Source: Acidobacteriota bacterium
GTDB taxonomy: Bacteria > Acidobacteriota > Terriglobia > Terriglobales > Acidobacteriaceae
Direction: 5' to 3'
Length of the DNA: 36,271 nt
Assembly: GCA_003225455.1 (NCBI GenBank)
Contig: QIAB01000037.1
Location: forward strand, 48,955 to 85,225
Under the pieces are notes generated by a model that saw nothing but the letters and a program-made list of their open reading frames with translations, was not told the DNA's origin and did not search any database. A program made the position numbers and the translations under genes. Every line of letters begins with the position of its first letter. The first letter of the stretch is position 1. Positions 1-36,271 of this stretch are shown piece by piece.

Positions 1-994
1 GCCGCGGCTTGCGAACTGCTGCATAAATTCCACCCGCCAGTCCAGCTAATCCCAAAGCAAGTACCCAGCGATGCTGATCGGCCCAGAGCTCGACGCTGTA
101 CTCGCGCGCGCGTTCATCGAACTCCCCACGCGCGACAAAGTCGCCCTCCACCGGCTGCCACAGGTTGTCGGGGCGGTTGGGATCGGCATTCCCGTCGTAC
201 TGTTGAGAGTCGTAGCCCGTTCGGCCGAGATAAATGTCGAGAAGCCCCGGCGCAAGTTTCTGTCCCAGAATCGCGGCGAGAGTTGAACTCCCCACATAAA
301 TTTCGCGACGACGATGATGCGCAGCCCAGTAGATTGCTCGGGCAGCGATTTCTGGCTGAAAAATGGGAGGCACCGGCTGAGGTTTTCGCGGCAGGCGGCT
401 CTTCACCCAGCTAAATTGCGGAGTGTTCAGTGCCGGCATTTGAACCATGGTCACATGAACGTGCGAGCGCTGGTGAATCAGCTCGCAACGAAGCGAATCT
501 GTGAAGCCCGCGACGGCATGCTTGGCCGCGCAATACGCCGATTGCAGCGGAATGCTGCGATACGCCAGAGCGGACCCAACCTGAACGATTGTTCCGCGAT
601 CTCGGCGTCGCATACGCTTTAGCGCAGAGAGTGTCCCGTAGACGAATCCCAGGTAAGTCACTTCGGTGACTCGTTTGAATTCTTCCGTAGTCATCTCCTC
701 TATTGGCGAGAAGACCGACGCCATCGCATTATTCACCCAGATATCGATTGGGCCGAGCTCAGCTTCCACGCGTTCAGCAGCTTTCTCAATTTGCTCTGGA
801 TCGGCAACGTCGAGTGGAAGCACCAATGCCTTGCCGCCTGCTTCGTTAATTTCTCTTTTAGCAGTTTCCAGGCGCTCTGTGCCGCGCGCGATTAGGCCGA
901 CCGACGCGCCACGTCGCCCAAATTCGCGAGCGGTGGCTCGACCCACACCAGCGGAGGCGCCGGTGATGACGACCACCTCATTCTGCTTTTTCAT
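1..994 (-). CDS. SDR-family oxidoreductase with C-terminal membrane anchor (partial)
   Basis: Classical short-chain dehydrogenase/reductase that would use NAD(P)H on an unknown alcohol or carbonyl substrate. Read on the minus strand from the ATG at 994-992, the protein has the cofactor motif TGASAGVG at residues 11-18, the NNAM motif near 88-91, a catalytic Ser in the GSALAY segment near 140-145, and YCAAK (Tyr154, Lys158). After the roughly 250-residue core there is an extra region ending in a hydrophobic segment (WVLALGLAGLAGG), followed by basic residues at the window edge. This suggests a C-terminal membrane anchor, as in the 'SDR with extended C-terminus' proteins common in soil bacteria. 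The reading frame is open through position 1, so the stop lies outside the window. The start overlaps the stop of the small upstream ORF by ATGA. The SDR family is certain; the substrate is unknown. Confidence 0.9.
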   Translation of the reverse strand, partial: MKKQNEVVVITGASAGVGRATAREFGRRGASVGLIARGTERLETAKREINEAGGKALVLPLDVADPEQIEKAAERVEAELGPIDIWVNNAMASVFSPIEEMTTEEFKRVTEVTYLGFVYGTLSALKRMRRRDRGTIVQVGSALAYRSIPLQSAYCAAKHAVAGFTDSLRCELIHQRSHVHVTMVQMPALNTPQFSWVKSRLPRKPQPVPPIFQPEIAARAIYWAAHHRRREIYVGSSTLAAILGQKLAPGLLDIYLGRTGYDSQQYDGNADPNRPDNLWQPVEGDFVARGEFDERAREYSVELWADQHRWVLALGLAGLAGGIYAAVRKPR

Positions 995-1263
995 GTTTGG
1001 TTGAGATGCCGGAGAAGAGCTTGCCGGTACACACTTGCGTAAGACCGGCCGCCCCCGGGCTGGCGGCGATAGCTGTCGAGCACCATTGCCGTAGCCCGGG
1101 GACGGTCCACCGCACCTAGTTGCGGCATTAGATGGTGCTCGCGTGTGGCAGGTTGGTGAGACGCTGGCAGAGCTGCGCAAAACAAATTTAGTGCCAAGAT
1201 CGCCGTTGGAAGCAACCGATTACGTTTTGTCAGAATCGCCAGAGAAGCGCTTGAGGCCATCAT
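991..1263 (-). CDS. Small hypothetical protein overlapping the SDR start
   Basis: A 90-residue ORF on the minus strand whose TGA overlaps the SDR start codon in the arrangement ATGA at 991-994. That arrangement is typical of translationally coupled genes. The N-terminus (MMASSASLAILTKRNRLLPTAI, hydrophobic after a short basic stretch) could be a signal or anchor segment. The rest is Arg/Gln-rich with no motif I recognise. The ribosome binding site is weak. It could equally be a chance ORF in the leader of the SDR gene, so only the overlap argues for it. Confidence 0.35.
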   Translation of the reverse strand: MMASSASLAILTKRNRLLPTAILALNLFCAALPASHQPATREHHLMPQLGAVDRPRATAMVLDSYRRQPGGGRSYASVYRQALLRHLNQT

Positions 1264-1335
1264 TTACGGTCTTTACCCGATGGCGAGCCGCCTAAACGAA
1301 TATCTACAGTAAGCAAAGGATTCTTAGGAGCCTAT

Positions 1336-1752
1336 ATGCCGGAAAGAGAAACCATCGAACGTGCGCATGAAGATGCGCGAGAAGGCAAAGCGCCAACTAC
1401 TCAGGCCGGTGAATTTGTTCGCGAAGAAATTCATCACGTACGTGAACGCAAACACGGCGCGCGGTCTCCCAAGCAGGCCATCGCGATCGGTCTATCGAAA
1501 GCTCGTCGCGCTGGTGTGAAGCTTCCACCTCCACCGAAGGGAACTGCCTCGGCTCGCAAATCCGCGAAAGGCAAGAGTCATCGCAGCACGCGCGGTCCGT
1601 CAGGCAAGCGCTCTCGTGCGATAACTCGCGCTCTGAAGAGAGAAGGCCGCTCAGGCGCTTCCCATCGCGCTTTGGCGCGGCAGGCTCGCTCGGCAGCTCG
1701 CCGGCGTCGAAGCAGCGGACGTACACGTTCCGGCGCCTCGCGCCGTAAGTGA
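1336..1752 (+). CDS. DUF6496-like, highly basic protein
   Basis: A 138-residue protein. The first ~70 residues match the pattern I associate with DUF6496 proteins: MPERETIERA, then AGEFVREEIHHVRE, then KHGARSPKQAIAIGLSKARRAGVKLPPP. The rest is a low-complexity tail of Arg, Ser, Lys and Ala (about residues 70-138) with very few acidic residues, resembling histone-H1-like or nucleoid-binding tails. The function of the family is not established; nucleic-acid binding is inferred from charge only. A clear TTAGGAG ribosome binding site lies a few bases before the ATG. The DUF72 gene follows after three bases, so the two are probably co-transcribed. Divergent from the gene at 991-1263, with a 72-base spacer for both promoters. 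Confidence 0.8.
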   Translation: MPERETIERAHEDAREGKAPTTQAGEFVREEIHHVRERKHGARSPKQAIAIGLSKARRAGVKLPPPPKGTASARKSAKGKSHRSTRGPSGKRSRAITRALKREGRSGASHRALARQARSAARRRRSSGRTRSGASRRK

Positions 1753-1755
1753 GGG

Positions 1756-2502
1756 ATGAGAGCGCGAATAATCATTGGCACCTCTGGCTGGCACTACAAG
1801 CACTGGTGCGGACTCTTGTATCCCAAGAAGTGTCCGCCGTCGCAATGGTTCGACTTGTACGCGCAGTCGTTTGACACGGTCGAGGTGAACAACACTTTCT
1901 ACCGGCTGCCGACTGAGGATGCTCTTCGGCGATGGCATGACGCCGCGCCGGCCGGCTTCTGCTTTGCCGTTAAGGCAAGCCGTTTCATTACTCACATCAA
2001 GCGCCTCCGCGATCCGGAGAATGCCATCGCCTTGTTCTTCTCGCGCGTGGAATTGCTTGGTCACAAATTAGGTCCAATTCTCTTTCAGCTTCCCCCAAAT
2101 TGGCATGTAGACGCCGAAAGGTTGGCTGATTTTCTTCGGGCCCTTCCCCTGAATCATCGCTACGTTTTCGAATTTCGCGACGAAAGCTGGAACACCCCGC
2201 CAATTTTTGATCTGCTCCGGCGCCACAAGATCGCGTTTTGTATTCATGACTGGCGTGGATCGCAGTCGCCGGTGGAACTAACGGCAGACTTTACCTATAT
2301 CCGGTTCCATGGAGCGACGGGGAAATACCAAGGCAATTATGATGACCATTTGCTCCGGAGTTGGGCCGAGCGGATCGGGAACTGGACATCCCATCTTTCA
2401 CGCATCTACGTTTACTTCAACAACGACCAGCACGGTTACGCGGTGAGCAATGCACAGACTCTCCAGCAACTCCTCAATCGCGATCTGAGCCGGGCAGCCT
2501 AG
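1756..2502 (+). CDS. DUF72 (YecE-like) protein
   Basis: A 248-residue soluble protein with the hallmarks of the DUF72/YecE family: [11 protein letters not shown] at the N-terminus, [14 protein letters not shown] near residues 39-52, KASRFITH near 74-81, FEFRDESW near 142-149, and a C-terminal [13 protein letters not shown] segment. The family adopts a TIM-barrel fold and its biochemical role is not settled. The length is normal for the family. The ATG follows the stop of the upstream basic protein by three bases, and the ribosome binding site (GTGAGGG) overlaps that stop, so the pair is probably translated from one message. Confidence 0.93.
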
Positions 2503-2651
2503 CCCAGCAGAGCTCTTTCTCCAACAAAATCTGTGAGATAGCCCTACAGCAACGCGTGTGCAGAATTACAGACTCCGAGGGATCGCCAGTTTTACCGGCG
2601 GCATCTATGCTGCCAATAGCCCGGAGAGGGCTCACCGAAAGAGGAGGCACT

Positions 2652-2831
2652 ATGCTTTATTGGGCACTGGTGTTCTTGATCATTGCGATCATTGCGGCAG
2701 TGTTCGGGTTCGCCGGCGTTGCTACTGCCGCCGTCGGCATTGCCAAGCTTCTGTTCTACATCTTTCTCGTGATCTTCGTGATCACGCTGATCATGGGGCT
2801 CATGCGGCGAGGTGGCGCGCCGCCGGTCTAA
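2652..2831 (+). CDS. DUF1328 small membrane protein
   Basis: A 59-residue protein made almost entirely of two hydrophobic helices: [22 protein letters not shown], then a [22 protein letters not shown] segment, ending in a short basic tail. This is the DUF1328/YtjA pattern of small inner-membrane proteins of unknown function. The start is fixed by a strong AGAGGAGG ribosome binding site five bases before the ATG. Longer versions of this frame starting upstream are not credible because the homologous part begins at MLYWA. A hairpin followed by a T-run lies just downstream. Confidence 0.92.
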
Positions 2832-2841
2832 CGTGAAAGCG

Positions 2842-2893
2842 AGCGCCGGAATTTCGCGGGTTATCGAGCGCGAGACCGGCGCTACAGCTTTTT
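2842..2893 (+). terminator. Rho-independent terminator of the DUF1328 gene
   Basis: An 8-bp perfect outer stem (2842-2849 AGCGCCGG with 2876-2883 CCGGCGCT) encloses an inner TCGCG/CGCGA pairing. After a short spacer comes TTTTT at 2889-2893. It starts eleven bases after the DUF1328 stop. The loop is longer than usual and the T-run is short, so efficiency is uncertain. Confidence 0.55.
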
Positions 2894-2958
2894 CCTAGTG
2901 CAAAGTGCAGTCAGTTCCCGGTGGCATTTTGCAACGAGCGCCCCCAAAAAATTTAAGG

Positions 2959-2996
2959 GGAGCTTGTCCGATACCAGGGAGCTTGTCCGATACCAG
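2959..2996. repeat. Tandem 19-bp duplication in the 3032 gene leader
   Basis: The 19-base unit GGAGCTTGTCCGATACCAG occurs twice, back to back and without mismatch (2959-2977 and 2978-2996), ending 35 bases before the ATG at 3032. It lies where the promoter or 5' leader of the exported protein should be. It could be a duplicated operator or a recent slippage event. Confidence 0.85.
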
Positions 2997-3031
2997 AATG
3001 TTCGAAGCTACATCTCCTATGAGGCATTCAC

Positions 3032-3661
3032 ATGAAAATTAACCGAGTTATTACGACGTTGACCTTAACGGCTTTCTTGGGCTTCGGTCTGCTGGCATTG
3101 TCGCAGGACCGGACCAACTACGGAGACCAGGGGCGTGGTTCAGTCACCGTGCCGGCTGGCACTGAAATTGCGGTTCGCACAAACGAGGCCATCGACTCGC
3201 AGAATGCATCCGCGGACCAGCATTATTCTGCAACGGTTCTCCAAGATGTTCGAGGGTCAGCGGGTGAAACGCTGATTCCCAAAGATTCCAACGCTGATCT
3301 GGTGGTCCGTCAGATAAATAGCGGCGGTACCATCCAAGGCGGGAATTTGGTTCTTGACCTTGATTCGATAACCGTAAACGGACAGCGGTATCGCGTGAGC
3401 AGTGAGGATTTGAAGCAAAGCGGTAGCAGCGGCATCGGCAAGAACAAGCGGACTGCCGAAATGGTGGGTGGAGGCGCAGCTCTGGGCACATTGCTGGGTG
3501 CGATTGCCGGAGGCGGCAAAGGCGCCGCAATCGGAGCAGCTGCTGGCGCGGGCGCGGGCGGAACCGCTCAGGTTCTGACTAAGGGCAAAACCGTTAAAGT
3601 TCCTGCCGAAACCGTTTTGCGTTTTCGGTTGGACCAGCCGCTGCACCTGAACGGCTATTGA
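3032..3661 (+). CDS. Exported protein with glycine-zipper segment
   Basis: A 209-residue protein with an N-terminal signal sequence ([25 protein letters not shown], likely cleaved before the Asp-rich part). The middle (about residues 38-125) is a beta-rich domain starting [18 protein letters not shown]; the C-terminus repeats the same idea as [17 protein letters not shown]. Between them, residues ~145-180 form a Gly/Ala-rich stretch ([31 protein letters not shown]) of the glycine-zipper kind, which could insert in or associate with a membrane. Proteins of this layout are common in Acidobacteriota, but I know of no assigned function. Single gene: preceded by a tandem repeat and followed by a strong terminator. 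Confidence 0.8.
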
Positions 3662-3712
3662 AGACGATCGACTGTTAACTCCGTGTTGTTCACCTTGTAA
3701 TCGGGAAGGCGG

Positions 3713-3745
3713 ACGGCGTCGCGATAAGCGACGCCGTTTGTCTTG
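3713..3745 (+). terminator. Rho-independent terminator of the 3032 gene; 5' exon of the intron
   Basis: A perfect 10-bp stem (3713-3722 ACGGCGTCGC with 3728-3737 GCGACGCCGT) with a five-base loop, followed by TTGTCTT. It sits about 50 bases after the stop of the exported protein. The intron-like sequence begins within a few bases of the T-rich tail, which is the classical insertion site of group IIC introns. Confidence 0.85.
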
Positions 3746-4144
3746 TACGCCGTGCATGTTCGGCAGCTTGGAGGTGAGAGTCCTCTTCACATCCTGGGCG
3801 TCACCGCGAGGTGGGGTCTGAAGGAAGCGTGGAGCAAAGACGCGGGCCGATGAACAAGAACCGGATGAAGAGGCCTACGGTGCCGGACGAACTGGCAAGT
3901 GACAGCGAAGCCCACATCCATCAAGGGCACTGGTGGTAAATCTGGCGGTCGTGCGTCGAAGGCACGGCGCGGTGAAGCCGCAAAGGATGCTAACCCGAGA
4001 CGTGAAACCCACACGGGTCCCCAAACCGCGAACGCCCAGCCCGCCAATTCATCGACGGGACTAACCTATCGAACCGCCGGATGCGGACCCGCATGTCCGG
4101 TGGTGTGGCAGGGGAGAGTGGGCGACCGCTCCCCCTATGCCGAT
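3745..4144 (+). mobile_element. ORF-less group II intron (IIC-like)
   Basis: About 400 bases with no credible gene but with group II intron signatures. Domain I-like blocks include GTGAGAGTCC (3774-3783), GGTCTGAAGGAAGCG (near 3815-3829) and CCGATGAACAAGAACC (near 3848-3863). Domain V is at 4071-4107: ACCGCCGGATGC pairs with GCATGTCCGGTGGT, leaving a two-base bulge on the 3' strand, the hallmark of domain V. Domain VI is the following GGGGAG/CTCCCC hairpin with an unpaired A in CTATGCCGAT, ending near 4144. No reverse transcriptase lies in domain IV, so movement would need a maturase in trans. The 5' end is uncertain (GTACG at 3745 or GTGCA at 3752). The position right after a terminator hairpin supports class IIC. 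Confidence 0.78.
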
Positions 4145-4168
4145 TCTCTCAATCGTGGACAAACAAGA

Positions 4169-4196
4169 ATCAGGCATCCCTCGCGGGATGCCTGAT
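4169..4196 (-). terminator. Rho-independent terminator of the 4226-4744 gene
   Basis: A perfect 12-bp stem (4169-4180 with 4185-4196) and tetraloop. Read on the minus strand it is followed by TCTTGTTTGTCC, a T-rich tail. It lies 30 bases past the stop of the minus-strand gene ending at 4226, and just beyond the 3' end of the intron. Confidence 0.8.
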
Positions 4197-4225
4197 CACC
4201 CTTGCAGTCTCTCTTCTTTTATTTC

Positions 4226-4744
4226 TTATTGGGTGGGAGGAGGCGTGGAACTGGCACCTTTGGTCTTCCCGCCGGAGCAGCTCTCCGAAATCATGTCCAC
4301 GCTGGTTACGTTGAACGTCTTGCCCGCTTTTGCTCCGGCACCACCCGCGGAACTCGCAGAGGCCGAAGCACCGCTTTCCCACGTGCCATGCACTGCTACT
4401 TCATGGCCGTTATGAGCGGAAACATCGCTTCCAGTGAGGTTAACAGTTTTCCCACTCTTCTCTTCCAGAACCGACTGGCCACCCTCACTCTTGAGGCAAC
4501 CTTTCAGCTTCTTCTCGCCCTTGGCTTCGCCCTTCTCATTGCCCATGCTGCCCTGCGACATGGAGCCGCTGGAGCTGGTTGAGCCTTGAGAAGCGCTGGA
4601 GCCGGTTGACCCTTGTGAGGCCGCCGGGGACGAACTCTGCGTGCCCTGCGCGCCACTCGTATCACCTTGCGGTGTTGATTGGGCGACGGCAACTGCCACA
4701 AAAAACACCAACGCTGTAGCAACCGACAACAACATCTTGTTCAT
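4226..4744 (-). CDS. Secreted Ser/Gly-rich protein with DUF5818-like domain
   Basis: A 172-residue protein. The signal peptide is MNKMLLSVATALVFFVAVAVAQ, followed by a Ser/Gly/Gln low-complexity linker (about residues 23-75). The folded domain begins at KGCLKSEGG, continues GKTVNLTGSDVSAHNGHEVAVHGTW and ends FNVTSVDMISESC. The same pattern (GCL, then LTG, then a GHEV segment, then V.SV.MIS..C) occurs in the LPQTA protein at 21447-22583, so they are paralogues. I associate the pattern with DUF5818, a small beta-barrel-like domain of unknown function. Two conserved Cys could form a disulfide. Unlike its paralogue it has no sorting signal; it ends in a short TPPPTQ tail, so it is probably free in the periplasm or outside. 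It lies 40 bases downstream of the receiver protein on the same strand. Confidence 0.8.
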   Translation of the reverse strand: MNKMLLSVATALVFFVAVAVAQSTPQGDTSGAQGTQSSSPAASQGSTGSSASQGSTSSSGSMSQGSMGNEKGEAKGEKKLKGCLKSEGGQSVLEEKSGKTVNLTGSDVSAHNGHEVAVHGTWESGASASASSAGGAGAKAGKTFNVTSVDMISESCSGGKTKGASSTPPPTQ

Positions 4745-4784
4745 GTGTGCTCTCCTGATTCGTTTTCGATTTCAGAACCCTGAA

Positions 4785-5414
4785 TTAGGCAACTGCCTGA
4801 TGCCTGTCACCAATCGAGATGGCTGGCAGGGGCTGGTAGTTGTTCCTATTTCCTAGGACCCTATTAATTGCGGCCAGAAGCTCGTCGCGCGATCCCGCCT
4901 TGTCGCAAACGGCATCGACAACACTTTTTACCCGGCTGGGAACCAGGGAACTCCCGGAGAACAAAATCACCGGGAGCTCAGGCCGGCTATTCCTGATCGA
5001 AGTGGCGACTGCCTCGCCGTCCATTTCTGGCATCTCGTAATCAACAATTACGGCGTCTACAGGATTCGAATCGATAAGATTCAATCCCAGCCTTCCGCAC
5101 GAGGCAGTGAGAACATGAAAACCGAGTCTCTCGAATACAGCTTTGTACACGGTCAAGCCTGGCTGGTAATCATCGATCCAGACCAAAGTCTTCGGCTCGG
5201 AAGCAGTAACTTTAGCTTCCAACCGAAGCTCAGGCCCGTAACGGCGACCGTGTCGCACCCCGATATTCCGCTTACTCTCTGTGCGAGTTGAGCTTGCAGG
5301 TTTTCGGGTGTAGCGAGACGGTGCAGCCCAAAGCTCTTTTCTGGAGACCCTCTGCACCATTCCAAGGTATTTCGCGGAAGAAAACTCCACAATGAGGTCA
5401 AATCTGTATCCCAT
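4785..5414 (-). CDS. Response-regulator receiver-domain protein
   Basis: The last ~140 residues form a CheY-like receiver domain. It has the acidic pair in VWIDDYQPG, the phosphoacceptor Asp in AVIVDYEMPEMDG, the Ser of FSGSS at the Thr/Ser switch position, and the conserved Lys in CDKAGS. No output domain follows, only a short tail, so it would act through protein contacts. The frame is open to 5624, but that upstream part overlaps the DUF3309 gene (5528-5680) and reads like non-coding sequence. I take the in-frame ATG at 5414. ATG 5360 or a GTG closer to the receiver are alternatives, and none has a good ribosome binding site. The ~65 residues before the receiver, basic and rich in Arg, match nothing I recognise. 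Confidence 0.8.
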   Translation of the reverse strand: MGYRFDLIVEFSSAKYLGMVQRVSRKELWAAPSRYTRKPASSTRTESKRNIGVRHGRRYGPELRLEAKVTASEPKTLVWIDDYQPGLTVYKAVFERLGFHVLTASCGRLGLNLIDSNPVDAVIVDYEMPEMDGEAVATSIRNSRPELPVILFSGSSLVPSRVKSVVDAVCDKAGSRDELLAAINRVLGNRNNYQPLPAISIGDRHQAVA

Positions 5415-5527
5415 ATACGGGAGATCATGTATACGGCTTAAGCAAAAGCTCCTAAAGCTTAGTTTCCCAACGCACTCGACGGGGTGAGAATTGGTGGCTT
5501 GGCTCCTGAAAGCGCGCTTTCGCTCTT

Positions 5528-5680
5528 CTAGAAGCGGCCCCTCAAAGCCAAGATGAGTATGATTAGCAGCACCAATCCCAATCCACCGCTGGGGTAATAG
5601 CCCCAGTCGCTGCTGTAAGGCCAAGTCGGCAGCGCGCCAATCAGCAACAAGATCAAGATGATGATCAGAATGGTCCCCAT
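5528..5680 (-). CDS. DUF3309-like small membrane protein
   Basis: A 50-residue protein: MGTILIIILILLLIGALPTW, then a YYPSGG turn, then LGLVLLIILILALRGRF. Two hydrophobic helices around a short Trp/Tyr/Gly/Pro-rich turn are the DUF3309 pattern, widespread and of unknown function. The start has a GAGGAAA ribosome binding site nine bases upstream. It overlaps the N-terminal extension of the receiver ORF in another frame, which shows that extension is not real. Confidence 0.88.
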   Translation of the reverse strand: MGTILIIILILLLIGALPTWPYSSDWGYYPSGGLGLVLLIILILALRGRF

Positions 5681-5965
5681 ATTTACATTTCCTCAGCCCA
5701 AAAATAGGCCTTCTATCGACCTTCGGGATTTACGACAAGGGAACTGCCGCCTTGCATCAGGTTGACTCTGTAACACTGCAGAAAACATTCCGTAACCGTG
5801 AGTTAAGGGATCTAGCAGGCGACGACCAGAGTGTTCCAACAGCATCGCCTCCATCACCTACTCGGCCGCGGTCGCAATCCGAGCCGAATCTGCGCCTAGG
5901 TGTCTACCTCGCGCCACATGGCGGCATCCTAAAGGCGCTAAATCATCGAACCTCGAGGTAGGGAA
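5681..5965. other. Divergent intergenic region
   Basis: 285 bases between the DUF3309 gene (minus) and the TPP enzyme (plus). It must hold both promoters. An open frame at 5752-5961 has no family resemblance and no ribosome binding site. I see no clear operator or hairpin. Confidence 0.5.
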
Positions 5966-7714
5966 ATGACTGCGGCGGAAGTTCTCATCGAGCGGTTGAT
6001 CGACTGGGGCGTGGAAGTTGTATTCGGACTTCCCGGTGACGGTATTAACGGAATCATGGAGGCGTTGCGAACGCACCAGAAGAAAATCCGTTTCATCCAG
6101 GTGCGGCACGAAGAATCGGCTGCTTTCATGGCGTGCGGCTATGCCAAATACACGGGAAAGCTAGGAGTCTGCCTTGCCACGTCAGGCCCGGGAGGGATTC
6201 ACCTCCTCAATGGTCTCTATGATGCCAAACTTGACCATCAGCCGGTGCTGGCCATTACCGGGTTGCAGTTCCATGATCTGATCGGCACGCGTACGCAGCA
6301 GGACGTCGCGCTCGACAAGCTCTTTATGGACGTCGCGATTTACAACGAACGGATCATGGGCGCGACTCACGTTGAAAATGTCGTTGATCTCGCCTGCCGA
6401 ACGGCTCTCGCTTTTCGTGGAGTTGCGCACATCACCATTCCTGTTGATTTTCAGGAACACGAGCTCAAAGATCGCACACGATCCAAGCGGAACGTTCCTC
6501 ATCACAGTTCCGACATCTACGCTCCCTTGCCACAAATTCCGCGGCAATCGGATCTGCAACGTGCAGCCGACATTCTGAATGATGGGAAAAAGGTTGTAAT
6601 CCTCGCCGGCCAGGGTGCTTTGCACGCGGGCGATGAACTGGAGCAGGCCGCGGAGGCGCTGGCCGCACCCATTGTCAAAGCTTTGCTCGGAAAAGCCTGT
6701 GTGCCAGATGACAGTCCCTACACCACCGGAGGCATCGGGTTGCTCGGGACGCGACCGTCCCAGGAAGCCATTGAATCCTGCGACACGATCCTCATCGTCG
6801 GCAGCGGATTTCCCTATATCGAATACATGCCGAAACCAGATCAGGCTAAAGGCGTTCAAATCGATCTAGACCCGCAGCAGATTGGGCTACGTTTTCCCGT
6901 TGACGTCGGCTTAGTCGGTGATAGCAAGCGAACCCTGCAGATCCTAATGCCGCTGCTGAAGCGCAAGGAAGACCGCAGCTTTCTGAAAAAAGCGCAGGAA
7001 GGCACAAAAGATTGGCGGAAAGTAATGGAGGAGCGTGCTACCCGTCGCGACAAGCCCATGAAGCCACAGGTTGTGGCATGGGAATTAGGCAAGCGGCTAA
7101 GCAGCAATGCGATTGTGAGCTGCGACAGCGGAACCATTACCACTTGGTTTGCTCGGCAAATTCCTGCGCGCCGAGGTCAGATGTATTCGCTTTCGGGCAC
7201 TCTGGCTTCCATGGCGCCCGGCCTGCCGTACACCCTCGCCGCGCAGATTGCCTATCCCGAACGGCAGTGTGTGGCCTTTGTCGGCGACGGCGGATTCTCC
7301 ATGCTGATGGCGGATTTTGTGACTGCCGTGAAATATCGGCTACCCATAAAAGTCGTGATCATAAAGAACGACACCCTCGGCCAGATCAAATGGGAGCAGA
7401 TGGTCTTTCTGGGGAATCCAGAGTATGGAGTCGAGCTCCAGCCAATCGACTTTGCGGAATTTGCCCACGCCTGCGGCGGTATTGGATTCACAGTCGATGA
7501 TCCCGCCGAGTGTGGCGCCATCATGGAGGAATTCTTGAACGCGCCCGGTCCTGCGGTTTTGCAAGCGGTGGTCGACCCATTCGAGCCTCCACTACCTGGC
7601 AAGGTCACGGCTGAACAGGCGCTGCACTTTGCCGAGTCGCTGGCACGCGGCGAGCCGAATCGCAAGAAGATTGCGTTAACCGCAGTTTCTGACAAGATAC
7701 GCGAGCTGATTTAG
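5966..7714 (+). CDS. Thiamine-pyrophosphate enzyme, pyruvate oxidase/acetolactate synthase type
   Basis: A 582-residue TPP-dependent enzyme with the three-domain plan of pyruvate oxidase (PoxB) and acetolactate synthase. The N-terminal pyrimidine-binding domain has VFGLPGDGIN and VRHEESAAFMACGYAK, with the catalytic Glu at residue 49 or 50. The central domain (about 190-330) has AGQGA and a PYIEYMP segment. The C-terminal TPP/Mg domain has GDGGF at 440-444 and the metal-binding Asn468 in IIKND. It looks closer to pyruvate oxidase/dehydrogenase (LATSGPGG, GLYDAKLDHQPVLAITG), so decarboxylation of pyruvate to acetate or acetyl phosphate is the best guess. It lacks an obvious C-terminal membrane-binding helix of the PoxB kind, and the electron acceptor is unknown. 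AGGTAGGGAA precedes the ATG. It stands alone, convergent with the phosphoesterase. Confidence 0.88.
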   Translation: MTAAEVLIERLIDWGVEVVFGLPGDGINGIMEALRTHQKKIRFIQVRHEESAAFMACGYAKYTGKLGVCLATSGPGGIHLLNGLYDAKLDHQPVLAITGLQFHDLIGTRTQQDVALDKLFMDVAIYNERIMGATHVENVVDLACRTALAFRGVAHITIPVDFQEHELKDRTRSKRNVPHHSSDIYAPLPQIPRQSDLQRAADILNDGKKVVILAGQGALHAGDELEQAAEALAAPIVKALLGKACVPDDSPYTTGGIGLLGTRPSQEAIESCDTILIVGSGFPYIEYMPKPDQAKGVQIDLDPQQIGLRFPVDVGLVGDSKRTLQILMPLLKRKEDRSFLKKAQEGTKDWRKVMEERATRRDKPMKPQVVAWELGKRLSSNAIVSCDSGTITTWFARQIPARRGQMYSLSGTLASMAPGLPYTLAAQIAYPERQCVAFVGDGGFSMLMADFVTAVKYRLPIKVVIIKNDTLGQIKWEQMVFLGNPEYGVELQPIDFAEFAHACGGIGFTVDDPAECGAIMEEFLNAPGPAVLQAVVDPFEPPLPGKVTAEQALHFAESLARGEPNRKKIALTAVSDKIRELI

Positions 7715-7766
7715 TTGCTGGGGATTGGCGGAGGCGGGATCCGAAAGGCGCTGATCCAAGAAGTTG

Positions 7767-8474
7767 TTACACGTCGAAAACCTGATACACGCGCGATGGA
7801 TTCTGGGACTGCAGCAGTGTAATTGCGACGTTGTGTACGGGCACGCCACCCGTGGTTTTTCCTTGCAACTTTCCATGATGCGCATGGCCGTGAATCACCA
7901 GGTCCGCCCCATGTCGATCTACGACTTCAGCGAGGCGAGACGTTCCCAAGAATGCATAGATTTCCGGGGACTCGCCTTCCACCGTGCCCATGATCGGGGA
8001 ATAATGCAATACCACGACTCGCTTTTGCGTGCGCAACTGAGCCATAGCGCGTTCGAGTTTCAGGGCCTCGTCAATTGAGGCACGAACAAAGGCTTTAACC
8101 TCAGGCTCGCCAAATGCGGTGAGAACGCCGCGTCCAAATCCACCGACAAACCCCTTTGTCCCGGCAAAGCCCACGCCATCGCGTTCGTAGGCGCTGCCGT
8201 CGAGAACTTTGATTCCTTCCGCCGTCATCATGTGCATCAGCTCGGCTTCGCGGCCGCTTTCGTAATCGTGATTTCCCAGCACTACCACAGTAGGAACCCG
8301 CAGACGAACCAACGCGTTCAGGAGCGGCTCCATTTCCGCAGGCTGGCCGAAGTTGGTGAGGTCGCCGGCAAGCACGAGCAGGTCAGCGTCATCGCGCACT
8401 TGATTGAGTTGATCGCGCAGCGCGCTGTAGCGCTGAGCGGTAAAGTGCAGATCGGCGGTGGCAGCGATTCTCAT
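7767..8474 (-). CDS. Calcineurin-like metallophosphoesterase
   Basis: A 235-residue protein with all metal-binding motifs of the calcineurin-like phosphoesterases: DLH at residues 8-10, GDLT 37-40, GNHD 67-70, a His in VVLHYSP near 157, and GHAH 196-199. It should bind two metal ions and hydrolyse phosphoester bonds; the substrate is unknown. The compact size and lack of signal peptide indicate a cytoplasmic enzyme of the YkuE/Icc-like single-domain type. It starts 40 bases downstream of the nucleotidyltransferase on the same strand, so the two may share a transcript. Confidence 0.92.
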   Translation of the reverse strand: MRIAATADLHFTAQRYSALRDQLNQVRDDADLLVLAGDLTNFGQPAEMEPLLNALVRLRVPTVVVLGNHDYESGREAELMHMMTAEGIKVLDGSAYERDGVGFAGTKGFVGGFGRGVLTAFGEPEVKAFVRASIDEALKLERAMAQLRTQKRVVVLHYSPIMGTVEGESPEIYAFLGTSRLAEVVDRHGADLVIHGHAHHGKLQGKTTGGVPVHNVAITLLQSQNPSRVYQVFDV

Positions 8475-8514
8475 TGATTAAGTCCGTTGCTCCTGGACGC
8501 CTCGCCATGAACTC

Positions 8515-9351
8515 TCAAAGATTAACCGCGCATCGCTTCGGGAGGCTTATGAGTTTTGGCTCTCTTTTTTGCCGATATTCTTCAAGCAAATTCTCAAGGC
8601 CCCACTCTTTCAAATCAATAGCAAACATAAACTCATCAACGAGGCTGCCCCGAAATCGCGCATTGGGATTCGGATTCTCAATTTCGTTCGCCACACGCGA
8701 AAGCAGCTGTCTCCAGAGCGGACGCGGAACGTAGTCACTGTGAGCCGGGTAAACGAAATGGAATAGGATCAGCGCCCAAAGCAGAATCTCCCAGTGTTCG
8801 CCGGCATGCCGAAGCACGCGATCCCAGTCCAGCCTGCCCTGAGTACCGTAAATGATGTGGGCAATGTCAGCTCCGTCGAACCTCTCGCGGCGGGTGACAA
8901 AAAGCTTCGAAGCCAGAAGTTCCTCCGGCGCAAGCACGCGGGTGGGAACATCCACAATCATGGCCGGATGAGCCAGTTCGATCCATGACAGATCGACCGT
9001 GATTACGGCATTGCTCATGCCGGTAATCAAATCCACGAAGAATCCGTCGCGGTGCGCCTTAGCCAACCAAACCGGGTCAAGAATTTCACAGTGGAACCCG
9101 TGTTCTTGTAGGTAACCAAGCGCCAGCGCCACATCTTCGGAACGAAGAAAAATGTCGAGATCTTTTGTGTAACGGCAAATTCCGGTATGTTTCTGCAGCG
9201 CGAATGCCCCGGCTACGGCGTAGGGAACCTGCCGGTCTTCGAGCACACCCAGCACCTCGCGGTAAAGGCCCTCCTGCTTGCGAGGAATCTTCACGGGGAT
9301 CGATGACGTGTGTCCGCGGCTTTCTGGCGATTTGTCGCGACGGTCCGGCAT
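8515..9351 (-). CDS. Nucleotidyltransferase-fold protein
   Basis: A 278-residue protein with a minimal nucleotidyltransferase core. The sequence VPYAVAGAFALQKHTG (residues 42-57) is a variant of the GG/GS helix motif. It is followed by YTKDLDIFLR (61-70), supplying the DxD metal ligands; a third acidic residue may be in VITVDLSW. The downstream region (LAPEELLASKLFVTRRERFDGADIAHII) is typical of the AbiEii/NTase-like proteins that adenylylate or nucleotidylate targets. No antitoxin-like partner is adjacent, so a toxin role is not indicated. The neighbour is a metallophosphoesterase, so a transfer/hydrolysis pair is conceivable but speculative. The first ~20 residues are polar and may be disordered. 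Confidence 0.8.
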   Translation of the reverse strand: MPDRRDKSPESRGHTSSIPVKIPRKQEGLYREVLGVLEDRQVPYAVAGAFALQKHTGICRYTKDLDIFLRSEDVALALGYLQEHGFHCEILDPVWLAKAHRDGFFVDLITGMSNAVITVDLSWIELAHPAMIVDVPTRVLAPEELLASKLFVTRRERFDGADIAHIIYGTQGRLDWDRVLRHAGEHWEILLWALILFHFVYPAHSDYVPRPLWRQLLSRVANEIENPNPNARFRGSLVDEFMFAIDLKEWGLENLLEEYRQKREPKLISLPKRCAVNL

Positions 9352-9592
9352 GAAGCCGCTTGGATGTGCTTTTCTGACTTATGGTTGCAGTTGCGGTACT
9401 TAGATGAGGCAGCCGCAGCGGCTGCGAGAAAGGGTCATCAGGCAGGCGATGGCCTTCCCTGCGTTTGAAGCCGCCACACATTCCCTTTCTAATGCCGGTG
9501 CGTTAAGTCGCACAGGTGCGCCACCGATGGCTCTTCCAAACACTTTGGCGCAACGGTCCAATCCAAACTCGCATCTTTTGAGCGAACGTCTC

Positions 9593-10405
9593 ATGTCCTC
9601 TACCGCAGATCCCCTGGCAGGCAAGCCAGCTCTTGCTCCTATCGGCGCTGAAAGCGATGGACGTTCTCTTGCCCAACGCATCGCGGAGCTTGGCGAATGG
9701 TTTCACAATCTCGACCTTCATGGAGTTCACACGGCTCCCCGTCACTTTCTTGGCGACTTTCCCAACATCAAGTGGCAACCGATCGGCAAAGCAATCCCGC
9801 AGGATCTCACTGGCGCCACTGTGCTCGATATCGGCTGCAATGGCGGGTTCTACTCTATCCAGATGAAGCAGCGCGGAGCGCGCCGAGTACTTGGCATCGA
9901 CGTAGATGATCGCTACTTAAATCAGGCGCGCTTTGCGGCAAATACTCTGGGCCTAGACATTGAATTTAAAAAGTGTTCTGTATATTCCGCGGACGAAATT
10001 TCCGGTCAATTTGATTATGTGCTGTTGATGGGCGTTTTCTATCACCTGCGCTATCCCCTCTTTGCACTCGACAAAGTGATTAAGAAAGTTGCTGGCAAGC
10101 TGGTGTTCCAGACCATGATTCGCGGCTCGGAAGAGGCGCGAATATGGGAAGACGACTATCCATTCTGGAACAAGGAAATCTTCCGAGACCCGGACTTCCC
10201 GGCGGTGTATTTCATCGAGAAGAGCTACTCCCACGATTACACAAACTGGTGGATTCCGAACCGCGCAGCAGTTGAGGCGATGCTCCGCAGTTCGGGGCTG
10301 GAGATTTTAGAGCGCCCGGAATCAGAGACGTGGATCTGCGAACCGCGCCGGAGCACACAACGCGGACGCTACATTTTGGATTTGGAACTAGAAGGGACGT
10401 TATGA
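9593..10405 (+). CDS. CmoB-like SAM-dependent methyltransferase of the glycosyltransferase cluster
   Basis: From the ATG at 9593 the protein has 270 residues. It resembles tRNA U34 carboxymethyltransferase CmoB: WFHNLDLHGVHTAP (36-49), the SAM-binding loop VLDIGCNGGFYS (77-88), GIDVDD (101-106) and GVFYHLRYPL (147-156), plus a conserved NWWIPN segment. The context is not tRNA modification: it heads a run of sugar-nucleotide SDRs, a B12-type radical SAM enzyme and glycosyltransferases. I recall an NCBI family of exactly this kind (TIGR04290, Rta_06860-like methyltransferases), but have not checked it. The likely role is methylation or carboxymethylation of a sugar or small intermediate. The frame is open back to 9404, but that extra part is non-conserved, so the later ATG is preferred. 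Confidence 0.85.
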   Translation: MSSTADPLAGKPALAPIGAESDGRSLAQRIAELGEWFHNLDLHGVHTAPRHFLGDFPNIKWQPIGKAIPQDLTGATVLDIGCNGGFYSIQMKQRGARRVLGIDVDDRYLNQARFAANTLGLDIEFKKCSVYSADEISGQFDYVLLMGVFYHLRYPLFALDKVIKKVAGKLVFQTMIRGSEEARIWEDDYPFWNKEIFRDPDFPAVYFIEKSYSHDYTNWWIPNRAAVEAMLRSSGLEILERPESETWICEPRRSTQRGRYILDLELEGTL

Positions 10406-10501
10406 GACTTCTGCCTGCGAGTGGCGTGCCGCTTCGCGCGTGAGTGCTCACTGGAAGCGGAGTAGGCCGCCGCAAAAATCTAAATTGTTTCCAGGGGAGC
10501 C

Positions 10502-11452
10502 ATGGTCGAAGCGGTAATGTTGTGGAACGAGCCAAACAACCTATCGCATTGGGACTTCCATATTGATCCTGAATGGAGGCTCTTTGCGGAGATGACGATT
10601 GCTGCAGCGCGCGTGATTCGAGAGATCAATCCAGATCTCACGATCGCGCTGGGCGGCATGTCTCCTGTAGACGCGAACTTTGTGCGCTTGCTGGCCGGGC
10701 ACGGTGTATTGGACCACATCGACGTGGTTGCGATTCATGGCTTTCCTCTCGATTGGAACCACTGGAGCATCCATGAGTGGCCAGGAAAGGTCGAAGAGAT
10801 TCGCCGCGTGAGCAATAGGCCAGTGTGGGTTTCGGAAGCTGGAGCCTCGTCGTTCGGCGCAGAAGAAGTGCAGGCGTTCGGTGTGAAACGAACGGCGGAG
10901 TTGCTCCTGCCCATTGTCGATCGGGTGCACTGGTACAGCCTCTTTGACCTGCCTTCTAACTGGACCGCCACTACCCGCCACAAAGAAGCAGAAGGCAGCG
11001 CTTACTACCGGCATTACTACATGGGATTGGTGCGGGAAGACGGCAGTCCAAAAGCGGCGAGCTCGTGTTTTCCGCAAGGCTTGGGAATCTGTCAGTGGTT
11101 TCATTTCGAGGACCCACGGCTAAGTTCCGCAGTGGAGTGGTTGCGCAAACTGAAAGTCCGCTATCTGCGAACCGGCCTGAGCTGGGCGGACTCATACCGT
11201 CCTGGCGCAGAAGCCTGGTTCGACCAGCAAATGCAAGCGCTGGAGGAATTTGATATCACCATGACTCTCTGCTTTACGCCCGAGCATCTAGGCCAAGCGC
11301 CGCATTACACCAGCCCTCCCAAAAATCCTGAGGATTTTGCGAATTTTGCGGCGTGGGCGGTTCAAAAGTATGCCCTGGTCAGCCGAAAAAGTCTCAGCCT
11401 GAGCGGCTTGGACGGAAGGAATCGGTTCCAACGGCAACCATGGAAGCGATAA
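10502..11452 (+). CDS. Clan-A glycoside-hydrolase-like protein (beta-xylosidase-like)
   Basis: A 316-residue protein that starts abruptly with MVEAVMLWNEPNN, i.e. at the acid/base Glu (Glu10) strand of a GH39/GH5-type TIM barrel. The putative nucleophile is Glu112 in VWVSEAG, with HWYSLFDLP near 143-151. From about residue 194 a second segment (LGICQWFHFEDPRLSSAVEWLRKL, LRTGLSWAD, LCFTPEHLG) looks like the early strands of the same kind of barrel, so the order appears permuted relative to ordinary GH39 enzymes. No signal peptide, so cytoplasmic. AGGGGAG immediately precedes the ATG. After Tyr290 the frame gives a non-family-like tail; the +2 frame gives a Pro/Lys-rich tail ending at 11460, so a one-base indel near 11372-11376 is possible. 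The role in the cluster is unknown: trimming, transfer or binding of the glycan. Confidence 0.72.
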   Translation: MVEAVMLWNEPNNLSHWDFHIDPEWRLFAEMTIAAARVIREINPDLTIALGGMSPVDANFVRLLAGHGVLDHIDVVAIHGFPLDWNHWSIHEWPGKVEEIRRVSNRPVWVSEAGASSFGAEEVQAFGVKRTAELLLPIVDRVHWYSLFDLPSNWTATTRHKEAEGSAYYRHYYMGLVREDGSPKAASSCFPQGLGICQWFHFEDPRLSSAVEWLRKLKVRYLRTGLSWADSYRPGAEAWFDQQMQALEEFDITMTLCFTPEHLGQAPHYTSPPKNPEDFANFAAWAVQKYALVSRKSLSLSGLDGRNRFQRQPWKR

Positions 11453-11674
11453 GAAATTGAATTTCGCTATCGCCCAAGGCTGCGACGGGCAGTACGCTGG
11501 CGAACAGAGGGGTTACAGCGTAAGTGTTTACTCGAGAAACATTAGTTTCTAGGCAGCGCGGTTTGAGGTACTTTCATCCAACTTTCCGCCCAGAGAACGT
11601 CACCGGGTGGTGCTTCCCTATATTTCCGCATCCGTATCGACGTTCTTGTAGCCCAGGGCAGGGAGCCAAGGTTA

Positions 11675-12796
11675 GTGGGCAAGAAAGTCCTGATTACCGG
11701 CGGCGCCGGATTTGTAGGATCACACACCGCGGACGCTCTAATTCGAAAAGGCCACACCGTTCGCATCTACGACAATCTGACTGAGCAGGTGCACGCAGCC
11801 GGAGCCGCGCCCGCTTACCTGCCGCCGGAAGCGGAATTCGTGCGCGGAGACATGCGTGACCTGGACACCTTATCTAAGGCTGTGCGCGGCGTCGACGTGA
11901 TCTATCACTTAGCAGCAGCAATTGGCGTTGGGCAATCGATGTACGAGATCGCGTATTACACCGCTGTAAACAATCAGGGCACAGCCAATCTGCTGCAGGC
12001 TCTGCTCGATTCACATGTACAGCAGGAGAAAATTATTGTTGCCTCCTCGATGTCCATCTACGGTGAGGGCAAGTACCTCTGTCAGGAGTGTGGTCCCGTA
12101 GCGCCGCCTCCGCGGCCAGCAGCACAGCTAAGAGAAAAGCGGTGGGAAACGGCGTGTCCGCATTGCGGAGAAATCGCGACTCCGGTTCCGACCGATGAAA
12201 GCAAACCGTCGCAATCGACGTCCATTTATGCGCTCTCAAAAAAAGATCAAGAGGAAATGCTGCTGCTTTTTGGCCGTACCTACGGAATTCCAGTCGTTGC
12301 ATTGCGGTACTTCAATATTTACGGCGCTCGGCAATCGCTCTCGAACCCCTACACCGGAGTGGCGGCAATCTTCGCCTCGCGGCTAATGAACAAAAATTCG
12401 CCCATTGTGTTTGAAGACGGCAGGCAGATGCGCGACTTCGTCTGCGTGCACGACGTCGTACAGGCGAACCTCTTGGCCATGGAAAATCCGGCAGCAGACG
12501 GGCGCGCACTGAATGTAGGCTCGGGACACCCTGTCACGATCGCTGAAATTGCCAGCGAACTGAGCGCAGCGCTCGGGCGGCCGCCGCTGATGGAGATTAC
12601 TGGCAAATATCGCGCTGGCGACATCCGGCATTGTTTTGGAGACATTTCCCTAATTGTGGATTTGCTGGGCTACCGGCCGCGAGTGCGGCTCAATCAGGGA
12701 ATACAGGAGCTGGTCGATTGGCTGAAGTCACAGGAAACGAGCGATCGAGTGGAGGACGCGATGGAGCGGCTGAACGTGTACGGTTTGGTGGCATGA
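11675..12796 (+). CDS. NAD-dependent epimerase/dehydratase with CxxC/CxxC insertion
   Basis: A 373-residue extended SDR acting on a nucleotide sugar (family knowledge). It has the Rossmann motif GGAGFVGSH (9-17), IYDNL (31-35), YHLAAAIGVG (77-86) and the catalytic pair in YALSK (Tyr185, Lys189), then RYFNIYGARQ and GSGHPVTI. Unusual: between the Ser-containing strand ASSMSIYG and the catalytic Tyr is an insertion with C136-x2-C139 and C161-x2-C164, which could bind zinc. The start is a GTG at 11675, with GGGAGCC upstream. Its TGA overlaps the next ATG (ATGA at 12793-12796), so translation is coupled. The exact sugar reaction (4-epimerase, 4,6-dehydratase or other) cannot be told from sequence alone. 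Confidence 0.9.
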   Translation: MGKKVLITGGAGFVGSHTADALIRKGHTVRIYDNLTEQVHAAGAAPAYLPPEAEFVRGDMRDLDTLSKAVRGVDVIYHLAAAIGVGQSMYEIAYYTAVNNQGTANLLQALLDSHVQQEKIIVASSMSIYGEGKYLCQECGPVAPPPRPAAQLREKRWETACPHCGEIATPVPTDESKPSQSTSIYALSKKDQEEMLLLFGRTYGIPVVALRYFNIYGARQSLSNPYTGVAAIFASRLMNKNSPIVFEDGRQMRDFVCVHDVVQANLLAMENPAADGRALNVGSGHPVTIAEIASELSAALGRPPLMEITGKYRAGDIRHCFGDISLIVDLLGYRPRVRLNQGIQELVDWLKSQETSDRVEDAMERLNVYGLVA

Positions 12797-13941
12797 CGTT
12801 GAGTCCAGATCCGCATTTTTCAGGTAAATGGGGTTCCGTGAACAAAGTAGTGCCATTTCGTTCGGTAGTGATTTTTGGAGGCGCCGGATTCGTCGGCTCG
12901 AATTGGGCGTATCGGCTGCTAAAAACTACTGAGGCCAAAGTGCACATCTTCGACAATTTGTCGCGTCGTGGAGTGCAGCACAATGTCAGTTGGTTGCGGC
13001 ATGCAGCTGGAGATTCTGAGCGCCTGAAGATCACGGTAGGAGACGTTCGCGATGCAACGCTGGTACAACGTGCGGTGCAGCCGGCAACCGAAGTGTACAA
13101 CTTCGCTGCGCAAGTCGCGGTGACTGCCTCCATTGATGATCCCCGCGAAGACTTTGAGACGAACCTAGGGGGAGCGCTGAACATTCTTGAAGCGGCACGG
13201 AAGAGCGGGCACAAACCCTTTCTCCTGTTTACATCAACGAATAAAGTTTACGGCCATCTCATCTCCCAAAGCCTGACCGTCACGCCGAAGCGCTACACGT
13301 GCACCGATCAGCAAGGAGTGAACGAATCGCAGCCTCTTGATTTCTACTCGCCGTACGGCTGTTCCAAAGGCGCCGCTGATCAGTACGTTCACGATTACAG
13401 CAGGATCTTCGGATTGCCCACGGTCGTCTTTCGCATGTCATGCATTGCTGGTCCCCGGCAGTTTGGCACGGAAGATCAGGGCTGGGTCGCGCACTTTCTT
13501 TACTCGGCGCTTCAGGACCGGCCGGTAACGATCTACGGCGATGGCCGCCAGGTTCGAGATGTGCTGTATGTAGAGGATCTCGTGCATGCGTTCGAATTGG
13601 TGCGAGCACGCGTGGAGACCACCGGAGGCGAGATCTACAACGTGGGTGGTGGGCTGGAGAATTCGACGTCGCTGTTGGAGCTCATCGCTGAAATTGAACA
13701 CGTAACCGGCAAAAAGCTGCGATACGAAACGAATTTGCCTCGACCGGGAGATCAACCCTTCTATGTAACTGATTTTTCCAAACTGCGCCGTCACACCGGC
13801 TGGGAACCGAAGGTGAGTCTGCCTCGCATTCTGGCACACATGTACGCATGGTGGAGGCAGAATCGCGATCTGTTTCCTGCCGCTGTGCCCCCTCAGGTGC
13901 CGATCCCGGCTCTTCAGCGCGCGCCGGAGGTGGCATCGTGA
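12793..13941 (+). CDS. NAD-dependent epimerase, CDP-paratose 2-epimerase-like
   Basis: A 382-residue extended SDR from the ATG at 12793. Motifs are FGGAGFVGSN for NAD binding, IFDNLSRRGVQHNVSWLR, YNFAAQVAVTASIDDP, FTSTNKVYG and the catalytic YGCSK. The NLSRRG..HN..WL signature and the TNKVYG motif are those of CDP-paratose/CDP-tyvelose 2-epimerase-like enzymes, so a 2-epimerase acting on a deoxy or ordinary nucleotide sugar is the best guess. The frame is open upstream to 12631, but that part is only the antisense-like extension inside the preceding gene. The ATGA overlap with the upstream gene and GTGA overlap with the downstream gene place it in the middle of a coupled operon. Confidence 0.9.
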   Translation: MTLSPDPHFSGKWGSVNKVVPFRSVVIFGGAGFVGSNWAYRLLKTTEAKVHIFDNLSRRGVQHNVSWLRHAAGDSERLKITVGDVRDATLVQRAVQPATEVYNFAAQVAVTASIDDPREDFETNLGGALNILEAARKSGHKPFLLFTSTNKVYGHLISQSLTVTPKRYTCTDQQGVNESQPLDFYSPYGCSKGAADQYVHDYSRIFGLPTVVFRMSCIAGPRQFGTEDQGWVAHFLYSALQDRPVTIYGDGRQVRDVLYVEDLVHAFELVRARVETTGGEIYNVGGGLENSTSLLELIAEIEHVTGKKLRYETNLPRPGDQPFYVTDFSKLRRHTGWEPKVSLPRILAHMYAWWRQNRDLFPAAVPPQVPIPALQRAPEVAS

Positions 13942-15224
13942 AGTTTGCCTTGGTTAATCCGGCGTGGAGCTTCCAAGGTTCGACGTATTTCGGTTGCCAG
14001 GAGCCGCATTATCCGCTTGAATTATTATTTGCGTTCGACAAGATTAAAGAAGGCGGACATGATCCGATCCTGATTGATGCCCAGGTGGAAAAGCTGACGG
14101 CGGCGCAGGTCAAGCGACGCTTGGATGAGTTTCATCCCAATTTTCTGGTAATTCCTACTGCGCCATCATATTTATTCTGGCGCTGCCCGCCTCCCGAGTT
14201 GCGGGTTCCGCGCAAATGGTTCGCGGAACTTGGAGACGGAGCAGTCAAAGTAGCGATCGGGCCGCATCCATCAGCAACCCCATCCGCGACATTGCGCAAA
14301 TTGAACTGCGACGTCGCCATGCGTGGCGAGCCCGACGAGACCTTGGTTCAACTCGCATCGCGCCCATGGACCGAAATCGATGGCTGTTGCTGGAAAGACG
14401 AGAACGGCGTACACCTGAGTCCGTCGTTGGCCGTTACCGATATGAGAGGTCTCGGCACGCTTAGCTTCGATGATTACAACGTCGAAGCGCATCAGCATCG
14501 GCATCACGTTTTTAGCGGCTGCGGGCGCGGCGCTGAACTGGAGTTTGCCCGCGGATGCCCGTGGAACTGCACCTTCTGCAATAAGACTTTGTTTCGCAAT
14601 AAATTTCGTGAGCGCGATGTGGACGCCGTTCTTGCAGAGGTCGATAACCTCATGGCGCGCGGAGTGAGCTACATCTACTGGATTGATGAGATCTTCGGCG
14701 TCGGAAAGAATGTGCGCCGACTGCTTGAAGAGCTACGTCATCGGCCTATTTCCATCGGACTGCAAACCCGAATCGATCTCTGGGATGAAGAAGCCCTCGA
14801 TCTCCTCGGCCAGGCGCATTGCATCTCCATGGAGTGCGGGATTGAATCGATCACCGATGAGGGCCGAGACGAACTAAACAAGAACTGCCGCATGTCAACT
14901 GAGAGGCTCTCCCGGTTGCTGATCTATGCAAAGGAGCGCATCCCTTGGGTGCAGGCGAACCTCATTCTTACCGACCATGACAATCGCGATGAGATTTGCA
15001 CTTGGCAGAAGAATCTGAAGAAATATGGCGTCTGGGTGAGCGAACCGGTGCCGATGTTCCCTTATCCAGGCACGCCACTGTACACGCAGATGTTCGGCCC
15101 ACCGGACGACCAAGCTTGGGAACGCGCTCACCATTATTACACTGGCATGTTCCGCGAAAAAGATTACAGCGATATTCAGGAGCCGCATCCGGCGCGAATT
15201 GAGGATCTTGAATGCACGTGTTAA
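13938..15224 (+). CDS. B12-binding-domain radical SAM enzyme
   Basis: A 428-residue protein started by GTG at 13938, overlapping the previous stop as GTGA and preceded by GGAGG. The N-terminal ~140 residues have the layout of a cobalamin-binding Rossmann domain (VKFALVNPAW, YPLELLFAFDKIKEGGHDPILIDAQ, GPHPSATP), but I see no DxHxxG motif, so base-off His ligation to cobalamin is doubtful. The radical SAM domain has the [4Fe-4S] cysteines C207-x3-C211-x2-C214 in ARGCPWNCTFCNK and later ISMECGIES. Family knowledge: such enzymes methylate unactivated carbons or phosphorus, or rearrange carbon skeletons. Here the substrate is probably a sugar, lipid or other intermediate of the surrounding pathway. 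I recall a matching NCBI family (TIGR04295), unchecked. Confidence 0.88.
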   Translation: MKFALVNPAWSFQGSTYFGCQEPHYPLELLFAFDKIKEGGHDPILIDAQVEKLTAAQVKRRLDEFHPNFLVIPTAPSYLFWRCPPPELRVPRKWFAELGDGAVKVAIGPHPSATPSATLRKLNCDVAMRGEPDETLVQLASRPWTEIDGCCWKDENGVHLSPSLAVTDMRGLGTLSFDDYNVEAHQHRHHVFSGCGRGAELEFARGCPWNCTFCNKTLFRNKFRERDVDAVLAEVDNLMARGVSYIYWIDEIFGVGKNVRRLLEELRHRPISIGLQTRIDLWDEEALDLLGQAHCISMECGIESITDEGRDELNKNCRMSTERLSRLLIYAKERIPWVQANLILTDHDNRDEICTWQKNLKKYGVWVSEPVPMFPYPGTPLYTQMFGPPDDQAWERAHHYYTGMFREKDYSDIQEPHPARIEDLECTC

Positions 15225-16312
15225 TGACCGCGGATACTGTGGGTGGTGTCTGGACCTACACCCGGGAATTGGTGAGCGGATTAATAGAGCAGGGCATTCG
15301 CGTGAGTTTGGTGAGCTTAGGCAAACTGCCGTCGCCGAACCAGACAACATGGATGGATGCTCTGCCGGAACTGGACTACCGTCCTACGGACTACCGGCTG
15401 GAGTGGATGCAAGATTCGGAGCGGGATGTTGAAGAATCCAGCAATTACCTGGAATCGGTAATTCGTGAGGTTCGCCCTGACCTCTTGCATTTGAATCAAT
15501 ATTGCTACGGCACGGTTTCGCCAGAAATCCCGCGGATTGTCGTTGCCCACAGCGACGTTGTGAGCTGGTGGGTGGCGGTTCACGGGCATGAACCCAAAGA
15601 AACTCCGTGGATTCGCTGGTATCGCGATACGGTGACCAGCGGATTAGGATGCGCCGATGTGGTCATCGCACCTTCGCAATGGATGCTGGATGTTCTCCGG
15701 ACTTACTACACGCGCCCTAGCTTCGGAGTAGTGGTTCACAATGGCTGCAATCCAGCGCGGTTCGATCCTGATCTGCCGAAAAAAGATTTCGTCCTCTCAG
15801 TTGGCCGGCTCTGGGACAAAGCGAAGCAGGTCTCGCTCTTGTTGCAACGCGATCAGGCAATTCCAGTGTGCATCGCAGGATCTGGAGAAGAGCCCGGAAG
15901 GGAGGCCACTTGCGAGGATGGACCAAAGAGCAAGAATCCGAAATTGAAAGGGTCGCAATCTTCCGAGCAGTTGCGCTGCATGTTTGCCGAAGCTTCCGTC
16001 TATGCCGCGACTTCTTGTTATGAGCCATTTGGCCTTGCTGCTTTGGAGGCCGCCTTCTCACGATGTGCTCTGGTAGCGAACGACATTCCTACCTTTCACG
16101 AGCTGTGGGGGGATTCGGCCTGCTACTTCCGGCACAACGATCCTGACGACCTTGCCGCGACTATCACCGCTTTGAGCCGCGATGAGGAAATGCGCAGTAC
16201 ATACGCGGAGGCCGCTTTTGAAACGGCGCGAGCGAAGGTCACTGCAGAAAAGATGATTGCCCAGTACACGGCCCTGTATCAAACCGTCACATCTGCCGAG
16301 GCAGTGGCATGA
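15212..16312 (+). CDS. GT4-type glycosyltransferase
   Basis: A 366-residue GT-B glycosyltransferase. The N-terminal acceptor domain starts MHVLMTADTVGGVWTYTREL (Gly-rich GGVWTY loop). The C-terminal donor domain has LSVGRLWDKAKQ and the E-x7-E motif EPFGLAALE, typical of retaining GT4 enzymes that transfer sugars from nucleotide donors. Unusual: the region after VCIAGSGEE carries a polar, Lys-rich insertion (about residues 228-248) where the fold normally has a compact strand-loop. It overlaps the radical SAM gene by 13 bases and the next gene by ATGA, so it is part of the same coupled operon. The donor and acceptor sugars are unknown. Confidence 0.9.
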   Translation: MHVLMTADTVGGVWTYTRELVSGLIEQGIRVSLVSLGKLPSPNQTTWMDALPELDYRPTDYRLEWMQDSERDVEESSNYLESVIREVRPDLLHLNQYCYGTVSPEIPRIVVAHSDVVSWWVAVHGHEPKETPWIRWYRDTVTSGLGCADVVIAPSQWMLDVLRTYYTRPSFGVVVHNGCNPARFDPDLPKKDFVLSVGRLWDKAKQVSLLLQRDQAIPVCIAGSGEEPGREATCEDGPKSKNPKLKGSQSSEQLRCMFAEASVYAATSCYEPFGLAALEAAFSRCALVANDIPTFHELWGDSACYFRHNDPDDLAATITALSRDEEMRSTYAEAAFETARAKVTAEKMIAQYTALYQTVTSAEAVA

Positions 16313-17427
16313 TGGGACGGCTCAGGATTTGCATCTTTGCGCACTCCTGGATTTCAGACTGGAATCACGGGAACGCTCATTTCCTGCGTGGTCTGGCGTA
16401 CGAGCTGAGCCGGCTCGGCCACGACGTCCTGTGCTACGAAGAGACTGACTCCTGGTCCATGGTCAATTTACTGCAAGAAGGAGTTGATCGGGCTGCGGAA
16501 GCGTTTCGTAATTTTCGCAAAGCGTTCCCGACTCTCGATGTGCGCTTCTATAGAAATGACGCCAGCCTGCTGCCTTTCCTCGAAGAGCAATTGAGAGAGG
16601 CAGATGTGGTGATAGTGCATGAGTGGAACGACCCGAAGGTCGCCGACGCAATTCTCTCTTTGAAATCAAGGCTGGGTTTTCGGGCGCTGTTTCACGATAC
16701 GCATCATCGCGCCTACACCAATCCCAAAGAGGTTCTGCGAATGCCGCTCGCTAGGTTTGACGGCGTGCTGGCGTTTGGAGAGGCAATTCGGCGCATCTAC
16801 GCTGAGGGTTTTGGTGTGGAAAGAGTTTGGACATTTCACGAGGGTGCCGACACAGCACACTTCCGGCCCTTGGCGCACGAAAAAGATACAGATGTGATCT
16901 GGGTGGGGAACTGGGGCGACGAGGAGCGGACCGGCGAGCTGGAAGAATTTCTCATAATGCCCACTGGCCGGCTTCGCGATCGCAAAATTGCAGTCCATGG
17001 AGTCCGCTATCCGAGACAGGCGCTAGACCGACTCGCGGAAGCAAGAATTGAATTCCGAGGTTACTTGCCAAATCTAGAAGCGCCGCACGCCTATGCGCGC
17101 AGTGCTCTCACTGTGCACGTGCCGCGCAGGTTTTATGCCAACGGCCTGTCTGGCGTGCCGACCATACGGGTATTCGAGGCGCTAGCCTGCGGCGTTCCCC
17201 TATTGTGCTCTCCTTGGGTCGACACGGAAGGGTTGTTCCGCGCGGGAGAAGATTACATCTGTGTCAAAGATGGGCGGGCTATGGAGGTCGAAATCAGAAA
17301 TCTGCTGGCCGACGAAGCTGCCCGCCAGCAGATGGCAAACAACGCGGCGGAAACCATCGGGCGGCGCCACACTTGCGCGCATCGCGCGGCTCAGTTGTTG
17401 GAAATCTGCGAGGAGCTGGGGAAATGA
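16309..17427 (+). CDS. CgeB-like glycosyltransferase (first of three)
   Basis: A 372-residue GT-B-like protein beginning with an ATGA overlap at 16309. It has ICIFAHSWISDWNHGNAHFLRGLAYELSRLGHDV at the N-terminus (split motif, with NHGNAHF as the acceptor-side loop) and a C-terminal donor-side segment, GVPTIRVFEALACGVPLLCSPW, followed by GEDYI and a conserved acidic/Lys loop. This is the 'glycosyltransferase family 1, CgeB-like' pattern. CgeB proteins are implicated in spore or surface glycosylation in other bacteria, but the activity of this one is unknown. It has no signal peptide. It overlaps the next CgeB-like gene by ATGA (17424-17427). Confidence 0.82.
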   Translation: MMGRLRICIFAHSWISDWNHGNAHFLRGLAYELSRLGHDVLCYEETDSWSMVNLLQEGVDRAAEAFRNFRKAFPTLDVRFYRNDASLLPFLEEQLREADVVIVHEWNDPKVADAILSLKSRLGFRALFHDTHHRAYTNPKEVLRMPLARFDGVLAFGEAIRRIYAEGFGVERVWTFHEGADTAHFRPLAHEKDTDVIWVGNWGDEERTGELEEFLIMPTGRLRDRKIAVHGVRYPRQALDRLAEARIEFRGYLPNLEAPHAYARSALTVHVPRRFYANGLSGVPTIRVFEALACGVPLLCSPWVDTEGLFRAGEDYICVKDGRAMEVEIRNLLADEAARQQMANNAAETIGRRHTCAHRAAQLLEICEELGK

Positions 17428-18542
17428 AGCTTTTTGTCTTCGGTTCCAGCCTGACCTCTTCTTACTGGAATGGCGCGGCCACTTATTATCGAGGAATCTA
17501 CAAGAACCTACATGCGCTCGGATATCACATCACGTTTGCTGAGCCGGACATCTACGGCCGGCAACAGAAGCGGGACGCTGGCCAAATCGACTATGCGACC
17601 GTTCTTGTTTATCAGACCCCGAAAGATCTAGATCGCGTGTTCGCCGAAGCAGTCGAAGCAGATTTGATCATCAAGCATAGCGGCGTCGGCGCCGACGACG
17701 AACGGTTGGAGTCGGAAGTCCTGCAATGCCGCTCCAAGAGCTGCAAAGCCGCGTTCTGGGATGTAGACGCTCCTGCGAGCTTGGCGAGGGTCGAAGAGAA
17801 CGCATCAGATCCATTTCGCGACCTCATTCCGCGGTACGATTTTATTTTCACCTATGGCGGTGGCCCGCCGGTAATAGCGCACTATCTGCGATTGGGCGCT
17901 AAAAATTGCATTCCGATTTATAACGCCCTCGATCCGGATACGCACCATCCCGTATCGCCTGATCCAACCGTGAGTTGCGACCTTGTATTCATTGGGCATC
18001 GCTTGCCGGATCGTGAGCGGCGAGTCGAGGAATTCTTCTTCGCGGCTGCTGAGCTCGCGCCAGAGCTCTCGTTTCTTCTGGGCGGAGAAGGATGGGGCAG
18101 CCGGCGGTTGCCCAAAAATGTACGCTGGCTCGGCCACGTGTGCAGTTCTGACCACAACCGCATTAATTGCTCTGCCCGCATGGTGTTGAATATCAACCGA
18201 CAGTCTATGGCTGGGGTGGGGTTCTCCCCTCCAACGCGTGTATTTGAAGCTGCGGGGGCGGGAGCTTGCGTCATCACTGATGAGTGGGCTGGAATCGATC
18301 AGTTTTTTGAGCCAGGAAGGGAAATTCTGGTGGCCTCCTCGGCGGAAAAGATTGTCTCGTTCTTGCGTGAAATTCCTTGGCAGCATGCCAGCGAGGTTGG
18401 ACAAGCCATGCGGCATCGAGCGCTTCGTGACCACACTTACTCTTTACGAGCGCAGCAGGTGCACGAAGTCTTGCGAGCAGGAAAGGAACTAGTCGCGAGT
18501 CCCACAGAGAGTTCTAAATCTGTTGTCCACTCCTTTGCCTAA
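17424..18542 (+). CDS. CgeB-like glycosyltransferase (second of three)
   Basis: A 372-residue protein from the ATG at 17424 (AGGAGCTGGGG ribosome binding site). It shows FVFGSSLTSSYWNGAATYYRG at the start, AAFWDVDAP in the middle (about residue 110) and, in the donor domain, FSPPTRVFEAAGAGACVITDEW followed by FFEPGREILVA. It shares with its downstream neighbour a G.S.TSS..NG.AT.YR start and a FEAAG.GA..I.D.W end, so the two are paralogues from duplication, while the first CgeB-like gene is more distant. The frame is open upstream to 17205 but that portion lies inside the previous gene. Donor and acceptor are unknown. Confidence 0.85.
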   Translation: MKLFVFGSSLTSSYWNGAATYYRGIYKNLHALGYHITFAEPDIYGRQQKRDAGQIDYATVLVYQTPKDLDRVFAEAVEADLIIKHSGVGADDERLESEVLQCRSKSCKAAFWDVDAPASLARVEENASDPFRDLIPRYDFIFTYGGGPPVIAHYLRLGAKNCIPIYNALDPDTHHPVSPDPTVSCDLVFIGHRLPDRERRVEEFFFAAAELAPELSFLLGGEGWGSRRLPKNVRWLGHVCSSDHNRINCSARMVLNINRQSMAGVGFSPPTRVFEAAGAGACVITDEWAGIDQFFEPGREILVASSAEKIVSFLREIPWQHASEVGQAMRHRALRDHTYSLRAQQVHEVLRAGKELVASPTESSKSVVHSFA

Positions 18543-18551
18543 GGAGCGAAA

Positions 18552-19658
18552 TTGAAGATCACTATCCTCGGATTGTCGATTACTTCATCGTGGGGCAACG
18601 GACACGCCACCACGTATCGCGCACTTGCCCGTGCACTACACGCCCGCGGACATCGCATAATTTTCTTCGAGCGCGACTTGGAGTGGTATGCCTCTAACCG
18701 TGACATGCCGGAGCCGCCCTTCTGCTCGGTACGCATTTATGAGAGATGGGATGAGGTCGTCCCAAAATTGCGAAGAGAACTAGCGTCGAGTGATGTTGCG
18801 ATTGTCGGATCTTACTTTCCGGACGCGCTTGCCGCGATCGACGAAGTCTTTGATTCGCGCGCCGGGGTCAAAGCTTTTTACGACATCGATACCCCGATTA
18901 CGGTAGCAGCCCTGGAGGCGGGCGAAGCAGAGTACTTGAAGCCAGAGCAAGTCGCAGGTTTTGACGTTTATTTCAGCTTCACCGGCGGACCCATGCTGCG
19001 AAAGCTAGAGCGCAAATTCGGTGCGCAAAAAGCTGTTCCGCTGTACTGCTCCTTTGATCCGGGAAACAACCAATTCTCCATGCCGCAGGGACGCTTCGCG
19101 AGCGATCTGAGTTACATGGGGACGTACGCCGCAGATCGTCAACCACAACTTGAGGAATTGTTCTGCAAGCCGGCGCGAACATTGCAGGATAAGAGGTTTC
19201 TACTTGCCGGTCCGCAATACCCAAGTGAAATCGAATGGCCAGCTAACGTGCGGCAGATCATTCATCTCGAGCCACGGCTACATGCGCCGTTTTACTGCTC
19301 TTCGCGGCTAACATTGAATCTCACCCGTCAAGAAATGGTTTCAGCCGGCTACTCTCCCTCGGTGCGTTTGTTTGAAGCCGCCGGCTGCGGCGCCACAATT
19401 GTGTCGGACCGCTGGCCTGGTTTGGAGACATTCTTCACTCCCGGGGAAGAGATTCTGCTTCCAGACTCGGGCCAGGACGTGGTCGGTTATCTCACAGGAA
19501 TGTATGAGACCGAAATGAAAGCCATCGGCGGGCGCGCCCAAGAACGCGTGCTCCTTGAGCACAGCTCGGAGCGTAGAGCGATAGAGTTCGAAGAATATGT
19601 CCGCGGGGCTGGAGCTTCAGCGGTGAACACAGCGGCTGTTGCCGAAACGTCGCTGTAG
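18552..19658 (+). CDS. CgeB-like glycosyltransferase (third of three)
   Basis: A 368-residue protein with a TTG start at 18552, preceded by AAGGAGCG. It begins ITILGLSITSSWGNGHATTYRALARAL, has AFYDIDTP near residue 113 (aligned with AFWDVDAP of the neighbour), FSFTGGPML, and the donor-side YSPSVRLFEAAGCGATIVSDRWPG with FFTPGEEILLP. It is the closest paralogue of the preceding gene. The TTG start and nine-base gap make it the only member of the 3' half of the operon not joined by an overlap, so it may be translated less. It ends the run; a hairpin lies at 19674-19699. Confidence 0.85.
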   Translation: MKITILGLSITSSWGNGHATTYRALARALHARGHRIIFFERDLEWYASNRDMPEPPFCSVRIYERWDEVVPKLRRELASSDVAIVGSYFPDALAAIDEVFDSRAGVKAFYDIDTPITVAALEAGEAEYLKPEQVAGFDVYFSFTGGPMLRKLERKFGAQKAVPLYCSFDPGNNQFSMPQGRFASDLSYMGTYAADRQPQLEELFCKPARTLQDKRFLLAGPQYPSEIEWPANVRQIIHLEPRLHAPFYCSSRLTLNLTRQEMVSAGYSPSVRLFEAAGCGATIVSDRWPGLETFFTPGEEILLPDSGQDVVGYLTGMYETEMKAIGGRAQERVLLEHSSERRAIEFEEYVRGAGASAVNTAAVAETSL

Positions 19659-19670
19659 CAGGTCGGTACA

Positions 19671-19699
19671 AAAAAGCCAGGCAGTTAGATGCCTGGCTT
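19671..19699 (-). terminator. Terminator of the SYLF gene, shared between convergent genes
   Basis: A perfect 10-bp stem (19674-19683 with 19690-19699) and six-base loop. On the minus strand it is followed by a run of T (the complement of AAAAAA just before the stem), so it best terminates the gene ending at 19718. It lies in the 59-base gap between convergent genes and may also slow transcription of the glycan operon. Confidence 0.8.
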
Positions 19700-19717
19700 C
19701 ACAAAACATCGCTTAGA

Positions 19718-20479
19718 TTACTTCGACTCTGTCTTGGGCCTCTCGACTTTGCCTTGCTGCGGTGATGGAGGCGCATATTTCTCAATAGCCGCTAAAAAGG
19801 TACGGCTCTCCTTCGGTGGTGAGACTTTGCCAGTCAGGATGTCGGGAAACGGCTCCATCTTCTCATAAAGGATGCGTGTTTCGTCCTTATCCTGCGAGAT
19901 TGCAGTGCCGCTTAGATCGATTCCTGCAAACAGACCGCGCGAACGCGAATAGGTCAAGATTTCGGATTTCATCTTCCAGTCCGTATCAGCCGAGGCATGA
20001 CGCCCAACCGGGCCAGCCGCCGCCGAAGCATCTGCACCAACCTTGAACTTGCTGGAGAGCAAATGCTCCATACCCTTATCGTTCATTACCAACATCACGA
20101 GATCAACCGCTTGGCCTCCTAGTTGCAGACCCCAGCTTCCACCGGTGACTGTGATTGGCGCAGGGGCGCTCCAACCGCTCGCGATCCGGCAAGTGGCCAC
20201 GCCTTTTCCGTGGCTGCCGCCGAATCCGATGGCAACTTTGACCATCGACGGAACCACCGCAATGCATTTTGCGTCGCCCAGAATGTTGTCGGGAATGCCG
20301 TTGTCAGGGGCGCTCTCGATCTCTTTGAGAACGTCAGCTGCCTTGTCCATTCGCTTAGCGATATCGCTGTCCGCTTTGTCAGATTTCTCATCCGCTGCCC
20401 AGCCCAGGGTTGCGAAAACCAGTAGGACCGCGGTCATCGCCAGCACGTACTTTTTCACTACCCCGCAATTGAAGCTCAT
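19718..20479 (-). CDS. SYLF (YSC84/DUF500) lipid-binding-domain protein
   Basis: A 253-residue protein from the ATG at 20479. The signal-like N-terminus is VKKYVLAMTAVLLVFATLGWA. The SYLF domain follows: IPDNILGDAKCIAVVPSMVKVAIGFGGSHGKGVATCR, then GGSWGLQLGGQAVDLVMLVMN and SEILTYSRSRGLFAGIDLSGTAI, the typical order of motifs. In eukaryotes this domain binds phosphoinositides; in bacteria the role is unknown, with membrane lipid binding in the periplasm a reasonable guess. The frame extends upstream to 20578 but adds a non-conserved stretch. A GAGG ribosome binding site precedes the chosen ATG. Ends in a Lys/Pro/Gln tail. Confidence 0.9.
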   Translation of the reverse strand: MSFNCGVVKKYVLAMTAVLLVFATLGWAADEKSDKADSDIAKRMDKAADVLKEIESAPDNGIPDNILGDAKCIAVVPSMVKVAIGFGGSHGKGVATCRIASGWSAPAPITVTGGSWGLQLGGQAVDLVMLVMNDKGMEHLLSSKFKVGADASAAAGPVGRHASADTDWKMKSEILTYSRSRGLFAGIDLSGTAISQDKDETRILYEKMEPFPDILTGKVSPPKESRTFLAAIEKYAPPSPQQGKVERPKTESK

Positions 20480-20627
20480 TTGCAAACCTCTTCTTGTTCT
20501 CGGATGTGCTAAGCCGAAGCACACCAGTAAATTACTTGCAAGCAAAAATGCTAGCCTTTCAGTTAAGGTCCAATCCATCGGGGAGAGGCTGTAGATTGAC
20601 GACCGCCGGGCTTTAAATTTGCGGGGC

Positions 20628-21329
20628 TTAGACCTGCTTAGCCAGCGTGGCGACGATGACCAGCCGCTCCGGTGCCGGTCCTATGTAGTAGACGGGATAG
20701 CAGGTGATTAGCGTCAGGCGAGCTTCTGAGCTGCTATCAAGAACGGAGAGGTCGCTGGGTTGAACCACACGTTTACCGGTTACGACGTAATGAAATTGCC
20801 TGCCCCGACGCTCGACGTATATATCATCGCCTGTCTTAAGCTCGGAAATGTGACGGAAAAACGTGTCTCGGTGCCCCGCAATCACCGAGTTGCCGACGTC
20901 ACCGGGAATAGCTGAGTATTGCAGATGTCCGGGTCCTAGCGTCAATGCGCGGTGAGACACGCCTTCTGTGATTACAGCATCTAATTTAATTTTCGGGATC
21001 TGGATGCGTGTTAAGGCGCTTCCCTCCGCCGACACTGTGAGATTTCCGGGATTCGCAGTGCTTTGCCATTGATTCAGGAGTGCTCGCTGCTCGTGGTACA
21101 TCCACGTGTAGGTACCTACGACATACGCCGACAGCAACACCCCCAAGGTGATCAACAAGGCGCCAAAATATTGCTTCACCGCGCGAGAGCGATCGGCAGA
21201 GGTATTTGCGGGCAGCAGATGGGCCCACCCCACGTTTGCCCATCTGTGAAATTGGGCAAACCAGATTTTGATCTGCTCATTACTCAGTTTGGCTTGCAAA
21301 CGCGAAAAGTGAGCCGAAGCCATAGCCAT
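20628..21329 (-). CDS. Class D-like sortase
   Basis: A 233-residue membrane-anchored transpeptidase. The N-terminal ~50 residues are cytoplasmic; one transmembrane helix lies at about 53-75 (FGALLITLGVLLSAYVVGTYTW). The sortase domain follows: IQIPKIKLDAVITEG, the catalytic His153 in IAGHRDTFF, Cys210 in LTLITCYPV and Arg222 in APERLV. The TLITC and PGHRDT-like context fits class D/E sortases. It should cut a sorting signal between Thr and Ala/Gly and transfer the protein to an amine acceptor outside the inner membrane. The gene directly upstream encodes a protein ending in LPQTA, an apparent substrate (117-base gap). Confidence 0.92.
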   Translation of the reverse strand: MAMASAHFSRLQAKLSNEQIKIWFAQFHRWANVGWAHLLPANTSADRSRAVKQYFGALLITLGVLLSAYVVGTYTWMYHEQRALLNQWQSTANPGNLTVSAEGSALTRIQIPKIKLDAVITEGVSHRALTLGPGHLQYSAIPGDVGNSVIAGHRDTFFRHISELKTGDDIYVERRGRQFHYVVTGKRVVQPSDLSVLDSSSEARLTLITCYPVYYIGPAPERLVIVATLAKQV

Positions 21330-21446
21330 GAGTCACACATCCCGTGTGATGCGGAGCGACAAAAATAGCGCGCTAAAGACGATGAAGTGGCGCGCTGACT
21401 CAGGTTTACCTGCGCTTGGCCTGCGCGCATGTTTATCTACGCATGT

Positions 21447-22583
21447 TTACCTACGAACGATAAACCCAGCCAAAAGCGATCCCAGGCCGAGGAGTCCCAG
21501 CAACGGCAGGACGGTCGCGGTCTGTGGCAGGTTTCCCTTCGCATTGCCACCAGCTTTTGTGTTCTCTGCGGTCTGATCGCTGGGAGCGGTGTTTGCCCCC
21601 TGAGCGCTGCTCGTGGTGCCCTGATCCGCAGGTGTCGCCCCTGACGGCGTGCTGCCCGTCGCGCCCTGATCTGCAGGCGTGCTCGACGCACTGGAGCTGG
21701 TCGAAGATCCAGCGCTGGGGCTTGCCGGCTGAGAGTACGAAGGCGCAGCTGACGTGCTCCCGGCGGCGTTTCCCGTGCTCGAAGTTGCGCTTTGATCAGC
21801 CGTGCCCGACGAAGAACTCGTCGATGCAGACGGATTGGAAGTCGCACCGGCATTTTGATCAGGAGTGGTCGAACTCTGTGCGCCACTGGTCGTTGATGTT
21901 GAGCTCGTTGTCGTTGAGCTCGTTGTGCCAGCTGTCTGGCTGGTCGAAGTCTCCGTGCCAGTTGTAGTGGCCGGGCTGGAGCTTGCAGTGCCAGTGTTTG
22001 ACGCCGCCTCACCAGTTGCACTACCCGGAGTGGTGGTTCCCGCCGCTGCTCCGGCGGTAGGCCCGCTCGGTGGGTTCGCGCTTGCTGCGCCGCAGTGATC
22101 AGAAATCATCTGCACGCTGCTTACCTGGATCGTGTTTCCGCCCGCGTTGCTGGTAGCTGAACCGGCGGTGGCAGTGCTTCCAGCCTGGCTCCCGCTAGTA
22201 TCGGCAGTGTTACCGGAAACCGCCTGGCCGGAAACCGAAACCTCGTGTCCCACATGAGACTTCAGATCACTCGTATTTCCCGTCAACGTATAAACAGTAC
22301 CGGTCTGATCTTGCGTGAGGGTGTAATTGTTGTCCCCCATCGAGGAGCTGCTTAGGCATCCCTGAATAGTGGTGTTCTGACCACTAGAGGACATGGTGCC
22401 TTGGCTGCTTTGGCCTGTCGTAGATGTAGTGCCTTGGCTCGATGTACTCTGGTCCGGTGTACTCGGCGCAGATGTACTCGGTGTTGTCTGAGCGCCCGTC
22501 GTTCCGCTTTGAGATGTGTCTTGTGCCACCCCAAGCGTTGCGGCGAGCAGCGCGGCTGAGAGAATCGCTACTGCTCTGGTCAT
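21447..22583 (-). CDS. Secreted Ser/Thr-rich protein with DUF5818-like domain and LPQTA sorting signal
   Basis: A 378-residue exported protein from the ATG at 22583 (GGAGG six bases upstream; an in-frame TTG at 22595 is less likely). Signal peptide MTRAVAILSAALLAATLGVAQ. After a Ser/Thr/Gln linker comes a DUF5818-like domain (IQGCLSSSSMG, VYTLTGNTSDLKSHVGHEVSVSG, IQVSSVQMISDHCG), shared with the protein at 4226-4744. A ~200-residue stretch of Ser, Thr, Ala, Gly and Pro follows, like a cell-wall spacer. The C-terminus is NLPQTA (351-356), a hydrophobic helix (TVLPLLGLLGLGSLLAGFIV) and Arg-Arg: a complete sortase sorting signal. With the adjacent sortase it forms a substrate/enzyme pair. Low-complexity codon repeats explain many spurious frames here. 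Confidence 0.88.
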   Translation of the reverse strand: MTRAVAILSAALLAATLGVAQDTSQSGTTGAQTTPSTSAPSTPDQSTSSQGTTSTTGQSSQGTMSSSGQNTTIQGCLSSSSMGDNNYTLTQDQTGTVYTLTGNTSDLKSHVGHEVSVSGQAVSGNTADTSGSQAGSTATAGSATSNAGGNTIQVSSVQMISDHCGAASANPPSGPTAGAAAGTTTPGSATGEAASNTGTASSSPATTTGTETSTSQTAGTTSSTTTSSTSTTSGAQSSTTPDQNAGATSNPSASTSSSSGTADQSATSSTGNAAGSTSAAPSYSQPASPSAGSSTSSSASSTPADQGATGSTPSGATPADQGTTSSAQGANTAPSDQTAENTKAGGNAKGNLPQTATVLPLLGLLGLGSLLAGFIVRR

Positions 22584-22724
22584 GCATGCCTCCAATTAGA
22601 TGTAATCCTTTGAAATCTAGTCCGTTACGCTACTAGCTGCTATCCGGTATACCCCGTAAGGCGAGTGGGAGCTTCTTGTAAGGGAAATCGTCCAGAAGCG
22701 GAGCTTTTGGCAGGGAGACTGTCT

Positions 22725-24887
22725 TTATCGAACAACTACTTGGATGTCGCCATGTTGGTCGCGTACTTCAACGTTTACTTTGTGAGGCTGGCGCTCAAGA
22801 AAGAGATCAACACTCCCGGTTCCGACCTGAAGCTTCTTAATTGAAAGCTGAGGAATGCCGGGCGGCAAATAGGGCTCATCAAAAAGCACTCGCTTGTTCG
22901 CAGCTTCGACGGAAATGCCCAAACAGGCCTGCACAATGAGGAACACGGAGGCTGCGGCCCAGGATTGTGGTGAACACGCCACCGGGTACAACGTGGGACC
23001 TTCACCGGCACGCCGATCCAGACCGCAGAAAAGCTCAGGCAGCCGGCGTAAGTCAACCGCGCCGCTGACATCCAGCAGGCCGAGGAGAATATGTCCGGCC
23101 AATTCCTTGAACCCGTAGTTGGCAAGCCCCTTTGCGATAAGCGCGTTGTCGTGCGGCCACACGGATCCGTTGTGATACGAAATCGGGTTGTATCGAATCT
23201 CGGATGATCCCAGCGTGCGCACTCCCCAGCCTGTAAAAAAATCTTCGCCCAGCAACGTTTGCGCTACGAGTCGAGCGCGCTCCGGGCTGGCGATCTGGGT
23301 AAAAAGACAATGTCCCGGATTGGAAGCGCGAACCCGGCATGGTCTTTTTTCGCCGTCAAGGGCGAGTGCGTAGGTAGAAAGATCGTGGCACCAGAATTCA
23401 TCCTCGAACCTCACCCGCAGGCGCTCGGCTTCCGCTTCGAGGACAGAAGACTGTTCCGAATGGCCGAGGATGGAGCTCAGGCGCGCAGCCGCCATTTTCG
23501 CGGCATAAACGTATCCTTGCACTTCGCACAGAGCGATCGGAGCCTCCGCCAGGGTTCCATCCGAATGGAATACCGAATCATTTGAATCCTTCCATCCTTG
23601 CTGAATCAGCCCTTTCGCAGAATGGCGCGCGTATTCGACAAAGCCATCGCCGTCGACATCGCCGTATTTGTTCATCCACTCCAGAGCGAGCTGAATATTC
23701 GGCCATAAATGTTTGAGAAGGCCCACATCGCCGGTGCGCTCGTAGTACGCCGCGGCGAGCATCACGAACAACGGAGTGGAATCAATACTCCCGTAATAGC
23801 GGCCGAATGGAACCTCTCCGAGGTTCGCCATCTCGCCTTTGCGCATCTCGTGCAAAATCTTCCCCGGCTCGGCGTCCACGGAAGGTTGAGTTTCAAGCGC
23901 CTGCGTGGAGGCGAGGAACTGCAGGACACCTTTCGCGATCCAGGGGCTAATCCAGAGCGCCTCGAGCGCTGTGATGATGCCGTCGCGCCCAAACACCGTG
24001 CTGAACCACGGGACTCCAGCATATGGGTAATGCGGCTCTGGGTTGCCAATCGTCATCATTTCAACATCAGCCGCGGAGCGTTTAATCCAATCGTTGAAAC
24101 GGTTATTGGAGCTGGTGATCAAGCATAGTTTCGCCGATGCGGCTTTTATCTCGGCATTTGCCGCCGCCATCGCGCTGGAATGGCTGATGGAGCGAACCTC
24201 GGGACCGGGAGTGGCGGATGTAGAGATCGCTAGATGGAACGCTGCGCTCTCTTTTGGCTCCAGAGAAGCTTCAAAATACAGTTCGGAACCAGAAATTTTC
24301 CTCGGCGCTGGGCGACACTGGACGCGCGTACGGCGGGTAATGTGATCGAGACCCTCATAGCCCAACACGATTCCGTCTCTCTGAACTTCGTCATCAAGGC
24401 GGCCGCCGCGCCGCTCCCGGCGAGTCCCCCGCACTTCAAAAATGTCAGCGAAATCGGCGCCGACATCGATGCGCATCGGAATTATCAAGGGCGCAAGTCC
24501 GTAGTTCACGATTTTGATTTCTTCGTAGCACACGCCCTGCCACAAAAATCTCGAACGCAGCATGTGGATGGTGTCGCGTGGAACTTTCACCTCATCGTCG
24601 CGCAACAAGTCGACGTTGGCGAGATCGGCGGTGAAGAGAATATTGTCAGCTTGAATTGTCGAGCTGAGCAGCAGCGGGCGCGCTCCCCACACGTGGACCA
24701 CAAGCTCCGACAAGAACCGTGTGCCCTGGAAGAAAATCCCTTCCTCGCCGCGTCCGCTAAAGCCGATGTCACCGTGACGGTCAAACACGGCAAACATCTT
24801 GCCGTATTTCAGGACACGCGTGAGGTCGTCAGCCGGCGAGTACCGGGCAGCTATGTAGTACTGCTGGGTGACGCTAACTTCATCCAA
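22725..24887 (-). CDS. Amylo-alpha-1,6-glucosidase-type glycogen debranching enzyme
   Basis: A 720-residue protein with the two-part plan of bacterial debranching-type enzymes. The N-terminal beta-rich domain (about 20-240, GDE_N_bis-like) begins VLKYGKMFAVFDRHGDIGFSGRGEEGIFFQGTRFLSEL. The (alpha/alpha)6-barrel (about 270-680) shows GVPWFSTVFGRDGIITALEAL, EIRYNPISYHNGSVWPHDN, and QGWKDSNDSV, with acidic catalytic candidates in FGRDG and WKDSNDS. The family hydrolyses alpha-1,6 branches or related alpha-glucosides. No signal peptide is evident, so it is cytoplasmic. It overlaps the upstream GT4 gene by 37 bases, which suggests a joint role in alpha-glucan or trehalose-type metabolism. The ATG at 24887 fits because homology starts at once. 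Confidence 0.9.
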   Translation of the reverse strand: MDEVSVTQQYYIAARYSPADDLTRVLKYGKMFAVFDRHGDIGFSGRGEEGIFFQGTRFLSELVVHVWGARPLLLSSTIQADNILFTADLANVDLLRDDEVKVPRDTIHMLRSRFLWQGVCYEEIKIVNYGLAPLIIPMRIDVGADFADIFEVRGTRRERRGGRLDDEVQRDGIVLGYEGLDHITRRTRVQCRPAPRKISGSELYFEASLEPKESAAFHLAISTSATPGPEVRSISHSSAMAAANAEIKAASAKLCLITSSNNRFNDWIKRSAADVEMMTIGNPEPHYPYAGVPWFSTVFGRDGIITALEALWISPWIAKGVLQFLASTQALETQPSVDAEPGKILHEMRKGEMANLGEVPFGRYYGSIDSTPLFVMLAAAYYERTGDVGLLKHLWPNIQLALEWMNKYGDVDGDGFVEYARHSAKGLIQQGWKDSNDSVFHSDGTLAEAPIALCEVQGYVYAAKMAAARLSSILGHSEQSSVLEAEAERLRVRFEDEFWCHDLSTYALALDGEKRPCRVRASNPGHCLFTQIASPERARLVAQTLLGEDFFTGWGVRTLGSSEIRYNPISYHNGSVWPHDNALIAKGLANYGFKELAGHILLGLLDVSGAVDLRRLPELFCGLDRRAGEGPTLYPVACSPQSWAAASVFLIVQACLGISVEAANKRVLFDEPYLPPGIPQLSIKKLQVGTGSVDLFLERQPHKVNVEVRDQHGDIQVVVR

Positions 24888-25948
24888 CTGAGAACTCCGT
24901 CAGAGAGCTCAACAGGAGCAGGCTTGCCTTTGAGCACGCGTTGATAAATCGCCAGATAGTCTTTCGTCATGCGCTTGTCTGTAAAACGTTGCTCGAAGCG
25001 CCAGCGGCACATCCGGCGATCAAATGTTTCAATATCCCTGAGCGCTTCCGCTGCGCCTTTCACGCCGGAAACAATGAAGCCGGTCACGCCGTCTTCAATT
25101 ACTTCCGGCACCGAGCCATACGGAAAAGCAATCACGGGAGTGCCGCACGCCATCGCTTCAATCATCACAATACCAAAAGGCTCTGGCCACTGAATGGGAA
25201 AAAGCAGTGCGGCAGCATTACCAAGAAAGTCATTTTTCTGCGGATAGCCGATCTCACCGATGAATTCAACAATCGGATCCTTTAACAATGGTTTGATAAC
25301 AGTTTGAAAATATTCCGCATCGGTCTTGTCAATTTTCGCTGCGATCTTCAGCGGCATACCCGCGCGTTTGGCGATCTCGATCGCCTGCGGCACTCCCTTC
25401 TCGGGCGAAATACGTCCGAGGAAAGCCAAATAGTCGCCGCCGTTATCAAAGAGCGAATATTGATCTTTGGGCATTCCGTGATGAACCGTGCCTTGCCAGT
25501 TCACCCACGGCAATGGATCGCGCTGGGCGCCAGAAATCGAGATGACCGGCATATCCCGGTACACGCTGTAAAGCGGAGCCAGGCCAGGAATATCGAGGCG
25601 CCCGTGCAAGGTTGAGACCTGCACCAGGTTCTCGCGCCGGCTTAGGGGGAAGTGCAAGTAATCGATATGAAAGTGAATCAGGTCAAAATTATCTTTTTCG
25701 CTAAGCACTTGTTCAAGCATTAGAACGTGGTGTGCTAACTGATCGGTACACTTGGGATCCAGACGCAAGGCGTTTTCGCAGACCGGTACCAGACGCGCGG
25801 TGGTCATCGAGTCGCCGCTGGCGAATAACGTGACATCGTGACCCAGCCGAACCAGTTCCTCGGTCAGCCAGGAAACAACGCGCTCCGTGCCCCCGTATTT
25901 CTTAGGAGGCACGCTTTCGTAAAGTGGCGCTACTTGTGCGATTCTCAT
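24851..25948 (-). CDS. GT4 glycosyltransferase
   Basis: A 365-residue retaining GT-B enzyme from the ATG at 25948 (GAGGTGGGA before it; the ATG at 25969 is seven codons earlier but has no comparable site). N-terminal MRIAQVAPLYESVPPKKYGGTERVVSWL contains the Gly-rich acceptor loop. HFHIDYLHFPL and STLHGRL follow, then the donor domain with FLGRISPEKGVPQAIEIA and EPFGIVMIEAMACGTPVIAF (E-x7-E), VPEVIEDGVTGFIV. The family includes glycogen/sucrose-type and lipid glycosyltransferases. It overlaps the debranching enzyme by 37 bases, and that pairing recurs in many bacteria, so an alpha-glucan role is likely though not proven. Confidence 0.9.
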   Translation of the reverse strand: MRIAQVAPLYESVPPKKYGGTERVVSWLTEELVRLGHDVTLFASGDSMTTARLVPVCENALRLDPKCTDQLAHHVLMLEQVLSEKDNFDLIHFHIDYLHFPLSRRENLVQVSTLHGRLDIPGLAPLYSVYRDMPVISISGAQRDPLPWVNWQGTVHHGMPKDQYSLFDNGGDYLAFLGRISPEKGVPQAIEIAKRAGMPLKIAAKIDKTDAEYFQTVIKPLLKDPIVEFIGEIGYPQKNDFLGNAAALLFPIQWPEPFGIVMIEAMACGTPVIAFPYGSVPEVIEDGVTGFIVSGVKGAAEALRDIETFDRRMCRWRFEQRFTDKRMTKDYLAIYQRVLKGKPAPVELSDGVLSWMKLASPSSTT

Positions 25949-26215
25949 TCCCACCTCATCACATTCCATGCGAGAGACACCGAAAACCTCGCGCCGAACA
26001 ACAAGCGAGCCTTAGAGGTTTAGATTGTTGGTTTAATATTTTACGTGGGCCGAATCTTTCGGGTCGAGGACACTCGACCCCCGGTCCGCGCACTCAGGGA
26101 TCTCTCAAACACGTTTACAATAAATTTGGGCTCATCAATAGCTTACGGCCATGTTGCCGTTGAATCCATCGGGTACATCCTGTATTCAATGATACACGCT
26201 TTTGATGTGGATGCG
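25949..26215. other. Intergenic region with one small palindrome
   Basis: 267 bases between two minus-strand genes. A perfect 8-bp inverted repeat with a tetraloop (GGGTCGAG-GACA-CTCGACCC, 26061-26080) is present but lacks a T-run in either direction, so it may be a regulatory site or RNA hairpin rather than a terminator. I see no gene here. Confidence 0.45.
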
Positions 26216-27331
26216 TCACCAAACGCCTTTGTCGCTCCCGGTCAACCGATACGCCAGAAGAGCCGTTACCGCAAGCGGCGGTAGTAGCGGCAGGCGGCAC
26301 ATGGTGCGCAGATCGCGATGGCGGCTTGCAGTGAGTAGCTGTGCTCCGTAAAGACCCGCGGCAGGGAGCATTGGGACACGAAGAAAATCTCCTCTAGGAT
26401 GAACGTGAATATCTTGCGAGTAGGCTGATGCGATGACATCCGCGGGAATGTCAACCCTGCCGCCGTATTCAACAGCATATTTCGCGACGAGTAACAGAAA
26501 CGTCGCGACACCAGGCCAGATCCCCCCGGCATCAGCAGCGCGGCGCAGTTCGGAGAAATTCACGGCGCCGTTCTGTAGAAGGGAGGCGAAGTCTGCCATA
26601 TCACAAAGCCGGAAATAGAAGTGACGATAAATTCTCTGCAGCGTCGAAATCACGATACGTTCTTCTGGCGCGGGCACGCGAAACTGGTGTCCACTGAGTT
26701 CTCTCATCACGCTCCGCTCAACTACTCGGCGGGCCATCGCTCTGTGCTCGCCAGTTTGGCCGAGATACTGCACGTGAATCTCGATCAGCTCAGGAAGACC
26801 GGGGATCGAAAAATTCCATTTGTTTGCCAACCGGTCACCCCAACTGCGAGGTTCCGTTTTGGCCTTGAATTCAGCGCACATGACCCGATTTACGATATCG
26901 GCGTCCCCGGTAGTGTAAAGATCGAGATCAGAGCCGAGGTCGGGCCAGTGGTCGAGCGACTTGATGACTGTGACTTTGCAGCCCGATGCTTCGAGCACGC
27001 TGCAGATCGGCGCGAGTGTATCGATGGCATGGGCGATTCGCTGTTGCTCGCTGGCGAGTGACGATGCGCACCACTGTTTTAGATTTTCGTTTCGCAAGCT
27101 TGCGGTGGCCTTTTGAACCACCTGTAATGAACGCACGGTGACATGGTGCAGATTGGCGACGCGGATAAACTCGGCGAGTTCGCTTTCATCGAGCGCCGAG
27201 ATGTACTCCAGCTCAGGATGGATAGGTTGCAGATCTTTGACTGGGTTGTCGAATCCGCTGCAATAACCCTTAAACATCAGCCGGGAAAGGCTGACCAGGT
27301 GCCTATGTCTCTGGGTGTGGTCTGTTGCCAT
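26216..27331 (-). CDS. Nucleotidyltransferase-family protein (NTP_transf_5-like)
   Basis: A 371-residue protein with a nucleotidyltransferase-like core in its middle: GCKVTVIKSLDHWPDLGSDLDLYT (from residue 117), with the GSDLDLY acidic pair and the preceding Lys, as in NTP_transf_5-type proteins found in polysaccharide and capsule loci. Flanking regions are alpha-helical (VVQKATASLRNENLK; RIYRHFYFRLCDMADFASLLQ). Those proteins are thought to transfer a nucleotide or sugar-nucleotide moiety, but the substrate is unknown. It is the last gene of the minus-strand group reading from 32.7 kb, separated by a 103-base gap from the GH99-like lipoprotein, so it may have its own promoter. Confidence 0.8.
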   Translation of the reverse strand: MATDHTQRHRHLVSLSRLMFKGYCSGFDNPVKDLQPIHPELEYISALDESELAEFIRVANLHHVTVRSLQVVQKATASLRNENLKQWCASSLASEQQRIAHAIDTLAPICSVLEASGCKVTVIKSLDHWPDLGSDLDLYTTGDADIVNRVMCAEFKAKTEPRSWGDRLANKWNFSIPGLPELIEIHVQYLGQTGEHRAMARRVVERSVMRELSGHQFRVPAPEERIVISTLQRIYRHFYFRLCDMADFASLLQNGAVNFSELRRAADAGGIWPGVATFLLLVAKYAVEYGGRVDIPADVIASAYSQDIHVHPRGDFLRVPMLPAAGLYGAQLLTASRHRDLRTMCRLPLLPPLAVTALLAYRLTGSDKGVW

Positions 27332-27434
27332 GAATCAAGGCTCGCCGAAACCAGCGCTCATGTGCCTGCCGTCACAGCAAACACACTGCTTGGATGTGAA
27401 CGCGTCGAGGTGAGTTGGTTTGCCGGAGTCGATC

Positions 27435-28436
27435 TCAGGTTTGATCCTGTCCCGCAGAGGTAGTTCCTCCGCGTGGCTTTTGGTTGCCGCAGTGTGCGAC
27501 ACCATCTTCGATCTGGGTCCCTTCCTCATAGTCGTTCCAAGTGGCAATCAGCATAAAGGGCATGGGAGCCCCGCTGTCGTTTTTCTGGAAAATGCGGAGC
27601 GTGTCTTCGAACGTTTTTCCGCAGCGCCGATCCATACGACGGTTCAGACTCCATGAAGCTTTCGTATCATCAAATCCGGGCCAGACGGTTCCGACAATAA
27701 TCTTGTCCGGAAATTTGTTTCGCATCCGGCGATAGAACGTTTCGAGATACTCCTCGCCCCACTCGCTGCCGTCGGAACTCCAGCCTTTCGGACCAGGATG
27801 AACCCATGCATAGTATCCGTCGAAATTTGATGCATACTTTTCCGGCGGCTCGTCCTTGTAGATCAAAATCGGCGGCATTTCCCACTTGTTCACCTGCTGG
27901 CGAATCTGGTTCCAGTCTGTATGGCCGCGCTTAGGGAAGATGAAGATCACCGGCCGGCCCTGGTATGTCAGATATGCCGCGCGCGCGGGCGCGCTTGGGC
28001 CGATGTAAGCGCGATAGGCCTTGTCGAAGGCATCCAGTGCATCTTCCGTCGCGTGTCCGTTATCTTCCTCGGTCTCGTCATACATCAGCGCGACGTGAAA
28101 ATGGCCTTCGCTTGCAACCTGCTGCAAAAGTGCATAGCTGCGGTCGAGAAACGGATTCCGGTTGCCGTACCAGTCCACGGCAAAGGCATAAATGCCAAGA
28201 GCTTTCGCCTCCTGAATTTGTCGCCGCAGCACGTTCGGATCTTGAGTCGAATATCCGACCTGAATGTGCTGAGAATCGCCAAACCAGGGTTGATAATCAG
28301 CCACAACTTTCGGCGAACGGTCCACGGCGCGCACAGTTTGATCGATCGAGCGGCGGACGTTATTGCGGGAACAACCACTCGCGAGCAGGAACACGACCGC
28401 CGCGAGCACAACAAGTGTAATCGACGGCCCTTTCAT
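27435..28436 (-). CDS. GH99-like lipoprotein
   Basis: A 333-residue protein from the ATG at 28436, with a lipoprotein signal: MKGPSITLVVLAAVVFLLASGC (lipobox LASG-Cys22). An upstream ATG at 28472 would add twelve residues before it. The mature part reads VVADYQPWFGDSQHIQVGYSTQDPNVLRRQIQEAKALGIYAFAVDWYGN, then VALMYDETEEDNGH, VIFIFPKRG, FDGYYAWVHPG and PFMLIATWNDYEEGTQIE. This is the TIM-barrel pattern of GH99/GH71-like endo-mannosidase or related glycanases, with acidic residues in YDETEED and WNDYEEGT as catalytic candidates. It would act on a glycan at the outer face of a membrane. It lies 37 bases downstream of the next exported protein, so it probably shares that transcript. Confidence 0.82.
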   Translation of the reverse strand: MKGPSITLVVLAAVVFLLASGCSRNNVRRSIDQTVRAVDRSPKVVADYQPWFGDSQHIQVGYSTQDPNVLRRQIQEAKALGIYAFAVDWYGNRNPFLDRSYALLQQVASEGHFHVALMYDETEEDNGHATEDALDAFDKAYRAYIGPSAPARAAYLTYQGRPVIFIFPKRGHTDWNQIRQQVNKWEMPPILIYKDEPPEKYASNFDGYYAWVHPGPKGWSSDGSEWGEEYLETFYRRMRNKFPDKIIVGTVWPGFDDTKASWSLNRRMDRRCGKTFEDTLRIFQKNDSGAPMPFMLIATWNDYEEGTQIEDGVAHCGNQKPRGGTTSAGQDQT

Positions 28437-28473
28437 GAACGCTCTTAAGGTGTGCAGCGGCGCGGAGGACAAC

Positions 28474-28992
28474 TTAGGGGTGAACCTCCGGGGTAGTCTC
28501 GAGATCGCGGACCAGCCAGCGGTCTGCGCCGGGCGTCATGAGCACCAGATATTGCAGATTCACCTGTTCGCGATGAATCACGTTGCCGCCATCCAGAAGT
28601 TGGATTTCCACGCGGGCCCGGTCGCGCAATTGCATGGCATCACCGGCGGGGGAGTAGAAAATGGCCTCGAGTTTGTGGCCATGATCGATGTAGCGCGTAT
28701 TTATGCCGGTGCGTTTTTGATCGGCGATGCGCCGCGCCAGATTATCTTTGGCGAATCCGGTGAAGTAAGCATCCAGCAAATCTGAGCGATTCTCCGCCAG
28801 CGCTCGGGCCATGGTTTTCCATGCGTACGCGTAGTCGCGCGGAACACTCTTACTTGTGAGTTCCTCAATTTGCCGCGGGCCAACGTTTTCCGCTGCTAGA
28901 ACAACTTTAGGCAGGGAAGCATCGGCGGGTTCCTGGGACCAGAGGGATGCAAACAGACAAAGTGCGGTGAAGATATAAAGAGCAATCCTCAT
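28474..28992 (-). CDS. Exported hypothetical protein
   Basis: A 172-residue protein from the ATG at 28992, where a signal peptide begins (MRIALYIFTALCLFASLWSQ). The frame is open further upstream to 29229 but that part is an Arg-rich antisense-like stretch. The mature domain (SVPRDYAYAWKTMARALAENRSDLLDAYFTGFAKDNLARRIADQKRTGINTRYIDHGHKLEAIFYSPAGDAMQLRDRARVEI) is an alpha-beta fold with no motif I recognise; a beta-rich end (NLQYLVLMTPGADRWLVRDLET) resembles SnoaL/NTF2-like or 'nuclear transport factor'-type domains only loosely. It overlaps the upstream gene by ATGA, so it belongs to the minus-strand operon. Confidence 0.75.
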   Translation of the reverse strand: MRIALYIFTALCLFASLWSQEPADASLPKVVLAAENVGPRQIEELTSKSVPRDYAYAWKTMARALAENRSDLLDAYFTGFAKDNLARRIADQKRTGINTRYIDHGHKLEAIFYSPAGDAMQLRDRARVEIQLLDGGNVIHREQVNLQYLVLMTPGADRWLVRDLETTPEVHP

Positions 28993-29849
28993 CGTGCACC
29001 TGCCACATTCAGCTCGTTTCCAGTGACCACGCCGGAGGCAACATCGATGCGCGCCTCGCCCGAAACCGGCATCTCGACCCGCGCGATGCCGCGTTTGATC
29101 GGCGCATCCACCGTGGTCTTGCCGGCTTCGTCGGTCTTGGTAAAGCTCACGACCGTGCCATCCGGCACGTTGTTGCCGCCGCAATCGCGCACCGGATCGG
29201 TCTGTACGAAAAGTTTCCCGGAAACCCACTCGGACTTGATCCGCAGATTGCAGGCATCCGAAGCGACCTGCCGTACGACTCGCAGCTCAGACGCATCTGC
29301 GACCGCCGCTCCGATTTTTGTGGGACCTTCCTTCGTTGCAGAAGTCATGCGAACCCATGCCACCCCATTTGAACTGGGTTGCGAGTGGGTCAGGGCCGGC
29401 CCTTGCTGCGGTGTCACCCTAAACTCTACATCGCTCGGCGTGAGCACAAGATTGTGAAACTTGTCAAAGACAAATGCCACGGCGCTAATCGCATTCGGGG
29501 TAGCGACGCGAACGCGCGAGGGATGCACCAGCAGGCTTAACTTGCTAGCATCGCTGGCAAAGACATAGAAGTTTGCAGACGAGCAGTCACCTCCGGAGCA
29601 AACGATGGCGACATAACGGCCCGCATGTTCGATTTCGCCCGCCTCGACCGGGATCCCGCTGCCAAGCTGAACTTTGCGTTTGCTGACCGACGCCGGCCCA
29701 ACAAGGTAAAGCGTAGCTTCACCAGACCCGTTGCTGCTTAGGCTGAATGCACTCCCAGCTTTTACCTGAGCCGGACCGCGTAGTTCGACGCCGTGAGCGC
29801 GGATCGCGAGCAGCAATGCAAGGGACAAAAATGTAATCAGCCTGGGCAT
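28989..29849 (-). CDS. Exported Ig-like beta-rich protein
   Basis: A 286-residue protein with signal peptide MPRLITFLSLALLLAIRAHG. The rest is predicted as consecutive Ig-like beta-sandwich domains: ELRGPAQVKAGSAFSLSSNGSGEATLYLVG, then KLSLLVHPSRVRVATPNAISAVAFVFDKFHNLVLTPSDVEFRV (invasin/Big-like), then a third with VPDGTVVSFTKTDEAGKTTVDAPIKRGIARVEMPVSGEA. The third resembles bacterial Ig-like domains of adhesins. Its location between an anchored protein and another exported protein suggests a periplasmic or surface partner of the glycan machinery. One base separates it from the next gene. Confidence 0.75.
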   Translation of the reverse strand: MPRLITFLSLALLLAIRAHGVELRGPAQVKAGSAFSLSSNGSGEATLYLVGPASVSKRKVQLGSGIPVEAGEIEHAGRYVAIVCSGGDCSSANFYVFASDASKLSLLVHPSRVRVATPNAISAVAFVFDKFHNLVLTPSDVEFRVTPQQGPALTHSQPSSNGVAWVRMTSATKEGPTKIGAAVADASELRVVRQVASDACNLRIKSEWVSGKLFVQTDPVRDCGGNNVPDGTVVSFTKTDEAGKTTVDAPIKRGIARVEMPVSGEARIDVASGVVTGNELNVAGAR

Positions 29850-29850
29850 T

Positions 29851-30960
29851 TTACGAAGCGTTGTTGATGTCGTAGTGATTCACCACAACGTGATAGTTGT
29901 GCACTTTGGGTGCGACGTCATCCGGTACATCAACCGCAAACGCTACCGGAATCTGTGGCTGAAGTTCCTGATCAACATAACCGTCTGAAACCCAAATCAC
30001 TTTTCCGTTGGCGTCGTAATAGGCGGCCAACACATGCGGAATATTCACGATCTGGCCGCTCTGATTCACCAAATCCCCGCGCAGGACTTTTTTGCCGAGA
30101 GCATCCGTCTCCAGTTTCTGCCGATTGACCTCGATCACCGGATCGGCGCTTGCCGGGACCAGCATGGCTTTAGCATCCATCCGAACACTCTTCACCTGAT
30201 CCAGCTTGATTCCCGGGAAATCGATTCGATACGGAGATACTTGCTTCGGCAGCAGGACATGAGAGATTTTGTCGAAGCTGGTCTCCTGGGCAATGGGGCT
30301 CCCGTCAGGGCGCAACAGAGTCGCGCCCACATTGATGTAAGCCGGGATAGTATCTTCGTTCACGATTTCGCCCAGGATCACGATCCGATCCGGACGCTGC
30401 AACGCGTTCATGGAAAGAATGCGGACCTGCGGCGAATCCACGTTCTGCACGCCCCAGTCATCCTCCGCGTTGCGATTGATCACATCCCAGCGCAGGTAAT
30501 TCACTGGGATCACCTGAGGCGCCACTTTCGCAATGGTTGTTGTGGGCCAGCGCACTCTCCAGGTCTCGCCCTGGTGTTCGACTTGCAAATCACGCACATC
30601 ATCAAGTGGGCCTACAGCGGTTGAGTAATGAAGTTTGACGCGTACTGTGGCCTCGCGGCCATTATTGTGCAGCGGCCAAACATCGAATTTTTCCAGGCTA
30701 GCGTAAGTGAGCAAGCTGCCATTGCTGCCGGCAACATCGCGAACAAAAGCTGCCTTCTCAACTTCACCCGTATTTGCCAGCAAGGTGTGGGCAAAGTCCC
30801 ATTTCCGCGCCTGTACCTGACTGAGCAGCAGCCGAGCGGCTTCATCCGGCGTGCGCGACGACCGCATGCGTTCGCGAGCCACGACGCCCGATTGGACCCA
30901 GCCGAGCAATACCAAAACGACTGTTGCAATTGTGATTAGGAAGGGAAGAAAGTGTTTCAT
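29851..30960 (-). CDS. Membrane-anchored hypothetical protein
   Basis: A 369-residue protein with an N-terminal transmembrane anchor (FLPFLITIATVVLVLLGWV) and a large exported part. The part near residues 35-110 (RTPDEAARLLLSQVQARKWDFAHTLL) is helical, followed by a beta-rich region with WRVRWPTTTI and repeating VRILSMNALQRPDRIVILGEIVNED and KKVLRGDLVNQSGQIVNIPHVLAAYYDANGKVIWV blocks, which look like FxLYD-type beta domains. No catalytic motif is recognised. Its start overlaps the stop of the GT-C-like gene (TCAT/ATGA at 30957-30960), so the two are translationally coupled and may interact. Confidence 0.75.
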   Translation of the reverse strand: MKHFLPFLITIATVVLVLLGWVQSGVVARERMRSSRTPDEAARLLLSQVQARKWDFAHTLLANTGEVEKAAFVRDVAGSNGSLLTYASLEKFDVWPLHNNGREATVRVKLHYSTAVGPLDDVRDLQVEHQGETWRVRWPTTTIAKVAPQVIPVNYLRWDVINRNAEDDWGVQNVDSPQVRILSMNALQRPDRIVILGEIVNEDTIPAYINVGATLLRPDGSPIAQETSFDKISHVLLPKQVSPYRIDFPGIKLDQVKSVRMDAKAMLVPASADPVIEVNRQKLETDALGKKVLRGDLVNQSGQIVNIPHVLAAYYDANGKVIWVSDGYVDQELQPQIPVAFAVDVPDDVAPKVHNYHVVVNHYDINNAS

Positions 30961-32702
30961 CCGCGTGCCTCCCGGGCATACACGCGCTCTCCTGCCGGAG
31001 CGGGAAATTCGACCACGCGCTCCGTCGCGCGAACGCGATCAGGCAGCAACAAGGCCAATAAGATGGCAAGGATGCTGCTCCCCAAAGGCAGCGTGCCCCA
31101 GAGCAGGCCTTCCCACGGCGCCGGCATGGCGTCGGATTGAATAGGGCGAGCCGGAGGAACATCTTCCTTCGACCAAACTGTCACTGTGCCTGAGTCGTAA
31201 GTTTCAATCTTGCGCCAGCCAGCGAAAGCCAGCATCGGCTCGTAATACGGATCATGCACGAAGACGTACTTCAAACCGTAATTATTCGCGTGCTTCAGCA
31301 TGGCGCGCACGGATTCCATGCCAGCCGTGCCGAAGAACTTGGCGCTGGTGAGCTGTGCCGACCCGTAGTGCGTCATCTCAGGCAGCAATCGCGCAGAGTT
31401 ATATTCGCCGTCCACGCTATTCGCGTTTGCGTAAGTAGACACTTTAGGAAGTGCATTGCCAAAGCCGAGCGTCAGATAACGATACCTGTCGTGGCCGTTG
31501 CGATTAAGGAACTCGACCACGGAATCGACGTTAAGTCCGCTCAGAGTGTGAAACGGACTCCATGCCAGCCATCCCATAGCGATCGCCATTGTGGCCGCGG
31601 CGGCGGCGGAAAGACCCACTGCGGCAACTGCGCGGTAGCGGTCCAGCAGCGACTCCGCCAACAATCCCACGATCGGCAATGCAAGCAGAGCTGCTGATAA
31701 CGTAAAGCGCTCGAACGTTAGGATCTCGAAGGCGCGGCCGAAGATCCACTTGGGAACTGGAGTTGTTCCTCCCAGGCCAAAAAGAAACGCAACCCAGAAT
31801 CCGAACAGCAGCGGACGCAACCGCCGATTCGCCGAACCGATCCAGATCACAAACGGCAGCGCCAGAATCAATGCTCCATAGGGAACAAAGAAGTAATTGG
31901 TCAAATAATTCAGGTTTAGCAACAAATTCGACCGGCTGGCGTGAGGAATCGGAATCTGCTCAATCGGGTGCCGGATGATGGCAATCCAGTAGGGAAGCAG
32001 AATCACGCCGACGCCAATCCCGGCCACTACCGCGAACATGATGGCGCGAGTGAGGACCGCAGCGACAGATCGGCCTTCGTGCCGATCGATGCACGCGAGC
32101 CACACTACCGGCAACGCGAACAGCACCGAACCAAAGATAAGCGTAACGTGATGGACGGAAGCAGCAGCCCAGATCAGCACCAGTCCTTTGAGCAATCCCT
32201 TACCATCTGCCGAGCGCGACCAATCATAGAAGTACGGCAGCGCCAGCAGGTAGAGGGGGGCTGAGAGCATAGTCGAGAGCTGTCCAGCTGAGTAAACCAG
32301 AAATGCCACCGCTCCTAAAAACACGCTGAACGCGGCGGCATAACTGCTGGCTCGTTCGCTCACCCATAATCGGGAGAACCGGTAGACGCCGATGGCCAGC
32401 AGGACGACTGCAATCAATTGCACCAACGCGTACGCCTCGCGCAGGCCAACGATGTAAGAAAAGATCGCGATCCATTGGTGACCCAGCGGTGGATATGTGG
32501 TCTGCGAGAAACCCGCAAACCATTTCTCATTCCACGGATCGAACCAATGATGAGCGTAGTGGGACGCGAAAAATATGTGCAGGTTGGCGTCGTAGGAAGT
32601 CGTGAGCGGCAGTTGCATCGTTAGCAGCGGCCCGTGAACTACCAAGGCCAGCAGTACGATTGCCGCCAGCGGGATTGGCCTTCTTAAATAGCCCGTTTCC
32701 AC
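30957..32702 (-). CDS. Polytopic GT-C-like membrane protein (PTPS-related family)
   Basis: A 581-residue protein with about ten or more hydrophobic helices. The N-terminal loop holds LTTSYDANLHIFFASHYAHHWFDPWNEKWFAGFSQTTYPPLGHQ (residues 33-76). Asp38 and His42 are placed like the acidic catalytic residue of GT-C lipid-linked sugar transferases, and the loop is the pattern I associate with '6-pyruvoyl-tetrahydropterin synthase-related' membrane proteins. A soluble C-terminal domain (about 400-520) ends before a last helix (LLWGTLPLGSSILAILLALLLP). It would use a polyprenyl-linked sugar at the periplasmic face. The start is GTG at 32702 with GGGGAGG upstream. It heads the minus-strand operon and is divergent from the TPR gene. 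Confidence 0.8.
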   Translation of the reverse strand: METGYLRRPIPLAAIVLLALVVHGPLLTMQLPLTTSYDANLHIFFASHYAHHWFDPWNEKWFAGFSQTTYPPLGHQWIAIFSYIVGLREAYALVQLIAVVLLAIGVYRFSRLWVSERASSYAAAFSVFLGAVAFLVYSAGQLSTMLSAPLYLLALPYFYDWSRSADGKGLLKGLVLIWAAASVHHVTLIFGSVLFALPVVWLACIDRHEGRSVAAVLTRAIMFAVVAGIGVGVILLPYWIAIIRHPIEQIPIPHASRSNLLLNLNYLTNYFFVPYGALILALPFVIWIGSANRRLRPLLFGFWVAFLFGLGGTTPVPKWIFGRAFEILTFERFTLSAALLALPIVGLLAESLLDRYRAVAAVGLSAAAAATMAIAMGWLAWSPFHTLSGLNVDSVVEFLNRNGHDRYRYLTLGFGNALPKVSTYANANSVDGEYNSARLLPEMTHYGSAQLTSAKFFGTAGMESVRAMLKHANNYGLKYVFVHDPYYEPMLAFAGWRKIETYDSGTVTVWSKEDVPPARPIQSDAMPAPWEGLLWGTLPLGSSILAILLALLLPDRVRATERVVEFPAPAGERVYAREARG

Positions 32703-32938
32703 AGTATTGGAGGTCCTCCCCGGTTATATGAGCGGGGGTTGGATTCAACATCGTGTGGGAAGGTTTTCTGAGCTCCTGCCACACTCGCGATGCATCTGTG
32801 ATTCCAAAGTTCAGTTATGCACTTCTTGGCAGCAGCTCTGTAACCAACTCTATGAAATTGCTTGGCATCAGAGCGTTCGGATAACGCAAGACTTTCCGCC
32901 GGAAAAAGGGGGCGAAGACTTGCGCTCACACTGCACCC
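32703..32938. promoter_or_regulatory. Divergent promoter region for GT-C operon and TPR gene
   Basis: 236 bases between the GTG at 32702 (minus) and the ATG at 32939 (plus). Both transcription units must start here, so shared regulation is plausible. The GT-C side has a clear GGGGAGG ribosome binding site; the TPR side has none close to its ATG. I cannot assign -35/-10 boxes with confidence. Confidence 0.4.
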
Positions 32939-35900
32939 ATGCCTCGCCAGCGGTTCCATCTCGCTGTTTTGTGTTTGCTATTGCTCGACGTCGTGGTGCT
33001 TTCGCAGACGTTCGAGATTAGCCCCAGCGGAGGCGCGCCCAGCAAATCGACCAAGAAAAACTCGAAAGCAGCCCCGAGACAAGCGGCGCCGTCCGCCGAG
33101 AACGGGATCGGGTGGGGATCAGGCATCGAAGTCGCCCGCGATGCGCGTGCGGCGCAACAAGCCCTGCAGAAGAATGACTACTCTGCCGCAGTGAACTACG
33201 CCACTCGCGCCGCAAATGCCGCGCCGCAAAATCCCGCTCTGTGGTTCCTTCTCGGTTATTCCGCACGAATGGCTGGCCGCTACCAGGTTTCGCTTGACGC
33301 CTACCAGCGGGGGCTGAAACTTCAGCCATCATCGATTCAAGGACTCTCTGGATTGGCCCAGATGTATGCAAGAACCGGGCGCCAAGCCGAAGCGCAAGAT
33401 GCATTGCAAAAAGTTCTCGTGGCGAATCCCAAGAGTGTCATTGATTTGCAGCTAGCCGGGGAATTGTCACTGAGCTCGGATGCAGGCACGGCGCTACAGC
33501 TTTTGAAACGCGCGGAAGCTTTGCAGCCCTCGGCGCGATCCGAACTGCTGATTGCACGCGCTTATCAGCGGCTGAACCAGCCACAGGAGTCGAAGCAGTA
33601 TCTGGATCGCGCACAAAATCGTGCTCCAAAGGATCCTGACGTTCTACGGTCGGTTGCGGCTTTCTATCGAGACACTCATCAGTACGACCTCGCCATCGCC
33701 AGCTTGCAGAAAGCAGTTGCAGCGCCCAAAGGGCGAGGCGCACTCGGCGAGTTGGCATATACGTACGAGTTGGCTGGCAAAAGAAAGGAGGCGGCAGACA
33801 CCTATGCCCAAGCCGCTAACAGTTCGGCTGGCGACCCGGGGTTACAACTCAGCGCGGCGCAGGCTTTAACTAACGTCGGTCAGTTCGATCACGCTGAGGT
33901 GTTTCTAAAACGCGCCCAGGCTCAGGATGCGAACAGCTACCGGCTCCATGCCATTCGTGGGCAGATTGCCAGCATGCAGGGGCGAAACGAGGATTCCGTC
34001 CGCGAATACCAGGCTGCCTTGGCACACTTGCCTGAAGGTGTGCCGGAAGGGCCTCTATATCCCGTATCGCTTCACTTGAGCTTGTATCAGCTCTATGAAG
34101 CGACGGGCCAGCCGGCACTGGCCGAAGGTGAATTGCGCGCTGCTCAGGCGCAAATGGCGAAGATCGGCGCAGCGGATCAATCGAACCAGCCAGAGTATCT
34201 GCGGTTGCGCTCCTTGATTGAAGCGGGATTCAACAACTTCGATGCTGCGGAGAAAGACATCAAGCAAGCGCTCTCGCTAGCACCGTCGAACGTCAACATC
34301 TTGCTGAACTACGCCAACCTGCTGTGGAAGACAAATCGTAAACAGGAGGCATTTCAAACCTATAACCTCGCTCTGGGCCTTGATCCCACCAATCACGCGG
34401 CGTTGACCGCCATGGGATATCTGGCGCGAGAAGTGGCAGATGCGCAAACTGCAGAAAAATATTTCCTGAAACTTACCCAGCTATATCCCCGCGACTACGT
34501 TCCCTACCTGGCTCTCGGCGATCTGTACACCTCCAATCGTAAGTTCGGTCCAGCCCAGGAAAATTACGAAAAAGCCCATGAATTAGCCCCGAACAATCCG
34601 CTTTCGATTTCTGGCGGAGTGAACTCGGCTATTGAAAGCCATCAGCTCTCTATCGCGAAGCATTGGCTTGACCGCGCGAATCCCACGATCGCCCAGAATC
34701 CGCAGGTCATGCGCGAGCACGAACGTTATCTCACCCTCACCGGCCGCTACGAAGAATCGGCGGAGCTTGGTTACAAAGTGTTGCAGAAACTGCCGCGCGA
34801 TCCGGAAGCCCCGGTTTATCTCGCTTACGACCTGCTCTTCTTGAAGCGTTACGATGAGGCAGCGAAGGTCGTTGTGCAGTACAAGCCGATTCTCCCGAAA
34901 GACAAAGATTTGCGACTGATCGCAGGGTATATCGATACCCATTTCGACCGGCTTCAGGATGCGGTCGACGATTTCACGCAAGCGTTGGAGATTGATCCAA
35001 ACGTCGCGACCGCCTACATGAACCGCGGCTTTGTCTTAAACGACCTCCAAGAACCGACGAAGGCGGCGAAGGATTTCCAGGCTGCTCTGAAGCTGCGCCC
35101 CAATTACGGCGAAGCGCATCTCGGGCTTGCCTACGCAGACCTGCAATTGCGGCGCTCCCGCGCGGCTCTGAAAGAAGCGAACATAGCAGCAAAGCTGCTC
35201 GGGGAATCAAGGACCACTCACCTGGCCCGAGCCGAAGCCTATCGCCAACAGATTATGTTGCGGCAGGCGGAAGGAGAATATCGAGCGGCGCTGAAGCTTA
35301 GTCCCAACGATGTACCCACGCGCCTCGCTCTCGCAGACACCCTGTATCGTCAGCACCACTACGGTGATTCCATTGAACTGCTGAGAACCTCGGTTGGCCT
35401 GTCGAAAGAAGATGACCCACTGGTGTACGCGCAAATGGCGCGTTCTTATGCGCAACTGCATCGCCGGGATGAGGCCATGCAGGCAGTTCGCTCAGCGGAG
35501 CAAAACTCGGGCGACAACAGCCGGGTGCTGATGGCGACCGGCGACGCGCTGATGACTATCGGGGAGCACCAAGCCGCGATGGATCGTTACGCGCGCGCCC
35601 TCGATGCGCCCAATTCTGATCGCGTGGGAACACGGCTCGCCCTGGCGCGGCTCTTTGCCGAGAGCGGCCATCCCGATCAAGCTCAGCAGCAAGTGAGCCT
35701 GGGCTTCGCAGAATCGCGGGTGGGCGAAGCCAATCCCATTACCGCCGAACACCTGATTGAAGCTGCCCAGGTGCTCATGTCAACTCAAGAATTTGATCTC
35801 GCCAAAAAGTATTTCGAACGCGCGCAGACTGAAGGAGCGGACGAGCAGGCTGTTGCGATTGGCATGACCAATGCCTATTTGGCGCTGGGCGAAACCCAAA

Positions 35901-36271
35901 GCGCCGGGCAGACAATCAAGAGGTTGGGGAATAATTCGGATAACTATGAGAATTACGACTATCTGATCGCTCTAGGGAACGTTTACCGCCAGGAGCATGA
36001 AACCGTGCAGGCGCTGTCTGCATTCGCTCGCGCGAACCGCTTAGTCGAGGGCAACGAGTCAGCGGAGAAAACCGAGGTCAGGTTGGCCGAGCAGGAAGGG
36101 CGACAGATCACCAGCAATCTCAGCTTGCAACCTGAGGTCTCGCTGAGCCCCATTTTCGAAGATATCAACATTTATACAACTGACGCCAAGCTGCGCGGTA
36201 TCACGAATCCAGCTCTTCTCCCGCCGCCGCGCTCATCGTTCGAATCCCGAGCCGATGCCCGCTACCGAATT
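32939..36271 (+). CDS. Large exported TPR protein (partial, BcsC/PgaA-like)
   Basis: An ORF of 1111 visible codons, open through the window edge. The N-terminus is a signal peptide (MPRQRFHLAVLCLLLLDVVVLSQT), then a Pro/Ser/Lys-rich linker to about residue 60. From there to ~1060 it is a long array of tetratricopeptide repeats with the usual helix pairs (e.g. NPALWFLLGYSARMAGRYQVSLDAYQRGLKLQP; AYMNRGFVLNDLQEPTKAAKDFQAALKLRPN). The last ~50 visible residues change character: LSLQPEVSLSPIFEDINIYTTDAKLRGI, then SSFESRADARYRI with alternating polar/hydrophobic residues, as at the start of an outer-membrane beta-barrel. The layout (signal peptide, TPR array, barrel) is that of polysaccharide exporters such as BcsC or PgaA. 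The start at 32939 lacks a good ribosome binding site. It runs divergent from the GT-C operon, suggesting one export system. Confidence 0.85.
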   Translation, partial: MPRQRFHLAVLCLLLLDVVVLSQTFEISPSGGAPSKSTKKNSKAAPRQAAPSAENGIGWGSGIEVARDARAAQQALQKNDYSAAVNYATRAANAAPQNPALWFLLGYSARMAGRYQVSLDAYQRGLKLQPSSIQGLSGLAQMYARTGRQAEAQDALQKVLVANPKSVIDLQLAGELSLSSDAGTALQLLKRAEALQPSARSELLIARAYQRLNQPQESKQYLDRAQNRAPKDPDVLRSVAAFYRDTHQYDLAIASLQKAVAAPKGRGALGELAYTYELAGKRKEAADTYAQAANSSAGDPGLQLSAAQALTNVGQFDHAEVFLKRAQAQDANSYRLHAIRGQIASMQGRNEDSVREYQAALAHLPEGVPEGPLYPVSLHLSLYQLYEATGQPALAEGELRAAQAQMAKIGAADQSNQPEYLRLRSLIEAGFNNFDAAEKDIKQALSLAPSNVNILLNYANLLWKTNRKQEAFQTYNLALGLDPTNHAALTAMGYLAREVADAQTAEKYFLKLTQLYPRDYVPYLALGDLYTSNRKFGPAQENYEKAHELAPNNPLSISGGVNSAIESHQLSIAKHWLDRANPTIAQNPQVMREHERYLTLTGRYEESAELGYKVLQKLPRDPEAPVYLAYDLLFLKRYDEAAKVVVQYKPILPKDKDLRLIAGYIDTHFDRLQDAVDDFTQALEIDPNVATAYMNRGFVLNDLQEPTKAAKDFQAALKLRPNYGEAHLGLAYADLQLRRSRAALKEANIAAKLLGESRTTHLARAEAYRQQIMLRQAEGEYRAALKLSPNDVPTRLALADTLYRQHHYGDSIELLRTSVGLSKEDDPLVYAQMARSYAQLHRRDEAMQAVRSAEQNSGDNSRVLMATGDALMTIGEHQAAMDRYARALDAPNSDRVGTRLALARLFAESGHPDQAQQQVSLGFAESRVGEANPITAEHLIEAAQVLMSTQEFDLAKKYFERAQTEGADEQAVAIGMTNAYLALGETQSAGQTIKRLGNNSDNYENYDYLIALGNVYRQEHETVQALSAFARANRLVEGNESAEKTEVRLAEQEGRQITSNLSLQPEVSLSPIFEDINIYTTDAKLRGITNPALLPPPRSSFESRADARYRI

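Follow-up and report, generated by a model that had tools for sequence, protein, structure and literature searches.

A conserved multi-phylum gene cluster in which a radical SAM protein and a pair of dehydrogenases are mutually exclusive

Organization of the Gene Cluster

The DNA analyzed here (the window) is a stretch of 36,271 nucleotides from an acidobacterial genome, an origin that its nearest relatives bear out, and positions 9593-19658 within it hold nine open frames, g1 to g9, all on the plus strand (Table 1). An earlier interpretation made from the letters alone (the sequence-only reading) described a coupled nine-gene cluster. Re-checking the coordinates confirmed the same-strand arrangement and every overlap claimed for it: ATGA at 12793, GTGA at 13938, 13 bases at 15212-15224, and ATGA at 16309 and 17424. 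A further 10 bases separate the stop of g8 from the start of g9. Because the g1/g2 and g2/g3 junctions are looser, with gaps of 96 and 222 bases, strict coupling is limited to g3-g9, where the frames overlap or nearly touch, and does not extend to g1 and g2. The g1 frame is open from 9404, and its conserved portion begins near 9668. Pattern scans for terminators and promoters gave no excess over shuffled sequence. The gene set of the system exceeds the nine genes: beyond the window, ~13-15 kb upstream of g1 in the same genome, lie genes for a fourth CgeB-type glycosyltransferase and for a nucleotidyltransferase, both belonging to this system.

Table 1. Genes of the cluster and its upstream neighbors, with positions in the window.
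Gene	Positions	Strand	Assignment	Basis
Metallophosphoesterase	7767..8474	-	Neighbor, possibly of the same island	Found with its DUF2204 partner in 11 loci
DUF2204 protein	8515..9351	-	Nucleotidyltransferase-fold protein, partner of the metallophosphoesterase	35% identity to R. etli p42b neighbor
g1	9593..10405	+	TIGR04290 methyltransferase, SAM fold, CmoB-like	TIGR04290, 363 bits; PDB relatives CmoB and EvdMO1
g2	10502..11452	+	Stand-alone, circularly permuted GH-A-like TIM barrel; putative activity	Fold and permutation
g3	11675..12796	+	NDP-sugar epimerase/dehydratase-type extended SDR carrying a CxxC...CxxC insertion	Family search; insertion from sequence
g4	12793..13941	+	Extended SDR, predicted CDP-tyvelose 2-epimerase type	Bit scores against 1orr/9rl0; key residues kept
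g5	13938..15224	+	TIGR04295 radical SAM protein with N-terminal B12-binding-like Rossmann domain	Family model, alignment of 45 sequences, AF2 model, fold match
g6	15212..16312	+	GT4 glycosyltransferase	PF13439 and PF00534
g7	16309..17427	+	CgeB-like glycosyltransferase	PF13524; syntenic in most loci
g8	17424..18542	+	CgeB-like glycosyltransferase	PF13524; the single gene that best marks both cluster variants
g9	18552..19658	+	CgeB-like glycosyltransferase	PF13524; syntenic

Enzymes Encoded Around the Radical SAM Gene

The product of g1 scores 363 bits against the TIGR04290 model (cut-off 300), and 69 bits against CmoB models (cut-offs 209 and 275). Its relatives in the PDB are CmoB and EvdMO1, the latter from everninomicin biosynthesis. 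The CmoB-like methyltransferase of the sequence-only reading stands; carboxymethyl transfer is unsupported, given a score far below the CmoB range and a likeness to EvdMO1 as well.

No Pfam or NCBIfam model matches g2, including that of the GH39 family. Its AF2 model (pLDDT 88) is a TIM barrel that matches other barrels; a Foldseek search returned generic barrels only, as expected of a permuted chain. The candidate catalytic glutamates E10 and E112 are invariant in 34 sequences, so that g2 combines the barrel and two conserved glutamates of clan GH-A with a putative activity. Residues 3-184 align to residues 132-319 of the GH39 enzyme PslG, with shared acid/base NEP and nucleophile SEAG motifs, and the two halves of g2 match the unpermuted, g4-fused GH domain of Tistrella in swapped order (E 2.5e-25 and 7.5e-12). 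These data bear out the permuted glycoside hydrolase-like protein of the sequence-only reading. In contrast to PslG, g2 is circularly permuted, lacks a Pfam match and lies in what would be a biosynthetic operon. Permuted stand-alone frames number 63, against 11 canonical g4-fused GH domains. The idea that the fused domain is simply an unpermuted g2 was rejected: both coexist in four loci (L091-L093 and L101), which makes them paralogues. The fusion to g4 in some relatives nonetheless ties the glycoside hydrolase to the CDP-sugar epimerase.

Extended SDRs are encoded by g3 and g4, a GT4 enzyme by g6 and PF13524 proteins by g7-g9, in agreement with the sugar-nucleotide SDRs and multiple glycosyltransferases recognized earlier. 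For g4, the match to CDP-tyvelose 2-epimerase (1orr/9rl0) reaches 272 bits, compared with 125 for the next chain. A study of TaTyvE described the catalytic triad, an essential asparagine in the TNK segment and the glutamine of DQxW (PMC13098431). The SDR triad, the TNK segment and this glutamine, at the position of Gln205, are all shared by g4 with StTyvE (1orr) and TaTyvE (9rl0) (PMC13098431), and across the sequences compared TNK is retained in 89/90, DQxW in 90/90 and YxxSK in 88/90. The differences are a VAV segment in g4 in place of VAM, and the GH fusion of some g4 relatives. With its key residues kept, g4 is predicted to be an enzyme of the CDP-tyvelose 2-epimerase type.

The Radical SAM Protein g5

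Across residues 2-425 of its 428, g5 scores 627.5 bits against TIGR04295, for which the curated cut-off is 400. The cysteines of its CxxxCxxC motif (C207, C211 and C214) are invariant in an alignment of 45 sequences. Comparison of the AF2 model (pLDDT 91) with OxsB, TsrM, MgmA and AprD4 reveals an N-terminal domain of the B12-binding type, and the fold matches to AprD4 (Z 27.0), OxsB (26.8), TsrM (26.7) and MgmA (26.0) cover model residues 1-409 or more. The best sequence match is also AprD4, with an E-value of 5e-6 and 18% identity. AprD4 has a B12-type domain, yet is not known to use B12. Because the fold matches are ties, neither the chemistry of g5 nor its use of B12 follows from them. The label "B12-type radical SAM enzyme" is sound with respect to family, cysteine motif and domain; true B12 dependence is unsupported, since AprD4 fits the model as well as the B12 enzymes do.

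The sequence-only reading had named TIGR04290 and TIGR04295 as family models built on such neighborhoods. By the curated cut-offs, g1 and g5 are members of TIGR04290 (meth_Rta_06860; 363 versus 300 bits) and TIGR04295 (B12_rSAM_oligo; 627 versus 400 bits), respectively. NCBI annotates homologues of both in Azospirillum, Tistrella and Bradyrhizobium. Azospirillum lipoferum 4B and Bradyrhizobium sp. 195 each have a TIGR04295 radical SAM protein. Both families are hypothetical equivalogs, and neither predicts the inositol genes or the variant without a radical SAM gene described below.

Conservation of the Cluster

Five of 297 Acidobacteriota genomes have a protein above the TIGR04295 cut-off. 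Independent searches with g2 and g8 each retrieved the same six genomes, namely these five and one more, G286. Relatives of g5 numbered 254 from 84,980 species genomes, and the best 80 of the 254 were kept. Myxococcota, Cyanobacteria, Thermodesulfobacteriota and Pseudomonadota also have the cluster. The order g3-g4-g5-g6-g7-g8-g9 is preserved in most loci of Acidobacteriota, Myxococcota (Sorangium and Minicystis), Cyanobacteria, Desulfarculales and Alphaproteobacteria, with g1 and g2 mostly near this block. Relatives of g5 were not found in viral contigs. In eight genomes g4-g5 stand apart, and homologues of g7-g9 are present on another contig; the view that loci with g4-g5 alone represent a minimal system was rejected, as the glycosyltransferases are elsewhere in those genomes.

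Recurrence of an ordered gene set across distant phyla is more than would be expected by chance. The claim of one pathway would have been undermined had the homologues rarely been found together elsewhere; they nearly always co-occur. Together with the co-occurrence across the 297 Acidobacteriota genomes, these data show that the nine genes almost certainly serve one biosynthetic pathway.

Replacement of the Radical SAM Gene by a Dehydrogenase Pair

In the acidobacterium G286, g5 is missing from the cluster, and the interval from g4 to g6 instead holds two genes of the same orientation, one for a Zn-type MDR dehydrogenase and one for a Gfo/Idh/MocA oxidoreductase. The same pair is found in clusters without a radical SAM gene in Rhizobium etli CFN42 p42b, Sinorhizobium meliloti pSymB, Xanthomonas sacchari, Paracoccus, Roseomonas, Sphingobium and Ensifer. 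On pSymB (NC_003078.1), g3 to g1 span 242403-250964, with the MDR and Gfo/Idh genes immediately outside this interval. Comparison of loci gave 91 with the radical SAM gene, eight with the pair, none with both and one degraded remnant. Among plasmid records, 146 contain g8, nine the radical SAM gene and 136 each the MDR and Gfo/Idh genes; no genus is common to the radical SAM and MDR records, with one Roseomonas record left over. When 398 genomes were sampled evenly across Pseudomonadota, 14 proved to be carriers, 10 with the radical SAM gene (the tenth being locus L113), four with the pair and none with both; in one of the four pair clusters (L160) the Gfo/Idh match is weak. The exclusion also holds genome-wide, as no MDR orthologue was detected in 25 radical SAM genomes and no radical SAM orthologue in five pair genomes. 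On a tree of g8, the radical SAM/pair label requires five changes, at least two of them forced by well-supported branches, indicating that the swap occurred more than once. The two alternatives very probably fill the same slot. They would then be expected to lead to the same product, although the pair variant could make a different congener.

There is a parallel in 2-deoxystreptamine biosynthesis, whose cyclitol-oxidation slot is filled by a radical SAM enzyme in one producer and by Zn-type dehydrogenases in others. NAD-dependent dehydrogenases of Streptomyces are the counterpart of the radical SAM enzyme BtrN. BtrN is a DOIA dehydrogenase responsible for the oxidation step of 2-deoxystreptamine synthesis in one producer (PMC10991966). 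The differences are the lack of amination genes in the cluster, the B12-type domain that g5 has and BtrN does not, and the replacement here of one enzyme by two dehydrogenases.

Inositol Genes

Clusters in Pseudomonadota usually include genes for inositol-3-phosphate synthase (Ino1) and a phosphatase. On annotated plasmids of Alphaproteobacteria, the set further comprises genes for inositol-3-phosphate synthase, a histidine phosphatase, a nucleotidyltransferase, a UDP-GlcA decarboxylase and a fourth CgeB-type glycosyltransferase. Two unrelated types of Ino1 occur at clusters, one mycothiol-like (Alphaproteobacteria) and one of 455 residues (Sorangium and the acidobacterium G286). At most acidobacterial loci Ino1 is not adjacent. 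It was present in 50 of 52 Acidobacteriota tested, irrespective of the cluster; this near-universal possession explains why acidobacterial clusters rarely carry the gene, and also means that its presence in Acidobacteriota is no positive evidence.

In Sphingobium, ino1 and the MDR and Gfo/Idh genes overlap in one operon. The closest family to the Gfo/Idh protein is inositol 2-dehydrogenase (IolG), which it matches at 97.6 bits against a cut-off of 355, short of membership; scyllo-inosose 3-dehydrogenase is among the nearest families to the MDR protein, at 77.9 bits against a cut-off of 450. With scores so far below the cut-offs of inositol enzymes, the substrate of the two dehydrogenases could instead be a sugar. 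Taken together, the associated genes suggest that inositol is likely to be a building block of the product. A mycothiol-like route had been considered, with PIG-L and GNAT genes beside the upstream glycosyltransferase/nucleotidyltransferase pair, and was dropped because both genes are rare elsewhere.

Genomic Context and Regulation

Many clusters have stress-type neighbors, including Mn catalase, Ku/LigD, DUF892 and nutrient-deprivation proteins. An EcfG-type promoter motif lies upstream of cluster transcripts in four of 92 alphaproteobacterial leader regions, from about three lineages, compared with 0.26 expected. The link to EcfG-type promoters is no more than suggestive, and in some alphaproteobacteria the cluster may be part of the general stress response. 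In the EcfG regulon described for Sphingomonas melonis, glycosyltransferases are named, but inositol and epimerase genes are not. The metallophosphoesterase/nucleotidyltransferase pair next to g1 also adjoins the R. etli p42b cluster, with 49% and 35% identity.

Proposed Pathway and Alternative Models

The reading we prefer, at a little under an even chance, is that the cluster directs biosynthesis of a methylated inositol-based oligosaccharide, with g5 performing a ring-carbinol oxidation or epimerization for which the dehydrogenase pair can substitute. The reactions, and the order in which they are given here, are those suggested by the gene content. Glucose-6-phosphate would be converted to inositol by inositol-3-phosphate synthase and a phosphatase, the synthase coming from the cluster in most Pseudomonadota and from the host's own gene in Acidobacteriota. 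The nucleotidyltransferase, g3 and g4 would supply activated sugars, as would a UDP-xylose synthase in some clusters, with g4 inverting C-2 of a CDP-hexose. The GT4 enzyme and three or four CgeB-like glycosyltransferases would attach the sugars, g1 would O-methylate, and g2 would trim or transglycosylate. On inositol or glycosylated inositol, g5 would oxidize or epimerize a ring carbinol, a step that the Zn-dehydrogenase and the inositol-dehydrogenase-like Gfo/Idh protein could take over. The identities of the sugars, and a soluble rather than surface location of the product, are likewise presumed.

The assignment of g5 to carbinol oxidation or epimerization of a cyclitol is tentative, being rather less than an even proposition, and two other chemistries have been weighed against it. 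A cobalamin-dependent C-methylase would yield a branched-chain sugar, with an unmethylated congener made by the dehydrogenase variant. While the "B12-binding" of the NCBI family name and the fold matches to the methylases TsrM and MgmA (Z 26-27) are consistent with this proposal, AprD4 fits g5 equally well, the DxHxxG motif is present in only 9/91 radical SAM frames, and dehydrogenases, which are incapable of methylation, occupy the same slot as g5 and never occur with it; we regard C-methylation as unlikely. The resemblance to AprD4, the radical SAM diol dehydratase of apramycin biosynthesis, raises a different prospect, namely that g5 deoxygenates a sugar or cyclitol as a 1,2-diol dehydratase and that one of the cluster SDRs reduces the resulting ketone. 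AprD4 shares with g5 a full-length fold and a B12-like domain, is its best sequence match and joint best structural match, and acts on a pseudodisaccharide, paromamine. However, the two proteins are just 18% identical, OxsB and TsrM match equally well, and an MDR and Gfo/Idh pair is not usual for diol dehydration; to our knowledge, AprD4 itself has no MDR/Gfo-Idh equivalent. A dehydratase role is accordingly judged quite improbable.

The destination of the product has also been considered. The pathway might modify a surface structure (LPS, glycolipid or glycoprotein), with inositol as a lipid or acceptor head group, rather than make a soluble oligosaccharide. The number of glycosyltransferases is in keeping with this, a polysaccharide pyruvyl transferase adjoins the S. 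meliloti and Ensifer clusters, and CgeB-like glycosyltransferases are known from spore surface glycosylation. The lack of a recurring flippase, polymerase, priming transferase or ABC exporter argues against a surface product, which we consider a minority possibility. Far less probable is that the genes merely share a mobile stress island and do not form one pathway. It is true that clusters occur on plasmids and in the company of stress-type genes, and that certain neighbors, such as the metallophosphoesterase and nucleotidyltransferase, are common to loci as well; but the order and translational coupling of g3-g9 are constant across phyla while the neighbors vary, and genomes with a split cluster still retain the glycosyltransferases.

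Relation to Published Work and Implications

No description of the cluster was found in the open-licence literature, including under S. meliloti locus numbers, for which the locus tags of strain 1021 were guessed, nor was a product described there, as the sequence-only reading had anticipated. The cluster is real and conserved, and is partly catalogued by NCBI in the form of hypothetical families. What is new is the variant that has the dehydrogenase pair in place of the radical SAM gene, the inositol genes, the CDP-tyvelose 2-epimerase residues of g4 and the permutation of g2. The sequence-only reading had neither the inositol genes nor the radical SAM-free variant, and it did not recognize g4 as a predicted CDP-sugar 2-epimerase.

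A broader and more doubtful proposal is that bacteria of several phyla make inositol-based pseudo-oligosaccharides new to chemistry, that a B12-type radical SAM enzyme dehydrogenates or epimerizes a cyclitol carbinol where NAD-dependent MDR/Gfo-Idh enzymes otherwise do so, and that in soil and root bacteria, S. meliloti among them, the product may serve the general stress response. The analysis gives two orphan NCBI families a pathway that can be tested. The recurrent swap of the radical SAM gene for dehydrogenases limits the possible chemistry of an otherwise unreadable radical SAM enzyme, and the variant on pSymB of S. meliloti and p42b of R. etli, which may bring to light a metabolite or surface glycan widespread among soil and symbiotic bacteria, places the product within reach of standard genetics in tractable laboratory strains.

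Variation in cluster composition

In 11 cases, the N-terminus of the g4 epimerase (CDP-tyvelose 2-epimerase type) is fused to a GH-like domain in canonical, i.e., unpermuted, order. The pair formed by g4 and the radical SAM gene g5 lies separate from the glycosyltransferases in four Acidobacteriota (L058, L060, L061 and L045). A UDP-glucose 6-dehydrogenase-like gene, its identity judged by eye, adjoins the pair in these four loci. Rhizobium sp. C104 plasmid pRSpC104e (L134) carries an apparent cluster remnant, with a partial Gfo/Idh gene and neither the radical SAM gene nor the MDR gene, surrounded by Hsp20 and nutrient-deprivation genes.

Associated and neighboring genes

A conserved protein of ~580 residues, which has relatives in ~20 loci including the window's own contig (L136), matches no Pfam or NCBIfam family, and ino1, the inositol-3-phosphate synthase gene, is frequently its neighbor. 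The system of g1–g9 also includes a fourth CgeB-type glycosyltransferase gene and a nucleotidyltransferase gene, located further upstream on L136; after these come two more genes, encoding a PIG-L de-N-acetylase and an acetyltransferase of the GNAT type. The window additionally contains a match to the Group II intron D1-D4-3 model, covered full-length, at 125.9 bits (gathering threshold, 32 bits).

Coordinates of features in the window and in compared loci
Feature	Location	Strand	Remark
Fourth CgeB-type glycosyltransferase and nucleotidyltransferase, then PIG-L and GNAT-type genes	L136:13614-18366		upstream of g1, at a distance of ~13-15 kb
Group II intron D1-D4-3 match	window 3800-3970	+	
Sortase-domain protein	window 20628-21329	-	downstream of g1–g9
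GH99/GH71-like protein	window 27435-28472	-	downstream of g1–g9
GH-like domain–g4 fusion	L118:13956-16004		example
GH-like domain–g4 fusion	L121:13950-16004		example
GH-like domain–g4 fusion	L126:9561-11762		example
GH-like domain–g4 fusion	L129:9841-11832		example
~580-residue protein	L127:5379-7127		
~580-residue protein, relative	L136:4743-6311
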